A stretch of 64,000 nt of DNA from Fidelibacterota bacterium. Lineage in GTDB: Bacteria; Fidelibacterota; SORT01. A program made the translations under genes and the position numbers. Location: positions 1 to 64,000 of the forward strand of contig JACZYG010000006.1 in the NCBI GenBank assembly GCA_022571215.1. The letters are read 5' to 3'. The notes below the pieces were generated by a model. That model was not told the DNA's origin. It worked only from the letters and a program-made list of their open reading frames with translations, and ran no database searches. The number at the start of each line of letters is the position of its first letter. The first letter of the stretch is position 1. This document shows positions 1-64,000 of this stretch, in pieces.

Positions 1-93
1 TTGACCAAATCCGCGACGATCGAAGCGCTATCTGAAAAATATCAAAGAGGTAAATTCGGAATATTAAATGTCCTAAAGAAGAGCGGACGCTGA
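1..93 (+). CDS. C-terminal fragment of an unknown protein
   Basis: The frame is open from the first base of the window and ends at TGA 91-93, so only the last 30 codons are visible. The tail is basic, ending in K-K-S-G-R. Its stop lies 13 bases from the stop of the convergent lipoprotein gene on the other strand. No family can be recognised from so short a piece; the coding call rests only on the uninterrupted frame reaching the window edge. Confidence 0.5.
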   Translation: MTKSATIEALSEKYQRGKFGILNVLKKSGR

Positions 94-106
94 ACTAATC
101 AGCGAG

Positions 107-2593
107 TTAGTCTATCGTACCTGAAAATTGTATCTTAACATTTCCGTTTGGACTCGTAATGAGTATCGAAACCGTTGACGGAGAGGGGGGATCAGCGTCG
201 CCGATATCATCATCTCTCACAGTAAAGTCAAACAGAGTGGTTGTAATTCCAATTTGCTGAGTGTCCGGCACTATCGCTGAGCCGCTCGGAGTCCCTATTG
301 ATGCGGAAATATCAATAATCGTTCCACCCTCAAGCGGGTTGCCGTATTCAGCGTCGGCGACTCTCACAGTGAACAATCCTGTACCGCCATCGGCAATCGC
401 AAATCCCTCGGCGGGTCCGACCATCTCAACAAGTGTATGCCCCGACCAGAGAATAAGCCTGGTCGCATATATAGAGTTTCCATCTTCATTTTTAGTCTCC
501 GCAGTCATTGTCACGAAACCCCGGAGGCTGTCAGCCGGCGGCGGATTCACTGTAGTGTGCGTAACTGAAGCACGACCGCTTGTATCAGTCACCGCTGAAC
601 CTTCTATGATTCCGGCACTTGTACGAAAGCTGACTGCTGTTCCCGGTCGCACTATATTTGAAAATTTATCGCCTAAAATTGCGGTAACATTAGCGTTCCT
701 GATAGTTACCAATCCGGCAATATTCAGTGTTGAAGTTAGTGTGAAGTGAGCCGAATCGGGTTGACCGCCATGTATGGCAATGGGTGTTGGAGAAGAACTG
801 ATGACACCCGTGCCCGGATCAAATGACGCAATAATTTGAACAACACCCGCTTCTGTGCCGCTGTTGAGAGCTGTCCTGACCAAACCGTTTTCATCGGTTG
901 TTGCCGTCAAAGGAGATAAGAATTCTCCGCCTCTCGGACCTGACCAAGAGAAACTGACTTCAGTCGGACGAAACCTGTCCAGCGTGATGCCGTTTACATC
1001 CTGAAGCCGGTATGTCAGCTCGGAGGATTCCTGCTCGCCGCCGACGCCCTTTACACTTATAGACGTTCGTGAAACATTAACGATTGTAGCGTTTGACGGG
1101 GGACCCGCTCGATTTGCCGGAGTTAATTCTGTATTCGCTAAAGTTATCGTGCTGTCAACCGTCAATGTGACATTGAGCAGAGTATCAGTTACAAAATCCT
1201 CGTGAGAAAATATCAGGTCTACGATGTTGTTCTCGTCAATTTTGATGGCAATGCTGAGTGAAAAATTTCCAAGTTCATTAGAGAGTGTTGTCTCATCGTG
1301 ACCAATAGCTCTAACCTGAACTCCATTGATCGTTTCAAAAAATACGTCATCAACCACGACTCCCTTTACGACGGCTTTTGAGCCATCCGGATCAATCGGA
1401 AGAAGATTAATGGGCGGCGCTTCGAGCGTATCGCCGATGGTCAACTCAAAATTCGACAAAGTCGTCGCTATAAAACCGGCTTTGATAATTTCAAGATCGA
1501 CTATATTGGATTCATTGGTATCGATAGAAACGGCAAAAGTATAATCCCCTTCTGAATCTGTAAGCGCAAACTCGGAATGACCCAAAGCTCTTACATGGGC
1601 ACCCTCTATCGGAGCTTCAGTAATACCGTTAAACACCCTTCCCTTGATACCGCCGAGTCCTTCAGACAGCGCTAAAGGAAGAAGACTCGCAGGCGGCGCG
1701 TTTATCGTATCTCCTACAGATACACCGATGTTTGAAAGTGTATCGGTAGCAAACGCAGCTTTACTTATCTCCAAACTCAGAACGTTACTTTGGCCCGATT
1801 CAAGTGTTATCGTTAAAGCATAGTTCCCTAAATTGTTACTAAATGTGGTTTCAGTGTGTTTTAGAGCTCTGATGAACGCTCCTTCGATTGGAAGCGCCGT
1901 AAGACCGTTAACAACTATGCCTGAAAGCGTAACATCTCCCTCTAAATCGGAGATCGGAATGAGGTTGGCATCTCTTACTTTAATGGTATCTTCGAATGAA
2001 ATCCCGATGTTCGTAACTGTATCAGGCAGAAAAGTCGTTTTTGAGATATGAATGGTAATCGAATTGCTGTCGTCTGCTGCGACGTCAAATATAAGCACGT
2101 AGTTTCCGACGGAGTCGGACAGCGCGGTGGCTGCATGATCAAAGACGGAAACGAAAGCACCTTCAACCAGTTCACCTGTAATTCCGTTGCGCGCAAAACC
2201 GCTTATTATCACCTGTCCAGAAGTGGTCGCGATGGGTATGAGATTCGATGGAGGAGCATTGACCGTACCACCGAGTTTTAAGCTAATGTTCTGTAAAGTA
2301 TCAGCTAAAAAACCTGTTTTACTTATTTCTAAAGTAACGGAATCTATATTAGAATCTTCGATCGACAGAAGGAGTTCATATGTTCCCGAAGAATTAGTCT
2401 CTACCGATTCGGAAAAGCCTAAGGCTCTGACGAAAGCTCCTTCCAAGGGCTGTGACGTTTCTCCATTTACTACTTTACCAGTAATTGTCGCTTCATTCAG
2501 TATTGTCTCGCAAGAAAGAGGAAGAATCAGAGCGAGAAGTAAAAACAGGAACAGCGACCATTTCTGTTTGTTGTTAAGAATGTTTTTTTGCAT
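107..2593 (-). CDS. Large repeat-built surface lipoprotein (carboxypeptidase-regulatory-like and Ig-like domains)
   Basis: 828 residues. The N-terminus has a basic start, a hydrophobic stretch and a lipobox-like L-P-L-S-C with Cys at residue 28, so an outer-membrane or surface lipoprotein is likely. Five tandem repeats of about 85-90 residues follow (roughly 35-470), each with a G-x-V-x-(N/D)-G start, an E-G-A-x-V-x-A motif, a S-x-x-G-x-Y motif and an 'L-x-P-(I/L)' end: carboxypeptidase D regulatory-like beta-sandwich repeats. The C-terminal ~340 residues look like two or three invasin-type Ig-like domains (S-G-R-A-S-V-T motif). There are no catalytic residues to point to; a structural, adhesive or pilus-accessory role is inferred. 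It lies beside the pilus genes, in the same direction as the PilX-like pair, but has its own promoter at 2633-2661. Confidence 0.8.
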   Translation of the reverse strand: MQKNILNNKQKWSLFLFLLLALILPLSCETILNEATITGKVVNGETSQPLEGAFVRALGFSESVETNSSGTYELLLSIEDSNIDSVTLEISKTGFLADTLQNISLKLGGTVNAPPSNLIPIATTSGQVIISGFARNGITGELVEGAFVSVFDHAATALSDSVGNYVLIFDVAADDSNSITIHISKTTFLPDTVTNIGISFEDTIKVRDANLIPISDLEGDVTLSGIVVNGLTALPIEGAFIRALKHTETTFSNNLGNYALTITLESGQSNVLSLEISKAAFATDTLSNIGVSVGDTINAPPASLLPLALSEGLGGIKGRVFNGITEAPIEGAHVRALGHSEFALTDSEGDYTFAVSIDTNESNIVDLEIIKAGFIATTLSNFELTIGDTLEAPPINLLPIDPDGSKAVVKGVVVDDVFFETINGVQVRAIGHDETTLSNELGNFSLSIAIKIDENNIVDLIFSHEDFVTDTLLNVTLTVDSTITLANTELTPANRAGPPSNATIVNVSRTSISVKGVGGEQESSELTYRLQDVNGITLDRFRPTEVSFSWSGPRGGEFLSPLTATTDENGLVRTALNSGTEAGVVQIIASFDPGTGVISSSPTPIAIHGGQPDSAHFTLTSTLNIAGLVTIRNANVTAILGDKFSNIVRPGTAVSFRTSAGIIEGSAVTDTSGRASVTHTTVNPPPADSLRGFVTMTAETKNEDGNSIYATRLILWSGHTLVEMVGPAEGFAIADGGTGLFTVRVADAEYGNPLEGGTIIDISASIGTPSGSAIVPDTQQIGITTTLFDFTVRDDDIGDADPPSPSTVSILITSPNGNVKIQFSGTID

Positions 2594-2632
2594 AGTTATG
2601 AAGTTATAATTCCAAACTGATTATCATGGAAT

Positions 2633-2661
2633 ATTATATGCTTCATATCGGGATAAGTCAA
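2633..2661 (-). promoter_or_regulatory. Sigma-70-type promoter for the repeat lipoprotein
   Basis: Read on the minus strand: TTGACT (2656-2661), a 17-base spacer, then TATAAT (2633-2638). The -10 is perfect and the -35 has one mismatch. It points into the lipoprotein gene starting at 2593, giving a leader of about 30-35 bases. Confidence 0.75.
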
Positions 2662-2727
2662 GATATTTTAAACTGTTGCGACAGTTAAATCGTTAATAAA
2701 AATATTTTATTAGTATTGATTGCCAAA

Positions 2728-3768
2728 TTATTCGTACCAGATCTTTTCCGTGATCATTCGCCTGTCGAGCTCTCTATCAGCAATGTCCTCCCTCACCATA
2801 TCTATGGCTTCACTGCTATAAAATATGTTAGCCGTACCTTTCAGCTCAAGCTGGGTCACAGACGCGCCTATGTGTAACGCGCCGTAAATAGTAGGACTGC
2901 CTGTTGACGCATCGATGATCAATGATTCTCCACCTGAAGCGATAATCAGACCGTACCATGTAGGACTTCCCGTCATAGTGAAAGAGCCGTTGATGGCAAG
3001 AACACCATATCCAACAAGGTTTCCCTTCAACGTTAAATCTCCATTGGAGTAAATGATTTTCGGATTATCTTCGCTGCCCCAGCCATTGCTAAAGGATCCT
3101 CCCTGATAGTCCTCGTCGGCTATTTCCGCATAATATGCTATAAGATCAGACAGGTTAACAAGCGGACTGTCATTTGCGACTTCGACTACCGGTTCACCTT
3201 GAACCCATGTGGAATCGGTGTAAACCGTTTCAAATCGAAGACGGTCAGCTGAATTAGATAGTGTTAATCCGGCTAAATTCGTACCATCCGGATTTTCACC
3301 TGATCCATCCATAAGCTGATCCACACCAACTATCTGTGGAGACCCGTCGAATACAAATGTTGTGAAATCAGATTCGATAGCAATAGAAGCTGTCATCCTT
3401 GGAATAAGAACGCTTTTACTGATAAATTGGACACGCGTCGTGTGTGATTCTTCGTTATATGAACCTGTAACTGATATCTGGAGTGTGTCAAAATCAAGCG
3501 TTTGATCATACCCGAGGGATGTTATGTTTGCGTTGTAAGAGCCTCCAAGAAAATCATCGCTCGAATAATTTTGATTATTCTCCCCTGTTTCGGAGTGAAT
3601 CGACAAAATGTAGTTAGCCGCAATGTTTGTCACATGCCGCGCAAGAACGGTTTCTGTGAATATTGATGAATTCAATGCTGAGGATTCTGAAGTTTTATTG
3701 ATATTTTGGCGAACCATTCCGAATATCACAATAAATCCCAAAACCGCTATTAAAGATGATCTACCCAT
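2728..3768 (-). CDS. PilX-like pilus assembly protein with noncanonical MG-leader (copy 2)
   Basis: 346 residues. It begins M-G-R-S-S-L followed at once by a hydrophobic helix (residues 6-19), as in a type IV pilin, but with no charged leader before the Gly. The middle is beta-rich. The C-terminal third contains G-x-x-V-G-Y-G-V-L-A-I-N-G, P-T-W-Y-G-L-I-I-A-S-G-G and Y-S-S-E-A-I, the pattern of the repetitive beta domain found at the C-terminus of PilX-type proteins. It is a clear tandem paralogue of the upstream gene at 3795-4820: nearly identical residues 1-30 and a shared L-G-G-S-Y motif. The start is set by an AGGAT Shine-Dalgarno about 6 bases upstream. It probably acts as a large minor pilin or initiator; this is inferred from domain order and location. 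Confidence 0.75.
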   Translation of the reverse strand: MGRSSLIAVLGFIVIFGMVRQNINKTSESSALNSSIFTETVLARHVTNIAANYILSIHSETGENNQNYSSDDFLGGSYNANITSLGYDQTLDFDTLQISVTGSYNEESHTTRVQFISKSVLIPRMTASIAIESDFTTFVFDGSPQIVGVDQLMDGSGENPDGTNLAGLTLSNSADRLRFETVYTDSTWVQGEPVVEVANDSPLVNLSDLIAYYAEIADEDYQGGSFSNGWGSEDNPKIIYSNGDLTLKGNLVGYGVLAINGSFTMTGSPTWYGLIIASGGESLIIDASTGSPTIYGALHIGASVTQLELKGTANIFYSSEAIDMVREDIADRELDRRMITEKIWYE

Positions 3769-3794
3769 AAGTTTATCCTATTCTTTTTATAGTT

Positions 3795-4820
3795 TTATTC
3801 ATGCCATATAATTTCTGTAATTATTTTGGTGGAGGCGAAGCCTCCCGTAGATTCTAAGTCCGATTGCACCATATCAAGCGCTTCGCTGCTGTACTGAATT
3901 ACTACAGAATCCGTTATCCTCAGATCGCTTGCAGGCGAGTCAGTGATAATAGCACCGTTTATTTTAGAAGTATTTTCAATCCTAATGTCCTGCGTGCCCG
4001 TGGAATCAGCTTGTACAATAACCAATCCATACCATGTTGGGCTTTCCGCCATCCTCAAATTCCCTCTGATTGCGAGGATGCCGTAACCGACGCTATTTCC
4101 CTTTAAATACATGTCGCCTTCAACATACACGATCACGGGGTCCGCCTCCGTTCCCCAATTGACATCACTAAAGGCTCCGCCTGTTAAAGACATGTCGGCT
4201 ACGGTCTGATAGTAATCGAACAATTCAGTTAAGTTAACCGCCAGTGTTGATGTGTCAACTTCGATTGCCGAACTTCCCTGCACCCATTCCGGGTTAGCCG
4301 CGATCTCCGTAGCGAGTAGTACGCTGTCTGCTGAACTGACGACAGTTATTCCCGGTAAATCAGGCGCGGGTCCCGGTGTGCCGTCAATATTTACGTCAAC
4401 GCCGCTTACAAGGATGTTACCGGAGAAGAAATAGCTGACGTTAGGAGATTTAAATGATCCGGATGAAGTAGTTGAGGGCATTACAGAACTCTGGCTCAGA
4501 ATATCCACTCGACTCGTATAGCTCTCGTCCTCATAAGTGGCTGTAACGGTAAGTTTTGTGGTGTCACCAACTGTTGTGAATATGGCTGTGTAAGATCCGC
4601 CCAAATAGTCAGAATTTGAATATGAAATGTCGTTCCCGGTATTGGAATAAACAGAGATACCATACTCAATTGCGCTATTAGCAACGTTACGAGCAAGTAA
4701 AACATCAGTATAATCCGATGAATTCTCGCTTGAGCTCTCCGAAGTCTTATTGATATTATTCCGAACCATCCCGAAAATCACAATAAATCCGAGGACGGTG
4801 AATAGCATTGCTCTACCCAT
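3795..4820 (-). CDS. PilX-like pilus assembly protein with noncanonical MG-leader (copy 1)
   Basis: 341 residues from the chosen ATG at 4820. An upstream in-frame ATG at 4859 would add 13 residues, but the internal start has an AAGGAT ribosome-binding site and gives the same M-G-R start as its paralogue. Residues 1-20 form M-G-R-A followed by a hydrophobic helix with V-L-G-F-I-V-I-F. The C-terminal domain carries G-Y-G-I-L-A-I-R-G, P-T-W-Y-G-L-V-I-V and Y-S-S-E-A-L-D-M-V, matching the PilX C-terminal beta region. The next gene starts 26 bases after its stop, so the two are probably co-transcribed. The role as a minor pilin of the adjacent system is inferred. Confidence 0.75.
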   Translation of the reverse strand: MGRAMLFTVLGFIVIFGMVRNNINKTSESSSENSSDYTDVLLARNVANSAIEYGISVYSNTGNDISYSNSDYLGGSYTAIFTTVGDTTKLTVTATYEDESYTSRVDILSQSSVMPSTTSSGSFKSPNVSYFFSGNILVSGVDVNIDGTPGPAPDLPGITVVSSADSVLLATEIAANPEWVQGSSAIEVDTSTLAVNLTELFDYYQTVADMSLTGGAFSDVNWGTEADPVIVYVEGDMYLKGNSVGYGILAIRGNLRMAESPTWYGLVIVQADSTGTQDIRIENTSKINGAIITDSPASDLRITDSVVIQYSSEALDMVQSDLESTGGFASTKIITEIIWHE

Positions 4821-4884
4821 ATATTGAAATATCCTTAAGAGTGATATATGATGCCGCAAATTTCATTATGAACCTCATCTCTCT

Positions 4885-4977
4885 TCACCCTTCTATATCA
4901 TAAATTTCTAAAGTTGCCGAGTAGGCTTGACCGGTTTTCACAACGATTTTGAACTGAATGTTCAATTTATAGTTCAT
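4885..4977 (-). CDS. Possible 30-residue leader peptide upstream of the PilX-like operon
   Basis: ATG at 4977 is preceded by AGGAG with an 8-base spacing and the frame runs 30 codons to TGA 4885-4887. The peptide has an alternating basic/hydrophobic N-terminal half and ends in E-I-Y-D-I-E-G. It lies about 65 bases ahead of the PilX-like start at 4820, in the same direction. No homology is recognised and the short length means chance is a real possibility. Confidence 0.2.
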   Translation of the reverse strand: MNYKLNIQFKIVVKTGQAYSATLEIYDIEG

Positions 4978-5314
4978 GACGCATTCTCCTGTTCTTAATG
5001 TTCTTCCGTTAACTTATTACAGGCGCCGGACTGAGGCACCTAAAATGGTTGAACATCACTATATCTCCTTAAAATCGGAACAACCTGAATCGCTCTCCGG
5101 ACTAATAGGCAAAATATGCCACCGGCGACTCAAAATCAAATATAATTAATGTCAAACCGTAAGTTGTGACGTAGAATACATTTAATACGCATTTGTGATT
5201 CGCAATACAATCTTTAATCTAAAGTCACATATATTGGTCTCAAGTAGAGTGTTTCTACAGAGAAAAATAAGAATTAATGAGTTAAATCAAGGGAAGCAAA
5301 GGATTTATTATTCC

Positions 5315-5343
5315 TTGACTTATAAATCAGAAATTCTTATAAT
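5315..5343 (+). promoter_or_regulatory. Strong sigma-70-type promoter of the major pilin-like gene
   Basis: TTGACT (5315-5320), a 17-base spacer, and a perfect TATAAT (5338-5343). Predicted transcript start is near 5350, leaving a leader of about 85 bases before the ATG at 5436. This is one of the best promoter matches in the window and fits a highly expressed pilin subunit. Confidence 0.8.
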
Positions 5344-5435
5344 TAACTAACATGAGATATGGCATGCTACTTGGAATCAAAGGATGATTTTCAAACAGAG
5401 CTAAAAATCTCAACTGTTTATAAAGGAGATTAATA

Positions 5436-5822
5436 ATGGGACAACAGCAATTACTGCTTATCGTACTTGGAACCATCATAGTTGGAGTGGCGGTCGTAGT
5501 GGGAATCAACATGTTCACGACCGGCGCGATCAACGCTGAGAGAGATGCGCTTTTGCAGGATGTTAACAATATCGCATCTAATGCAATCTCGTATTGGCGT
5601 AAACCCGCAGCTTTAGGCGGTGGAGCGAGAACATATGTAGGCGTAACCTTAGCCTTGATGGGCGCCAATGCAACAAACACTAACGGAACTTTTACGATAT
5701 CGACTGCCGGCACGATAACTCAATTCGGACTTACGGCTTTAGGAGCGAGCGAAGGTGTGGAAATCATTGCGACTATTGATCAGAATGGAGTCGTGGGTAC
5801 TCCGACGATAACTATGCCCTAA
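5436..5822 (+). CDS. Small major-pilin-like protein with MGQQQ start
   Basis: 128 residues. M-G-Q-Q-Q is followed directly by a long hydrophobic helix (about residues 6-27), then an amphipathic N-A-E-R-D-A-L-L-Q-D-V stretch and a short, Gly/Thr-rich beta domain without cysteines. This is the shape of a type IV pilin: N-terminal helix plus small globular head. There is no basic leader, and Phe1 and Glu5 of classical pilins are missing. A strong private promoter, an AAAGGAG ribosome-binding site 7 bases before the ATG, and a GC-rich hairpin downstream (5870-5902) suggest much higher expression than pilB behind it. I infer it is the major subunit of the filament built by the neighbouring ATPase, PilC and secretin genes; processing after Gly2 is untested. 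Confidence 0.75.
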   Translation: MGQQQLLLIVLGTIIVGVAVVVGINMFTTGAINAERDALLQDVNNIASNAISYWRKPAALGGGARTYVGVTLALMGANATNTNGTFTISTAGTITQFGLTALGASEGVEIIATIDQNGVVGTPTITMP

Positions 5823-5838
5823 GAGTTGAGTCGCACTG

Positions 5839-5858
5839 TTTTAGGGTAATTCCTAAAA
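5839..5858 (+). repeat. Hairpin just after the pilin stop
   Basis: TTTTAGG (5839-5845) pairs with CCTAAAA (5852-5858) across a 6-base loop. It has no following T-run. Together with the larger hairpin at 5870-5902 it may stabilise the pilin mRNA end or thin out read-through. Confidence 0.35.
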
Positions 5859-5869
5859 TAATTGATTTT

Positions 5870-5902
5870 GCGGGTACTGCCGTACTGAGTACGGCTACCC
5901 GC
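5870..5902 (+). terminator. GC-rich hairpin between pilin and pilB (attenuator or processing site)
   Basis: An outer stem GCGGGTA / TACCCGC encloses an inner stem GCCGTAC-TGA-GTACGGC, making a nearly perfect hairpin 48 bases after the pilin stop. No U-tract follows, so full intrinsic termination is doubtful; partial termination or 3'-end protection of pilin mRNA is more likely. Confidence 0.4.
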
Positions 5903-6056
5903 AATAATTGCATGAAGAGTTTATTGATAAGGTACTATGCTAAAGAAGCAGGATGCCTAAACACAGCATACTCACATGAAGAAAACAGAGCAGACCTTCA
6001 GATTTTCAGCCCCCGGTCGGGCAATTATTATTGCGGATAAAGGAGACAATTAGCAG

Positions 6057-7826
6057 ATGGCTCTACGTATCGGAGACGTGCTTGTCGAGCAGGGAATCAT
6101 AACTAATGAGGTTCTGCAACAAGCCTTAGAAATACAATCTAAGGAACCCCCGGCATCACGTAGAAGAGTAGGTGAAGTGCTGTATGAGGATCTTGGTGTG
6201 GATAGGCATGAAGTCCTGCATTCACTCAGTTCTCTTTATGCCATAAAAGAAATTGAAGTTTCTGTAAAAGATTTACCGGAAGAACAAATAAAATTTATTC
6301 AGGGATTCCTCGAGAACCTTTCGGATGACACGCGTACGGCGATGATCCGCGCGAAAATGATACCTCTTAATTTCGACCGTAAGAACGGTGAAGGTCTTCT
6401 TACTCTCATTGCCGCCGATCCTACAGATCCGAGTCTGCAAAATATTGTAGAGAAATTGAATTATCGCAACTATGAAATTGCATACACAAAGCAGGAATCT
6501 GTTGAAGAATTAATCAATAAAATTCTCTCCGGCATTAACGAATTCCTTGAGATACTTGATGAGATCAATTATGATGATGATACTGAGGTTAAAGAGGAAG
6601 ATGTTGATGAAGCGGCGCTCGATGCCGAAATAAATCAGAGCGCGCTAACGGCGCTGGTTGAGGGAGTTCTTGTTGAAGCTGTTAGACAAGATGTAAGTGA
6701 TATTCATATCATACCTTCTTCTACTACTACTACTGATTTTGTTTTCAGGCAGGACGGAAAACTCGGCTTATGGCACGTTCAAAAAGGTGTTAAACCTGAA
6801 GCTATTGTTGCTGTATTTAAAGATAAAACAAGGAATGTCGATCGGTTTGAAAGGGACATAGCTCAGGACGGTTTTATCCAAAGGAAAGTAGACGATTACT
6901 TGATAAGGTATCGTGTTTCCATCATCCCAATTGTCGGAAAGGAATTCGACAGGAAATTTGAAAGCGTTGTAATCAGAATCCTTGATGACAGAAAAGTAAT
7001 CTCCGATCTCAAGCTGCTTGGGTTGCAGACAAAAGCAATGGAGGATTTTGAAAAATCGATTGCTAAACCTTCCGGTATTATTATCGTAACAGGTCCGACC
7101 GGCAGCGGAAAGAGCACTACGCTGATAGCTGCGCTTTACGCTGTAATAACCCCTGAAGTCTGTGTGTTGACCGTGGAAGATCCTGTTGAATATCTCATTA
7201 AGGGCGCAAGGCAATTGAAGATTAGCGATAAAATGACCTTTGATCTTGCTATGCGGGCGATACTGAGACATGATCCGGATATTGTGCTTGTTGGCGAGAT
7301 AAGAGACAAAAAAACTGCCGAGATAGCAATTAAATTAGCGAACACAGGGCATTTAACTTTCTCAACTCTTCATACGAATGACGCGCCGAGCGCCGTATCA
7401 AGACTTTATAAAATGGGTGTAGAACCCTTCCTGATCGCTTACTCGGTCAATATAATAATGGCTCAGCGGCTCGTAAGAAGATTATGCAAAGTATGCAAAA
7501 CGCCTACGGAGCCAAAAGACGATGATTTTGCGCTGAACATAGGATTTACTAAGGAAGAACTCGAAAAAATAACTGTGTACAAACCGGTAGGATGCAGCGA
7601 ATGCAGGAACGGATATAAAGGAAGAGCGGCAATAATGGAAGCTCTTTATTTTACGCCGAGGATCCGGGAGATAATAATAGAATCCGGGACGGAAATAAAC
7701 GAAAAAGCGATTAGTGAAGAAGCGGTAAAGAATGGCATGTTGACTCTTCGCGCATCCGGTAGAGCTCGCATAGAGGAGGGTCTTACCTCTGTGGAAGAAA
7801 TAGCCGCAATAACAGTGGAGGATTAA
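6057..7826 (+). CDS. pilB: Type IV pilus / type II secretion assembly ATPase (PilB/GspE family)
   Basis: 589 residues. Residues 1-130 form the N-terminal GspE/MshEN-type domain (starts R-I-G-D-V-L-V-E-Q-G-I-I). The ATPase domain has a Walker A G-P-T-G-S-G-K-S-T at 346-354, an Asp box, a Walker B-like D-P-D-I-V-L-V-G-E-I-R-D, and the His box S-T-L-H-T-N-D-A. A zinc-binding pair C-x2-C ... C-x2-C follows, as in extension ATPases of this family. It powers filament polymerisation at the inner membrane with PilC. AAAGGAG precedes the ATG. An acidic run (around residues 178-192) sits between the N-terminal and ATPase domains. Stop to next start is 9 bases, so it is co-transcribed with the two pseudopilin genes. 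Whether the machine is a pilus or a secretion pseudopilus cannot be settled from this gene alone. Confidence 0.93.
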   Translation: MALRIGDVLVEQGIITNEVLQQALEIQSKEPPASRRRVGEVLYEDLGVDRHEVLHSLSSLYAIKEIEVSVKDLPEEQIKFIQGFLENLSDDTRTAMIRAKMIPLNFDRKNGEGLLTLIAADPTDPSLQNIVEKLNYRNYEIAYTKQESVEELINKILSGINEFLEILDEINYDDDTEVKEEDVDEAALDAEINQSALTALVEGVLVEAVRQDVSDIHIIPSSTTTTDFVFRQDGKLGLWHVQKGVKPEAIVAVFKDKTRNVDRFERDIAQDGFIQRKVDDYLIRYRVSIIPIVGKEFDRKFESVVIRILDDRKVISDLKLLGLQTKAMEDFEKSIAKPSGIIIVTGPTGSGKSTTLIAALYAVITPEVCVLTVEDPVEYLIKGARQLKISDKMTFDLAMRAILRHDPDIVLVGEIRDKKTAEIAIKLANTGHLTFSTLHTNDAPSAVSRLYKMGVEPFLIAYSVNIIMAQRLVRRLCKVCKTPTEPKDDDFALNIGFTKEELEKITVYKPVGCSECRNGYKGRAAIMEALYFTPRIREIIIESGTEINEKAISEEAVKNGMLTLRASGRARIEEGLTSVEEIAAITVED

Positions 7827-7835
7827 GAGAGGTTT

Positions 7836-8333
7836 ATGGGTCGAGCAGAGCTATTACTTGTTCTTGGCGCACTCGTGATTTTCAGCAGGTTCTCGCTGAT
7901 TGTAAATAATACTTTACTGGATAATAGCACGCGAGTTCTCGAGAGCGAGTTTGAGATAACCGGAATATCAATTCTTCAGGAAACGATAAGCGAAGTTGGA
8001 TTGGAGGCATTTGATGAAGCTTCGGTCGGAGCAATCCCTGCCGGCGTACCGGGGAGCTTTACCGCAGCCGGAACTCTTGGTCCTGAAGCCGGCGAAACAG
8101 ATTCGAGTATGTACGATGATATTGACGACTATAACGGGCTTACCAAAACAGGTACGACAATTGCAGGAATGAGCTACACCATTGCCATAGAAGTCGGGTA
8201 TGTTTCGATAGCTGATCTTGTTACATTCTCATCAACACGTTCAACACTGAAACGAATGAATTTGACGCTGACAAGTGAGTATTTGTCAAATGTTCTGAAA
8301 TTAAGTTATGTTTATTCATACATAAGGGAATAA
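7836..8333 (+). CDS. Minor pilin-like protein with MGRAE start
   Basis: 165 residues. M-G-R-A-E-L-L-L-V-L-G-A-L-V-I-F leads straight into a hydrophobic helix; Glu is present at residue 5 (position 3 of the mature chain if cut after Gly2). The rest is a small acidic head with a Gly/Ala/Pro-rich middle. The start has AGAGG just upstream and lies 9 bases after pilB; the following pseudopilin begins 3 bases downstream. It shares its N-terminal pattern with the major pilin and the PilX-like pair, so I read it as a minor pilin of the same machine. There is no match to a named subfamily that I can defend. Confidence 0.65.
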   Translation: MGRAELLLVLGALVIFSRFSLIVNNTLLDNSTRVLESEFEITGISILQETISEVGLEAFDEASVGAIPAGVPGSFTAAGTLGPEAGETDSSMYDDIDDYNGLTKTGTTIAGMSYTIAIEVGYVSIADLVTFSSTRSTLKRMNLTLTSEYLSNVLKLSYVYSYIRE

Positions 8334-8336
8334 AAG

Positions 8337-8885
8337 ATGCCAGATATAGAATTAGCGGGTTCATTTATTATCGGAGGTATGATTCTGCTTTCTATATTTA
8401 GCTTGAACGCAGATATAATGGAGACTGCAACAATGAATAACCTTGGCACCAACGCCCAAAAAAATGTCACAGCCATTGTGAGTATTTTAGATTATGATTT
8501 TAGAAAGATGGGGTATTTAGTCCCATCGGGAACCAATGCGGTCACAGCCTTGACGGATACTACTATTGCATTTTTGGGAGATATGGACAATAACGGCAGC
8601 GTAGACAGCGTAAGTTATTATCTCGGACCCAAATCCGAACCGAGTGGAACTGAAAATCCCAACGATAGATACTTATACAGAAAGGTCAACGGTACAGCAA
8701 ATGACGTCGCACTCGGAATAACAAGTTGGACTTTAACATATTACGACATTTCCGGGAGTGTGACTACAGCGCCGGCAAATGTACGCTCCATAAGGATCAG
8801 TTTCACCGTTGAGACTACAATACCTTTCGACACCACTTACGGTTCAGCTCGATGGGAAGGAAGATTTACACCAAAAAACTTGTAG
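8337..8885 (+). CDS. PilW/GspJ-like minor pseudopilin
   Basis: 182 residues. It starts M-P-D-I-E-L-A-G-S-F-I-I-G-G, with a hydrophobic helix at about 7-25 and Glu5, but again no classical prepilin leader. After the helix comes a D-Y-D-F-R-K-M-G-Y motif and later R-S-I-R-I-S-F-T-V, typical of PilW/GspJ-type minor pilins. A D-x-D-x-N-G-x-V segment near residues 83-89 could bind calcium. It is the third gene of the pilB operon, 3 bases after the previous stop. Role as a tip or initiation subunit is inferred from family behaviour. Confidence 0.65.
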   Translation: MPDIELAGSFIIGGMILLSIFSLNADIMETATMNNLGTNAQKNVTAIVSILDYDFRKMGYLVPSGTNAVTALTDTTIAFLGDMDNNGSVDSVSYYLGPKSEPSGTENPNDRYLYRKVNGTANDVALGITSWTLTYYDISGSVTTAPANVRSIRISFTVETTIPFDTTYGSARWEGRFTPKNL

Positions 8886-8895
8886 GGGAAATATA

Positions 8896-9438
8896 TTGTC
8901 AGACAACAACTCAGGAAACGGAAGAGCAAATTCAGAATCGGGTAATAAGGGTGACCAATCTATAAGCGTCTGGTCACAGCACACCGGTTCATTAATATAC
9001 TTTCAAAAACCACCGCTGCTATTAGCGCATTTTCCGCATGATTTAGCGGAAAAATTTTTGGCGATGGGATTCGACGAATACTATGATTTTCATGAGGATA
9101 TAATGAAAGAGGGACAGCTCGGGAAGGATATGTTTCTTCTTTGTGAAGGGGAGGTTGCGATTTACAGTCAAGGGATAAAAATGGCCTCCCTTGAAAAGGG
9201 TGATGTATTCGGCGAACTGATTCTCTTCCGGCACCACTATAGGATTGCGTCTGTAAAGGTAGAGAAATCGGCTCGTTTGTTACGTTATTCGAGAGAGATA
9301 CTGAAGGATTTTTTTGCAAGACATGGGCATAAAATCTTCGATTTTTATATAATGAATCTTATGGAGATATTAAGAAGAAAGCTGATTGCAACAAATAAAA
9401 GGGTGGTGGAGTTAGAACGTCAGCTGATTAAAAATTAA
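8896..9438 (+). CDS. Cyclic-nucleotide-binding domain protein in the pilus cluster
   Basis: 180 residues from a TTG at 8896, chosen because AGGGGA lies just upstream and the previous gene ends at 8885; an in-frame ATG at 8809 would sit inside that gene. After a ~35-residue polar, Ser/Asn-rich N-terminus comes one cNMP-binding fold: M-F-L-L-C-E-G-E-V, then a phosphate-cassette-like G-D-V-F-G-E-L-I-L-F-x-x-x-x-R-I-A-S-V. The C-terminus is a basic helix with no DNA-binding helix-turn-helix, so it is not a CRP-type regulator. It sits at the end of the pilB operon, convergent with pilC (stops 9 bases apart). It may couple a nucleotide signal to pilus assembly; the ligand is unknown. Confidence 0.75.
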   Translation: MSDNNSGNGRANSESGNKGDQSISVWSQHTGSLIYFQKPPLLLAHFPHDLAEKFLAMGFDEYYDFHEDIMKEGQLGKDMFLLCEGEVAIYSQGIKMASLEKGDVFGELILFRHHYRIASVKVEKSARLLRYSREILKDFFARHGHKIFDFYIMNLMEILRRKLIATNKRVVELERQLIKN

Positions 9439-9447
9439 TGCGCTCTT

Positions 9448-10767
9448 TTACATTACAGAAGTTTCGGAAGAGACGATAGTCAATCCTACCATAACTATCA
9501 TAATAATCATGGTCACCATTAAATCAATAGTAGTTACAACCTTTTCCATTCTGTAACTGGTTTCAGTTTCGTAATAGTTAGCCAACTGCAAGGCATTGGA
9601 TCTCAAGGCGCCCGATTCTGCTCCTGAACGAAATCGTGATAATGCTGTTTTCGTAAATACGCCGGTTTCTTCCATAGCCTCAACTATGCCCTTGCCTTCA
9701 CCGAGCATAAGCGGAATACCGACTTCTTTCATTTGTTTTTCCATATATTTGTTCCTGCATGCTTCGGATGCGACTCTAATGACCTCAATATTTTCACCGG
9801 AACCGCTGTACAATGAATAAAAGACTCTCGCAAATATTTCAATGCTCATCTTGTGGACGAGGTCGCCAATCACAGGTATTCTTATTATGTACTTATCTTT
9901 GAATAAAGCCCCATCAGGAGTTCGAATCCACAGCACAAATGAGATAACCGGTAGTAATATGCTTGCAAGAATAATTAACCAATTCGCCTGGAGAAAATTG
10001 CTGAATTCCAATGTGGTTGCCGTCATGGGAGGAAGCGTTTTTCCCATTTTAAGAAAGACTCCGGCTGTTTCGGGAAAGATTACCATCACGTAGTATGCTA
10101 CAACCAGTCCTATAACAAAAAGAGTAATGAAAGGAGTTACCAGGGCTTTCTTCAAAGAACGTTTAAACTCTTCGTCCCTTTGCATAAATTTAGCGGTACT
10201 TTCGTAAACTTCTGCCATATTACCGCTTGTTGAAGCAACCCCCAACATAAAGGCGGGGAATTTTCCAAATACATCTTCGTGTTTTCCGAAGACCTCGGCC
10301 CCCTCCTTACCTTCCTTAAGGTCTTTACTTATCTGTTTAATGACTTCTCGTAATCTTTTATTGGTCGTATCTTCCGCTAAGAGGTCTAATATTTCGTCGT
10401 AAGCCAAATTCTCTTTAAGTAAATCAGCGCATAATCGGATCCAAGACGCTATTTCAGCGGTGGGAACTCCTCCTTTTAAAACAAAAAATTTCTTTTGGAC
10501 TTTTAGTACCTTAAAACCGAGTTTCTCAAGAGCAGCCTGAAGTTCCTCTTTACTGAAGGCTTTCTGTTCCCCGGTCTGAATTTCCTGAGTCCCCCGCCGA
10601 ACACGATATATAAAATTAACTTTTTTTTGTATATTTTGGACTCTCAACCGTCTTTTACGCGCCAGGCTGTCGATGGTCTTTTTAGCATCCTTTTTATTTT
10701 CCGCCTCGATAGTACCTTGGATGAGCTTGCCTTTGATATTTTTAGCTGTATATCGAAATAATTCCAT
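9448..10767 (-). CDS. pilC: Type IV pilus / T2SS inner-membrane platform protein (PilC/GspF family)
   Basis: 439 residues with two T2SSF domains (about 125-225 and 300-410) and three membrane segments (about 211-231, 266-284, 412-432), the standard GspF topology. The first domain shows F-G-K-F-P-A-F-M-L-G-V-A-S, the second A-L-S-R-F-R-S-G-A-E-S-G-A. The N-terminal ~115 residues are basic and cytoplasmic. It is the membrane partner of PilB and PilT. It is reversed relative to all other machine genes around it and has its own promoter (10881-10909), so its expression is separate from pilB and from the pilT-pilQ operon. Confidence 0.92.
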   Translation of the reverse strand: MELFRYTAKNIKGKLIQGTIEAENKKDAKKTIDSLARKRRLRVQNIQKKVNFIYRVRRGTQEIQTGEQKAFSKEELQAALEKLGFKVLKVQKKFFVLKGGVPTAEIASWIRLCADLLKENLAYDEILDLLAEDTTNKRLREVIKQISKDLKEGKEGAEVFGKHEDVFGKFPAFMLGVASTSGNMAEVYESTAKFMQRDEEFKRSLKKALVTPFITLFVIGLVVAYYVMVIFPETAGVFLKMGKTLPPMTATTLEFSNFLQANWLIILASILLPVISFVLWIRTPDGALFKDKYIIRIPVIGDLVHKMSIEIFARVFYSLYSGSGENIEVIRVASEACRNKYMEKQMKEVGIPLMLGEGKGIVEAMEETGVFTKTALSRFRSGAESGALRSNALQLANYYETETSYRMEKVVTTIDLMVTMIIMIVMVGLTIVSSETSVM

Positions 10768-11104
10768 GAATCAGCTGTTTATTCCTTCCGAATTAGGATT
10801 TATTATTTTATGATGTTCAATCGTTGCATAAGTCACTAAGTCTCTTAGGCATTTTGTCAATACTCTTAATTCCGATGAATATAATATAGCAGAAAAAAAT
10901 CTAAGTCAAGATTAAATCTTTCGGAATGTTATTGATTGTGTAAGCTGTTAAAAGCATATGATTTACATCAACATACCGTTTGTATTTTACAGAGAAATTC
11001 ATATATTATTCGGAAGTGTATGTAATACCCTGTGAGTTCATATTATTATATTGTTATGGAAGCAGATGATTCACTGACTTTAAATATCTATTTATAGGAG
11101 TAAT
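10768..11104. other. Divergent 337-bp region between pilC and the pilT-like gene
   Basis: It holds the pilC promoter on the minus strand (10881-10909). Toward the plus strand, TAGGAG lies 4-5 bases before the ATG at 11105, but I see no convincing -35/-10 pair for the pilT-like gene. It is A+T-rich with no ORF of note. Confidence 0.5.
10881..10909 (-). promoter_or_regulatory. Sigma-70-type promoter of pilC
   Basis: On the minus strand TTGACT (10904-10909), a 17-base spacer, TATTAT (10881-10886). It gives a ~105-base leader ahead of the pilC ATG at 10767. Confidence 0.7.
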
Positions 11105-12340
11105 ATGGATTTAGCTCAAGTAGAAGCGGCGAAGGAAATCTTAAGACCTCTAATTTCTCAAATTCCTAATACACTATTGGGTCTTGAAAGGCAGATGCAT
11201 ATAGGAAAAATTGTGTCAGAATTGGAAGTAGAGAAAAAAATGGCATTAAAAAATGTCATTGACGGCATCATTTTAAGAATGCCGGAAATTGATGCGTCTG
11301 ATGTTGATATGGGGTCCGGGGGGTGCAGAGGGAAGATTTGGTATAGAGTACAGGGAGCAAAAAATCCTGATCCTGAGGCTGGCGAATTTACTGAAGCGGA
11401 AACGGATTTTTTTCTTTTGAATATAATGATGGAGAAACAGCAGGAATATCTTTTCAAAAATAGAAATGTTGATTTTTCTTATGTTGTAGGCAACGGAGAA
11501 AATGAACATCGTTTAAGGGGCGATATGTATTTTGATCTTGGGCATATCGCTTTAAACATGAGATTGATTGGCTCCGAGATCCGTCCATTTGCGGAATTTA
11601 ATTTCCATCCTGAAATTGCCAAAGCTTTAAGCCTGAAATTTGTCAAACAAGGCTTAGTTCTCGTAACCGGTATAACGGGTTCCGGTAAGAGTTCCACTCT
11701 TGATTCAATCATTGATGCAAACAACCGTAGCGTTGACGCTCATATAGTGATACTCGGAAGCCCGATTGAACAGGTACATACGTCCGCACGGTGCATAGTA
11801 AGGCACAGAGAGATCGGGGCAGACGTAATGTCATTTAAAGAAGGAGCAATTCAGGCATTGAGGCAAGATCCCGATATAATCGTAATCGGTGAAATGAGAG
11901 ACCCTGAGACGATTATAACCGGTCTCGAGATCACTGACAGCGGTCATAAAGTGTTTTCTACTCTGCATACCAGTTCAGCTGTAGAAAGTATTGACAGGAT
12001 TATCGGGGAAGTGCCAAGTGAGGTGCAAGGAAGAATTAGAGAGCGTTTAGCAGAAGTTCTGACAGTAGTCATCTCACAAAAACTTGTAAGAACTTTGGAT
12101 GGGAAAAGAGCTTTAGCAAAAGAAGTTCTAATGGTGACTCCCTCAATAAGGGCTGCAATAAAAAATAATAATCTTGATGAAATATATCAGATGCTCCAGC
12201 AGGGTCAGAAATTAGGAATGATAACTATGGAGCAGGATCTGAAACGTTTACTTGAGGAAAAGAAAATATCTTACGAAGAAGCGCTGAACAATGCGAATCT
12301 TAAAAAACGATTTAAGGAAATAGTGCAGTACTCTGCCTGA
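11105..12340 (+). CDS. pilT: PilT/PilU-like pilus ATPase
   Basis: 411 residues. Walker A G-I-T-G-S-G-K-S-S begins at 189; the Walker B region is R-Q-D-P-D-I-I-V-I-G-E-M-R-D; His box S-T-L-H-T-S-S-A. It lacks the N-terminal GspE domain and the C-x2-C zinc pair, as in retraction ATPases. The N-terminal ~110 residues differ from classical PilT, which usually totals about 350, so a PilT-related paralogue is possible. It opens the pilT-pilMN-pilOP-pilQ operon; the next gene begins 9 bases after its stop. If active, it argues for a dynamic (retractile) pilus and against a pure secretion system. Confidence 0.85.
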   Translation: MDLAQVEAAKEILRPLISQIPNTLLGLERQMHIGKIVSELEVEKKMALKNVIDGIILRMPEIDASDVDMGSGGCRGKIWYRVQGAKNPDPEAGEFTEAETDFFLLNIMMEKQQEYLFKNRNVDFSYVVGNGENEHRLRGDMYFDLGHIALNMRLIGSEIRPFAEFNFHPEIAKALSLKFVKQGLVLVTGITGSGKSSTLDSIIDANNRSVDAHIVILGSPIEQVHTSARCIVRHREIGADVMSFKEGAIQALRQDPDIIVIGEMRDPETIITGLEITDSGHKVFSTLHTSSAVESIDRIIGEVPSEVQGRIRERLAEVLTVVISQKLVRTLDGKRALAKEVLMVTPSIRAAIKNNNLDEIYQMLQQGQKLGMITMEQDLKRLLEEKKISYEEALNNANLKKRFKEIVQYSA

Positions 12341-12349
12341 TACTTTTTA

Positions 12350-14764
12350 ATGGCCGCTAAACAAATTTTCAGCATCTATCTTGATGTCAAACGGGAGCTA
12401 AAGACCGTCCTCGCCTCTGTTTCCGGCGGAGTTGTCAAAGTTGAAAGCTTCGACCATGCGATGATGGTTACCGCATTGAAACAACAGGTCAACGAATTTG
12501 AGGATTTACCCGAGGATGAACCGCAAATAGAAGATGCGGCTGATGTTTTCGGCGTAGCCGACGAAAACATCGAAGTTTCAGATGAATCACTTTTTGGTGA
12601 TACCGAAACTGATTCAGATGAAATTGAAACGATAGATGATGAAGATTCGGATGAAGGCGAACTGACAAATGAAGATATTCTTCTATCGCTCATACAACGT
12701 GTGGATGCCCAAAAGTTCAATTATGCGATAAACATTCCAGCTACACTACTATCGGTATTTCATCTAAGAGAAAATTATGAAGAGTTTAAACCTAAGGCAC
12801 GGGAAGCAGAAATTAGGGCGACAGTGAGAGAGAGGCTTGAGAAGGATATACCGAATGACCATATCGCCTATATATCCGCCGTTGGAGAAGGGGCTATATC
12901 ATTTTCTTACGATGGAAATATACCGTTACTATCCGCAATAGATGAAATTACGCCTCATCTTGAAGAAAGACCCAAGTTTAGCATCTCAGTTCCGGACGAA
13001 ATATCCATATTAAATCTTATCCGCTTGAACGAGCAACCGGGAGAAGATGATTACATCGTTGTTATAGATATGGAAGAGACTACGACAAGGCTGATTATCA
13101 CAAAGGGAGGAGAAATTGTTCATATTCCGCCTCCTATACAATCGGGTACAGAGACTCCTGAAGTGATGGCTACTATTTATAGTAAGATTCTCTATGAACA
13201 GGATATGGGAAATATGCCTGATTTTAGTAAAATAATCCTGACAGGTGAATCAAGAGATGTTAATGCGCAGGAATTTTTAAAGGAAAAGTTCGCTGATGTC
13301 AGTGTTGAATATCTTGCTATCCGCACAGATAAAATCGAGTTGCCCGATGAATTGGTAGAAGATCTGCCGGAATATGCAGTTCCACTTGGAATGGCGATCC
13401 AGGCTTTAATTCCGAAGAATGAGCATGTATTAAAATTGAATATGCTGCCGGATTACGTAACCAGCAGACAACGGACGTTGAAATTAAACTGGCATGGAAT
13501 GGTAGCATTGGCATTGATATTTTCCTTTCCCTTTATGTTCAATTGGCAGGATAAAAAACAGTCAGCTCTGAAAATAGAAAATTCACAACGCTTGGTTAAT
13601 TTAACAACATCTATTGCGGATCTCGAGTGGGCGGAACCATTATTGGACAGTATTGCCACCAACATGGGAATTGCTATGGATAATATGATCCTAATTGATT
13701 CTTTGGCAAAGGGAACGATGAGATTTTCGGTTACTCTTGATAAGATAAACAGGGCAATGAAAGACGTCAATAATATCTGGCTTACACAATTATCCTCGAG
13801 AAAGAATTCCATTGAAATTTCCGGGTACAGTCTTTTTAGAAACAGAATTCATAGGTTGGCTGCAGAATTCACAGGAGCGAATATTCAGAGCGTTACACCA
13901 GCTTTGATAAGGAATAAATCGGTATATCGCTTTGCAATGGTTCTGGATAAAGTTGTAGCTGACGATTCACTTTTCAATCCTGTTGTTATTATCCCTGAAC
14001 CTGAGCCTGAACCTGAAATTATCCCTGTAGTTGTTATTGAAGAGACGTTTGAGGAAGAAATAATTGCCGAAATACCCGTTGAAACCCTTCTGCTTGATAC
14101 AACGGTATTTGATACATTCTTTGCGGATACCATTGAGTATCCGCCATATGAAGTAATGGATATTCCTTATGGGATGATAATGGCGGACGCTTTTTACGGC
14201 GAATTGGTAACAGTGGAAATACCTCCTGACTTTGAAGAGGAATTGGTTTCAATGTTCACCGAGGAGGACCTATATGACACTGTGATAGTTGCGGATGAAC
14301 TATCGATGACCGAACCGGACACTGTGATTGCGAAAGTGTCTTCTTACTTTGATAATTCATCGTTGATTCAGGTTGATAAATCTAATTTACCTCTTCTGTA
14401 CAGTGAAGCTTACGGCCATTATATCAATTCTGATTACCAATCCGCTCTTGATATTTTTCTGGCGATAGCCGATGCAAGATTAGATGATTCACTGACCGAC
14501 AACGCTCAGTATTGGGTTGGGGAATGTCTTTTAGCGCTCGACATGCCTGAACAGGCAATAGCGGCGCTCGTAAATTTATTCGAATATTTCCCGGCATCGA
14601 ATAAAATTGAAGCGGCGCAGTTACTGATTGGAATGGCGTATGCGGAAGTAGGAAGGAAGGATGAGGCAGAAATGGTTATCAATTTACTTCTTAAATCAAA
14701 TCCCGACGGTGAATTTGCAGCCAAAGCAAAATTCTTATTAAAAACAATTCGTAATCAGGAATAA
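12350..14764 (+). CDS. PilM-PilN fusion with C-terminal TPR region
   Basis: 804 residues, far longer than PilM (~350) or PilN (~190). Residues 1-370 resemble the actin-like PilM fold (Y-I-V-V-I-D-M-E-E-T-T-T-R-L nucleotide-loop-like motif, ending N-M-L-P-D-Y, a PilN-type start). Within this domain lies a very acidic linker (about 52-108, mostly D/E/S/T). A membrane helix at about 381-399 is followed by a coiled, PilN-like periplasmic region with the 'W-L-T-Q-L-S ... I-S-G-Y-S' pattern. After a Pro/Glu-rich linker, residues ~681-804 form tetratricopeptide repeats like those of Tol-Pal/YbgF-type proteins. It links the cytoplasmic ring to the periplasmic alignment complex. Neighbours are pilT (9 bases) and pilOP (4 bases). 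Confidence 0.8.
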   Translation: MAAKQIFSIYLDVKRELKTVLASVSGGVVKVESFDHAMMVTALKQQVNEFEDLPEDEPQIEDAADVFGVADENIEVSDESLFGDTETDSDEIETIDDEDSDEGELTNEDILLSLIQRVDAQKFNYAINIPATLLSVFHLRENYEEFKPKAREAEIRATVRERLEKDIPNDHIAYISAVGEGAISFSYDGNIPLLSAIDEITPHLEERPKFSISVPDEISILNLIRLNEQPGEDDYIVVIDMEETTTRLIITKGGEIVHIPPPIQSGTETPEVMATIYSKILYEQDMGNMPDFSKIILTGESRDVNAQEFLKEKFADVSVEYLAIRTDKIELPDELVEDLPEYAVPLGMAIQALIPKNEHVLKLNMLPDYVTSRQRTLKLNWHGMVALALIFSFPFMFNWQDKKQSALKIENSQRLVNLTTSIADLEWAEPLLDSIATNMGIAMDNMILIDSLAKGTMRFSVTLDKINRAMKDVNNIWLTQLSSRKNSIEISGYSLFRNRIHRLAAEFTGANIQSVTPALIRNKSVYRFAMVLDKVVADDSLFNPVVIIPEPEPEPEIIPVVVIEETFEEEIIAEIPVETLLLDTTVFDTFFADTIEYPPYEVMDIPYGMIMADAFYGELVTVEIPPDFEEELVSMFTEEDLYDTVIVADELSMTEPDTVIAKVSSYFDNSSLIQVDKSNLPLLYSEAYGHYINSDYQSALDIFLAIADARLDDSLTDNAQYWVGECLLALDMPEQAIAALVNLFEYFPASNKIEAAQLLIGMAYAEVGRKDEAEMVINLLLKSNPDGEFAAKAKFLLKTIRNQE

Positions 14765-14768
14765 TTTG

Positions 14769-15638
14769 ATGTCTTATGCCATTCGAAATACATTGGTACT
14801 TATTATAGTTCTGCTGGTATTATTAGGATCCGGATGGGGTTGGTTAAAATTCCAATATGGAAATGCTCTATCACTCCTTGAAACCGAACTTAAAATAAAA
14901 GAGGCACGCCTTACTCAGCTAGAAACGGTTTTTGCCGACTATGATTATATGCAGGATATGTTAACTTCGACGCTACGGAGATGGGAATATTATCCGAAAA
15001 TCCTGCTCCGGGAAAGCTCCATACACGAAACATTCAGGTATCTGGAATCCATAGGGAGTCAAAAAGCAGCTTTTGAATATGAATTTAAACTTTCAAACAT
15101 AGATAATGAGGGTGATATTATTTACGCTGATTATCAATTAGACGGACAAGGTCGGTACAATAATGTCTTTAGATTTATACAATACATGGAAAAAAGTAGG
15201 CCAATGTATAAGATAGAATCGCTCGAACTCAGCCAAATAACGGGAAGTCGAACCTCACGCGGAGAAATCAATGTAATATTAAAATTTAAGGGTATATTCG
15301 CGTCAAAGGATAAAATTGGATTAACGAAAGAAGGAGACCAGTTCAAATTAGCGAACGTACGATATAGTTCCGGATATGACCCTTTTAAACCATTTATATT
15401 GAATATTCTTCCTCCAAATACCGGTAATTTGCTTGAAATCAATAGAGCAAAGGTGATAGCCATTATGAAAGGAGTAGTGTATATTCAAGGTAGATCAGGG
15501 GATATGAGAACATTGAGAGTTGGCGATAGGGTATATCTCGGAATCTTGGAAAAAATTGATTTGAGGAAGAGGGAAGTGGTATTCACTATGAATAGAGGAG
15601 GTATTTTCGATAAAGTAACTATGCGGCTCGAAAAATAA
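14769..15638 (+). CDS. PilO-PilP-type alignment protein
   Basis: 289 residues from ATG 14769, which has AGGA 8 bases upstream; a TTG three bases earlier is also in frame. A membrane helix (about 8-28) is followed by a coiled coil (K-I-K-E-A-R-L-T-Q-L-E-T) and a PilO-like ferredoxin fold (Y-N-N-V-F-R-F-I-Q-Y-M-E-K). From about residue 195 a D-P-F-x-P motif begins a PilP/GspC-like homology region ending with V-Y-I-Q-G-R ... V-G-D-R-V-Y-L, which in other bacteria contacts the secretin. It appears to join PilO and PilP in one chain. It is followed directly by the secretin gene (22-base gap). Confidence 0.75.
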   Translation: MSYAIRNTLVLIIVLLVLLGSGWGWLKFQYGNALSLLETELKIKEARLTQLETVFADYDYMQDMLTSTLRRWEYYPKILLRESSIHETFRYLESIGSQKAAFEYEFKLSNIDNEGDIIYADYQLDGQGRYNNVFRFIQYMEKSRPMYKIESLELSQITGSRTSRGEINVILKFKGIFASKDKIGLTKEGDQFKLANVRYSSGYDPFKPFILNILPPNTGNLLEINRAKVIAIMKGVVYIQGRSGDMRTLRVGDRVYLGILEKIDLRKREVVFTMNRGGIFDKVTMRLEK

Positions 15639-15660
15639 GACTAATTAAAGAGAGATCAAC

Positions 15661-16911
15661 ATGATATTGGCAAGAAAATATAAGAGGTTTTTAAAACGGT
15701 TAAAAATCCTAACAAGCTTTATCGTATCTGCCGAATTATGTCTCTTAATGACTGTGGGCGATATAAATGCTCAACGGGGGGGAGTGCCGTCCCAATTACG
15801 GGGTGGAGAAGGCGCTAATGTAGCCTTTCCTCCCACTACTACATTTTCTCAAGCGATACAAATATTAAGCCAAATATCGAGAGATGTAGAAGGTAAAGTA
15901 ATAATTGATCCCACCAATCAACAGGGGCCAATAAACGTTTCCGTTCCCTCACTTAATTGGAAAAGAGCTCTTGAGATGATTCTGAGGGCAAACGGATTGG
16001 AATTCGTCGAAAGAGCAACTTACTATGAGATACGCCCCTCCGGTTCTGGTGTTGCCCAGCCTTCGGGACCTGCGTTGCCACTCGAAAACGAACTGACGTT
16101 AAATTCTCGACAAGTAGAAATTTCCGCAATATTTTTTCAAGGTGACAGAGGAAGTATAGCAGAAGCGGGAATTGACTGGTCAATGTTTTCAAGGGGAAAC
16201 GTCAACTTTGATGTCAGCTCGATTGCGGCTACAAATGTAACTCAAAATTTTCTGAGAGCATCGGTTAATTATACAGCGGAAGCGGGCGCCGTAACCATAA
16301 CTACGCTCGGAATACTGAGAGCATTTGAAGCTCTCAATATCGGAACCATAATATCTAAACCTTCTATCATAGTCTTGGATGGCGCAGAAGGGATGATACA
16401 GGTTGGACAGAGCTTCTCAATAAAACAAAAAGATTTTGCCGGAAATACAACTGATGAATTTTTTGAAGTCGGAACAATATTGAAAGTAACGCCACAAATA
16501 ATTAGAGACAGGGATGTGACCTTTATTCATATTGATTTAGCTGTCGAAAAGAGTACTGCTTTTCCTGATGCCGTTAGCACGCGTATAGATAAACAGTTGG
16601 CAAAGACCCAAATTTTATTGCTTGACGGTGAACAAACTGTGATAGCGGGACTCTTTACAGATGAAAGTCAATCAGTTCGAAAAGGCATACCTATATTGAA
16701 AGACCTCCCGTGGTGGTTCTTTGGACTACGGTTTTTGACGGGATTTTCCTCGGTTGACAAGTCTGAAGGTGAATTGATCATTATTATCAGAGTAGATTTG
16801 GTACCATCCCTTACAGAGAGAATTGAGAGGAGAAGGGCGGAGCTTGATGAGATCATCGAAAAAGAACGCGTCAAATTCCAGGAAGACTTAAAGAAGCTTC
16901 CGTCAAATTAA
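15661..16911 (+). CDS. pilQ: Short type II/IV secretin (PilQ/GspD family)
   Basis: 416 residues, compared with 600-750 for most PilQ/GspD. A signal peptide occupies about 1-37. One N-domain (about 60-135; K-V-I-I-D-P-T ... V-S-V-P-S-L-N-W-K-R-A-L) precedes a complete secretin barrel domain (about 145-390) with S-K-P-S-I-I-V-L-D-G, the gate-region V-T-P-Q-I-I and the C-terminal T-V-I-A-G-L ... G-I-P-I-L-K-D-L-P. A charged C-terminal helix follows. It forms the outer-membrane channel. The reduced number of N-domains suggests the fused PilO-PilP protein spans more of the periplasm. GAGA-type Shine-Dalgarno precedes the ATG. Confidence 0.88.
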   Translation: MILARKYKRFLKRLKILTSFIVSAELCLLMTVGDINAQRGGVPSQLRGGEGANVAFPPTTTFSQAIQILSQISRDVEGKVIIDPTNQQGPINVSVPSLNWKRALEMILRANGLEFVERATYYEIRPSGSGVAQPSGPALPLENELTLNSRQVEISAIFFQGDRGSIAEAGIDWSMFSRGNVNFDVSSIAATNVTQNFLRASVNYTAEAGAVTITTLGILRAFEALNIGTIISKPSIIVLDGAEGMIQVGQSFSIKQKDFAGNTTDEFFEVGTILKVTPQIIRDRDVTFIHIDLAVEKSTAFPDAVSTRIDKQLAKTQILLLDGEQTVIAGLFTDESQSVRKGIPILKDLPWWFFGLRFLTGFSSVDKSEGELIIIIRVDLVPSLTERIERRRAELDEIIEKERVKFQEDLKKLPSN

Positions 16912-16957
16912 AAACTCAAACAACTTTACATTTCGACTCAGCTGATTGGACAATGTT

Positions 16958-17695
16958 ATGATAAAATTTGAGGCAGTGTCCAAAAAATACGGCTATTATA
17001 CAGCCCTTCAAAATCTAAATTTAGAAATTCCTGCCGGCACGCTTTATGGTTATTTGGGACCTAACGGCGCCGGGAAGACCACTACCATCAAAATGCTTGC
17101 AGGTTTATTAAAACCAACATCGGGCTGCGTATATATAAATGGTATTAATATTCACGAAGAACCGTTGCGGGCAAAGCCGATGTTCGGGTATGTTCCGGAT
17201 AAACCGTATCTATATGATAAATTAACCGCTGACGAATTAATGCATTTCATCGGGGGAATATACGGAATGAGTAAGGAGGATATTCGCACGAGTTCTGATT
17301 CTCTGTTTGAAACTTTTGAAATTACTTCTTGGCGGAACAAGCGTGCTGAAGAATATTCACAGGGGATGAAGCAAAAACTTTTAATAGCCGCCGCTTTTAT
17401 TCACGAGCCTGAGGTGTTTGTAATCGATGAACCGATGGTTGGGCTTGATCCGAAAAATATAAATAATCTTAAGCTCTTTCTGAAGGAAAAAGCCAAATCG
17501 GGTGTTACCATATTTCTCTCTACTCACAGTTTGCATGTGGCAGAAGAATTATGTGACAGAATCGGAATTCTCAATAATGGCAAACTGATTGCTGAAGGTA
17601 CATTGGACGAATTGCGGATAGATGCCAAAAGCGACGGTGAAAGCCTGGAATCGTTATTTTTGAATCTTATCGCAGAAGAAGAGTTAAACAAATAA
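16958..17695 (+). CDS. ABC transporter ATP-binding protein (ABC-2 type exporter)
   Basis: 245 residues from ATG 16958, preceded by GGA with 7-base spacing; a TTG at 16946 has no ribosome-binding site. Walker A G-P-N-G-A-G-K-T-T at 34-42, a degenerate signature Y-S-Q-G-M-K-Q-K, and Walker B V-F-V-I-D-E-P. The C-terminal tail (L-E-S-L-F-L-N-L-I) is typical of CcmA-like ABC-2 ATPases. It pairs with the membrane protein starting 23 bases downstream. Substrate unknown. Confidence 0.9.
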   Translation: MIKFEAVSKKYGYYTALQNLNLEIPAGTLYGYLGPNGAGKTTTIKMLAGLLKPTSGCVYINGINIHEEPLRAKPMFGYVPDKPYLYDKLTADELMHFIGGIYGMSKEDIRTSSDSLFETFEITSWRNKRAEEYSQGMKQKLLIAAAFIHEPEVFVIDEPMVGLDPKNINNLKLFLKEKAKSGVTIFLSTHSLHVAEELCDRIGILNNGKLIAEGTLDELRIDAKSDGESLESLFLNLIAEEELNK

Positions 17696-17718
17696 TATAA
17701 CCACATTAATATTTCAAT

Positions 17719-19416
17719 TTGAAAGATTTTCTTAAAATAAAGTTTATCAGCATGTTCCGATTTGGAAGCGGATGGAATGCCGGATCAATATTTATGGAAA
17801 TTGCCACTACTCTTGTATTTGCCGCGTTTGCCTATGGAGCTTATGCCGGCATCAAAATAACTATAACTTTTATGATAGAAAGCGTTCATCTTCCGGTGAT
17901 ATTTTTGCACAGTCTGCTTGCAACAGGATTATTTGCTTTATTCGTGATGACGGCTGTCGGAAATTCAGTAACCGCTTTTTCAGCCTTCTTCAGATCGGAA
18001 GAATTGGAATATCTCTTCACCCTTCCGTTGGATGCCAAGAATATATTCATGTTTAAATTTGCCGAAAATTTTTTCAGAAGTTCAACTCCTATGTTCCTTC
18101 TTGGCGGTTCGGCGCTAATGGCATATGGAACATACTTTAATTTGAGCATTATGGAATATCTGCTGATAATCTTCGGGATAGCGCTTCCTTTCGTTTTTAT
18201 GGCGGCAGGATTAGGAACGCTGATTCTCTATATCATAGTACGTATCTCTACATTTTTCTCGCCAAAACTGATAATTACTGGGGCAATACTGCTTACGCTG
18301 ATTGGATCAGGCGCCTATTTTCGATCAATTAATCCGGTGGAACAAGTTCAGGAGATCATTAAATATTATCCGAATTTCGAGGATCATCCAGCTTTTGCCC
18401 AAGCGGGAATAGGGGAGGTTGCATTCGTTCCGAGCACCTGGGTCGCAAGCGCTTTATTCAGCATTGTAGATGGCGACACCGCCTCAGCATTGAACAATAT
18501 TAGCGTGATAATTTTGGCTTGCATAGGCTTGGTAACGATCCTATACATTGTGCCGGGCAGCGGATATTATAAACTTTGGCTTGACATTCAGGGAAAAGAA
18601 TGGCTCATAAGTAAACCAAATAAATCCACTCAAACCAATTTTTTATTAAATCTTAAATTACCATTCAGCAAAAAAGTCGAAGCGTTTTTAAAGCGTGATC
18701 TGATGATGTTTTTCAGAGATCCGAGTCAGTGGGGGCACATGATACTTTTTATGGTACTCTTACTTATATTTATAGCAAATATGAGTGGATTGACTCTTTA
18801 TATATCCGATCCGGTCAGGATGACGCTGCTATTTATTGCGAACTATATATTCGGCGGGTTTTTTCTCGTTTCGTTAGCTGTTAGATTCGTATTTCCACTA
18901 ATGAGTCAGGAGGGACAGGCATTCTGGATGATAAAATCAGCGCCGCTTTCAATGAGGTTTATACTAAGCTATAAAGTCATCATTTCATGCGTGATACTGC
19001 TCTCGATCGGAATACCGCTATTGGGAATTACTTCCCGTGCTTTGAGCGCAAGCAATAATCTTCTGATGATAACTCTCACGTTCACGATATTAGCCACTCT
19101 GATTACGACCCTGCTCTCTCTTGCCACAGGCGCTTGGTTTGCTAATTTGAAAGAGAAGAGCGCCATTAGAGCTGCATCTTCAAGAGGGGCAACAGTTGCA
19201 TTTTTAGTCACAATGTTTTATTTAGTGGGAGGAAGTTCCTTATTATCGGTGATTTCGTTAGCTGTTTTCAAATTTACGATAGATAATGAACCATACGAAC
19301 CAAATAGCATATTATTTATATTGGGAGTGTTCGGGATAATAAGTATAATTATTGCGGTAGTGAGTGTTATTGTCAGCAGGAAAGCCTTAGAGCGGGAGGA
19401 AGTCTATGCAAGATAG
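17719..19416 (+). CDS. ABC-2-type exporter membrane protein
   Basis: 565 residues, TTG start. At least ten hydrophobic segments are visible in two halves, separated by a cytoplasmic region around residues 285-345. It is the predicted permease partner of the preceding ATPase; the fused two-half layout matches large ABC exporters annotated only as putative. It overlaps the following lipoprotein by 11 bases, so the three genes form one unit. The substrate cannot be read from sequence. Confidence 0.8.
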   Translation: MKDFLKIKFISMFRFGSGWNAGSIFMEIATTLVFAAFAYGAYAGIKITITFMIESVHLPVIFLHSLLATGLFALFVMTAVGNSVTAFSAFFRSEELEYLFTLPLDAKNIFMFKFAENFFRSSTPMFLLGGSALMAYGTYFNLSIMEYLLIIFGIALPFVFMAAGLGTLILYIIVRISTFFSPKLIITGAILLTLIGSGAYFRSINPVEQVQEIIKYYPNFEDHPAFAQAGIGEVAFVPSTWVASALFSIVDGDTASALNNISVIILACIGLVTILYIVPGSGYYKLWLDIQGKEWLISKPNKSTQTNFLLNLKLPFSKKVEAFLKRDLMMFFRDPSQWGHMILFMVLLLIFIANMSGLTLYISDPVRMTLLFIANYIFGGFFLVSLAVRFVFPLMSQEGQAFWMIKSAPLSMRFILSYKVIISCVILLSIGIPLLGITSRALSASNNLLMITLTFTILATLITTLLSLATGAWFANLKEKSAIRAASSRGATVAFLVTMFYLVGGSSLLSVISLAVFKFTIDNEPYEPNSILFILGVFGIISIIIAVVSVIVSRKALEREEVYAR

Positions 19417-20308
19417 GAAAATAACCAACAGAAATCTTATACATTTTTTAACTCTGACGACAGTTGTCTTATTGCTTCTGAGCGGATGTAGTTCTACAAC
19501 TCTGTTGCTCGAGAAAACTACGGTCAGATTCGATAAGGAGCAATACGAAGTTTCAGACAAGTATATTTGTACCATCGAAGGTCAACTGATGAATTCAAAG
19601 GGATCATATGTGGCTGAAAAGAGTATCGCCGCCGCATCGCGTGATTTTAAAAATTTAATGTCGACCGTCAGTAAAACAGGGGTCGACGGCAAATTTTCGA
19701 TTCAGCTCTATTGGATAGAGCAACCTTTTATTTATGCCGATGTTTTCCCTAATCCTGCTCAAAGCAGTTTGACGAGCAGCGGTTTCTCGTACTTAAAGAA
19801 CTCAAGAACTATAACACTTGATGTGCCGGTTTACATCACGGATGAACAAGAACAGCTGTTGAGTACTCCCATTACAATGTACAGTCTCTCATTTGCATTG
19901 AGGAGGATGGCAGAAGATGTGGTTAACAAAAGGCTTATCAGATACTCCTTTTCCGCCCAGGATTATGAAACCGGATTGACTATTAATGGAGCAGAAATAA
20001 CACTTCACGCTAAAGGAGTGGTATTTTCGCCCGATTCACTCTTAGGCAATTATATTATCAGCGATACCTTGCGAGCGCTGGCTGTCCGACACACTAAAGA
20101 GTATGTCGTTCATGAACAAACAAAAATTCTTACACCGGATAAAGACGCTAAGTTCAATGTGCTGACCTTTAGCGAGTATACGGTGACATTTGAGCATCCG
20201 CAATATTACACGGCGGTAGAAACTCTTTATGTTGAAAGACCGGTTGAAAAGATATTTCGGGTAACACAATTGGGCGCGCTAAAGAAGTATGATTTTATAG
20301 ATCAATAA
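19406..20308 (+). CDS. Lipoprotein of unknown function, partner of the ABC exporter
   Basis: 300 residues. Lipobox L-L-S-G-C with Cys28 after a hydrophobic stretch. A GGAGGAA ribosome-binding site precedes the ATG inside the end of the permease gene. The mature protein is beta-rich and carries two segments resembling carboxypeptidase-regulatory-like folds (G-V-D-G-K-F-S-I and T-G-L-T-I-N-G-A-E-I-T-L). No catalytic motif is seen. Translational coupling suggests that it works with the exporter, perhaps as an envelope-anchored accessory. Confidence 0.7.
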   Translation: MQDRKITNRNLIHFLTLTTVVLLLLSGCSSTTLLLEKTTVRFDKEQYEVSDKYICTIEGQLMNSKGSYVAEKSIAAASRDFKNLMSTVSKTGVDGKFSIQLYWIEQPFIYADVFPNPAQSSLTSSGFSYLKNSRTITLDVPVYITDEQEQLLSTPITMYSLSFALRRMAEDVVNKRLIRYSFSAQDYETGLTINGAEITLHAKGVVFSPDSLLGNYIISDTLRALAVRHTKEYVVHEQTKILTPDKDAKFNVLTFSEYTVTFEHPQYYTAVETLYVERPVEKIFRVTQLGALKKYDFIDQ

Positions 20309-20371
20309 TACTTATTCATTCGCCTCTAAGGCGGGGCATCAAGCTCTTGCGGATTAGATTTCTATTAGTGC

Positions 20372-20400
20372 TTGACATGAGATAAAATGCAGGATATATT
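20372..20400 (+). promoter_or_regulatory. Sigma-70-type promoter of rpsU
   Basis: Perfect TTGACA (20372-20377), 17-base spacer, TATATT (20395-20400; one mismatch to TATAAT). Leader to the rpsU ATG at 20443 is about 36 bases. Confidence 0.8.
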
Positions 20401-20442
20401 TATACGCTGTAAATGAATTAAACAAAAAGGTTTTTATACTGT

Positions 20443-20649
20443 ATGGTACAAGTTCTGGTCAGAAAAGACGAACCGCTTGAGAAGGCGCTACGTAGATTTA
20501 AAAAGAAATATGAGAAGGCAGGAATACTCAAAGACGTGAAGAAAAACTCCTACTATGTGAAACCCAGCCAACAAAAACGCATGAAAAAAGCAAAGGCTGA
20601 AAAAAGAGCCCGCAAAACTTCTTTCGGATTTAGCCGATCGCATAGATAA
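20443..20649 (+). CDS. rpsU: 30S ribosomal protein S21
   Basis: 68 residues, the usual length. V-R-K-D-E-P-L-E-K-A-L-R-R-F-K-K-K at 6-22 is the S21 signature, followed by a strongly basic tail. It binds the 30S platform near the 3' end of 16S rRNA and helps initiation. Single gene with its own promoter and a hairpin terminator downstream. Confidence 0.97.
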   Translation: MVQVLVRKDEPLEKALRRFKKKYEKAGILKDVKKNSYYVKPSQQKRMKKAKAEKRARKTSFGFSRSHR

Positions 20650-20709
20650 CAATTATTAGCGGTATATTTTCATCCTGCCAAAATTGGAAATATATCAATT
20701 CAACAGTTG

Positions 20710-20736
20710 ATCCAGGTCTGAATCCTGGATTTTGCG
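20710..20736 (+). terminator. Hairpin terminator after rpsU
   Basis: ATCCAGG (20710-20716) pairs with CCTGGAT (20724-20730) over a 7-base loop, followed by TTTGCGTTT. Located 60 bases after the rpsU stop and ahead of the glmM start. Confidence 0.5.
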
Positions 20737-20756
20737 TTTAGTAAGGAATAACTAAT

Positions 20757-22121
20757 TTGTCACCACTTATTGCCACCCTGTCGGGAATCAGAGGAATTTA
20801 TGGTGACGGCTTGACACCCGAAGTTATCAGGAATTATACACTCGCGTTCGGCTCTCTTTATGGTCCAAAAATCGTAATAGGAAGGGATACCAGAACTTCA
20901 GGTCCGGAAATAGAATCAACGGTGTCTAAAACCCTTCTTTCAATAGGCTGTACTCCCATTCATCTCGGTTTGGTCACAACGCCGGCGACTCAATTGGCTG
21001 TTGAAAATTTAAATGCCGATGGCGGGATAATCATCAGCGCGAGTCATAACCCGGCTGAATGGAATGCGCTTAAACTTGTTGCTTCCGATGGTTCGTTTCT
21101 CCCTGAAGCCGGATTTAAAAAATTGCAGGATAAATTAGACTTGGGGGAGTACGAATTCGTTGACGGCGCTTCTGTAGGAGAGAAGCAAATATATGCCAAA
21201 GCAAATGAGGATCACATCGGATTGATTCTATCTTTGTCATATTTAGAGGTAGAGAAGATTAAGAAAAGGGCATTTAAGGTGGTAGTTGACTGTGTCAACG
21301 GTGTCGCCTCTGAAGTTCTTCCCGATCTGCTCGGATTGCTTGGTTGCGAGGTTACCAAAATTCATTGTGAACCGAACGGTCTTTTTCCACATACTCCTGA
21401 ACCTCTTGAACACAATCTTTCCGACTTGATAGAAAAAACAAAAGAAAATGAGGCAGACATAGGATTCGCCGTAGATCCGGATGGAGACAGGCTTGCCATC
21501 GTATCGGACGGAGGTAAGTATCTGTCTGAGGAGTATACCCTTGTTATAGCGACGGATGTTGTACTCTCGGGATTGCCCGAAGGTCAGAAAGTAGTTACAA
21601 ATCTGTCCACAACACGGGCGGTTGACGACATCGCCGAAAAACATGGAGCAGAGGTTATCAGAACACGGGTGGGTGAAATAAATGTCGTTCAGGAGATGAA
21701 AAAGGTGAAGGCGGTTATCGGAGGCGAGGGAAACGGAGGCGTCATACTTCCCGAAGCCCATTATGGACGAGACGCGCTTGTTGCCGCCGCTTCGGCGCTT
21801 CAATTTCTTACGAACCATGAAGAACCGCTCTCGGAGATCTACTCTAAAATGCCTCAATACGTGATGCTCAAAAGGAAGGCGGAGCTCGGCGGTGTGCCGA
21901 CTGATTCAATCTTAAAATTAATAGCCGGGCACTTTTCAGAATATGACGTAGATACGCGGGACGGCGTTAAAGTTAATAAGCCGGAGGGCTGGCTTCACGC
22001 GCGCGTGTCTAACACCGAGCCTATCATGCGGATTTACGTTGAGGCAAAGACTAAAGAGTCGGCAGAATCTATCTGGAATGAACTGGTGAACATACCGGGA
22101 TTATTATTAAGGGTAGTCTGA
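20757..22121 (+). CDS. glmM: Phosphohexomutase, phosphoglucosamine mutase type
   Basis: 454 residues, TTG start with AAGGAA upstream. The phosphoserine loop I-S-A-S-H-N-P places the catalytic Ser at residue 96. The Mg-binding loop is D-P-D-G-D-R and the C-terminal phosphate-binding motif R-V-S-N-T-E-P-I-M-R-I-Y. The S-N-T-E-P version is seen in GlmM proteins of Bacteroidetes relatives but also in phosphomannomutases, so substrate (glucosamine-6-P for cell-wall UDP-GlcNAc, or mannose/glucose-P) is not certain. Its TGA stop abuts the mobile BIME repeat at 22121, which appears to have inserted at the gene's very end without damaging it. Confidence 0.85.
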   Translation: MSPLIATLSGIRGIYGDGLTPEVIRNYTLAFGSLYGPKIVIGRDTRTSGPEIESTVSKTLLSIGCTPIHLGLVTTPATQLAVENLNADGGIIISASHNPAEWNALKLVASDGSFLPEAGFKKLQDKLDLGEYEFVDGASVGEKQIYAKANEDHIGLILSLSYLEVEKIKKRAFKVVVDCVNGVASEVLPDLLGLLGCEVTKIHCEPNGLFPHTPEPLEHNLSDLIEKTKENEADIGFAVDPDGDRLAIVSDGGKYLSEEYTLVIATDVVLSGLPEGQKVVTNLSTTRAVDDIAEKHGAEVIRTRVGEINVVQEMKKVKAVIGGEGNGGVILPEAHYGRDALVAAASALQFLTNHEEPLSEIYSKMPQYVMLKRKAELGGVPTDSILKLIAGHFSEYDVDTRDGVKVNKPEGWLHARVSNTEPIMRIYVEAKTKESAESIWNELVNIPGLLLRVV

Positions 22122-22365
22122 AAACCGTTAAAACGGTTCTACTATCCTATCGTACATACTTGACCCCTTGATAAATCAAGGGGTTAATGAGAGATACGGC
22201 AACAAGACCTCATAATATCAATGTTTGCTTCAGATACAGATAGATATTGAAAGATATGAAAATTTAACCTGATAATATAAGAATCATAGATTATATTTTA
22301 ATAACCCCTCGATTCATCGAGGGGATTACAAAAAGTGTATATGAAATCTAACCGTTTTAACGGTT
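22121..22365. repeat. BIME-like repeat, left copy (four-hairpin unit)
   Basis: About 245 bases. Ends are AACCGTTAAAACGGTT (22123-22138) and its exact reverse complement AACCGTTTTAACGGTT (22350-22365). Inside them lie two more hairpins, CCCCTTGAT-aa-ATCAAGGGG (22164-22183) and CCCCTCGAT-tc-ATCGAGGGG (22305-22324), which are also near-inverted copies of each other. The whole unit is therefore an imperfect inverted pair of two-hairpin REP modules. A second copy lies at 22818-23067. Confidence 0.85.
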
Positions 22366-22387
22366 TTTAAAACCAGGAATAATTTTA

Positions 22388-22828
22388 TTGGCTGAACATT
22401 CTTATACCTCCTGCTTGATTCATATGGTATGGGCGACCAAAGGACGACATAAGGTATTTCAAAAGAGAATCCGTATTAGTTTATCAGAATTTCTTACCGA
22501 ATATTCAAATTCAAAAGGGATTTATATGATAACTAATTATGTTAATTCTGACCATGTACATATACTTATTAGTCTGCCTTCCGATATGACCATTGAGAGT
22601 GTTGCAAAGACGCTGAAAGGAGGGTCATCATACTGGCTAAATCGAAACAGATTAACGAAAAATAAATTCTCTTGGGCTAGGGGCTATGGAGCGTTTTCAT
22701 TGTCACAATCGAATCTTGATAAAGTCGTCCGCTATATTGCTAATCAAGAATCTCATCATAAAAAGAAAAGCTTTTCGGATGAGTATGAAGAATTTCTAAA
22801 ATTCTATCAGAGTAAGAAAAACCGTTAA
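22388..22828 (+). CDS. REP-associated tyrosine (Y1, IS200-like) transposase, RAYT type
   Basis: 146 residues, TTG start. The H-x-H metal motif is in N-S-D-H-V-H-I-L, and the nucleophile Tyr lies in V-R-Y-I-A-N-Q-E-S-H-H, a form typical of TnpA-REP proteins. Such HUH enzymes cut single-stranded DNA at hairpins. It is flanked on both sides by BIME-like repeats, the expected substrate. The last codons (K-N-R-stop) are supplied by the right repeat copy itself. No TnpB or accessory gene is present. Frame intact, so it may be active. Confidence 0.9.
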   Translation: MAEHSYTSCLIHMVWATKGRHKVFQKRIRISLSEFLTEYSNSKGIYMITNYVNSDHVHILISLPSDMTIESVAKTLKGGSSYWLNRNRLTKNKFSWARGYGAFSLSQSNLDKVVRYIANQESHHKKKSFSDEYEEFLKFYQSKKNR

Positions 22829-23067
22829 AACGGTTCTACTATCCTAACGTACATACTATGACCCCTTGATAAATCAAGGGGTTAATGAGAGATACGGGAA
22901 CAAGACCTCATAATATCAATGTTTGCTTCAGATACAGATAGATATTGAGAGGTACGAAAACTAGACCTAATAATTTAATTAAAAATGATTGATAATATAT
23001 TAATAACCCCTCGATTCATCGAGGGGATTACAAAAAGTGTATATGAAATCAAACCGTTTTAACGGTT
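22818..23067. repeat. BIME-like repeat, right copy
   Basis: About 250 bases, a direct repeat of 22121-22365. Ends are AACCGTTAAAACGGTT (22820-22835) and AACCGTTTTAACGGTT (23052-23067). The flanks and hairpins are nearly identical between copies; the middle ~60 bases have diverged. The transposase TAA stop (22826-22828) falls inside the left end hairpin. Confidence 0.85.
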
Positions 23068-23100
23068 TACTACATATTTAGGGTGTAAAAAACCAAACGC

Positions 23101-23964
23101 CTAAATCCCTATAGGATGCCAGGTGGTTTTTATCTCCTGAGTATCGAGGATTTGGTAGGGGTCTTGGGCTTTTTCTTTTGTCCAATCCTTTGTATTTATA
23201 ATGTGTGGACGTTTGACATTCAGGGAGCTGTTTTCCATAACCCGTTTACCCTCTTTTTTGTCATCACCGCAATAAATCACGGCATTCACATCCATATGAG
23301 TACTGAAATTATCCAATAACTCCGAGCGAAAACCTGTCAGCATATTCACGACTCCCCCCGGGACATCAGAAGAGTGTAATACTTCGGCAAAGGAAACGGC
23401 GCAAAGTGGTTTAGAATGAGAGGCGAGAACAACGCAGGTGTTTCCGCCAACAATGACAGGAGCAATAACAGATATAAGTCCCAATAACCCGCTCTCTTCC
23501 GGCGCAATCATGGTGACCACTCCCGTCGGTTCCGGAACGGAAAAATTAAAATGCGGTGACGCAACAGGATTTACGGAGCTGAACAGCTGTATATACTTGT
23601 CGGACCACCCTGCGTAGTAGATAAATCGGTCAATTGAGATGTTGACCTCTTTTTCCGCCTTTGCGGCGGAATCGCCCTGAAGTATCAGTTCAGAGACGAA
23701 CTGTTCGCGTCTGCCTTCAAGCATTTCTGCGATCCTGTAAAGTATTTGCCCTCTGTTGTAGGCAGTGCGTCCGGACCAACCTGAAAAAGCCTTTCTTGCG
23801 GCAACTACAGAATTTCTGAAATCTTTTCTCGAACCGCGGCATATATTAGCTAACGGTTTTTTGTTTTTCCCTTCTAACAAATAATAGCGTCCCGATTCGG
23901 TCCGCGGAAATTTTCCGCCTATATATATCTTGTAGGTTTTGAGTACTTCCAATCGTTTCTTCAT
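23101..23964 (-). CDS. Truncated aldehyde-dehydrogenase-like protein (ALDH16 second-domain type)
   Basis: 287 residues, aligning by eye with the N-terminal NAD-binding part of ALDH (Y-I-G-G-K-F-P-R-T-E-S, W-S-G-R-T-A-Y-N-R-G, V-P-G-G-V-V-N-M-L-T-G). It stops before the catalytic Cys region, and the equivalent of the F-T-G-S-x-x-x-G motif is V-I-Y-C-G-D-D, so catalysis by itself is not expected. Its start overlaps the upstream full ALDH stop by one base. In ALDH16 enzymes an active ALDH domain is fused to just such a shorter, degenerate second domain; here the two are separate adjacent genes. I infer a structural partner of 23964-25433 and do not treat it as a pseudogene. Confidence 0.75.
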   Translation of the reverse strand: MKKRLEVLKTYKIYIGGKFPRTESGRYYLLEGKNKKPLANICRGSRKDFRNSVVAARKAFSGWSGRTAYNRGQILYRIAEMLEGRREQFVSELILQGDSAAKAEKEVNISIDRFIYYAGWSDKYIQLFSSVNPVASPHFNFSVPEPTGVVTMIAPEESGLLGLISVIAPVIVGGNTCVVLASHSKPLCAVSFAEVLHSSDVPGGVVNMLTGFRSELLDNFSTHMDVNAVIYCGDDKKEGKRVMENSSLNVKRPHIINTKDWTKEKAQDPYQILDTQEIKTTWHPIGI

Positions 23965-25433
23965 CAGATCAACTCCACGTAGGGAAGGAGTCCGTGAAGT
24001 CCGCCCTCTCTGCCCATTCCGCTCTCTTTATAACCGCCGAAGGGTGACGTAGGATCGAATTTATTGAAGGTGTTCGCCCATATGACTCCGGCGTTTATCT
24101 GTTTCGTAACCTTAAATACCTTTGAGCCTTTATCCGTCCAAACGCCTCCGGAAAGCCCGTAAGGAGTGTTATTTGCCTTTTCGATAGCCTCGTCCACGGT
24201 TCTGAACGTTTGAATGGCGAGAACGGGACCGAAAATTTCTTCCTGCACTATACGGTGCGATTGAGAGACATCCGTAAACAGGGTGGGTTTGAACCAGTAA
24301 CCGGATTTCGGCAGCGCGCAAGTCGGTTGATAAATGGTGCCGCCCTCATCAATACCCGCTGAAACAAGTTCGTTTATTCTTTTTAACTGGGCTTTCGAGT
24401 TGATAGCTCCTATATCGGTATTTTTATCGAGCGGGTCGCCTATGATGAGCGTTTCCATTCTGTTTTTCAATTTGTTTATTATTTCGTCTGCGATCCCTTC
24501 CTGAATCAGAAGCCGTGATCCGGCGCAGCAAACATGACCCTGATTAAAAAATATAGCGTTTATAATACCTTCCACCGCTTGATCGAGGTCCGCCTCTTCA
24601 AAGATGATATTAGCCGCCTTGCCGCCGAGCTCTAAAGAGTATTTTTTACCGGTGCCCGCAAGCGTTTTTTGAATATATTTACCTACGACAGTCGAGCCTG
24701 TGAACGCTATCTTGTCAAGACCGGGATGGTTAACAATCGCTTTTCCTGTTTCACCGGCTCCGGGTATGATATTTACGACTCCCGGAGGAAGATCAGCTTC
24801 CTGAATAATCTCCGCTAACTTCATGGCTGTCAGTGGAGTGGTTTCAGCGGGTTTAAGAACGACTGTATTCCCTGTCGCTAATGCCGGAGCGATTTTCCAT
24901 GCCGCCATCAGAAGAGGGAAGTTCCACGGGATTATCTGTCCCGCAACGCCTAAAGCCCTTGTTTTTCTGCCGGGGAAGGCATAATCGAGTTTGTCAGCCC
25001 ACCCGGCGTAATAAAAGAAGTGCGCCGAAGCAAGGGGAATATCCACATCCCGCGATTCTCTGATCGGTTTTCCGCCGTCAAGGGATTCAATAACCGACAG
25101 TTCCCTTGACCGTTCCTGCATTATCCTCGCTATACGGAATATATACTTCGAGCGTTCGCTCGCGGGCATTTTCGACCAATATTTATCGTAGGCTGTTCGG
25201 GCAGCTTTCACGGCGCTGTTCACGTCCGCCTTGGATGCCTCGGCAACCTTCGCAATCTTCTTACCGGTTGCGGGATTTTCTGTCCAGAAATATTTCCTGC
25301 TCTTGGGAGAAACGAACTCCCCGTTGATAAACAGATCGTACTTATCATCCAACTTGACATGATCAGTACTTTCCGGAGCGGGAGAATATTCCCAAACCGA
25401 GTTAAAGTCAATTAATTTTTCCTTTGTAACCAT
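23964..25433 (-). CDS. NAD(P)-dependent aldehyde dehydrogenase
   Basis: 489 residues, full length. Catalytic residues are at the classical spots: Glu268 in E-L-G-G-K and Cys302 in N-Q-G-H-V-C-C; the NAD motif F-T-G-S-T-V-V-G-K and the P-W-N-F-P motif are present. Following deoC by 4 bases suggests that it oxidises the acetaldehyde released when deoxyribose-5-phosphate is cleaved, or a related short aldehyde. Closest arrangement known to me is ALDH16, with the second domain encoded by the next gene. Confidence 0.9.
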   Translation of the reverse strand: MVTKEKLIDFNSVWEYSPAPESTDHVKLDDKYDLFINGEFVSPKSRKYFWTENPATGKKIAKVAEASKADVNSAVKAARTAYDKYWSKMPASERSKYIFRIARIMQERSRELSVIESLDGGKPIRESRDVDIPLASAHFFYYAGWADKLDYAFPGRKTRALGVAGQIIPWNFPLLMAAWKIAPALATGNTVVLKPAETTPLTAMKLAEIIQEADLPPGVVNIIPGAGETGKAIVNHPGLDKIAFTGSTVVGKYIQKTLAGTGKKYSLELGGKAANIIFEEADLDQAVEGIINAIFFNQGHVCCAGSRLLIQEGIADEIINKLKNRMETLIIGDPLDKNTDIGAINSKAQLKRINELVSAGIDEGGTIYQPTCALPKSGYWFKPTLFTDVSQSHRIVQEEIFGPVLAIQTFRTVDEAIEKANNTPYGLSGGVWTDKGSKVFKVTKQINAGVIWANTFNKFDPTSPFGGYKESGMGREGGLHGLLPYVELI

Positions 25434-25437
25434 CGAT

Positions 25438-26355
25438 TTAATCCTTTGAGAAATAATTTGCGGACTGATAAACTCCGTTGGCTTGTTTCAATATTTGCAT
25501 AAGAAGATCGTTTGCAAGCGAACTTGCGCCAAACCTGAACAGGTCGGGAGTCAGCCACTCGACTCCGAGAGTTTCTTTTAGTAGAACAAGGTATTGTATG
25601 GCGGTCTTGGCATCGCTGATTCCGCCTGCCGGTTTCAGACCGACTTTTTTTCCTGTCTTGAAATAGTGGTCCCTGATTGCCTGCATCATTACCAGGGCTA
25701 CCGGCTGCGTGGCAGCAGGCTGTATTTTGCCTGTGGAAGTCTTAATAAAATCAGCTCCGGCTCCGATAGCTATACCGCTTGCGAGCCGTACATTATCAAG
25801 AGAATAGAGTTCACCCGTTTCAAGAATGACCTTTAGATGCGCTTCGCCGCATGCCTCCTTGACCGAGGCGATCTCATCGAAGACGAGATGGTATTCTCCT
25901 CTAAGAAACGCTCCCCGGGATATGACCATGTCTACCTCATCCGCGCCCATTCTCACTACCCGCCGGACTTCGCTGAGCTTTGTTTGAAGGGTTGTCATTC
26001 CGCTTGGAAAGGCGGTAGCGACAGAGGCAACTTTGACGTTCGATTCTTTTAGGCATTCGACAGCTGTCGGCACCATAGGCGGATATACGCAAACAGCGGC
26101 GACATTAGGCAAATCCGGAAATGAATCATGGAGGTGAAGCGCTTTATTACATAGTTGACGGACTTTCCCCTTGCTGTCTTTACCCTCCAAAGTAGTGAGG
26201 TCTATCATGCTCAAAGCCAATTTGAGAGCCGACAGCTTAGAATTCTTCTTTATGCTTCGTTTATTAAGTCTCGCGACTCTTTCCTCGATCCCTATTTGAT
26301 CTACAGGTGGAGGATTTAAAAAATCCGAAAGATTTATGCTGCCGTTGTTGCTCAT
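25438..26355 (-). CDS. deoC: Deoxyribose-phosphate aldolase
   Basis: 305 residues, the longer form with ~60 extra N-terminal residues. The Schiff-base lysine lies in F-I-K-T-S-T-G (Lys205); L-K-P-A-G-G-I provides the second active-site lysine. It cleaves 2-deoxyribose-5-phosphate to glyceraldehyde-3-phosphate and acetaldehyde. First gene of a three-gene minus-strand operon with two ALDH-type genes, which fits deoxynucleoside breakdown. An inverted repeat lies in its leader (26376-26398). Confidence 0.95.
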   Translation of the reverse strand: MSNNGSINLSDFLNPPPVDQIGIEERVARLNKRSIKKNSKLSALKLALSMIDLTTLEGKDSKGKVRQLCNKALHLHDSFPDLPNVAAVCVYPPMVPTAVECLKESNVKVASVATAFPSGMTTLQTKLSEVRRVVRMGADEVDMVISRGAFLRGEYHLVFDEIASVKEACGEAHLKVILETGELYSLDNVRLASGIAIGAGADFIKTSTGKIQPAATQPVALVMMQAIRDHYFKTGKKVGLKPAGGISDAKTAIQYLVLLKETLGVEWLTPDLFRFGASSLANDLLMQILKQANGVYQSANYFSKD

Positions 26356-26375
26356 ATTTGAAATATGTTCCTGTT

Positions 26376-26398
26376 GTTAGTGAATTTCATCAACTAAC
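26376..26398 (-). promoter_or_regulatory. Palindromic element ahead of deoC
   Basis: GTTAGT (26376-26381) and ACTAAC (26393-26398) form an inverted repeat about 20-40 bases upstream of deoC. The enclosed GAATTTCATC (26382-26391) has its own reverse complement GATGAAATTC at 26443-26452. This could be an operator for a repressor that binds two sites; no regulator gene is nearby. Confidence 0.3.
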
Positions 26399-26580
26399 TA
26401 AAATAAAATCTTGCTGTTATGATAAAAACTAATCTAATTATAGATGAAATTCAAGTTTTGCAGAGGAAAAATAGGATTAACGAGACATCCTTGTAAATGC
26501 AACATTTTAAGCGAAAAAGCGTATCTTTAAAGAAAGTATACTACTTATGAAATTTAATATGCACTCTAAGTGAGGAAAAT

Positions 26581-27711
26581 TTGAAAAATATTTACAAAAC
26601 GCTGGTTCTTGTCCTTTTGTTATCATCTTTATTGTTTGCGGCATGCAGCGGAGAGCATGCTGAGGGAGAAAACAAAGTAAATTCAAGCGATTCTTCGGCG
26701 ACTGACAGCTCTAAAAAAGTTTCGGCAAAATTAGCCGAAGCTAAAGAAGAAGACCTTGATTTGGTACCCGTTGAGATCTTTGAGGTGTGGCGGGGGGCGA
26801 TATCATCCTACATAATTCTAAGTTCTACGGTAGAAACAGAGCAATATGTAGACGTTTATCCTTATTTGACCGGGATCGTAGCAACTCTTCTTGCGGAAGA
26901 AGGGGATGACCTAAGGAAGGGAGCGCCGTTACTGCGATTGGATGCCGAAGAGTACCAACTCAGAGAAGCCAAAGCGCTGACAGGGTACAAAAGTGTTCAA
27001 AGTGAATTCAAAAGAGCGCGCGCCCAGTTTAACAAGGAGTTGCTGAGTAAGGAGGAATACGATAAAGCGAGCCTTTCCTTGGAACAGGCAAAATTAAGCT
27101 GGCAGGAAGCCAAATTGAATCTTGACAGAACTATTGTTCGCGCGCCTATAGACGGGATAGTATCTTTGCGAAACGTGCGGCAGGGAGACAGAGTAACGCC
27201 GAATGACCATATATATTCGATGGTAAATCTTGAAAATATCATAGCGACAGTTCATGTTCCGGAAAAGGAACTCTCCTCCATCAAAATTAATCAACTTACA
27301 TATTTGAGCTCGGATTATTTAGGAGATGAAAAGTTTGAAGGCTATGTGAAGCGGATTTCGCCGGTTGTCAATCCTGCAACGGGCACTTTCAAGGTTACTA
27401 TCGGGCTTGGTGATAACCATAAAGGTCTTAGACCGGGCATGTTCGTAAATACCTTCATAGTGACCATGACAAACAATAATGCCTTATTGTTAGATAAAGA
27501 TGCCATAGTATATGATAATGATAAGCGATTCGTTTTTGTTGTTAAAGATTCGTTGGCGTTAAAAATAGCGGTTGAAATAGGATTTGAAGATGCTTCTACG
27601 GTAGAGATATTGAATGGTGTTAGTGACTCGGACAAAGTTATAATTGTGGGTCAGAACGGATTGAAGGACAAGACGAAAGTCAAGGTCGTTAAAGAACGTA
27701 AGATTTCCTAA
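26581..27711 (+). CDS. RND efflux periplasmic adaptor (membrane fusion lipoprotein)
   Basis: 376 residues, TTG start. Lipobox-like L-F-A-A-C with Cys22. Lipoyl/barrel-sandwich halves flank a short coiled-coil hairpin: the first half ends G-A-P-L-L-R-L-D, the second begins R-A-P-I-D-G-I-V, then beta-barrel and membrane-proximal domains. It bridges an RND pump to an outer-membrane channel. It heads an operon with two RND pumps, and no TolC gene follows, so the channel must be encoded elsewhere (the one at 49878 belongs to another operon). Confidence 0.9.
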   Translation: MKNIYKTLVLVLLLSSLLFAACSGEHAEGENKVNSSDSSATDSSKKVSAKLAEAKEEDLDLVPVEIFEVWRGAISSYIILSSTVETEQYVDVYPYLTGIVATLLAEEGDDLRKGAPLLRLDAEEYQLREAKALTGYKSVQSEFKRARAQFNKELLSKEEYDKASLSLEQAKLSWQEAKLNLDRTIVRAPIDGIVSLRNVRQGDRVTPNDHIYSMVNLENIIATVHVPEKELSSIKINQLTYLSSDYLGDEKFEGYVKRISPVVNPATGTFKVTIGLGDNHKGLRPGMFVNTFIVTMTNNNALLLDKDAIVYDNDKRFVFVVKDSLALKIAVEIGFEDASTVEILNGVSDSDKVIIVGQNGLKDKTKVKVVKERKIS

Positions 27712-27747
27712 TTATCAATTTCGCATTGCTATTAAAGAGGTGTTTTC

Positions 27748-30700
27748 TTGAGTGAATCACAGAACTCAGCTGATAAGCTAGATACTATTTTTAAAATTAC
27801 CACGACCCGGCCGGTAGCTATCACTATGATAGCGTTGGCGGTAGTTGTTTTCGGTTTCGTCTCATATAAGCAACTCTCTTTGAATTTAATGCCGGATATA
27901 ACCTATCCGACACTGACAGTGAGAACAGAATACCTGGGAGCAGCGCCTGAGGAGGTGGAAACTACCATCTCGCGACCCGCAGAGCAAGCTCTCGGAGTTG
28001 TGAGTAACCTCGCGAATCTTACGAGCATATCGAAATCAGGGGTGTCCGATGTAGTTTTAGAGTTTGGATGGGGTACGGATATGAATGTCGCGACCCAGGA
28101 TATCAGGGAAAAACTCGACCAGATCAGATTTCCCGATGGTGTTGACAGACCGCTCATATTAAGATATGATCCTTCACTCGATCCGATAATGAGAGTCGGG
28201 CTTGCCGGTGGCGATAACCTGTTTGCGCTTAGGCTATTTGCCGAAGAAGAAATAAAACGGGAGCTCGAGACCGTTCCGGGAGTTGCCGCCGTAAAAGTGA
28301 AAGGCGGGTTGGAAAGGGAAATTCGGGTTGAGATAGATGAGTCTCAGCTGACGCTTCGGGGTCTCGACATTAGAACTATCAATAATCTTATCCGTCAGGA
28401 AAACATAAATCTTGCAGGGGGAAACCTCAAAGAGGGTCAGACAGAATATCTTGTCAGAACTCTTAACGAATTTAAAAACATAAATGAAATATCGGAACTT
28501 GTCGTCTCAAGAGTGGGAGAGGTCGAAATACGAATCAAAGACCTTGGAGTTGTTTATGAAACTCATAAAGACAGGGAAGTAATTACGCGGATCGGCGGCG
28601 AAGAAAGCGTAGAACTTGAGATATACAAGGAAGCGGATGCAAATATAGTCGCAGTTGCGAGTAGAGTGAGAGACAGGTTATACGGAACTCCCGGTCAACA
28701 TAAATTTATCCGTGAAATGAAGGAGAAAGAAAAAAAGAAGAAAAAAGAAGAAGCGAAGAAGAGAAGAGATCGGAAAGACGGGAAGTTGGTTGCCTCCGCC
28801 AAAGACGAAAAGGTGAAGAAGAAAGAGAAAAAATCTGATAAAAAAGGAAAAAAAGGCGGAGGACGAAGGGGAAGAAGGGGCGGGGACGATTCGGCGATGA
28901 TGAAGGCTGCCATGACCAATTTTTTATCTCATGAAATGCCGAGAGGCGTAAAGATGAGCACCCTCAGCGATCAATCTATCTTCATAAAGAGCGCTATAGA
29001 TGAAGTGATGAATACCGCTATATTAGGAGCGTTTCTCGCGGTCATAGTCTTATTCGTATTTTTGCGTAAGGTGACTACGACTTTGATCATTGCCTTGGCA
29101 ATTCCCCTTTCTATTATTGCCACTTTCGCTCCAATGCATATATTCAACGTCTCGCTTAACATAATGTCATTGGGAGGACTTGCTCTCGGCGTCGGAATGC
29201 TTGTGGATAATTCCATAGTCGTTCTTGAAAGCATATTCCGTTGCAGGGAGGAGGGGGATGATCTTATGGAATCTGCGGTAAGGGGAGTTAAGGAGGTAGG
29301 CACCGCTGTTTTTGCGTCTACTCTGACAACAATAGCAGTGTTCTTCCCGATAGTTTTTGTTGAAGGAATTGCCGGACAAATCTTCGGCGATCTTTCTCTT
29401 ACGGTAGTTTTTTCGTTATTGGCTTCTGTAGCTGTAGCGCTGTTTTTGATTCCTATGCTTGCTTCGAGAAGATTGGACAGATCTAAATCGGGTTTATCAT
29501 TCGATAATATCAAAAGAATAGATTTTATGCGGCTGAGAGCCATAGAAAATTTGAAAGAACTGTCCGATAATGACACACTTTCAAAAGGGGAAAAAGTTTA
29601 CACTTACATCTTTTACATATTTAAATTAGGAGGCGAATTTCTATTCAAGACAGCGATGATGGCTTCAACTATCCTGCTCTTATTTTTAAAAATAATAATG
29701 ATTATTTTGTTCGTTCTCACGGCTCCATTGATAACGCTGATTTCAATTTTTACGAACAGATTTAAAGATTTCAACAGCTGGTTCCTTGAATGGGCGGAAA
29801 GAGATAGTTTTTTCGGTATCGTGTACACAAGAAGAATTTGGGAAGAGCTGCTTCGGTTCACTGCTCCGGAGGAACTGATGACGGCGTTGACCAAGTATTT
29901 TTTGAATTACCAAAAGGTTTCGGATTACAGAGGAAAAAAGTGGAAATTATGGGAAGGGTGGATTTTAAGAGGTCTGTTTACTCCATTGGTTATCTTTTAC
30001 CATCTTATCAGATTCCTTGTTGGTATTATCGGGTCGCTAATAGGACGGTTGGGCGTTGCAGTCATGAATTTTGTCACGCTGGTTGGGATCTTCGTCTGGA
30101 CGCTGATCGGAATAATACTTATGCCCGCCGTAATGCCGCTTGTGAATCTGTTTGAAATAGGATATGATAAGGTGAATGTGGCATATCCAAAAGCCATAAG
30201 GTGGTCGCTTAATAATAAAGGTACGGTCATAGGCACGTCAGCGGGACTATTTCTATTTGCTTGGTTCGTTCTCATGCCGACGCTTGGTAACGAATTGATT
30301 CCTGAGGTTTATCAAGGCGAATTCAATGTTGATATCTATCTGCCTGTAGGGACACGTCTTGAAGAGACGGACAAGGCGCTTAAGGCGGTAGAAAGTAAGA
30401 TCAGCGGCTATAAGATGATCTCGGAACTGGCTACGGTTGTCGGAGCGGCGAAGTCTACTAATTTGAAGAGTGATGAAGGAGAGCACACGGGTAAGGTTAC
30501 GGTGAGAATGGGGACTGAATATATCGGAGCGGAAAATGAAATAGCCCTGATCCGAAATATCAGGCGGGATCTTTCCGAGCTGCCCGGTATCGTGACGAAG
30601 ATATCCAGACCCGTTTTATTCAGCTTTAAAACGCCTGTGGAAGTGCAGGTGCAGGGGTATGATTTAGATGTCCTGAAACGAATGGCTTCCTCAGTGGAGG

Positions 30701-31689
30701 GCAAACTGAGCAAAATTCCGGGATTAACCGATGTAAAATCGAATATACAAACTGGTAATCCTGAGGTGCAGATTATTTATAACAGAAAATTGCTGGCTAA
30801 ATACGGGTTGAAAATTTTCGAAGTCGCAAGTATTGTTAGAAATAAGGTAAAAGGCGAAGTAGCCTCTCATTTTAAGGAAGAGGATAGGCGAATTGATATC
30901 CTGGTCCGCATTAATGAGTCGGACAAGGAAAGCATTGATGATCTGAAACGTTTGATTATAAATCCGGGAAACCCTATTCCGATCCCTCTTGCCTCGGTCG
31001 CCACTATCAAAATAGGAGAAGGACCGAGTGAGATACGCCGCGTTGACCAACAGCGGGTAGCGGTGATAACCGCAAATACGACAGGAATCGATCTTAGTAC
31101 AGCGATGATAAGCATCACGGAAGTGTTGGACGAATTGAGCTGGCCTCGTGGATTCAGTTATACATTGAGCGGTCAGAACAAGGAAATGGAAACGTCCATG
31201 AACAGTCTGATCTTTGCTCTGATTCTCGCCGTATTTTTGGTGTACGTGGTAATGGCTTCACAATTTGAATCTCTGATACACCCGTTTGTAATCATGTTCA
31301 CAATACCGTTAGCATTGATAGGAGTGGTGTTTACTCTTTGGATTCTTTCAGTCCCGCTGAGTGTGGTTGTATTTCTCGGGCTGATAATGTTAGCGGGAAT
31401 TGTCGTGAATAACGCCATAGTTCTTGTTGATTACATCAATCATTTAAGAGCGAAAGGTATGAATAAGATCGATGCGATAGTCATGGCAGGCAGCGTAAGA
31501 CTGCGTCCGATTCTGATGACAACGGCGACAACAGTTCTTGGTTTACTGCCGATGGCGCTTGGATTGGGCGAGGGCGCTGAGATCAGAACTCCTATGGCTA
31601 TTACGGTAGTCGCCGGATTAATAAGTTCAACGGTTTTAACACTGCTTGTAATCCCAACCGTCTACGCGATAGTAGACAGGAAAGATTAG
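27748..31689 (+). CDS. RND efflux pump with polybasic insert and extra membrane module
   Basis: 1313 residues against the usual ~1040; TTG start. Typical AcrB-family motifs are present (R-P-V-A-I-T-M N-terminus, D-N-S-I-V-V-L-E in TM4, G-I-V-V-N-N-A-I-V-L-V-D in TM10). Two insertions account for the excess. Residues about 325-384 are a Lys/Arg/Gly-rich run ending in G-G-R-R-G-R-R-G-G, in the periplasmic porter region just before TM2. Residues about 575-810 lie between TM6 and TM7 and include about four more hydrophobic segments. The frame is clean throughout, so this is not a frameshift artefact. Substrate unknown; adaptor is the preceding gene. Confidence 0.88.
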   Translation: MSESQNSADKLDTIFKITTTRPVAITMIALAVVVFGFVSYKQLSLNLMPDITYPTLTVRTEYLGAAPEEVETTISRPAEQALGVVSNLANLTSISKSGVSDVVLEFGWGTDMNVATQDIREKLDQIRFPDGVDRPLILRYDPSLDPIMRVGLAGGDNLFALRLFAEEEIKRELETVPGVAAVKVKGGLEREIRVEIDESQLTLRGLDIRTINNLIRQENINLAGGNLKEGQTEYLVRTLNEFKNINEISELVVSRVGEVEIRIKDLGVVYETHKDREVITRIGGEESVELEIYKEADANIVAVASRVRDRLYGTPGQHKFIREMKEKEKKKKKEEAKKRRDRKDGKLVASAKDEKVKKKEKKSDKKGKKGGGRRGRRGGDDSAMMKAAMTNFLSHEMPRGVKMSTLSDQSIFIKSAIDEVMNTAILGAFLAVIVLFVFLRKVTTTLIIALAIPLSIIATFAPMHIFNVSLNIMSLGGLALGVGMLVDNSIVVLESIFRCREEGDDLMESAVRGVKEVGTAVFASTLTTIAVFFPIVFVEGIAGQIFGDLSLTVVFSLLASVAVALFLIPMLASRRLDRSKSGLSFDNIKRIDFMRLRAIENLKELSDNDTLSKGEKVYTYIFYIFKLGGEFLFKTAMMASTILLLFLKIIMIILFVLTAPLITLISIFTNRFKDFNSWFLEWAERDSFFGIVYTRRIWEELLRFTAPEELMTALTKYFLNYQKVSDYRGKKWKLWEGWILRGLFTPLVIFYHLIRFLVGIIGSLIGRLGVAVMNFVTLVGIFVWTLIGIILMPAVMPLVNLFEIGYDKVNVAYPKAIRWSLNNKGTVIGTSAGLFLFAWFVLMPTLGNELIPEVYQGEFNVDIYLPVGTRLEETDKALKAVESKISGYKMISELATVVGAAKSTNLKSDEGEHTGKVTVRMGTEYIGAENEIALIRNIRRDLSELPGIVTKISRPVLFSFKTPVEVQVQGYDLDVLKRMASSVEGKLSKIPGLTDVKSNIQTGNPEVQIIYNRKLLAKYGLKIFEVASIVRNKVKGEVASHFKEEDRRIDILVRINESDKESIDDLKRLIINPGNPIPIPLASVATIKIGEGPSEIRRVDQQRVAVITANTTGIDLSTAMISITEVLDELSWPRGFSYTLSGQNKEMETSMNSLIFALILAVFLVYVVMASQFESLIHPFVIMFTIPLALIGVVFTLWILSVPLSVVVFLGLIMLAGIVVNNAIVLVDYINHLRAKGMNKIDAIVMAGSVRLRPILMTTATTVLGLLPMALGLGEGAEIRTPMAITVVAGLISSTVLTLLVIPTVYAIVDRKD

Positions 31690-31726
31690 AAATTATGAGA
31701 CCCAGTTCAAAGAACAGAGCGTGAAT

Positions 31727-34700
31727 ATGAAAGAATCCTTTCTTCCCAGATTTTCAGTTCATAGACCGGTAACAGTCGTCATGACGCTTTTCGCGATACT
31801 CGTGGTAGGTTATATAGCGTATACCCAAATTGCGACGGAGCTGTTTCCTAAGGGGTTTGCCCCGCCGTATTTGGGGGTCTGGATACCGTATAGAGAAGCC
31901 AATCCTAAGGAAGTTGAAGACCAGATAGCCCGACCGTCTGAAGAGATGCTTCAGACTGTAAGCGGAGTAAAGGCAATACATTCATACAGTAATTCGAACG
32001 GGTGTTGGGTATGGCTCGAATTTGCCAATGATACTAATATGGATGTTGCGTACATGCTCGTTCGCGAGCGAATGGACAGATTACTGGCGACCGAGCTGCC
32101 TGACGACATTGAGGAAGTTTATGTTCGGAAGTTCAGGAATGATGATGATCCTATAGTATGGTTCGGACTCACGATTCCCGAGGATATGGAAGACCCGTTT
32201 TATACTGTTGATCACTACGTTTTGAGGGCGTTGGAGCAGATAGATGGCGTGGCTAATGTCGAGATGTGGGGCGCATCGGAGAAAATAATTCAAATTCTCA
32301 TAGACCAGGATAGGGTAAAAGCGCATAAAATTAACGTTTACCAGCTAATTCAGGATCTTCGTCAGGATAATTTTTCACTTTCAAGCGGATATGTCTATGA
32401 TGGCAATAGGAAAATATATGTCAGGTCCGACGCTAAATATAGGAACATCGAGGATGTCAGAAATCTACGGATAAGCGGTGAGAACCTGTTTTTAAAAGAT
32501 ATAGCGGAAATAATATACGATGAGCCGCGGCAACGGAGGTGGGTTCAGCTCGTTAACGGTAAAAAGGCTATCAGCATCGGTGTATACAAAGAATCGATGG
32601 AGAACACCGTTGAATTGTCTGAAAAGATTCTTGCGAAACTTGACGAACTGTCAGAACATGAAAAGTTAGAGGGAATGACCTTCAATATATTCTTCAATCA
32701 AGGCGGTTTCATCACTGAATCCATCAAAAACTTGGTAAACGCCGGATTGTGGGGAGGATTATTTGCATTCTTCATACTATTCTTTTTCCTGAGAAGATTT
32801 AAAATGGCGTTCATCATCAATCTCGCTATTCCTCTTTCACTGCTGATGACGGTTACCGTCTTGTATTTTATGGGGTGGACGATGAACATCATGACGATGA
32901 TGGGGCTGATGCTTAGTGTCGGTCTCGTCGTGGATAATTCTATCGTTATAGTGGAGAATATCTACCGCTTGAGAAACAAGGGATTCAGCAAAGAGGAATC
33001 TTCAGTTAAAGGAGCAAGCGAAGTCTCCCTCGCCATCACTATGGCAACGCTCACAACCGTCGTAGTCTTCCTTCCGCTGATTCTGATGAATGATAACTTG
33101 GGATTCGCCTTTTATATGCTTAGGATCGGACTCCCGGTAATTGTGGCTCTAATTTCTTCTCTATTTGTCGCTTTGGTCATCATACCTCTTGCGACTACTC
33201 GATTGGTCTCTGATAGACAAGTCAAAAGATCAGGTCTGATTGAATGGAGTACCAAAGCGTACGACAGGATATTAAGGTGGACGCTGCTTCATCGGTTAGA
33301 AACTTCGATAATAGTGTTAGTTTTAATGATCAGCATGCAAATACCGATGAGCGGAGTGAAGCAAGGGGACCAGGGTGGCGGAAATATAAATGATGTCAGG
33401 TTGATGTTGGATATGCCGGAACATTATACGATGGAAGACGCAAAAGCTCTTGTAGATACGATTGAAGGATACGTAAATAAAATGGATGCTGTTTACAATG
33501 TAAGGGCGATAAATTCAAGGTATAGAAGCAATTGGGGAATGGTTCGGGTATTTTTGAATCCCCCGAAGGAAACCCAATGGTATCAGGTCGTTTGGAAAAA
33601 CATCAGCAATTCAATCGGTCTGACGGATGATAGCGTGATGACGAGGAATGAAGTTCTCGAAGATCTGAAAGCAAATATTCCCAAATATCCCGGCGTAAAA
33701 GTCCGAACCTCCTGGAGGGATAATTCGGGCACTGACGGCGCGGTATCCATCATACTTCAAGGAGATGATACTCAGACATTAGTAAAGCTTTCGGAAGAGG
33801 TTGAAAGGAGGATTAGCAGGATCCCCGAGATAATCAGCGTTGATACTGACCGTGAGAAAGGCGCTTCGGAAATTCAACTTTTTATCAAGCGGGATCAAGC
33901 CGCAAAATACGGAATCAACCCGCGCGTCATCACGGGGCAGATATCATACGCTCTTCGCGGTATAGAGCTTCCTGAATTTCAGTCTGATGATAGAGAGATT
34001 GATATAAGAGTACAGTATAAAGAAGAGGATATGGAAAATTTTGAGCAGCTGAAAAGTATGACATTTCTTACAGCCTCCGGTAAGGAAATTCCGTTAGCCT
34101 CGCTTGTGGATTTCAGAATTACAAAAGGCTTGGGAGAAATTCAAAGAAGGGATGGTAAAACAACACTTGAAATCAGCGGATTCACTACAGAGGATGATAT
34201 AGAGAAAGTTCATCAGAAGATCATTAAAGCATTAGCCGGTTTTGAAATGCCCCGCGGTTACTCCTGGTCAATGGGTGATCGTTTCAGGAGAATGCAGGAG
34301 ACGAACAGTTCACAGATGTTCGCGATTATACTTGCAATTACGTTCGTGTTTCTGCTCATGGGAGTACTTTTTGAATCGTTTATTCTGCCGTTGTCGGTTC
34401 TTATATCCATACCGCTCTCGTTCTTCGGAGCATACTGGCTGCTTTACATCACGGGAACGCCGTTCGATCTTATGGCGGGGATTGGATTGATAATATTGAT
34501 TGGTATTGTCGTGAATAACGCAATCGTTTTAATTGATATGATCAATAGGCTGCGGAACGATGGATTTTCACGGAGCGAGGCAATTATCGAAGCGGGTCAT
34601 CATCGCTTCCGTCCAATCCTCATGACTGCATTTACTACGATATTCGGATTGATTCCAATGGCGGTTGGAAATGCGAATTTGATAGGAATGCCATACGCTC

Positions 34701-34849
34701 CTCTTGGAAGAGTAATGATAGGCGGACTCTTATCCTCTACGGCTCTAACGCTTGTGGCGGTGCCGCTTTTCTATACGTTCTTTGATGATTTGAGAAATAT
34801 TTGGACTAAAGTTCAGGTTCTGGCGTTTGGAAGAACAAGGCCTGAATAA
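31727..34849 (+). CDS. RND efflux pump, second subunit
   Basis: 1040 residues from ATG 31727 (a GTG two codons upstream is also possible). Standard length and twelve-helix RND layout, with G-L-V-V-D-N-S-I-V-I-V-E in TM4 and G-I-V-V-N-N-A-I-V-L-I-D in TM10. It begins 37 bases after the first pump. Two different pumps sharing one adaptor recalls MdtBC-type heteromeric RND systems, so a mixed trimer is possible. A strong terminator follows (34884-34911). Confidence 0.93.
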   Translation: MKESFLPRFSVHRPVTVVMTLFAILVVGYIAYTQIATELFPKGFAPPYLGVWIPYREANPKEVEDQIARPSEEMLQTVSGVKAIHSYSNSNGCWVWLEFANDTNMDVAYMLVRERMDRLLATELPDDIEEVYVRKFRNDDDPIVWFGLTIPEDMEDPFYTVDHYVLRALEQIDGVANVEMWGASEKIIQILIDQDRVKAHKINVYQLIQDLRQDNFSLSSGYVYDGNRKIYVRSDAKYRNIEDVRNLRISGENLFLKDIAEIIYDEPRQRRWVQLVNGKKAISIGVYKESMENTVELSEKILAKLDELSEHEKLEGMTFNIFFNQGGFITESIKNLVNAGLWGGLFAFFILFFFLRRFKMAFIINLAIPLSLLMTVTVLYFMGWTMNIMTMMGLMLSVGLVVDNSIVIVENIYRLRNKGFSKEESSVKGASEVSLAITMATLTTVVVFLPLILMNDNLGFAFYMLRIGLPVIVALISSLFVALVIIPLATTRLVSDRQVKRSGLIEWSTKAYDRILRWTLLHRLETSIIVLVLMISMQIPMSGVKQGDQGGGNINDVRLMLDMPEHYTMEDAKALVDTIEGYVNKMDAVYNVRAINSRYRSNWGMVRVFLNPPKETQWYQVVWKNISNSIGLTDDSVMTRNEVLEDLKANIPKYPGVKVRTSWRDNSGTDGAVSIILQGDDTQTLVKLSEEVERRISRIPEIISVDTDREKGASEIQLFIKRDQAAKYGINPRVITGQISYALRGIELPEFQSDDREIDIRVQYKEEDMENFEQLKSMTFLTASGKEIPLASLVDFRITKGLGEIQRRDGKTTLEISGFTTEDDIEKVHQKIIKALAGFEMPRGYSWSMGDRFRRMQETNSSQMFAIILAITFVFLLMGVLFESFILPLSVLISIPLSFFGAYWLLYITGTPFDLMAGIGLIILIGIVVNNAIVLIDMINRLRNDGFSRSEAIIEAGHHRFRPILMTAFTTIFGLIPMAVGNANLIGMPYAPLGRVMIGGLLSSTALTLVAVPLFYTFFDDLRNIWTKVQVLAFGRTRPE

Positions 34850-34883
34850 AACTTTATAAAGCGTTCTGTTTTTGCCGTAATCT

Positions 34884-34911
34884 AAAGCCCTCGACAGAAT
34901 TCGGGGGCTTT
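34884..34911 (+). terminator. Hairpin terminator after the RND operon
   Basis: AAAGCCC (34884-34890) pairs with GGGCTTT (34905-34911), with further CG pairing inside the loop. It ends in CTTTATAATTGTTACTT, T-rich enough for termination. Confidence 0.65.
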
Positions 34912-34961
34912 ATAATTGTTACTTCATTTACTTCTGAATCTTTATGATCTATGCTGCGCGA

Positions 34962-34979
34962 GTCAGGGCTTGCCCTGAC
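34962..34979. repeat. Perfect short palindrome GTCAGGGC-TT-GCCCTGAC
   Basis: An 8-base perfect stem around a TT centre, 48 bases ahead of the methyltransferase start at 35027. It could be a second terminator arm, a small dispersed repeat, or an operator for the following gene. Confidence 0.4.
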
Positions 34980-35026
34980 CGCTATTTATCTTATATTTAT
35001 CTTTGCAAATTTAAAAGGATCGCCAT

Positions 35027-36427
35027 TTGAAGAAGAACGATATATTAGATGTAACAATAGATTCCCTCGCTTTCGGAGGGAAAGGGTTGTTGAAGATCGA
35101 CGGTAAAGCGCTGTTCGTCCGAAATTCGTTACCCGGAGAAAAATTACGCGTAAAAGTGATCAAAAGCCGCTCCGGTTTTGCTGAAGCTATCCCATTGGAA
35201 ACCTTAACCCGGTCAAAATATTATGTGGAGCCGGAATGTTCGCATTTCAAATATTGCGGGGGTTGTTCACTGCAAAACCTAAAATACGAAGAGCAGCTTT
35301 CACAAAAAGAAAGGCAGATAAAGGAAACGATCGAGCATCTCGGCGGGGTTAGAGACGTAAAGATGGAACCGATCGTACCGGCGCCCGATGTATATCATTA
35401 CCGTAATAAAATGGAATTTTCTTTTTCTAATAAGAGGTGGCTGACCGATGAGGACGAACACAAACCAAAAGATTTTGCTCTCGGGTTGCACGTACCGGGC
35501 AATTTTGAAAAAGTACTCGATATTGACAAATGTCATCTCCAATCTGAATTGTCCAACAAGATATTAAACAGCGTCAAGGAATCGTCCCAGTCAGAGAATC
35601 TTAAAGCCTACGATGTTAGAAGCCATAAAGGTTATTTGAGATATTTGGTTATCAGACAATCGACGAACAGAGACGATCTTTTAGTAAACATAGTAACAAA
35701 GCATGACGAACCTGACAGGCTGAAAAAGGTTGTAGAAGAGCTCCTCAAGGATTGCCCGGAAGTCACTTGCGTCGTGAACGTGGTAAACGATGGTGTCGCT
35801 TCGATTGCCTACGGCTCAAAGACTAACCTGCTGCACGGCGATGGAATATTTCACGAGCGTATAGCAAATGTAGACCTCGAGATCGGACCGCAGGAATTCC
35901 TGCAGACAAATACAAAAGCCGCGGAATTATTATACGCTAAGATATTAGATTATGCCGACTTCTCTAAAGATGATGATGTATTTGACCTGTTTTGCGGTGT
36001 CGGATCGATATCGTTGTATATAGCTCCTCATGTAAAGAGCGTTACAGGATTTGAACTACTGCCCGAAGCGGTGGATAGCGCGGGAAGAAATGCTGCGTCC
36101 AACGGGATATTAAATTGCAAATTCGTTTCAGGCGATATGAGAGAATTATTCAGGGATCTCGATTTTGTGAGAAAAGCTCATGGCGTTCCTGACCTGATCG
36201 TTCTTGATCCACCGAGGGGAGGGATACACCCGAGTATACCGAAAAGAATATCTCAATTGAAACCATCAAGAGTGGTTTACGTATCATGCAATCCGGCTTC
36301 GTTCGCACGGGATGTGAAATTATTTGCGGAAAGAAATTACAAGTTGAAAAAGTTACAGGCATTTGATTTATTTCCTCATACGCCTCATGCGGAATTGGTT
36401 TCGCTATTGGAGCATGAACCCGGGTAA
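35027..36427 (+). CDS. rlmD: RNA (uracil-5-)-methyltransferase, RlmD/TrmA family
   Basis: 466 residues, TTG start with AAAAGGA upstream. An N-terminal TRAM domain (1-60) is followed by a 4Fe-4S cluster motif C71-x5-C77-x2-C80 with a fourth Cys169. The SAM-binding motif is D-L-F-C-G-V-G-S-I, then L-D-P-P-R-G-G and the catalytic Cys421 in Y-V-S-C-N-P. It makes 5-methyluridine in rRNA (or tRNA); RlmD and other RumA paralogues cannot be separated by eye. Stands alone between the RND terminator and the K+ channel promoter. Confidence 0.9.
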   Translation: MKKNDILDVTIDSLAFGGKGLLKIDGKALFVRNSLPGEKLRVKVIKSRSGFAEAIPLETLTRSKYYVEPECSHFKYCGGCSLQNLKYEEQLSQKERQIKETIEHLGGVRDVKMEPIVPAPDVYHYRNKMEFSFSNKRWLTDEDEHKPKDFALGLHVPGNFEKVLDIDKCHLQSELSNKILNSVKESSQSENLKAYDVRSHKGYLRYLVIRQSTNRDDLLVNIVTKHDEPDRLKKVVEELLKDCPEVTCVVNVVNDGVASIAYGSKTNLLHGDGIFHERIANVDLEIGPQEFLQTNTKAAELLYAKILDYADFSKDDDVFDLFCGVGSISLYIAPHVKSVTGFELLPEAVDSAGRNAASNGILNCKFVSGDMRELFRDLDFVRKAHGVPDLIVLDPPRGGIHPSIPKRISQLKPSRVVYVSCNPASFARDVKLFAERNYKLKKLQAFDLFPHTPHAELVSLLEHEPG

Positions 36428-36438
36428 GAGGAAAATTG

Positions 36439-36467
36439 TTGACATTACACACTTGTATCTATATTAT
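36439..36467 (+). promoter_or_regulatory. Sigma-70-type promoter of the K+ channel operon
   Basis: Perfect TTGACA (36439-36444), 17-base spacer, TATTAT (36462-36467). It begins 12 bases after the methyltransferase stop and about 27 bases before the channel TTG start at 36494. Confidence 0.7.
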
Positions 36468-36493
36468 CAACATATAAGGCAGATGTCATTCTT

Positions 36494-37660
36494 TTGAAAA
36501 TATTGCAAAAAATAGGTTCGGGATTAAGGATTTTAACCGAGGGTATGGTACATAAAGTATTTCTTGCCATATTCACTGTAATGACGCTCGGAGCAGTAGT
36601 GGTGTATTATTTTGAGAACGGTCAAAGCGCGCATCACTTTGAATCTATGTACGATTCCATCTGGTGGGCGCTTGTTACCATGACGACGGTTGGTTACGGG
36701 GATATGGTACCGGTCACAATCGGAGGCAGGATTGCGGGCGCATTCATTATGTTTTCCGGCGTAGCGCTTGTTTCAATGTTTACCGCTACGATCTCTTCAA
36801 TTTACGTAGCAAGAAAAATACGAGAGGGAAAAGGATTGGAAAAAATTAATTACGAAGGTCATATCATCATATGCGGCTGGAATGAATATTCAGAATCTTT
36901 ATTAGAATCTTTACTGTCGCTAAGTGACGCCGATAATTTGAGGATAGTACTTATCAATGAACTCTCCGAGGACGATATAAACAACATCATATTCAAGCAC
37001 AAAGAATTAAAAATAAAATACGTGCGAGGAGACTTTACCAGCGAAACTGTTCTTGATCTCGCAAATGCCAGAGATGCTGCCACCGTTCTTATCACGCCGG
37101 ATAATAGCACTTTATCAACGAGTGAGCCTGACGAACGGACGCTGCATACGACACTGACTCTCAAGGCGATGAATCCTTCTCTCAAGGTTTATGCTCATAT
37201 ACTTCATCAGGCGTCAAAGGGGCATCTTAGAAGAGCAGGTGTAGATGATATTATTATTCGGGACGAATTCACAGGTTTTTTTCTAGCTTCCCATGTCGCT
37301 AATCCCGGTATACCTCAAACGTTTTCCGAGCTATTGAATTACAATGTGAGGATGAATCTTCAGCGGATAGAAATTCCTGTAAATAAAGTCGGAATAACTT
37401 TTGGAGATTTATCGGATTATTTCAACGAATCAGGCGATGGAATTCTTATAGGCATTACATCCGAAAGGAAACCCGTTAAAATCTCCGACGTGCTCACCTC
37501 AGATGCTTCGTCGTTAGACCAATTCATAGAACGGAAGTTTGCGGAATCGGGCATAAATCTCGAAAACGAAAAAGGGCATCGAGTGGAAATAAACCCGCCC
37601 AACAATCTGATCATCAGAAGCAATGATGTCGCATTAATAATAGGTGAAAATCAAAATTAA
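36494..37660 (+). CDS. Two-helix potassium channel with RCK (TrkA-N) domain
   Basis: 388 residues, TTG start. Two membrane helices flank a pore loop with the K+ selectivity filter T-V-G-Y-G-D (about 65-70). From residue ~120 a Rossmann-like RCK domain begins I-I-I-C-G-W-N-E-Y-S, where the usual G-x-G-x-x-G is altered, then a TrkA-C-like end. This is the MthK/Kch layout. The next gene, a separate cyclic-nucleotide-binding protein, starts 3 bases after its stop. Confidence 0.92.
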   Translation: MKILQKIGSGLRILTEGMVHKVFLAIFTVMTLGAVVVYYFENGQSAHHFESMYDSIWWALVTMTTVGYGDMVPVTIGGRIAGAFIMFSGVALVSMFTATISSIYVARKIREGKGLEKINYEGHIIICGWNEYSESLLESLLSLSDADNLRIVLINELSEDDINNIIFKHKELKIKYVRGDFTSETVLDLANARDAATVLITPDNSTLSTSEPDERTLHTTLTLKAMNPSLKVYAHILHQASKGHLRRAGVDDIIIRDEFTGFFLASHVANPGIPQTFSELLNYNVRMNLQRIEIPVNKVGITFGDLSDYFNESGDGILIGITSERKPVKISDVLTSDASSLDQFIERKFAESGINLENEKGHRVEINPPNNLIIRSNDVALIIGENQN

Positions 37661-37663
37661 GTT

Positions 37664-38173
37664 ATGATAGACAAAACTAAAATAGAAGATTTCTCGATAT
37701 TCAAAGAACTTAATGATGCGCAACTTGATGAAGTTTGCGGGATACTTGTTGAACGCAGATACGAAAAGAACGAAACAATCTTCTCGGAAGGTGATATCGG
37801 AACGTCGCTCTTTCTATTATTGGAAGGAGAGGTGGAGATAAGCCAGGCGCTTACCCTGAATATAGACCATTCTGATACAGACAACCGGGAAAAATCTCTA
37901 ATCAGGCTTAACGCGAGTGTTAAAACCTTTTTCGGAGAGGTCGGTTTAATAGAGCAAGACGGTGTCAGGACTGCCACGGTTCGTACCACTTCAAGCTCTT
38001 TGATTGCCAGGCTCTCCAAAAAGGATTTTAAGGAATTAATTGAAAAAGACCCTGTTCTCGGTACTATCCTTTTAAGTAATATAGCAGAAGTACTTTGTCA
38101 GAGACTTCGTACTACGAACACTAACGTACTAAAAATAACAACCGCCTTCAGCTTAGCCCTTTCAAAGCAGTAG
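37664..38173 (+). CDS. Cyclic-nucleotide-binding domain protein coupled to the K+ channel gene
   Basis: 169 residues. One cNMP-binding domain: E-G-D-I-G-T-S-L-F-L-L-L-E-G-E-V, then the phosphate cassette F-F-G-E-V-G-L-I with Arg in G-V-R-T-A-T-V. There is no helix-turn-helix and no catalytic domain. Between the K+ channel (3 bases) and valS (2 bases). It may gate or modulate the channel in trans, as CNB domains do when fused to channels; this is inferred from position only. Confidence 0.82.
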   Translation: MIDKTKIEDFSIFKELNDAQLDEVCGILVERRYEKNETIFSEGDIGTSLFLLLEGEVEISQALTLNIDHSDTDNREKSLIRLNASVKTFFGEVGLIEQDGVRTATVRTTSSSLIARLSKKDFKELIEKDPVLGTILLSNIAEVLCQRLRTTNTNVLKITTAFSLALSKQ

Positions 38174-38175
38174 TC

Positions 38176-40815
38176 ATGAAAAAAGAAATAAGTAAAATCT
38201 ATAACCCGAAGGGTGTGGAGAAACGTTGGTACGACTTCTGGATGGATAACGGTTTTTTCCACGCCGATCCAAAATCTTCCAAAGAATTTTATACGATAGT
38301 GATTCCACCGCCGAATGTTACCGCCGAACTGCATATAGGACACGCTCTAAACAGCACCATTCAGGATATTTTTATTCGATATAAAAAAATGAGAGGATAC
38401 GAAACTCTATGGATGCCCGGTATGGATCATGCCGGCATCGCCACGCAGAATGTGGTAGAAAGGCAATTGGCGAAAGAGGGACTCGACAGACATGATCTTG
38501 GCCGGGAAAAATTCGTTGAACGGGTATGGGAGTGGAAGGAAGAGAAGGGCGGCAAGATCATTCAGCAGCTGAAAACATTGGGTTTGGCCTGTGATTGGGA
38601 TAGAGAGGCATTCACCATGGATGAACAGCGTTCTAAAGCGGTTAATGAAGTATTTGTCTCTTTACATGAACGCGGCTATATCTACAGAGCAAAATACATA
38701 ATCAATTGGTGCCCCAGGTGCGGGACTGCTCTTTCAGACGAGGAAGCGGAGCATAAAGATATCAAGGGACACTTATGGCACATAAAATATCCCATTGAAG
38801 ATAGCGCGGAGTTCGTAACGGTGGCAACCACGCGCCCGGAAACTATGCTTGGGGATAGCGCAATTGCGGTAAATCCCGATGATGAGCGTTATAAAAACCT
38901 TATCGGAAAGTGGGTAATATTACCCCTGCTGAACAGAAAACTGAAAGTCATAACCGATTCATTTGTCGATCCTGATTTCGGCACCGGAGCGGTGAAGGTG
39001 ACTCCAGCTCACGACCCGAACGATTTCGAAATGGGAGAAAGACATGGTCTTGAGCAGATAAATATTCTGAACGAAGACGGAACACTCAACGAAAATGCGG
39101 GTAAATATTCCGGTTTGGATCGCTTTGAGGCGAGAGAGCAAATTCTGAAAGACCTCGAGGCAGACCGGTTGTTAGTTAAAACGGAAGAGCACGACCACAG
39201 CGTCGCGCACTGTTACAGATGTAATACTATTATAGAGCCATATTTGTCCGAACAGTGGTTCGTGAAAATAGGACCGTTAGCGGAGAAAGCGCTTGATGCT
39301 GTAAAATCAGGCAAAATAAAACTCCATCCGAAGAAATGGGTCAAAACCTACAATCATTGGATGGAAAATATCAGAGATTGGTGTATATCGAGACAGTTGT
39401 GGTGGGGACACCGGATACCGGCTTATTATTGCCAGGAGTGCGGTGAAATCAGTGTTGCGAGGGAAGAACCTGAAAAATGTCCTCACTGTTCCGGAGCGTT
39501 GAAGCAAGACCCGGATGTGCTTGATACATGGTTTTCTTCATGGCTTTGGCCTTTTTCCACATTAGGTTGGCCGGACAAAACGGCTGAATTAAAATCATTT
39601 TATCCTACTAACACTCTTGTAACAGGCAATGAGATATTGTTCTTTTGGGTAGCGCGTATGATAATGTCCGGATTGGAATTTATGGAAGACGTCCCGTTTT
39701 CTGACGTTTACCTGCATGGAATAGTCAGGGATGAGCAGGGACGGAAGATGAGTAAATCTCTCGGAAATGGGATCGACCCGCTCAAGATGGCAGATCTTTA
39801 TAGCGCCGATGCGGTCAGATATACGCTGTTAAGTTTGGCTCCTGAGGGGCAAGATATAAGAATAGGCGAAAAAGATTTTGAAATTGGAAGGAATTTTACA
39901 AATAAAATTTGGAACGCGTATCGTTTCATATCGTCGAATCATGATGACAGTGAGCTTCCTGAAATAAATTATGAACAATTGGAATTGGCGGATGAGTGGA
40001 TAATTTCACGTTATAACGCGGCGATAGCTTCTATTAGTGATGACATAGAAAATTTCAGAGTTTCATCCGCTTTGGATAACGCGTATAAGTTTTTTTGGAA
40101 AGAATATTGCGATTGGTATCTTGAATTGATAAAAGAGCGCCTTTATTCCGGTGACCCGGAAAGGGTAAAAACCGCTCTATCTGTCGCTGTCCATGTATTT
40201 AAGGGCACTATGCAACTTCTTCATCCTTTTGTGCCGTTTATCACGGAAGAAGTATACACGGCGCTTTCGGGTGAAAAAAGCATAATGCTCTCCTCAATGC
40301 CAACCGCTTCAGAAAAATTGGTGAACAAGGCTGCCGAGGAGAAGATGTCGTTGATTCAGGAGCTGAGTTCCGCTGTCCGCGCAATCAGGAGTCAGATGAG
40401 CGTTCCGCCATCGGTCAAAGCAAACTTACTGCTTAAATCCGACTCTGAAGCTAATCTGCGGATCATAGAAGATAACCGGTCATACATCGAGAATCTCTGC
40501 AAGCTTGATTCGATAGAATTCAACGGCAAATCTGAAAGACCTAAACTTGCCGCAACTGATGTAGTCAAAAACATGGAAGTTATCTTGCCTTTAGAAGGAT
40601 TAATAGATGTTGATTTAGAGATTAAACGGCTTAACAAAGATTTGGGCAGTGTGGAAAATGCCTTGAAAGCCGTTAAAAACAAATTAACAAATGAATCTTT
40701 TATGAAAAATGCTCCACCGGATATTGTAGAAAAAGAACGGCAGAAAGAGCATGATTTTTCTGAAAAAGTTTCCAAGATAAAGACAAATCTTAATTGGTTG
40801 ACAGATGCTTCATAA
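38176..40815 (+). CDS. valS: Valyl-tRNA synthetase
   Basis: 879 residues, normal for the short bacterial form. The HIGH motif is H-I-G-H at 53-56 after P-P-N-V-T, KMSKS is K-M-S-K-S at 524-528, and the C-terminal coiled coil (about 815-875) that clamps tRNA is present. Cys pairs C-P-R-C and C-x-x-C-G ... C-P-H-C suggest zinc sites. It attaches valine to tRNA-Val and edits mischarged threonine. Confidence 0.98.
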   Translation: MKKEISKIYNPKGVEKRWYDFWMDNGFFHADPKSSKEFYTIVIPPPNVTAELHIGHALNSTIQDIFIRYKKMRGYETLWMPGMDHAGIATQNVVERQLAKEGLDRHDLGREKFVERVWEWKEEKGGKIIQQLKTLGLACDWDREAFTMDEQRSKAVNEVFVSLHERGYIYRAKYIINWCPRCGTALSDEEAEHKDIKGHLWHIKYPIEDSAEFVTVATTRPETMLGDSAIAVNPDDERYKNLIGKWVILPLLNRKLKVITDSFVDPDFGTGAVKVTPAHDPNDFEMGERHGLEQINILNEDGTLNENAGKYSGLDRFEAREQILKDLEADRLLVKTEEHDHSVAHCYRCNTIIEPYLSEQWFVKIGPLAEKALDAVKSGKIKLHPKKWVKTYNHWMENIRDWCISRQLWWGHRIPAYYCQECGEISVAREEPEKCPHCSGALKQDPDVLDTWFSSWLWPFSTLGWPDKTAELKSFYPTNTLVTGNEILFFWVARMIMSGLEFMEDVPFSDVYLHGIVRDEQGRKMSKSLGNGIDPLKMADLYSADAVRYTLLSLAPEGQDIRIGEKDFEIGRNFTNKIWNAYRFISSNHDDSELPEINYEQLELADEWIISRYNAAIASISDDIENFRVSSALDNAYKFFWKEYCDWYLELIKERLYSGDPERVKTALSVAVHVFKGTMQLLHPFVPFITEEVYTALSGEKSIMLSSMPTASEKLVNKAAEEKMSLIQELSSAVRAIRSQMSVPPSVKANLLLKSDSEANLRIIEDNRSYIENLCKLDSIEFNGKSERPKLAATDVVKNMEVILPLEGLIDVDLEIKRLNKDLGSVENALKAVKNKLTNESFMKNAPPDIVEKERQKEHDFSEKVSKIKTNLNWLTDAS

Positions 40816-40867
40816 TAATCTAAGAGAAGCGCGCTGCGTTCGCTGTCATCACTGAGTGATTGATAAT

Positions 40868-42961
40868 ATGGCGGAAGCCGGAATAGACCTTTCCACCTCA
40901 ATTCAATATCTAAAAGGGATCGGACCCAAGAGGGGAGCCGCTTTGCAGTCTATCGGAATTCAAAATGCCGGCGACCTGTTGTATTATTATCCGAGACGGT
41001 ATCTTGACAGGCGAACGATTACTTCTATTTCTGATCTCAAAAAAGACGACTCCGCGACGATAGTCGGAGAGGTCGTCTCTATGGGAATTGAAAGGGGCAG
41101 GAAGAAGAGATTCAGGCTTATTATCGAAGACGGCACAGGATATATCTCCTGCGTTTGGTTTAACGGTATCAGGTATGTGCAGAACAAATTCAAAGAAGAT
41201 CAAAGTATCGCCTTATACGGAAAGGTGGGAATCTTCGGAAACCAATTCACAATGGTTCATCCCGAATTCGATCTGCTTGGCGAAGGTCAAAATCCTCTCA
41301 AAACAGGGGCGATAATTCCGGTATATCCTTCTACGGAGGAGCTGAAAAAAGTAAAACTTGATTCAAACGGGATGATGAAGATACTAAAAAACTCTATATA
41401 TCCGCTGTCGAGTCAGGTATTTGACTACCTTCCTAAGGAACTGATAGCAAAAGAAAATCTTATGGAATTGCCGGAAGCGTTAAGGCAGATCCATTTTTGT
41501 GAAGATGAAAAATTACTTGAACAGGCTATACATAGAATAAAGTATGATGAACTTTTCTTTTACCAACTTCTGTTAGCTGTCAGAAAACAGAGTGCGAAGA
41601 CGGGGCGGGTCGGGATCAAGTTCACCCATCTGGGGAATTTATTCAAAGCGATGTATAAGTCGCTGCCGTTCGAATTGACCGAATCTCAACAATCTGTGTT
41701 AAAGGAGATTCAGAAGGATATGGCGCAGCGTGAACCGATGCAGCGACTGCTGCAGGGCGATGTCGGTTCCGGCAAGACAGTGGTGGCGCTTTTAGCGGCT
41801 TCTGTCCCTATCGGTTCGGGATATCAATCGGCGATTATGGCTCCGACTGAAATATTATCTAAACAACATTATAATAACGCAGTTAAGCTATTCGGTAACA
41901 CAGACATAAATATTGTTCATATAGTCGGCGGTCAATCGAAATCAGAGAGGCGGAAACTGTTAGACATGGTTTCAAGCGGTGAAGCGAATCTGATCATAGG
42001 AACACACGCCCTTATCTATAAGGATGTTGTTTTCCATAAACTGGGGTTTGTGACCATTGATGAACAGCACCGTTTCGGAGTGGAGCAGAGGAGTGAAATT
42101 ATGAAAAAGGGAGTAAATCCTGATATTCTCATCATGAGCGCCACTCCAATCCCGCGCTCCCTCGGCTTATCCGTTTACGGTGATCTTGATATTTCTGTTT
42201 TGACGGATATGCCTGTAGGCGTAAGAAATGTAAGGTCGGAGTTGCGTGGTTCCGGGAGCCGAAAAAATATATATGAATTCATTAATGATAAGCTGAAAGA
42301 AGGCGGACAAGCCTTCATTGTTTATCCTCTTGTAGAAGAATCGGAAAAGATGGATCTGCTTGCGGCTAAAGAAGGTTATAAATTACTCAGCGAGGACTTG
42401 CTTCGGGAGCATAAGTTAGCGCTTCTCCACGGTAGACTGAGTTCGAAGGAGAAAGAAAATATCATGCGTGAATTTTCCGAAGGAGAGATCGATGTTTTAG
42501 TCGCCACCACGGTTATTGAAGTAGGAATTGATGTTCCTAACGCAAATGTGATGTTGGTGGAGAATGCGGAGCGGTTCGGACTTTCTCAACTTCATCAGTT
42601 GAGAGGAAGAATTGGCAGAGGAGGAGAAAAGTCGTATTTTATAATGATAAGCGACGCAAAGGGGGAGGCAGCCGGTAAAAGACTAAAAGTCATTTGTGAA
42701 ACAGATAACGGGTTTAAGATAGCAGATGAAGACCTGAAGCAAAGAGGTTATGGAGACTTCTTCGGGAAACAGCAACATGGAATTCCAAAGTTCAGATTAG
42801 CGGATATTGTGACCGATATAGCTGTCGTCAAAAAGGCGCGAATTGCCGCTTTCGAACTGATTAAGAACGATCCGCATCTACGCTTACCGGCTAATAGATT
42901 ACTGAGAGACAAGTTTATGAAAGATTACGCTGAAAGATTAAAGTTTATTGAAACAGGATAA
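40868..42961 (+). CDS. recG: ATP-dependent DNA helicase RecG
   Basis: 697 residues from ATG 40868; a GTG four codons upstream is possible and neither has a clear ribosome-binding site. N-terminal wedge/OB domain (about 50-150), then helicase motifs: Q-G-D-V-G-S-G-K-T (Walker A near 298), D-E-Q-H-R-F-G (motif II), S-A-T-P-I-P-R-S (III), and Q-L-R-G-R-I-G-R (VI), ending with the TRG region. It remodels stalled replication forks and branched DNA. Confidence 0.97.
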   Translation: MAEAGIDLSTSIQYLKGIGPKRGAALQSIGIQNAGDLLYYYPRRYLDRRTITSISDLKKDDSATIVGEVVSMGIERGRKKRFRLIIEDGTGYISCVWFNGIRYVQNKFKEDQSIALYGKVGIFGNQFTMVHPEFDLLGEGQNPLKTGAIIPVYPSTEELKKVKLDSNGMMKILKNSIYPLSSQVFDYLPKELIAKENLMELPEALRQIHFCEDEKLLEQAIHRIKYDELFFYQLLLAVRKQSAKTGRVGIKFTHLGNLFKAMYKSLPFELTESQQSVLKEIQKDMAQREPMQRLLQGDVGSGKTVVALLAASVPIGSGYQSAIMAPTEILSKQHYNNAVKLFGNTDINIVHIVGGQSKSERRKLLDMVSSGEANLIIGTHALIYKDVVFHKLGFVTIDEQHRFGVEQRSEIMKKGVNPDILIMSATPIPRSLGLSVYGDLDISVLTDMPVGVRNVRSELRGSGSRKNIYEFINDKLKEGGQAFIVYPLVEESEKMDLLAAKEGYKLLSEDLLREHKLALLHGRLSSKEKENIMREFSEGEIDVLVATTVIEVGIDVPNANVMLVENAERFGLSQLHQLRGRIGRGGEKSYFIMISDAKGEAAGKRLKVICETDNGFKIADEDLKQRGYGDFFGKQQHGIPKFRLADIVTDIAVVKKARIAAFELIKNDPHLRLPANRLLRDKFMKDYAERLKFIETG

Positions 42962-43039
42962 TTAACAATTGCGGGAAACCTATTTAGCTACTAACTTTCT
43001 CGGTCTGTTAAATGTGCAACTTTTGATAGTAGGACTTTT

Positions 43040-43438
43040 ATGAGTGAAAAATCGGATAAATTCGATCCATTGTTCATCAACCTTGTGTTGACGCTGCACA
43101 ATGCCGCCATGCTTCATATGGGCAAAATAAAGAATCCGCTCTCGGATAAAATAGAGAGAGATATGTCTCAAGCCGAAATGTCCATCGATATGCTTGATAT
43201 GCTCAAAAAGAAATCGGAGGGAAACTTAATGGACGAGGAGAGCAGTATTCTTTCGCGGACTTTGAGCGAGTTGAAAATGAATTTCATGGACGAAAAAGCC
43301 AAAGACGAAAAGTCTGAATCGAAGGAAGAAACAGAAGAAAAAAGCGAAGACAAACCGGATACGGGAGCGCCTGAAAAAGAGGAAGCAAACAGCGGTAGTG
43401 AAGAGAAAGATGAAAATAATGAAGGAAAAAAAGAATAA
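43040..43438 (+). CDS. DUF1844 family protein
   Basis: 132 residues. N-terminal ~80 residues match DUF1844: F-I-N-L-V-L-T-L-H-N-A-A-M-L-H-M-G, then a helical S-I-D-M-L-D-M-L segment. The rest is a highly charged Lys/Glu tail, likely disordered. DUF1844 proteins are small cytoplasmic proteins of unknown function common in FCB and PVC bacteria. Its TAA stop touches the ATG of the following DUF2723 gene. Confidence 0.85.
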   Translation: MSEKSDKFDPLFINLVLTLHNAAMLHMGKIKNPLSDKIERDMSQAEMSIDMLDMLKKKSEGNLMDEESSILSRTLSELKMNFMDEKAKDEKSESKEETEEKSEDKPDTGAPEKEEANSGSEEKDENNEGKKE

Positions 43439-46135
43439 ATGTTCAACCAAATTAGAGAAACTGATAGAGTTCAATTTTACGTGGCAACCGGTGTTTTACT
43501 GGTAAGCCTTTTAACTTATTTTAAGACCGTCGCTCCGACGGTATCGTTTTGGGACTGCGGTGAGTATATAGCCACGGCCTTTACACTCGGGGTTCCTCAT
43601 CCTCCGGGAGCGCCATTCTTTCTTATCCTGGCTCGATTGTTTACGATGCTGCCCATAGGGGAAGATATAGCGTATCGTGTAAATTTACTTTCTGTGATTT
43701 CAAGCGCGCTGACCGTAATGTTCACCTTTTTGATCATAGTGAAACTTATCAGGCAGTGGCGGGGAAAAATTGTAACGTTTGAAGATAAATTGGTGACCTA
43801 CACAGGTGGAGTGGTTGGAGCGTTATCGTTCGCATGGTCGGACAGTTTCTGGTTCAACGCGGTAGAGGCAGAGGTATATGCTCTTAGCATGCTTTTTACA
43901 GCGGCGGTGGTATGGCTGGCGTTACACTGGTTAGAACATGAGGAAGAAGGGGGAGCCTCTCATTATCTTCTGATGATCGCATATCTAATGGGGCTTGCTC
44001 TCGGAGTGCATCTTCTCAGTCTGCTTACGCTACCCGTGGTCGCACTTATAATTTATTTTAAAAAGTTTAAAACGACTCTGAAATCCTTTCTTGCGGTTAT
44101 GACGATCACAGGACTTGTTTTCATATTTATCTATCTCGGTATTGTAAAAGGATTGCCGGGACTGGCACATCTGTTCTCGTTCAAGGCCGTATTCGCGGCA
44201 ATCGCGTTATTGTTCATCTTCACGTACTATAGCATTAAAAATAACAAAAAGATCATTGCGTTATCCTTAATGTCGGCAGTATTGGTCACGATAGGATATT
44301 CTACATACACTCTTATTTATGTTAGAGCGAACGCTGCGCCTACGATAAACGAGAATAATCCCAGCACTACCCAAAGTCTCGTCTCTTACTTGAACAGGGA
44401 TCAATACGGAGATGCGCCAATTTTCGATAGAAAGAGATGGAAGCCGCGGATGGCGGGTAAATACACCGGAGTAGAGGATTATTTTTGGAATTACCAGATT
44501 AAAAGGATGTACGTACGATATTTTAGTTGGCAGTTTATCGGCAGGGGAATTTCTGAAGTAGACATCACTAAATTCTATGCGCTGCCATTTTTGCTTGGTC
44601 TTTTTGGGGCATTTTATCATTATAGGAAAGATCCGAAACAGTCGTTTAATATTTTGACCCTGTTTTTTATGACGGGTCTGGCTATCGTTCTATATTTGAA
44701 TCAGGAGGACCCTCAACCACGAGAAAGAGATTATTCGTATGTAGGCTCATTTATGGCTTATTCCATCTGGATAGGGATCGGAGCTACGGGATTGTTGGAG
44801 CTTTTATTAAAGAAAATCACTGGTTGGAGATCCAATAAGTACCTCCCTGCAACAATGGCAGCTCTAATCTTCTTGACAGTGCCGTTCAACATGATGGTTA
44901 AGGGCTATAATGAGCATGACCGGTCCGGGAATTATGTTGCGTGGGATTATTCATATAACATTTTAGCGACCACGGAACCGAATGCAATAATATTCACGAA
45001 CGGGGATAACGACACTTTTCCTGTATGGTATCTTCAAGAGGTCGAGGGTATCAGGAAAGACGTAAAAGTAGTAAATTTGAGTCTGCTGAATACACCATGG
45101 TACATCAAACAATTACGGGATTATGAACCGAAGATTAATATAACGCTTAGCGATAAGCAGATAGAGGAGATGTCTTTGCGCTCATGGCCCAGGGAGGGGA
45201 TGAAAGTCTCGATTCCCGGTGAACCTGATGCGTCAGGCAATGTGACAAATATGGAATGGCATGTCAAACCTACGGTAAAAACAGAGAGATATGCTGCGTT
45301 ACGGATCCAGGATATGATGATCCTTCACATCTTGGAAAAAAATAAGTGGAAGAGACCGATATATTTTGCCGTTACAGTCTCCCCGGACAACAAAATCGGA
45401 CTTGAGAGATATCTAAGAATGGATGGATTGGCATTCAAGATTATTGCATCTTCACCCATTGCCGTTAATTCTGACGGAACCGCAAAAACTCAAGAGGCAT
45501 TGTATCCTGAATTGATTAATACCTCAAAGATTGAAGAAAATCTTATTAAAAATTATCGGTACAAGAATCTTAATAATCCCGATGTATATCTGAATCCGAA
45601 TGTGAAGAAACTGTTGCAAAATTATCGCTCGGCGTTTTTGCAATTAGGATATAAGTATATGATGGAAGGAAAAAAGGAGAATCTTTCAAGCCTCTTAAAT
45701 TCGATGGAAGAGATAATGCCGGAATCCGTGATACCTGTAACCAACAAGATGGCGCAGCTGCAGATAGGGGTTATGGAGAGAGAAGCGGGATTTCCGGAAA
45801 AGATGAGAGAACGACTCGATAAACTTCTATCGTATGTGAATAATACGTTTAACGACAAACTCATCTATGGCTCGTACTATATGAGAGAGCTCAAGGACTA
45901 TAAAACAGCTTCAACAATATTTGAAGAGTTGGTCGTTGAAAAGCCAAATTCCGGAAGGGCGGTAGGATTGCTCGTGACGGCTTATGAATTGGACGAAAAT
46001 TACCTCTCCGCAGTCGAAGTATTACGAGAGTGGCTCGTGAATTTCCCTGCCGATAATAACGCTCTTCAGAGGATGCAAGAGATTCGGGCACTGGCGGATG
46101 CGCCGCTAAACGACGACAGTAAAGAAAATGAATAG
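43439..46135 (+). CDS. DUF2723 membrane protein (protein O-mannosyltransferase-like)
   Basis: 898 residues. The N-terminal half has about ten membrane helices with early D-C-G-E-Y and H-P-P-G-A-P motifs, the acidic/His loop expected of GT-C glycosyltransferases. The region 480-700 is periplasmic, with N-G-D-N-D-T-F-P. The C-terminal ~200 residues are helical, TPR-like. DUF2723 proteins are thought to transfer sugars from lipid carriers to proteins or glycans in FCB bacteria; that role is not demonstrated here. A GT2 enzyme gene follows 11 bases downstream. Confidence 0.9.
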   Translation: MFNQIRETDRVQFYVATGVLLVSLLTYFKTVAPTVSFWDCGEYIATAFTLGVPHPPGAPFFLILARLFTMLPIGEDIAYRVNLLSVISSALTVMFTFLIIVKLIRQWRGKIVTFEDKLVTYTGGVVGALSFAWSDSFWFNAVEAEVYALSMLFTAAVVWLALHWLEHEEEGGASHYLLMIAYLMGLALGVHLLSLLTLPVVALIIYFKKFKTTLKSFLAVMTITGLVFIFIYLGIVKGLPGLAHLFSFKAVFAAIALLFIFTYYSIKNNKKIIALSLMSAVLVTIGYSTYTLIYVRANAAPTINENNPSTTQSLVSYLNRDQYGDAPIFDRKRWKPRMAGKYTGVEDYFWNYQIKRMYVRYFSWQFIGRGISEVDITKFYALPFLLGLFGAFYHYRKDPKQSFNILTLFFMTGLAIVLYLNQEDPQPRERDYSYVGSFMAYSIWIGIGATGLLELLLKKITGWRSNKYLPATMAALIFLTVPFNMMVKGYNEHDRSGNYVAWDYSYNILATTEPNAIIFTNGDNDTFPVWYLQEVEGIRKDVKVVNLSLLNTPWYIKQLRDYEPKINITLSDKQIEEMSLRSWPREGMKVSIPGEPDASGNVTNMEWHVKPTVKTERYAALRIQDMMILHILEKNKWKRPIYFAVTVSPDNKIGLERYLRMDGLAFKIIASSPIAVNSDGTAKTQEALYPELINTSKIEENLIKNYRYKNLNNPDVYLNPNVKKLLQNYRSAFLQLGYKYMMEGKKENLSSLLNSMEEIMPESVIPVTNKMAQLQIGVMEREAGFPEKMRERLDKLLSYVNNTFNDKLIYGSYYMRELKDYKTASTIFEELVVEKPNSGRAVGLLVTAYELDENYLSAVEVLREWLVNFPADNNALQRMQEIRALADAPLNDDSKENE

Positions 46136-46146
46136 CCTATTAATTT

Positions 46147-47190
46147 TTGAGTGAAAATTCTTTCGTAAGCGTAATTATCCCACACTATAACGGGATAGAA
46201 ATGTTAAGGGAGTGTTTGGCATCCCTGTCTGAAACCTCATATCCCAACTTTGAAATTGTTGTTGTTGACAATGCTTCTACCGACGAAAGTATTTCGATGG
46301 TCCGGCAGGAATTTAGTGAAGTAAAGATAATTCAACTCTCTTCCAACAAGGGTTATGCCGGAGGATGCAACGCCGGAATCGTTACCTCAGAGGAATCTGA
46401 TTACATCGTTCTCTTCAATAACGATGCAACGGCGGAAAAGAGTTGGTTGACATATTTGGTCGAGAAAATGGAGGCGGATAAATCGGTCTCCGCTTGTCAG
46501 CCGAAGATATTATCTGCGAAAAATAGGAACGTGTTTGATTACTCGGGAGCAGCGGGAGGTATGCTCGATAAATACGCTTATCCGTTCGCAAGGGGACGCA
46601 TCATTGCTACCATTGAAAAAGATGAAAATCAATACGACTCTGAAACTGAACTGTTCTGGGCTTCGGGAACGGCATGTATTCTTAGAAACTCGGCATTAAA
46701 AGAGGTAGGCTTGCTTGATGAGACATTCTTTGCGCACATGGAGGAAATTGACCTGTGCTGGAGGATGCAATTAAGGGGCAACAAGATCGGTTTTGTGCCG
46801 GAAAGCAGAGTGTATCATCTATCAGGAGCCACTCTTAGTTCCGATACTTTCAAAAAGAAGTATCTAAATCACCGTAACAGCGTACTGATGATGTTAAAAA
46901 ACTACTCTCTCGGCAGCCTTGTTAAACTATTACCGGGAAGAGTCATTATCGATATTATTGCAATGGCATATTCCCTGATTGTGTTGGATATGAATCGGTT
47001 CAACGGAATATTAGCGGCGTTTCTCTGGATTATTCTTCATCCCGTCTACATTCTGAAAGAGCGGGCGAAGGTACAAGGAATAAGGCTTGTAAGCGACAGG
47101 GAGATTAGGCGGAATATGTTTGACGGAAGCATTGCATTATCCTACTACCTGACAGGAAAAAAAAGAGTTTCAGATCACCGAAATCGTTAA
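46147..47190 (+). CDS. Family 2 glycosyltransferase
   Basis: 347 residues, TTG start. GT-A fold with V-S-V-I-I-P-H-Y-N-G at the N-terminus, V-V-D-N-A-S-T-D for nucleotide binding, a F-N-N-D-A metal-binding D-x-D-like site, and a later H-M-E-E-I-D-L-C-W-R motif typical of rhamnosyl-type (WcaA-like) enzymes. A C-terminal hydrophobic segment (about 270-300) may anchor it. It probably extends a cell-surface glycan. The end overlaps the convergent DUF4835 gene by 4 bases. Confidence 0.92.
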   Translation: MSENSFVSVIIPHYNGIEMLRECLASLSETSYPNFEIVVVDNASTDESISMVRQEFSEVKIIQLSSNKGYAGGCNAGIVTSEESDYIVLFNNDATAEKSWLTYLVEKMEADKSVSACQPKILSAKNRNVFDYSGAAGGMLDKYAYPFARGRIIATIEKDENQYDSETELFWASGTACILRNSALKEVGLLDETFFAHMEEIDLCWRMQLRGNKIGFVPESRVYHLSGATLSSDTFKKKYLNHRNSVLMMLKNYSLGSLVKLLPGRVIIDIIAMAYSLIVLDMNRFNGILAAFLWIILHPVYILKERAKVQGIRLVSDREIRRNMFDGSIALSYYLTGKKRVSDHRNR

Positions 47191-48059
47191 TTGTTGATCT
47201 TATCAATGTACACCTGATATTTTTTCTCATTGGTCGGATTAAGCAACATCATCTCTCTGAATAAACTCTCGTCACGATAACCGTATATTGCCGCGTTAAG
47301 CTCGTCAAGATGCGCGTTTAAAAATTCCATGCTGTACTTATCTAATGAATTCAGATCGAATATATCTTTGTATAATTTCATAAATTTCATCAATTTAGGG
47401 CGCGCTTCCATCGGTTTTTTTTCATCATAGAGCAGATACAGAAAGTCGCTATATTTTCCCTTTGCTTCCCTAAGTCTCCAATTAGAGGTCAGGTCATCGA
47501 TACGTATCTCCCTGTTTCTCCATCCTTGTGGATGTAAGCTGGTTTTGCCCCTTGCCGCAATTTCCCTTGCGGTGTTATAATACTTACTTCCGGTAAGCGG
47601 TTCAATGAGATCGAAATCGCCTCCGAGCAGAAGATTAACATAAAAATCAAGAAAACTTGTTATAGTATGAAAGACACCGCTGTGGTATAACGGTTCATTC
47701 GGAGTGTAAACAAATGTCCATCGTTTGTCGAAATAACGCTGGTCATAATTGTTTGTTATTGCCGTTTTCGCATGAAATAATTTTTCAGAGCCCGCAACGG
47801 AGACGCTTTCAATAAAAATCTGTATTTTAAATTCAAAGGTCAAATCATAACCTTCGTCCGTATACTCGAACTCATTGATATAAGATTCAATATCACGCGC
47901 AAGATTTTTAAGATCTTGCTGTTCTTGTGGCGTAAGCCGAAGCGCTTCCACACTTGCTTCGCAGACGACAGATTGCGAGCGCGCCGATTCGGGAACCCAC
48001 AAGAGGGCAACAAATATTAGCTTAATTAAGTAAGAAGAATACATTGCATTATAATTCAT
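47187..48059 (-). CDS. DUF4835 family exported protein
   Basis: 290 residues. A signal peptide ends at about residue 29 (A-R-S-Q). Mature part matches DUF4835: F-K-I-Q-I-F-I-E-S, F-D-K-R-W-T-F-V-Y and F-L-D-F-Y-V-N-L-L-L-G-G-D motifs. These are periplasmic proteins of unknown function found almost only in Bacteroidetes/Chlorobi-type genomes, where they often lie near coaBC and recN. An internal Met at residue 6 is an alternative start. Confidence 0.85.
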   Translation of the reverse strand: MNYNAMYSSYLIKLIFVALLWVPESARSQSVVCEASVEALRLTPQEQQDLKNLARDIESYINEFEYTDEGYDLTFEFKIQIFIESVSVAGSEKLFHAKTAITNNYDQRYFDKRWTFVYTPNEPLYHSGVFHTITSFLDFYVNLLLGGDFDLIEPLTGSKYYNTAREIAARGKTSLHPQGWRNREIRIDDLTSNWRLREAKGKYSDFLYLLYDEKKPMEARPKLMKFMKLYKDIFDLNSLDKYSMEFLNAHLDELNAAIYGYRDESLFREMMLLNPTNEKKYQVYIDKINN

Positions 48060-48198
48060 TCAATGAAAGTTAAATTCAGATGGAGTCTTAGTCAAGAAAT
48101 AAAGATGGGGGATTTTCCAGCTTTTTACTATCTTATATGTGTTAAACGATGAACAAATTATAAATAACTTATGATTCAAGGGATTCAATTCGAATATC

Positions 48199-49629
48199 AT
48201 GAATAAAACCGCGGGGAAAAGTCTAATAGCTTTATCGAACATCCCTCTGCTGAAGCAGATAGGAAAAATGGCTGATGAGAGCGCTTTGCGGGTCTATCTC
48301 GTGGGTGGCGCCGTAAGAGATTCTGTATTGAAAATCCCGAATTTTGACGTTGATATTGTCGTGGAAGGAGACGGAATTAAATTCGCAAGGTTGCTGAGGA
48401 AAAAACTGAAAGCTGATTCATTCGTTGCATGGGATAAATTTGGAACGGCGGAATTAGTTATAGATGAAATTAAACTTGAGGTGGCGACGGCGCGCTCAGA
48501 GAAATATGAAAAAAATTCCCGCAAGCCGACTATCGAACCGGCTGCAATAGATTTGGATCTGAAACGGAGAGATTTTACCATAAACACTATGGCTATATCT
48601 CTGAACAGAGAGACTTTCGGTGAATTGACCGACCCGTTTAACGGCATGGACGATATTACCAACAAAGTGCTGAGAACGCCTTTGAAACCCGAAGAGACTT
48701 TTAACGAAGACCCGCTTAGGATGTTGCGCGCTATTCGTTTCTCAGCTCAGCTCGGTTTTGAGCTGCAATCGGACCTGATACGGGCAATTCGAAAAGAAAA
48801 GGATAGACTATCCATAGTATCGCAGGAGAGAATCACGGCAGAACTATTTAAAATTCTGGGAACATCACAACCCTCTATAGGAATAGCAGGACTATTAGGA
48901 AGTGAACTCCTTGACATGGTATTTCCGGAGCTTATTCCTACTATAGGAGTGGAACAGATTGGCAAATACCATCATAAGGATGTTTTCTGGCATACATTAG
49001 AAGTGCTCGACAATGTAGCTAAGATATCTGATGATATTGATCTTCGGTTTGCAGCATTGGTGCATGATATCGCAAAACCTGATACGAAAAAATTCAAAGA
49101 GGGTAAGGGCTGGACGTTTCATGGTCATGAGGTTTTGGGAACCAAAATGGTGGAATTAATCGGCAGGCGGCTTAAGCTCTCCCGCAAGACGATCAAATTT
49201 GCCAAAAAAATGACATTTTTACATCTCAGACCGATAGCTCTTGTAAGCGTAGAAGTAACCGATAGCGCCGTGAGGCGGTTGATTGTGAATGCCGGCGATG
49301 ATGTCGAATTGTTGATGATCCTATGCAGAGCGGACATAACGACCAAGAATCCTGCGAAGGTAAAGCAATATATGAAAAATTTTAAGTTGGTGGAAGAAAA
49401 GATAGCCGAAGTTTTGGAAAAAGATGAGATGAAGGCATTTCAATCTCCGGTAAGGGGTGAAGAGATCATGGAACTGTTCGGGATTGGAGAGGGCAAATTT
49501 ATCGGGTTAGTTAAGTCCGCGATAGAGAAAGCGATACTGGACGGTATTATAGATAATGACTATGAAGAGTCATATAATTATCTCATGGAAAATAAGGAAA
49601 AATGGCTTGATGATTTCAAGGATGCCTGA
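48199..49629 (+). CDS. cca: CCA-adding tRNA nucleotidyltransferase with HD domain
   Basis: 476 residues. Class II nucleotidyltransferase head: V-G-G-A-V-R-D followed by D-V-D-I-V-V, then the R-R-D-F-T-I-N-T-M motif and the neck E-D-P-L-R-M-L-R-A. An HD phosphohydrolase domain follows (L-V-H-D-I-A-K). It adds or repairs the 3' CCA of tRNAs; a poly(A) polymerase role cannot be excluded by sequence. Confidence 0.94.
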   Translation: MNKTAGKSLIALSNIPLLKQIGKMADESALRVYLVGGAVRDSVLKIPNFDVDIVVEGDGIKFARLLRKKLKADSFVAWDKFGTAELVIDEIKLEVATARSEKYEKNSRKPTIEPAAIDLDLKRRDFTINTMAISLNRETFGELTDPFNGMDDITNKVLRTPLKPEETFNEDPLRMLRAIRFSAQLGFELQSDLIRAIRKEKDRLSIVSQERITAELFKILGTSQPSIGIAGLLGSELLDMVFPELIPTIGVEQIGKYHHKDVFWHTLEVLDNVAKISDDIDLRFAALVHDIAKPDTKKFKEGKGWTFHGHEVLGTKMVELIGRRLKLSRKTIKFAKKMTFLHLRPIALVSVEVTDSAVRRLIVNAGDDVELLMILCRADITTKNPAKVKQYMKNFKLVEEKIAEVLEKDEMKAFQSPVRGEEIMELFGIGEGKFIGLVKSAIEKAILDGIIDNDYEESYNYLMENKEKWLDDFKDA

Positions 49630-49861
49630 TGAATTAATTTTATTCAAACTTTTTTTTCTTTTTGACGTAATTGTACTTATGGGCATAAGTAGCTTCATCA
49701 ATTGGATTGCAAATAATATACGAATGGCCTCAAAAGCGGGCGAATTTGTTTATCATCGGTATTCGGTTCGTTCTAATTACAGTTTACGTTGTATTCCAAA
49801 TTGGTTTCAAAAAAAGGATAATATATATCGCTTTGAAAGCGATTTAGAAATATTAGCATAG
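49622..49861 (+). CDS. Possible 79-residue membrane peptide
   Basis: The ATG at 49622 overlaps the end of cca (stop 49627-49629) and the frame runs to TAG just before the TolC gene. The N-terminal half is hydrophobic (L-I-L-F-K-L-F-F-L-F-D-V-I-V-L-M), the C-terminal half polar and aromatic. A weak AAGGATG-type ribosome-binding site precedes it. No family recognised; it may simply be an open stretch in the tolC leader, since a possible TTGACG -35 lies inside. Confidence 0.3.
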   Translation: MPDELILFKLFFLFDVIVLMGISSFINWIANNIRMASKAGEFVYHRYSVRSNYSLRCIPNWFQKKDNIYRFESDLEILA

Positions 49862-49877
49862 CTGGAGGGACAATCAA

Positions 49878-51248
49878 ATGAGCACGTATCGAAAACTTCT
49901 AATTTTAGGATTGTTAATAGTAAATCCTATAATCGGTAAAGGACAATTAGCTGAATTACTTACATTGGAAGCGAGTAATTCTGTCGCGCTGCACAGAAAT
50001 TTTGGGGTAAGGTCTGCCGAATTTGGATTGCAGCAAAGGGACGCTCAGGTGATGGGCGCTTATTCCGCGATTCTTCCGAGCGTGAGCATTAGCTCGGGCA
50101 GGTCAAGGTATCTTCAGGGAACAACAAGCAATATTGGCAATGTGCAGGGAATAGATGAGAATGGTAATCCCACGATAGTTTCCAAGGTGTTTACATCGCC
50201 GTATTTTCAACGGGATAATAATTCGTTTGGGATGTCTTTTCGCCAAAACATTTATGACGGTGGTAAATGGTGGAACAATATTTCGAGAGCAAAGTCATAT
50301 CAAACGGCAAGTTCTCATGGAGTTGAAGCAGCAAAAAACGAAGCGGTATATAATACAACCCAAAGTTATTTAGAGCTCGCAAAAGCGAAAGCGCTTCAGT
50401 ACGCCTTGTTTGATGCAGTTATGTTGAGTCAGGAGCAGCTCGAGAGAACGGAGAGCTTATATGAGTTAGGCTCTGTGGCACGGACAGATTTTTTCAAGGC
50501 TAAAGTTCAGCTGGGCAACGACAGATCGAATTTGCTCAACCAGCAAAATGTGGTAGCGTTCGCAAAGTCAAGATTGAATATTATGATGGGGCGTGATCCG
50601 TTAACACAGTTCAGGATCGAGGAAGTCGAATATCCGAAAGTTGAATATCCATCACGTGAAAAAGCTATGGCGACCGCTCTGGATAACAATCCTCTGCTAA
50701 AACAGAAAATGGCTTCTATTCAGGGGGCTGAGGATGGGAAAAAAGTGGCAAAATCAGCCTTCTTGCCGAGTCTGACCGGCTACGTCAATTATAATAGAAA
50801 CAATGAAGACGTTGGACGAGTCTTTTCACCTTCCAATATTTCAGACAATTGGTCTTCAAGCTTAGGGTTATCTTTGAATTTCAATCTGTTCAACGGATTT
50901 GCGGATAAGGCAAATCTTGAAGAATCTCAGGCAATTTACCGTTCGACAAGGGAAGACTATGAAAGTACGAAGCGGGATATTTTGGCGCTGATTGATAATG
51001 CGATAACACGGTTAGAAACTTTTGAGGAGTTGGATGCCATCTTTGCGGACAATAAAGAATCCGCGGAAGAGGATCTAAGATTGGCGACCGAGCGCTATGA
51101 ACTCGGATCCGCTACGCTTTTAGAGGTGCAGGATGCGCAAGTAGCGTTATTGAGATCGAACACGTCTACCATACGAAATAAATATGATTATCAAATTGCT
51201 CACGCTCAATTATTAAATGCTATGGGCACTATTCGGACGGAGAAATAA
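49878..51248 (+). CDS. TolC-family outer-membrane efflux channel
   Basis: 456 residues. A signal peptide covers about 1-22. Two repeated OEP halves follow, each with long helices, Ala/Gln-rich coiled coil and N-(I/L)-x-(D/N)-G strand turns (I-Y-D-G-G-K-W-W and L-F-N-G-F-A). TolC trimers form the outer-membrane tunnel. It starts a five-gene operon with adaptor, ATPase and two permeases. Confidence 0.9.
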   Translation: MSTYRKLLILGLLIVNPIIGKGQLAELLTLEASNSVALHRNFGVRSAEFGLQQRDAQVMGAYSAILPSVSISSGRSRYLQGTTSNIGNVQGIDENGNPTIVSKVFTSPYFQRDNNSFGMSFRQNIYDGGKWWNNISRAKSYQTASSHGVEAAKNEAVYNTTQSYLELAKAKALQYALFDAVMLSQEQLERTESLYELGSVARTDFFKAKVQLGNDRSNLLNQQNVVAFAKSRLNIMMGRDPLTQFRIEEVEYPKVEYPSREKAMATALDNNPLLKQKMASIQGAEDGKKVAKSAFLPSLTGYVNYNRNNEDVGRVFSPSNISDNWSSSLGLSLNFNLFNGFADKANLEESQAIYRSTREDYESTKRDILALIDNAITRLETFEELDAIFADNKESAEEDLRLATERYELGSATLLEVQDAQVALLRSNTSTIRNKYDYQIAHAQLLNAMGTIRTEK

Positions 51249-51249
51249 G

Positions 51250-52530
51250 ATGACGAAAAAGAAAAAATACATGCTGATAGGCGGTGGGGCACTCCTTGTC
51301 GGAGCGTTAGTCGCAGCCAAAGTGATGACAGGTTCGGACGAGGCGGTAATAGTCCAGGTGGAAGTAGTCACTACTGAGAAAATTGTTGAAATAGTTTCTG
51401 CTTCGGGAAGAGTACAACCTATTATGTCAGTGGATATTGCAGCTAACGTAAGCGGAAAAATATTAAATATAACCGCTGATGAAGGCGATGAAGTTAACGA
51501 AGGTCAAGTGCTTGTATATTTAGACAGCACGAAACATGTTGCCGCCGTTAACCAGCGTAAGGCAGCTCTTCGCTCGGCAAAAGCGCAGGAAGCGCTTGAA
51601 AGAGCAAACCTGAAAGTGACTAATAGCGCTACGAAAAGACAGCATGAACTTTACAAAAAAGGACTTATCTCTAAATCTGATTTAGAGGGAGCCGATGGTA
51701 ACTATGAGGTTGGAATTGCGAGACTGAATAGCGCTAAAGAATCTGTTTCTCAAGCTGAAGCCTATCTTGATCAAGCAAAAGATGATCTTAGTAAAACAAA
51801 GTTGTATACGTCTTTGAGCGGTACAATAGTTAAAATAAATAAAGAAGTAGGCGAAATTGCTTTAGGATCACAATTTCAGGAAGATATTATATTGACCGTT
51901 GCCGATCTTACCGAGATGGAGGTATTGGTCGAAGTAGATGAGAACGATGTCGTATTACTCGAAATCGGCGATACAACTGCTATAGAAATAGACGCATTCG
52001 GTGACGAAATATTTAGAGGTTTAGTTGATGAAGTGGCCAACTCCGCAGTAACTCGAGGACTCGGCACGCAAGAGCAAGTGACAAATTTCGAGGTCACGAT
52101 AAGGATGCTTGAATTTCCCAAGATGCTGAGACCCGGAATGTCAGCTTCAGTGGAAGTAGTCACCAATGTCTCAGACAACGCCACGGCAGTACCGATACAG
52201 TCGGTTACGGTTCGAGAACCTAAAAAAATTGAGCGAGTTGTGGGTGGAGAAGGTATGGCTATCGCCTCCGACGGAATCGAAGAAGAAAAACATAATGGAA
52301 CCGATGATTATGTCGAAGTGGTTTTTGTAATAGAGGATGACATAGCGGTAATGCGAAAGGTAAAAACAGGCATTACCGGTGAATCGAAGATTGAAATTCT
52401 TGAAGGAGTGGATCCCGGAGAAAAGATTGTTTCTGGCTCTTATAGAGTATTGAGCAAAACTCTTCAGGACGGCGATATAGTAAAGATTGAAGAAGAGATC
52501 AATGGAAAATCTAAAGTACTGAGCCACTAA
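51250..52530 (+). CDS. HlyD/MacA-family periplasmic adaptor
   Basis: 426 residues from ATG 51250. A membrane anchor (about 7-23) is followed by a barrel-sandwich domain (G-R-V-Q-P-I ... I-S-G-K-type N-V-S-G-K-I), a coiled-coil hairpin and a beta-barrel domain. This is the MacA layout, linking a MacB-type pump to TolC. Its TAA stop overlaps the ATG of the ATPase by one base. Confidence 0.92.
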
Positions 52531-53228
52531 TGACACTAATAGATATTAAAAACGTAAAAAAGATATATGATTTGGGAGCGGAAAAAATCCACGCTCTCGA
52601 CGGTGTGAGTTTGAAAATTGAGCGAGGTGAATACATCGCTATAATGGGACCATCCGGCTCGGGTAAATCTACCATAATGAATATCCTCGGCTGTCTCGAT
52701 ACTCCGACATCAGGATCATATCATTTTGAAGGTGAAGAAGTGAGCAGGATGGATGATAACCAGCTGGCCGGCATAAGAAATGAGAAAATAGGCTTTGTAT
52801 TCCAAACGTTTAATCTTCTTCCAAGAATCAGCAGCCTTCAAAACGTCGAATTACCTTTGATCTACGGTGGTGTGAGTTTAGAAAGCAGAAGGAAACGGGC
52901 AAGCCTTGTGCTTGAGCGGGTTGGTTTGGGTGATAGAGTGAATCACAAGCCGAATGAACTTTCCGGTGGACAGCGACAACGTGTCGCCGTAGCCCGGGCG
53001 CTGGCAAACGAACCGTCAATAATACTCGCAGATGAACCTACGGGCAATCTGGACTCTAAAACCGGTGAAGAGATAATGGTGCTGTTCAACCAAATTCATG
53101 AAGCGGGCAACACGATAATTCTTGTTACTCATGAGGAATATATCGCGGAAAACGCAAATCGAATCATCAGGCTCCACGACGGTTTGATCGCCAGCGATGA
53201 AGTTGTTCGAATGCACGCGATGAATTAG
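52530..53228 (+). CDS. MacB/LolD-type ABC transporter ATPase
   Basis: 232 residues. Walker [10 protein letters not shown] (about 40-48), signature [14 protein letters not shown], Walker [13 protein letters not shown]. Drives the two FtsX-type permeases that follow (6-base gap). It belongs to the mechanotransmission subgroup, which exports without carrying substrate through the membrane. Confidence 0.96.
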
Positions 53229-53234
53229 ACGCCG

Positions 53235-54467
53235 ATGCTTATTCAATACATTAAAGAGATATATGAAGGAGTAAGAATAGCGCTTTCAGCTCTTCGTGAA
53301 AATAAATTCCGTTCAACACTTACCACGCTCGGTATAATAATTGGCATTGTAGCTGTAACGGTTATGGCTACCGCCATTGAGGGATTGAATCGAGCGTTTT
53401 CCACAAGTATCTCCTCCCTGGGCTCAGATGTTCTCTACGTCGATAAAATGCCTTGGTTCAGTAACAGGGATTTCTTTAAGTATAACAACCGGAAAGACAT
53501 CAAAATATCAGACGCGGAAAGTATCATAAAATATGCCAGCTACGTAAAAGCGGTAGCCCCGGTAGTAAGGGCAAACAAGACAGTAAAACACCGGGAGAAA
53601 AGTCTCGGACGGGTGCTTGTTTTAGGTACCACAACTTCATATAGAGAAACGGCAAACGTCTATCCGAAATACGGGAGGTTTTTATCTGAGATAGATGTGG
53701 GTCACTCGAGATATGTAACGGTGATCGGCAGTGAAATAGCAAAAAATCTTTTCGAAAACGAGGATCCGATAGGCAGCAAAATATGGATTGACGGCAGACC
53801 TTATAAGGTAATAGGAATCCTTGAAAAGAAAGGAAATTTGCTTGGAATGATGGATCTTGATTCCCGGGTGATAATACCTATAGGAACATTTGGCAATTCT
53901 TTCGGTACACGAAGACATGTGTCTATTCAGGTTAAGGTAAAAGATCAGGTATATATGGAAGATTCTAAAGACGAGCTTACTGGAATCATGCGTCGCGTCA
54001 GAAGAGTTCCTCCGGGCGCCGAAGATGACTTCAGTATAAATCAACAGAGCGTTTTTACTGATATGTACAATAATATGACAGGAGCAATTTACGGAGCCGG
54101 TATCGTAATAACCGCATTGTCCTTGTTAGTTGGCGGTATTGGCGTGATGAACATTATGCTGGTTTCAGTAACAGAAAGGACAAGAGAAATTGGTATACGG
54201 AAGGCGCTTGGAGCTCGCAGAAGAAGTATTCTTTTCCAATTTCTTATTGAGTCTTCAGCAATCTGTTTATTTGGCGGGATAATCGCTCTTGCAATAGGGT
54301 TCGGTATTAGTGTGGTAATAGACAAATTTTTATTACCAACCGCCATGCCGTTATCGTGGGCATTGTTTGCTCTTCTGATTTCCGCAATAATAGGAATTGG
54401 ATTTGGGATGTATCCTGCGGCAAAAGCCTCCAAATTAGATCCGATTGACGCGTTGAGGTACGAATAA
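53235..54467 (+). CDS. MacB/FtsX-type ABC permease (first)
   Basis: 410 residues. One N-terminal membrane helix (about 27-50), a large periplasmic MacB_PCD-like domain, then three C-terminal helices with the motif E-R-T-R-E-I-G-I-R-K-A-L-G-A, the FtsX hallmark. Ends with a 1-base overlap into the second permease. Confidence 0.95.
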   Translation: MLIQYIKEIYEGVRIALSALRENKFRSTLTTLGIIIGIVAVTVMATAIEGLNRAFSTSISSLGSDVLYVDKMPWFSNRDFFKYNNRKDIKISDAESIIKYASYVKAVAPVVRANKTVKHREKSLGRVLVLGTTTSYRETANVYPKYGRFLSEIDVGHSRYVTVIGSEIAKNLFENEDPIGSKIWIDGRPYKVIGILEKKGNLLGMMDLDSRVIIPIGTFGNSFGTRRHVSIQVKVKDQVYMEDSKDELTGIMRRVRRVPPGAEDDFSINQQSVFTDMYNNMTGAIYGAGIVITALSLLVGGIGVMNIMLVSVTERTREIGIRKALGARRRSILFQFLIESSAICLFGGIIALAIGFGISVVIDKFLLPTAMPLSWALFALLISAIIGIGFGMYPAAKASKLDPIDALRYE

Positions 54468-55693
54468 TGGGATATTTCGATAGCTTTTTAATGGCAGTAA
54501 ATAGTCTCAGCAAACAGAAACTGCGCTCTGCTCTCACTCTGATAGGTATGGTAATTGGCGTTGCTTCTATTATTGGTATTATGACAACGATGGAAGCTAT
54601 TCAGACGTATATGGAGAAAAGTTTGTCCGTGCTCGGTTCGACGGTATTCCAGGTGCAAAAAACTCCTTTCATGAATGTAGGACCAAGTGACAGACATAAA
54701 TATCGGAACAGAAAAAACATTAAAGTAGAGCATGCCGACGCAATAAGAGCTAGGGCGAAAAAAGTTGCTAATGTGGGCGCGGAAGATTGGAGTTTTGGTA
54801 AGGCTATCGGTTATAAACAGAAAACCACAGAGCCTGTATACTTAGTGTCCGGAGCGACACCTGAATGGTCGCCTAATAACGGTTATTATGTGGATGTTGG
54901 AAGATTCTTGACACAATTAGATGTTGATTATTCAAGATTCGTTATGGTTATCGGAATTGAAGTTGTTGAAGACTTGTTTCCATTTAAGTATCCCATTGGT
55001 GAGACTGTGAAGTTTGAAGGTAGGAACTTCGAAGTAGTAGGAATTATAGAAGAACAGGGTAATGAAATGGGACGATCAAGAAACAATATGTTGGTTATTC
55101 CACTCACCGTATATCAGAAGATTTATGGAAAAGATGGATCGATAAATATTACTATCTCCGCGAAATCATCTGAACTATTGAACGGCGCAATTGATGAGAT
55201 AATAACTATTATGCGAGCGGTGCGTAAAATTGCGCCGGGTAAAGATAACGATTTTGAAGTCTTCAACAGCGAAAGTTTGATCGGTTTTTGGAACGATATG
55301 TCACGGAATTTAAAGATAGGTTCAATTTTAATCAGTTTCATTTCCTTGACGGTAGCAGGTATCGGGATTATGAATATAATGATGGTTTCCGTGACGGAAA
55401 GAACAAGGGAGATAGGTATAAGAAAAGCTCTCGGCGCGAGAAAAAAACATATTCTGACACAATTTCTTATCGAAGCGGTATTACTCAGCCTCACAGGTGG
55501 TTTTATAGGAGTAATTTTCGGTGTGTTGCTCGGAAATGTTGCAGCAAGTCTGATGAACCTTAGCGTTGCTATCCCTTGGTTTTGGGTCGTTGTAGGGCTT
55601 ATATTTTGCTCATTCGTAGGTATCGCGTCCGGATTTTGGCCCGCATTGAAAGCCTCAAGGCTTGATCCTATCGAATCTTTAAGATTCGAATAA
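54467..55693 (+). CDS. MacB/FtsX-type ABC permease (second)
   Basis: 408 residues, a paralogue of the preceding permease with the same one-plus-three helix topology and E-R-T-R-E-I-G-I-R-K-A-L-G-A motif. The pair probably assembles as a heterodimer over the ATPase. Substrate (drug, lipid, lipoprotein or peptide) cannot be inferred from sequence. Confidence 0.95.
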   Translation: MGYFDSFLMAVNSLSKQKLRSALTLIGMVIGVASIIGIMTTMEAIQTYMEKSLSVLGSTVFQVQKTPFMNVGPSDRHKYRNRKNIKVEHADAIRARAKKVANVGAEDWSFGKAIGYKQKTTEPVYLVSGATPEWSPNNGYYVDVGRFLTQLDVDYSRFVMVIGIEVVEDLFPFKYPIGETVKFEGRNFEVVGIIEEQGNEMGRSRNNMLVIPLTVYQKIYGKDGSINITISAKSSELLNGAIDEIITIMRAVRKIAPGKDNDFEVFNSESLIGFWNDMSRNLKIGSILISFISLTVAGIGIMNIMMVSVTERTREIGIRKALGARKKHILTQFLIEAVLLSLTGGFIGVIFGVLLGNVAASLMNLSVAIPWFWVVVGLIFCSFVGIASGFWPALKASRLDPIESLRFE

Positions 55694-55750
55694 TCTGAAT
55701 TTTATCAGCAGAATTTTACAAATATGCCATAGTTGGTATTAAATTTGCTC

Positions 55751-55779
55751 TTGACTGTCGAACCACCTTCCGCTAAATT
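55751..55779 (+). promoter_or_regulatory. Probable sigma-70-type promoter of the gatC-kds-lpt operon
   Basis: TTGACT (55751-55756), 17-base spacer, TAAATT (55774-55779). The -10 is only a 4/6 match, but spacing and distance to gatC (leader about 23 bases) fit. Confidence 0.5.
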
Positions 55780-55808
55780 AAATATTATAAATCAAGGATG
55801 GAAAAAGT

Positions 55809-56099
55809 TTGAGTATATCAAGTGCCGATGTCGACAAAATTGCGAAACTCGCAAAACTCGATCTTAGCGAAGATGAGCGTGAGAAGTTTTCCTCTCAGCT
55901 GAGTGACATCGTTTCGTATATGGAAAAATTAAACCGATTGGATACAAAAGATGTGGAGCCTCTTGCTCATGTGAACGACTTGATGAATGTATCCAGAGAG
56001 GATAAATCAAGACCGTCCATGGAAAAAGAAGATGTCTTTAAGAATTCCCCTCAGAACGATAATGAATTTTTCCTCGTCCCGAAGGTATTAAAAACGTAA
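55809..56099 (+). CDS. gatC: Asp-tRNA(Asn)/Glu-tRNA(Gln) amidotransferase subunit C
   Basis: 96 residues, TTG start with AAGGA upstream. Typical GatC pattern: K-I-A-K-L-A-K-L-D-L-S-E-D-E, Y-M-E-K-L-N-R-L-D-T-K-D-V-E-P-L, and R-E-D at about 60. It bridges GatA and GatB in making Gln-tRNA or Asn-tRNA by transamidation. gatA and gatB are not in the window. Confidence 0.95.
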   Translation: MSISSADVDKIAKLAKLDLSEDEREKFSSQLSDIVSYMEKLNRLDTKDVEPLAHVNDLMNVSREDKSRPSMEKEDVFKNSPQNDNEFFLVPKVLKT

Positions 56100-56114
56100 T
56101 ATGGAAAAAGTGTG

Positions 56115-59330
<3,216 letters not shown>

Positions 59331-59331
<1 letters not shown>

Positions 59332-59867
59332 TGGTGACTCCGGAACAGCAAGAATCTTTACGTAAAATAAAGGTCATTATTACAGATGTAGACGGGGTAA
59401 TGACAGACGGCGGGATCATTCTCGGCACTGACGGTCAGGAGTTTAAACAATACGATGTGAAAGATGGATTGGGCGTAACAATGGCGCGCAAAGCGGGATT
59501 GAAAGCCTGTATTATTACGGGCAGAAAATCAGAGTCTGTTACGATTCGAGGGGAAGAATTAAAATTCGACGGTGTTTATCAAGGCTACTTCAACAAAGTT
59601 GAAGCTTATCAAGTGATGAAAAAAGAGTTCGGATTTGAGGACGAGAATTATCTTCATTTGGGCGATGATATTCTCGATCTTCCTTTATTCGGGATAGTCG
59701 GTTTTAGCGTTTCTCCGGCAGACGGAATAGAACAAGTAAGAACGGAAGTTGATTATGTGACAACAACGCCGGGGGGAAGAGGAGCCTTGCGGGAGACTGT
59801 GGAGTTGGTGTTGGAAGCGCAAGGGAAACTTGACAATATAATAAAGGAACTCACTACATTTGATTGA
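59331..59867 (+). CDS. kdsC: Kdo-8-phosphate phosphatase
   Basis: 178 residues, HAD fold. Catalytic Asp19 and Asp21 in T-D-V-D-G-V-M-T-D-G-G; later G-D-D-I-L-D-L-P supplies the metal-binding acid pair. Short, cap-less form as in tetrameric KdsC. Removes phosphate from Kdo-8-P. Confidence 0.95.
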
Positions 59868-59873
59868 TAAATT

Positions 59874-60845
59874 ATGACTCCTGAACTCACCATAGAAAAA
59901 GCGAAAGAGGTAATCAGAGTGGAAGCCGAAGCAGTGGCAGCTCTTTCAAGTCGAATTGACGGCACATTCGTAGAAGCTGTCGAACTCGTGTTTGAATGCA
60001 AAGGAAGAGTGATAGTGACGGGAGTGGGGAAAAGCGGTCTCGTTGCAAGAAAGATAGCGGCGACATTGGCAAGTACAGGCACCGCCGCGTTCTTCATTCA
60101 TGCCGCTGAAGGGCTGCACGGCGATTTGGGAGTCGTGCGCGAGGAAGATGTTATACTGATGGTCTCGAAGAGCGGGGAAACCAATGAGATAACCGCATTG
60201 ATACCGCAGCTTAAGAATATCGGAGTCAAACTTATTACTATCACCGGAACTCTCGACACCTCGTTGACAAGAGTATCCGACATCGTTTTGGATGCGAGCG
60301 TCAAAGAGGAGGCATGTCCGCACGACCTTGCTCCCACAGCCAGCAGCACTGCCGCATTAGTTTTGGGGGATGCCCTTGCGGTGGCGCTTTTGGATAGAAG
60401 AGGATTTACGATGGAAGATTTCGCATCCATTCATCCGGGTGGTAATCTCGGCAAGAAATTGTTAACGCGAATTAAAGATCTGATGTACACGGGGGAGCAG
60501 CTTCCGATAATGAAAGAGGATTCTCTGTTCAAAGATGTTATCCTCGAGATGAACCGCAAACGTTTTGGGGCTGTATGTATAGTTGATGATAACGGTAAAT
60601 TAAAGGGGATCATTACGGAGGGCGATCTGCGGAGAGAGATTGAAAAGGGAGAAGCTATCCTCCAATCGAAGGCTTCACTGATAATGTCTACGAATCCGAA
60701 AGTCGTATCTGATCAAACGTTAGCAGTGGAAGCGCTTGCCATACTTGAAGAGCATAATATTCTTCAGATAATTACGGTAGATGAAGAACAAAAGCCTATA
60801 GGAATGATTCATTTACATGACCTCCTTGACGCCGGAATAAAATAA
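59874..60845 (+). CDS. kdsD: Arabinose-5-phosphate isomerase
   Basis: 323 residues. An N-terminal SIS domain (G-V-G-K-S-G-L-V-A-R-K-I-A-A-T-L; S-K-S-G-E-T-N-E) is followed by two CBS domains (about 205-320). Interconverts ribulose-5-P and arabinose-5-P, the first Kdo step. With kdsA, kdsB and kdsC it completes the route to CMP-Kdo. It ends immediately before the lptC ATG. Confidence 0.96.
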   Translation: MTPELTIEKAKEVIRVEAEAVAALSSRIDGTFVEAVELVFECKGRVIVTGVGKSGLVARKIAATLASTGTAAFFIHAAEGLHGDLGVVREEDVILMVSKSGETNEITALIPQLKNIGVKLITITGTLDTSLTRVSDIVLDASVKEEACPHDLAPTASSTAALVLGDALAVALLDRRGFTMEDFASIHPGGNLGKKLLTRIKDLMYTGEQLPIMKEDSLFKDVILEMNRKRFGAVCIVDDNGKLKGIITEGDLRREIEKGEAILQSKASLIMSTNPKVVSDQTLAVEALAILEEHNILQIITVDEEQKPIGMIHLHDLLDAGIK

Positions 60846-61406
60846 ATGTCTCATTCAAATCATTTTCAGTTAATGCCTTTGCTGCTATTCGCTCTACTCC
60901 TTTCGAATTGCAGTAGGCGGGAAGATCAAAACGGAATGATAAATTCGGAATCAGAACAGTTGCCTGAACAGGAATCCTGGAATTCCGAGATAACTTTGAC
61001 GTCAAACGGGAAAAAAATTGCCCTGGTGCGTTCAGGACACATGGCTCAATTCAGCAATAAGAAATTGATAATAATGGATGATAAAATAGAAATAGATTTT
61101 TTTGACGCAGAAGAAAATCATACATCTCTTCTCACGGCAGATTTCGGAGAAATCGATGAAAGATTGAAAAATCTTAAAGCCACCGGAAACGTGATTGTGG
61201 TTTCTGATAGCGGAGAAACGCTTTATACGGAAGAATTATTCTGGAATAATAAACAACGGAAAATAATCTCTGAAGTTAATGTGATGATAACCGTGGGCAC
61301 GGATACTTTATACGGCATCGGATTTGAATCGGATGCGGGGTTGGATAATTGGACTATCAAAGAACCGAAGGGCAGAACCTCGAGGCTGGTTGAGATAGAT
61401 GAGTAA
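60846..61406 (+). CDS. lptC: LptC-like LPS export lipoprotein
   Basis: 186 residues. N-terminal hydrophobic stretch ending L-L-S-N-C (Cys at about 21) predicts a lipoprotein anchor, unlike the transmembrane anchor of Proteobacterial LptC. The mature part repeats the beta-jellyroll LptC/OstA pattern (T-A-D-F-G-E-I-D-E, T-E-E-L-F-W-N, I-S-E-V-N-V, G-I-G-F-E-S-D). It overlaps lptB by 8 bases. No lptA lies between them. Confidence 0.85.
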   Translation: MSHSNHFQLMPLLLFALLLSNCSRREDQNGMINSESEQLPEQESWNSEITLTSNGKKIALVRSGHMAQFSNKKLIIMDDKIEIDFFDAEENHTSLLTADFGEIDERLKNLKATGNVIVVSDSGETLYTEELFWNNKQRKIISEVNVMITVGTDTLYGIGFESDAGLDNWTIKEPKGRTSRLVEIDE

Positions 61407-62148
61407 ATTTACTTTTTCTAAAACACTTGGCGTTCAAGGTCTGCATAAACGTTACGGCAAAAGGGAAGTAGTCAATGGAGTGAGTTTGGATGTGCATAAG
61501 GGGGAGATTGTCGGTCTGCTTGGGCCTAACGGCGCGGGCAAAACAACGACATTTTACATGATTACGGGTATGATAAGACCGAATGGAGGACAAGTCTATC
61601 TCGAAAAGCAAAACATTACATCGCTTCCGATGTATAAGAGAGCGCGATTAGGAATAGGTTATCTTTCACAGGAGCCGTCTATCTTCAGGAGGTTGTCGGT
61701 TGAAGATAATTTAAAATTGATTCTCCAAACAATGAAACTTTCAAGGAAAGAAGTATCACTCCGCATCGAAAAATATCTCGATGATCTATCTATAACGCAT
61801 ATCAGGAAAAGAAAGGGGTATCAACTTTCCGGGGGCGAACGTCGAAGAACTGAAATATGCAGAGCATTGCTTACAGAACCGGACTTCATGTTGTTGGATG
61901 AACCGTTTTCGGGTATTGACCCGATCGCGGTCGAAGAAATTCAAAATATAGTTATTGATCTTAAAAGAAGAGGGATAGGAGTGTTGATCACGGATCATAA
62001 CGTGCATGAGACCTTGTCGATTACTGATAGGGCGTATCTGTTGTATGAAGGAAAAATATTCATCGAAGGCACGAGTGATTACCTCGCCAACGACCCGATT
62101 GCAAGAAAATTATATTTTGGGGATAAATTCAGGTTGGATAGGTACTGA
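61399..62148 (+). CDS. lptB: LPS export ABC transporter ATPase
   Basis: 249 residues. Walker A G-P-N-G-A-G-K-T-T at 42-50, signature L-S-G-G-E-R-R-R, Walker B F-M-L-L-D-E-P-F-S-G-I-D-P, and the LptB-typical 'F-R-R-L-S-V' Q-loop region and T-D-H-N-V-H-E-T. It powers extraction of LPS from the inner membrane by LptFG (not in window). Confidence 0.97.
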   Translation: MSKFTFSKTLGVQGLHKRYGKREVVNGVSLDVHKGEIVGLLGPNGAGKTTTFYMITGMIRPNGGQVYLEKQNITSLPMYKRARLGIGYLSQEPSIFRRLSVEDNLKLILQTMKLSRKEVSLRIEKYLDDLSITHIRKRKGYQLSGGERRRTEICRALLTEPDFMLLDEPFSGIDPIAVEEIQNIVIDLKRRGIGVLITDHNVHETLSITDRAYLLYEGKIFIEGTSDYLANDPIARKLYFGDKFRLDRY

Positions 62149-63518
62149 TGTTAGAGCTCAGGCAATCACTCGGACTAAAGTTAGTACAGTCCCCTCAGCA
62201 GATACTTCTATCGAGCCTGCTGCAATTACAGGTTCAGGCTTTGGAATTGAGAATACATAACGAACTCGAGATGAATCCCTTGCTTGAAATGGACGATCTT
62301 CAAGACTTAGAGCTTGAAGAAGTCGAGGAAACGGATGATACCGATGAATTCGATTTAGACGATTATTTTGATAATGATGACAACTATGAACACAAATCAC
62401 CGCGTGATATGTCTATTGAAGAGCATGAAATGCCTCAGGTCGCTCGAACAACATTTAAGGAATTTCTTTTAGAGCAACTTCATCAGCTTCACCTCGGAGA
62501 GGATGAAATAAAGGTAGGTGAGGAGATCATTTGGAATATAGACTCGAATGGATACTTAACCGTACCATTAGAGTCTATATCGGAATTGACCGATGTGGAT
62601 GTCTCTGTATGTAGGAACGTTCAAGCGAAAATATTAAAATTGAATCCTCCGGGAATCGGGGCGTTAACGCTTCGTGAATGCTTGCTTTCTCAAATGGAAG
62701 AAAACAAAGAAAACGGACTTACACTGTTGATATTAAAGGATTATTTTGATCATTTCGCAAATAAACGATTCGAGAAAATTATCAGCGAGCTTAACATCAC
62801 GATGGAAGATATTATGAAAGTGAATGAGGAAATCGCAAGACTTAATCCAAAACCGGGACTGAGCTTCGCCGATCAAAAAATGGATTATGTAATTCCTGAT
62901 TTCACAGTGGAAAATAACAATGGAAATCTGACGGTGATTCTTAACGACTTTTCGTTACCTGAATTAAAGATAAGCGAGCAGTATAAGACAATGGCTGAGG
63001 ATAAGAAAAATGTGGACAGGGAGACACGAAATTATTTAAAGAAAAAATTAGAGTCCGCCCGCTGGCTTATCGCGTCAATATATCAACGAAAACTTACTAT
63101 GTTAAAAGTGATGCAAGCGATAGTCGGAAGACAGATGAAATGGTTTGAGCTGGGACCGGGTCATCTTACGCCGATGATTCAAAAGGATATCGCGGCTGAT
63201 ATAAAGATGGATCACTCCACTGTCAGCAGGGCGACAGACGGTAAATACGTCCAGACTGACAACGGGGTTTTCCCGTTGAAGTATTTCTTTAGCGAAGGAC
63301 TCGAACGGAGTGACGGTGAAATTGTGTCAACAAGCAACATCAAAATACGTCTGAAGGAGTTGATAGAAAATGAACCAAACGGAAAACCGTTAAGTGATGA
63401 TAAATTAACCAAAACACTTATGAGCGAAGGATTTAATGTAGCCCGTAGAACGGTGGCGAAGTACAGAGAATACATGAAGATACCTGTTGCTCGTTTAAGA
63501 AGAAAAATAGGAGATTAA
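62148..63518 (+). CDS. rpoN: RNA polymerase sigma-54 factor
   Basis: 456 residues. N-terminal Gln-rich activator region (L-R-Q-S-L-G-L-K-L-V-Q-S-P-Q-Q), an acidic region II (about 42-85), the core-binding domain, an H-S-T-V-S-R helix-turn-helix and the RpoN box A-R-R-T-V-A-K-Y-R-E at 432-441. It needs enhancer-binding ATPases. One-base overlap with lptB, the common lptB-rpoN order. Confidence 0.97.
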   Translation: MLELRQSLGLKLVQSPQQILLSSLLQLQVQALELRIHNELEMNPLLEMDDLQDLELEEVEETDDTDEFDLDDYFDNDDNYEHKSPRDMSIEEHEMPQVARTTFKEFLLEQLHQLHLGEDEIKVGEEIIWNIDSNGYLTVPLESISELTDVDVSVCRNVQAKILKLNPPGIGALTLRECLLSQMEENKENGLTLLILKDYFDHFANKRFEKIISELNITMEDIMKVNEEIARLNPKPGLSFADQKMDYVIPDFTVENNNGNLTVILNDFSLPELKISEQYKTMAEDKKNVDRETRNYLKKKLESARWLIASIYQRKLTMLKVMQAIVGRQMKWFELGPGHLTPMIQKDIAADIKMDHSTVSRATDGKYVQTDNGVFPLKYFFSEGLERSDGEIVSTSNIKIRLKELIENEPNGKPLSDDKLTKTLMSEGFNVARRTVAKYREYMKIPVARLRRKIGD

Positions 63519-63523
63519 TTCTG

Positions 63524-64000
63524 ATGGAATATAAAAAAGTGGTTATAGGAGGAGAGGAATTTATGATTCCAAAGCTGGCAACAGCCGGCAATTCCTTGAT
63601 AATTATAGGACTTGTATTGGTAACTTTGATCTGGTCCTCCTTCTACAGCGTAGGACCGGATGAGGTAGGAGTAGTTCTTAGATTTGGAAAATATGTAAGA
63701 ACAACTCAGAGCGGGCTGCATATGAAAATGCCGTTCGGGATAGAACAAGTTGATAAACCGAAAATAAGGAAAAGGTTTACTCAGGAGTTCGGTTTCAGAA
63801 CGATAAAAGCCGGAGTACAATCCAAAATTACGAAATCAGGATTTGGCAGCGAGTCTCTGATGCTGACGGGAGACCTGAACAGCGCCGTTGTTAATTGGAT
63901 AGTGCAATATCAGATCAAAGATCCCATGGAGTTTCTCTTTAATGTTCGTAAGGTTGAGGGAACGATAAGGGATATATCTGAAGTTGCAATGCGACAAACA
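63524..64000 (+). CDS. hflK: HflK-like SPFH/band-7 membrane protease regulator, 5' part
   Basis: 159 codons to the window edge, ATG at 63524, 5 bases after rpoN. A membrane helix (about 27-44) leads to Y-S-V-G-P-D-E-V-G-V-V-L-R-F-G-K-Y, the band-7 opening typical of HflK. HflK pairs with HflC to control FtsH. The rest lies beyond the window. Confidence 0.88.
   Translation, partial: MEYKKVVIGGEEFMIPKLATAGNSLIIIGLVLVTLIWSSFYSVGPDEVGVVLRFGKYVRTTQSGLHMKMPFGIEQVDKPKIRKRFTQEFGFRTIKAGVQSKITKSGFGSESLMLTGDLNSAVVNWIVQYQIKDPMEFLFNVRKVEGTIRDISEVAMRQT

Follow-up and report, generated by a model that had tools for sequence, protein, structure and literature searches.

We found a type IV pilus variant that is real and widespread and, within the reach of our literature searches, apparently undescribed. 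As predicted from its genes, it is very probably type IVa-like, with major and minor pilins that are synthesised free of a class III leader and with no need for the prepilin peptidase PilD. The cluster lies in the window, the whole 64,000-nucleotide stretch of DNA that was analysed. Five pilin-like open reading frames were confirmed there at the positions and with the N-termini listed below; the unusual N-termini to which a preliminary description had drawn attention are therefore real.

The leaderless cluster and its machine

The features of the cluster are as follows.

2728–3768 (read 3768–2728), minus strand: putative PilX-like minor pilin, leaderless, MGRSSLIAVLGFIVIFG (MGRSSLIAVLG...); in-frame stop a few codons upstream
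3795–4820 (read 4820–3795), minus strand: second putative PilX-like minor pilin, leaderless, MGRAMLFTVLGFIVIFG (MGRAMLFTVLG...); homologues start MGR
5423–5428, plus strand: ribosome-binding site AAGGAG ahead of the major pilin ATG, read from the sequence
5436–5822, plus strand: candidate major type IV pilin, leaderless, MGQQQLLLIVLGTIIVG...; at least 469 relatives, AlphaFold2 model, profile matches
6057–7826, plus strand: PilB extension ATPase; TIGR02538 (type_IV_pilB) E=1.3e-123, below its curated cut-off; PDB PilB E=2.3e-90
7836–8333, plus strand: putative PilV/GspI-like minor pilin, leaderless, MGRAELLLVLGALVIFS (MGRAELLLVLG...); position and outline
8337–8885, plus strand: predicted PilW/GspJ-like minor pilin, leaderless, MPDIELAGSFIIGGM (MPDIELAGSF...); AlphaFold2 model and Foldseek
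8896–9438, plus strand: cyclic-nucleotide-binding domain protein, start codon inferred; PF00027 E=2.9e-12
9448–10767, minus strand: PilC platform protein, leaderless type; PF00482 E=3.7e-31
11105–12340, plus strand: PilT retraction ATPase; TIGR01420 E=3.4e-94; PDB PilT E=1.4e-61
12350–14764, plus strand: PilM/PilN-like protein with C-terminal TPR repeats; weak PilN match E=0.021, TPR matches, conserved operon position
14766–15638, plus strand: PilO-like inner-membrane protein; position and conservation
15661–16911, plus strand: PilQ-type secretin; PF00263 E=5.9e-25; TIGR02515 (PilQ) E=1.1e-23
19406–20308, plus strand: lipoprotein-like protein, possible accessory part; 36% identity to L211:7272-8183

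The PilB/PilT-type ATPases and the PilC/GspF platform of type IV filaments are encoded here, and the subunits do sit amid a real pilus machine, as the preliminary description held. PilT and the PilQ-type secretin are clear, while PilM, PilN and PilO were assigned by position and weak matches; Pfam- and TIGR-type family searches returned no match for the PilO-like protein.

The start codons leave no room for a leader

Reading the sequence directly, we found an in-frame stop within ~5 codons upstream of the Met in four of the five window subunit genes; for 7836–8333 this is the stop codon of PilB itself, four codons before the Met. The sole window subunit gene that can be extended is 3795–4820, in which a TTG 13 codons upstream (MRHHISLLRIFQYMG...) is a theoretical alternative start. 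In relatives of the minus-strand proteins a stop immediately upstream closes the region of this extension: homologues of the 2728–3768 protein read YMGRASL directly after a stop, and those of 3795–4820 in L088, L093 and L099 start MGR inside a pil operon. Among 152 related genes, the gap between stop and Met is at most 5 in-frame residues in 99 and at most 12 in 133. A Shine-Dalgarno (SD)-like motif stands ahead of the ATG, suitably spaced from it, in 78 of 107 major-pilin genes, compared with 10.5% at random positions, and the seemingly basic residues upstream in several relatives (KRR, KEV) resemble an in-frame translation of the SD sequence.

These stops and SD motifs rule out a longer leader from an upstream start, the case that the preliminary description had named against itself; no leader can be encoded. 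A class III signal peptide (N_methyl, PF07963), with its terminal Gly/Ala ahead of the helix, is missing from the window subunits, as the upstream stops leave no room for one, and a Pfam search of the five gave neither N_methyl nor any other family match.

Subunit families

Among 11 homologues that are just ~57–78% identical overall, residues 1–27 of the major pilin (MGQQQLLLIVLG) hardly vary, an N-terminal conservation far beyond chance. A profile of 77 major-pilin relatives retrieved solved pilins first, with geopilin at E=1.7e-4 followed by weaker matches to PilA5, PilE and GspG; the match is modest and mainly covers the N-terminal helix. For relatives, Pfam and NCBIfam gave no more than weak GspG, GspH and ComP echoes. 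The AlphaFold2 model of the major pilin (pLDDT 94) predicts a helix at residues 2–55 and a four-stranded sheet, and Foldseek found no match to it in the PDB.

For 8337–8885, the AlphaFold2 model (pLDDT 87.5) has as its three best PDB folds GspJ/XcpW entries (probability 1.00, TM ~0.5, E=0.003–0.008), and on this ground the protein is a predicted PilW/GspJ-type minor pilin. The preliminary description had set this protein apart for its M-P-D-I-E start; by its predicted fold it belongs to the set. The 7836–8333 family is probably of PilV/GspI type, as its position and outline suggest, and the outline of the two minus-strand proteins points to the PilX type. The models, with the GspJ-like fold of the minor subunit, thus predict the long N-terminal hydrophobic helix and beta head of a pilin.

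Glu5 had been described as absent or shifted, and this is not a plain loss. With Met as residue 1, Gln or Glu occupies position 5 in 17 of 20 PilV-like subunits and in 107 of 107 major pilins, a set collected with the pattern MGQQQLLL, which inflates this and the other major-pilin figures. Many PilW-like members have an acidic residue or Gln at 5 or 6. This Gln/Glu near the N-terminus may take over the role of Glu5. Residue 2 is small in 107/107 major and in 16/20, 16/19 and 6/6 minor subunits, compared with 17/37 other window genes, counts that are suggestive rather than proof in that family members are related. Several minor subunits start M-S, M-T, M-N or M-P and have no Gly2. Methionine is not normally removed before Asn at position 2, and the few minor pilins with Asn2 would keep it. 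In the profile register, query residue i corresponds to mature pilin residue i-3, which places the canonical +1 at residue 4, not 3; Gly2 is therefore unlikely to be the canonical -1 Gly.

Distribution and operon conservation

A scan of 84,980 species genomes with the MGQQQLLL pattern found at least 469 stretches that encode a major-pilin relative. Of the loci, 79 were kept, and these come mostly from Neomarinimicrobiota, KSB1, Calditrichota, Ignavibacteria, Kryptonia and Balneolota. Four loci labelled Desulfobacteraceae, Deltaproteobacteria and Patescibacteria (L077, L094, L095, L109) also carry the pilin and are probably mis-binned contigs. Most loci with enough flank contain one to three MGQQQ genes, PilC, PilB, minor pilins, PilT, PilM/N, PilO and the secretin; the leaderless PilV-, PilW/GspJ- and PilX-like subunits usually share the operon with the major pilin, and in many loci the PilV-like gene follows PilB. 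A gene similar to 2728–3768 adjoins the pilus cluster in L211. The search for the N-terminal profile and its linkage to pilB and pilC in FCB genomes, proposed in the preliminary description, thus reveals a system that spans several FCB phyla with a conserved operon, and the relatives sit with pilus genes rather than apart from them.

In a PilC tree, the operon PilCs form one clade (56/56) that is split, with support 1.0, from the 19 PilC/GspF proteins of conventional type in the sampled genomes. Spread of the system on plasmids was considered and yielded no plasmid match.

Prepilin peptidase follows the classical prepilins

Fifty genomes with an MG pilin, which we chose from the MGQQQLLL pattern search and most of which are drafts, were searched for the prepilin peptidase (Pfam A24), canonical prepilins (N_methyl) and PilC. 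PilC was found in 47, PilD in 16 and N_methyl prepilins in 19; in 34 of the 50, neither Pfam A24 nor a profile from an alignment of FCB PilDs detected a prepilin peptidase. A peptidase missed by one model was considered and rejected: the FCB profile gave the same 16 at strong E-values, and other matches were marginal (E above 0.02). Most sampled hosts, then, have no recognisable PilD; two cultured species, Aliifodinibius salipaludis and Fodinibius halophilus, are PilD-negative. The phylum of the window likewise contains MG-pilin genomes that lack PilD at 90–96% completeness (G017, G025, G057). Fifteen genomes have both PilD and N_methyl prepilins, 1 has PilD only, 4 have N_methyl only and 30 have neither (Fisher p=2.5e-8). 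PilD is thus present in 15/19 genomes with classical N-methyl prepilins compared with 1/31 without them, and the four prepilin-bearing genomes in which it was not detected mean that its detection is imperfect. Because PilD co-occurs with N_methyl prepilins and not with MG pilins, it is the partner of the classical system and not of the leaderless one.

The window's own genome has one PilD, which the preliminary description had asked to be located and which lies beside a conventional PilB/GspE (G000:C33, L001). At another site it encodes eight canonical prepilins with ordinary leaders, for example MNRDSKGFTLIELVTV (G000:C12:70500-90000, L212), adjoined by two PilT-type ATPases and a secretin. 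Since the same genome holds these ordinary leaders, the leaderless form is not an effect of assembly or annotation. PilD as a member of the leaderless operon was rejected: in G064 PilD and PilC share a contig but stand ~20 kb apart with unrelated genes between them, and PilD adjoins a response-regulator gene there, just as it does in the window's genome.

These data bear on the reading in which Met-Gly is a minimal class III leader that the prepilin peptidase cuts after Gly2, with Gln or Arg at +1. A Gly does precede Gln or Arg in the major and several minor subunits, and with one PilD in the window's genome such processing would be possible there. We consider this reading improbable, because the same N-terminus occurs in the 34 genomes without detectable PilD, the peptidase tracks classical prepilins instead, and both the minor subunits lacking Gly2 and the register of the profile disagree with it. 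Between the two options of the preliminary description, a cut after Gly2 or no processing, the cut is thereby rejected as a general requirement. Its phrase that the whole leader is Met-Gly therefore misleads, since no leader exists.

It is very unlikely that the genes are decayed or encode inner-membrane proteins outside the fibre while the machine uses other, classical pilins. The separate set of eight canonical prepilins in the window's genome would suit this, as would the fact that the evidence for the system is genomic. However, 27 genomes have the leaderless-type PilC and no detected PilD, N_methyl prepilin or second GspF, so that a leaderless machine occurs there with classical prepilins undetected; N-terminal conservation across phyla indicates strong selection; and PilV-, PilW/GspJ- and PilX-like minor subunits are present. 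Cleavage of a leader by an unrecognised non-A24 peptidase, for which the lack of A24 leaves room, is equally unlikely, in that the upstream stops leave just Met and a few residues before the helix and there is nothing to remove.

A proposed route to the mature N-terminus

We favour pilins made without a leader, in which translation would start at, or one to two residues from, the mature N-terminus. Since a leader is missing and the peptidase often is too, it must be translation that fixes the N-terminus, and PilD would be dispensable as there is no leader to cut. The N-terminal helix presumably enters the inner membrane in N-in orientation. Deformylation and methionine aminopeptidase would probably be the sole N-terminal processing; Met removal is plausible because residue 2 is nearly always small, and usually Gly. 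PilB and PilC would then polymerise the subunits, PilT would retract the fibre, and the fibre would leave via the secretin. It is likely that a distinct branch of type IV filaments, present in several FCB phyla, dispensed with the prepilin peptidase as well as the class III signal peptide, and that its N-termini are defined instead by the start codon and methionine aminopeptidase.

Relation to known systems

The machine and the subunit architecture provisionally place this predicted pilus in the type IV filament superfamily, to whose other hallmarks, the class III leader and the peptidase, it does not conform. It resembles the type IVa pilus (PilA, PilB, PilC, PilT, PilMNO, PilQ) in its homologous PilB, PilC, PilT and secretin, its PilM/N/O-like genes and its pilins with a predicted long N-terminal helix and beta-sheet head. 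Unlike that pilus, all its subunits lack the class III leader, its major pilin lacks the canonical Phe1 and full Glu5 motif, and the peptidase is missing from many hosts. The predicted GspJ/XcpW-like fold of 8337–8885 recalls the type II secretion pseudopilins (GspI/GspJ, XcpW). However, type II secretion is marked by GspE/GspF with canonical GspG–K and no PilT, whereas here the subunits are leaderless and non-canonical, PilC is separate from conventional PilC/GspF, and PilT and the PilQ-type secretin point to a pilus. MSHA pili likewise have loci without a prepilin peptidase gene, always in genomes with another system's peptidase to borrow (Denise et al. 2019, PMC6668835), whereas none was detected in 34 of the 50 genomes here.

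Reviews describe the leader and the prepilin peptidase as universal, core and ancestral in type IV filaments (PMC10191384, PMC4471445), with no peptidase detected in Nanoarchaeota (PMC4471445). The 2013 genome paper of Melioribacter roseus reported pilT, pilQ, pilB and pilC, and not pilA and pilD (PMC3534657). Full-text literature searches, whose scope excludes preprints and most subscription papers, on leaderless pilins, missing prepilin peptidase and MGQQQLLL returned no account of this system or of leaderless type IV pilins, in line with the earlier suggestion of a candidate undescribed system. The leaderless family supplies a candidate for the 'missing' pilA of FCB genomes annotated with pilBCTQ only and gives meaning to the absent pilD; pilin finders built on the class III motif overlook this large family. 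If the proposed route is true, subunits can be extracted from the membrane and assembled without any inherent need for cleavage and N-methylation, and these pilins are natural material for testing what the leader is for.

Accessory and orphan genes

In Neomarinimicrobiota and Balneolota loci the gene for the cyclic-nucleotide-binding protein keeps its place between PilB and PilT, and its product is probably a regulator. An MshE-like c-di-GMP motif at the N-terminus of PilB scores just under its cut-off; together the two suggest possible nucleotide control of the pilus. In another genome (L211) the homologue of the lipoprotein-like gene immediately follows the secretin. Orphan pilin-like paralogues occur outside the cluster (L213:3180-3566, L215:4295-4690, L216:4040-4465, L046:10515-11021), some with part of the head region (YWRKP..GGG) but with another short N-terminus (MSAKK, MTNFK, MNQNK). 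The protein encoded at 107–2593 of the window is large and combines five CarboxypepD_reg repeats with Ig-like domains; it may be a surface adhesin, and Balneola loci have similar proteins upstream of their major pilin.

Follow-up and report, generated by a model that had tools for sequence, protein, structure and literature searches.

REP-like hairpin repeats around an IS200-like Y1 transposase gene suggest a REP system outside the class 2 RAYTs in Fidelibacterota

A single-tyrosine (Y1) transposase gene from a bacterium of the phylum Fidelibacterota lies between two four-hairpin units made of REP-like repeats, and this pairing of gene and repeat is real and recurrent in the phylum. We observed the architecture of the locus, copies of the repeat throughout the genome, recurrence beside related genes, stems that change from locus to locus, enrichment of the repeat among carriers of the gene, and empty sites in relatives. 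We consider it likely that these repeats form a REP system whose enzyme is an IS200-like Y1 transposase (class 1, subclass 1.2) and not a class 2 RAYT. This suggests that a little-studied branch of Y1 enzymes keeps a short-repeat family of its own.

In the 64-kb window, by which we mean the whole stretch of DNA analyzed, a Y1_Tnp gene at 22388-22828 is bracketed by two direct repeats of ~250 bp, each with four hairpins. The features are listed below in window coordinates; R1 denotes a covariance model of one repeat half.

22121-22368, no strand assigned: unit 1, BIME-like, four hairpins in two inverted REP halves (R1 matches at 22119-22191, plus, and 22297-22369, minus)
22121-22138, plus: left outer palindrome of unit 1, with a TAAA loop (from palindrome analysis)
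22164-22183, plus: left inner hairpin of unit 1, CCCCTTGAT-AA-ATCAAGGGG, followed by TTA at 22184-22186 (a TAA foot on the other strand)
22305-22324, minus: right inner hairpin of unit 1, CCCCTCGAT-TC-ATCGAGGGG, with the foot TAA at 22302-22304 just before it
22350-22367, minus: right outer palindrome of unit 1
22388-22828, plus: gene for a Y1 (HUH, single tyrosine) transposase of 146 aa, from its Y1_Tnp match and motifs
22818-23068, no strand assigned: unit 2, four hairpins, direct repeat of unit 1 (R1 matches at 22816-22889, plus, and 22999-23071, minus)
22818-22835, plus: left outer palindrome of unit 2, containing the transposase stop codon
22862-22881, plus: left inner hairpin of unit 2, followed by TTA at 22882-22884
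23007-23026, minus: right inner hairpin of unit 2, with the foot TAA at 23004-23006 just before it
23052-23068, minus: right outer palindrome of unit 2

The original prediction, made from the sequence of this region, described a transposase gene framed by two four-hairpin units of ~250 bp, and the two are indeed copies of one another, with 231 of 253 aligned columns identical (91%). The four hairpins of each unit are all perfect, the outer ones spanning 16-18 nt and the inner ones 20 nt, and the right half is inverted with respect to the left, so that two REP-like halves in inverted orientation form a BIME-like unit as had been proposed. The end palindromes AAACCGTTAAAACGGTT and AACCGTTTTAACGGTTT are, as claimed, exact reverse complements, whereas the statement that the inner hairpins also mirror each other holds for their layout and not for their sequences, which differ. 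Both boundaries were read correctly: the transposase stop TAA (22826-22828) falls within the left palindrome of unit 2, which supplies the end of the gene, and the last base (22121) of the glmM stop codon (22119-22121) is also the first of unit 1. Folded as single-stranded DNA, unit 1 has a z of -8.6 relative to 200 shuffles, 0 of which were equally stable. Differences between the units are mostly central, in agreement with the predicted variable middle: 16 fall in the 72 columns of the middle and 6 in the 181 columns of the halves (Fisher p 8e-6). The well-conserved part extends ~60 nt beyond the left inner hairpin and is therefore not confined to the hairpins. Selection or gene conversion may act on the hairpins of these two units, but the idea is not supported as worded. 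Better evidence of constraint comes from other loci of the phylum than from these two units.

The transposase gene starts with TTG, preceded by AGGA, and its product matches Pfam Y1_Tnp (E 2e-28), with the catalytic tyrosine in the YIANQ of YIANQESHH and with DHVH as its HUH motif. Solved IS200/IS605 transposases match the protein, ISHp608 best, and the HUH and Y motifs align with those of the solved members. The NCBIfam model for the IS200/IS605 family (NF033573) gives 81.6 bits, above its cut-off of 55, and the model for REP-associated tyrosine transposases (NF047646) gives 27.3 bits, far below its cut-off of 80. The class 2 motif Y---NP is absent from the protein, which has YxxxQxxHH instead, and the GT[AG]G foot of class 2 TnpA_REP is absent from the repeats, whose foot is TAA or TAG with no fixed G preceding it. 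The predicted label of RAYT thus suits the look of the locus by analogy but fails as a statement of membership. As described in PMC6006769, TnpA_Y1 subclass 1.2 comprises proteins of ~148 aa with YxxxQxxHH and DH[IV]H, present in few copies per genome and marked "no" for REP; the protein studied here has Y---Q--HH, 146 aa and DHVH, and its genome has one copy. By these scores and motifs, the transposase belongs among the IS200-like class 1 enzymes and bears the subclass 1.2 signature. Its gene is the only Y1_Tnp match in an assembly that is 96.7% complete, in which no near-identical gene copies of the kind found for an IS200/IS605 insertion sequence were detected. The nearest named relative, in a metagenome-assembled genome (MAG) labelled Chlorobiota, is 54% identical, and plasmid and phage records held distant relatives only, all below 60% identity. 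The Fidelibacterota setting supports the expectation of a REP-like locus outside the Gammaproteobacteria.

Copies of the repeat are dispersed through the same assembly (G000; 71 contigs, 2.56 Mb). The end palindrome AACCRTTAAAAYGGTT has 39 exact occurrences, compared with 0 for a reversed control pattern, and R1 has 56 matches at E<=0.05, of which 4 are at this locus and the others at 29 further places; at 27 of these 29 a match reaches E<=0.001 (places counted by reading the match list). Solitary copies, for which the original prediction had proposed a search, therefore exist, mostly not as the 250-bp unit but as a three-hairpin element of ~103 bp, whose left and right palindromes are AACCGTTAAAACGGTT and AACCATTTTAATGGTT and whose inner hairpin is, for example, TAACCCCTGGATTAATCCAGGGGTTA. 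Fifteen whole elements were recovered with a pattern that preset their ends, with 1 and 2 mismatches allowed: the left end is CCGTT in 14 and CAGTT in one, and the right end is CCATT in all. In this form a TAA foot adjoins the inner hairpin on either side and the loop is mostly the symmetric TTAA, as though the middle had dropped out from between two inverted halves, which is the account given in PMC6006769 for the "double foot" REPs of another subclass (2.4). Twenty of 22 elements checked overlap no ORF of >=100 aa and are thus intergenic, often near gene ends. A gene flanked by inverted palindromic repeats with dispersed intergenic copies is the REP/BIME arrangement. The orientation of elements relative to GC skew (6 versus 12, p 0.24) was not significant, in a test weakened by a script that missed several known elements. 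At C67:48178-48434, a solitary four-hairpin unit is fused to a three-hairpin element, with one palindrome in common, and at C19:59389-59824 an element and its flanks occur twice, 334 bp apart and nearly identical, which represents a local duplication. Some intergenic stretches of this genome (for example L015, L020, L023 and L027) hold other short palindromic repeats, GTCAGGATAAATCCTGAC and CCCCTCCTT..AAGGAGGGG among them, in the same mosaics and without a known enzyme.

When 100 genomes of the phylum, including the one studied here, were searched, Y1 relatives were found in 57, at 99 places besides our gene. We examined 94 loci, comprising our own, 89 of the 99 relatives (the ten weakest excluded) and four from named records, and counted as a half any pair of TRAA-loop hairpins, the outer of 6+ bp and the inner of 8+ bp, that were separated by 34-54 nt and lay within 450 bp of the gene. 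A full half was present at 27 of the 94 loci and at 0 of 94 in each of 100 first-order Markov resamplings. When the loop was left unconstrained, 111 of 118 perfect flank hairpins of 9+ bp still had a TRAA/TTYA loop. On the gene tree (92 rows, two loci being too short), TRAA-loop hairpins of 8+ bp lie on both sides of 27 genes, on one side of 16 and beside none of the remaining 49. Their presence is clearly clustered, with most in three clades and none in others, such as a clade of 15 rows. Because 67 of 94 loci lack a strict half and 49 of 92 lack an 8-bp hairpin, the link between gene and repeat holds for certain clades only. The HUH form is present at 91 of 94 loci, and hairpins accompany 34 of the 44 loci whose protein has the residues SV[SGD] following the W region and 10 of the 50 without this motif, kinship being ignored in this count. 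Of 44 hairpin-flanked genes, 8 have their stop codon within an AACCGNTRA palindrome, as do 0 of 50 others. Among the 33 other loci that were inspected first, 16 have gene flanks joined by at least 20 direct-orientation 13-base matches. Scanned with R1, the four named-record genomes gave 24 and 7 matches in two Chlorobiota-labelled MAGs and 6 and 8 weak ones in two Algoriphagus genomes; as judged by eye, the Algoriphagus genes have adjoining TAAA-loop hairpins, the inner one with a mismatch, and TGGGCTAAAGCCCA occurs 6 and 3 times in these genomes. No hairpins were found beside the gene at a Bernardetia locus, and those at a Persicobacter locus have loops of another type.

Across loci, the parts of the half behave differently. 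Forty-two halves, picked from 59 and aligned, have 31 distinct inner arms and 18 distinct outer arms, and the loops are TAAA or TGAA only, as selected. Of the bases that follow the inner hairpin, T is second in 39 of 42 halves and A is third in 36 of 42, which on the other strand reads as a TAR foot 5' of a TTYA-loop hairpin. Since stem sequences vary between loci while loop, layout and TAR foot persist, chance landing does not explain the hairpins beside Y1 genes. Base-pair statistics looked strong and were not used, as the stems had been preselected as perfect and helix 2 had been assigned 6 pairs; for this reason, the case rests on the shuffles and on the unconstrained loop count. These regularities also bear on a reading that places the role of the hairpins in RNA, where they would serve as terminators or stabilize mRNA, and that takes their position beside the gene to be regulatory. 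The intergenic placement of the elements, often near gene ends, and the palindromes at the stops of glmM and the transposase gene would suit such a role, but terminators would not be expected to show two hairpins at a fixed spacing, TRAA loops in a set orientation and a foot, or to bracket Y1 genes, and all Rfam matches were sub-threshold and to eukaryotic RNA families. We consider this reading very improbable.

The association with a Y1 enzyme that we prefer extends to whole genomes. R1 matches occur in 77 of the 100 genomes, where at most 48 candidates per genome were scored, making all counts lower bounds. At least 5 matches are found in 47 of the 57 genomes with a Y1 gene and in 9 of the 43 others (Fisher p 9e-10, with these lower-bound counts and with kinship, genome size and completeness ignored). 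A member of the same family, G003, has at least 43 half-repeat matches (L167-L174) and no Y1 match; either the repeats outlived the enzyme there or the gene is unassembled. Among 26 loci, distances between hairpins and between genes are correlated significantly, though weakly (rho 0.20 and 0.18; Mantel, with 27 and 37 of 5000 permutations as high).

One could also suppose that the enzyme and its hairpins were tamed together and serve the host, for example by processing single-stranded DNA at forks or gene ends, and that movement is past or incidental. The single gene copy with its catalytic motifs intact would fit this notion, as would the intergenic position of 20 of 22 copies and the 8 of 44 hairpin-flanked genes that end inside a palindrome. 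No result obtained here indicates a host role, however, and the repeats are nearly absent, with at least 2 R1 matches each, from two genus mates without the gene, whose genomes are 69% and 66% complete. We therefore regard a host role as rather unlikely.

The comparison with empty sites proposed in the original prediction returned relatives that lack the gene and both units or lack a stretch with a dispersed element. With these sites and the copies elsewhere in the genome, the outcome that the original prediction named as its refutation did not arise. In G003, the end of glmM is followed directly by a dehydrogenase gene, the same gene that stands to the right of unit 2 in the window, with no Y1 gene or units between them. 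In G001, a member of the same genus, a glmM that is 84% identical is followed by an eroded-looking element and then by other genes. Elsewhere, at C50:49045, an intergenic block of ~338 bp that contains an element is missing from G001, G003 and G004; as the whole block is absent and not the element alone, the site does not tell how much was inserted as one piece. At the position corresponding to C1:244190, G001 and G002 hold ~1.5 kb of other sequence, and a look-alike empty site inside a repeat mosaic of our genome (L027) was a single case and was set aside. The description of the locus as young and possibly active is not supported as worded: the dispersed copies are of the three-hairpin form and, short palindrome-only matches aside, share at most ~82% identity with the bracketing unit where the two match, and no recent move of a single element was seen in the genome. 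Recent activity in this genome is thus not supported.

A different kind of spread is evident in three other genomes. In G017, G065 and G072, near-identical three-hairpin copies sit inside a longer MITE-like element with inverted ends TGAGTCCACT...AGTGGACTCA; these elements (L182, L183, L186-L191 and L206) lie on several contigs, and several copies have matching 4-bp flanks as judged by eye. Such copies were probably spread by another, DDE-type transposase. This raises the alternative that the repeats are in general passengers of DDE-type miniature elements or of mosaic recombination, with the Y1 gene merely lying between two of them. In addition to these three genomes, the mosaics of other repeats in which copies of our genome lie, the absence from relatives of the whole 338-bp block and the repeats of G003, which has no Y1 match, could be accommodated in this way. 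No inverted ends TGAGTCCACT/AGTGGACTCA were seen around the copies of our genome, however, and hairpins recur beside Y1 genes with changing stems and with fixed loops and foot, and we judge the passenger alternative decidedly unlikely. In G065 (L187-L190), and behind glmM in G001 (L162), the terminal hairpin is enlarged by a loop insert with a sequence like GATGCC-TTTGGCAAA; this enlargement occurs in two different families of the phylum.

Returning to the reading we favor, a REP system of a subclass 1.2 enzyme, we propose that each repeat half serves as a signal by folding when the DNA is single-stranded. It consists of an outer hairpin with a stem of 6-8 bp and an inner hairpin with a stem of ~9 bp, both with a TRAA tetraloop and 36-50 nt apart from centre to centre, and the strand that reads TTYA in the loop carries a TAR foot on the 5' side of the inner hairpin. 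Two inverted halves make the four-hairpin unit, resembling a BIME or REPIN, and loss of the middle would give the dispersed three-hairpin form, in which the common inner hairpin has a symmetric TTAA loop and a foot at either side. The enzyme probably binds the hairpins as single-stranded DNA through loop and foot, and its tyrosine probably cuts near the foot, as in TnpA_REP and IS200/IS605 enzymes; for TnpA_REP, tyrosine-mediated cleavage near the foot has been reported by others (PMC8266576). Units and elements would then be DNA that was moved or copied by the enzyme in the past, and we infer, from the analysis of these sequences, mobilization by this enzyme.

More tentatively, and with the balance leaning slightly against it, REP systems may have arisen twice, with class 1 subclass 1.2 acquiring its own REPs, composed of double-hairpin halves with TRAA loops and a TAR foot, independently of the class 2 RAYTs. 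Such an origin would account for orphan palindromes, for example that of Caldithrix abyssi. If it was independent of class 2, an IS200-like transposase would have become a repeat-keeping system more than once. Through the pairing of gene and repeat described here, an orphan HUH subclass gains a likely substrate, and an orphan palindrome gains a likely enzyme. Furthermore, with so many stem variants occurring naturally around an unchanged loop and foot, the rule by which a Y1 enzyme recognizes a hairpin can be tested directly.

Our findings can be placed among several known systems. The REPtrons, in which class 2 TnpA_REP (RAYT) proteins are associated with REPs, BIMEs and REPINs, are described in PMC2817692, PMC8266576 and PMC6006769 as sharing a Y1 HUH gene, inverted hairpin repeats and many intergenic copies. 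They likewise have a foot 5' of the hairpin, and the TAR foot observed here is on the GTAG side of canonical REPs. Some printed REPs, for example those of Haemophilus influenzae and Marinomonas, have TTYA-type loops as here (PMC2817692, PMC8266576), and the "double foot" forms of REPtron subclass 2.4 (PMC6006769) are comparable to our three-hairpin form. Unlike the REPtrons so described, the protein here is class 1, with YxxxQxxHH and not Y---NP, the foot, TAR, lacks the G of GTAG, two hairpins make up each half, and the genes are often bracketed by direct copies of a whole four-hairpin unit. In IS200/IS605 insertion sequences such as IS608 and ISDra2, which have the same enzyme family, hairpins also flank the gene on both sides, whereas here there is one gene copy, no TnpB was seen adjoining it, and the hairpins recur in four-hairpin units and are also scattered through the genome on their own.

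The palindrome itself has appeared in print. In a literature search for its letters, the sole match in one open-licence collection was PMC5317091 (2017), on an 18-nt palindrome of Caldithrix abyssi described as REP-like, with a centre that depends on the half of the chromosome in which it lies. This palindrome, AACCGTTgaAACGGTT, is the outer palindrome found here, with the same GA/AA polarity of its centre; its 38 exact copies, leaning intergenic, were likened to REPs and, unlike ours, were described in that paper as lying outside larger repeats, in an account that names no transposase for them. The closest match for the enzyme is TnpA_Y1 subclass 1.2 (Quentin et al. 2018, PMC6006769), which has in common with it YxxxQxxHH, a length of ~148 aa, DH[IV]H, low copy number and relatives in Bacteroidota; the account of the subclass given there lists no REP, whereas part of the genes studied here are flanked by hairpins. 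The general kind of gene-repeat system and the palindrome were thus already known, and what is new, relative to that open-licence collection, is the finding of REP-like repeats for subclass 1.2.
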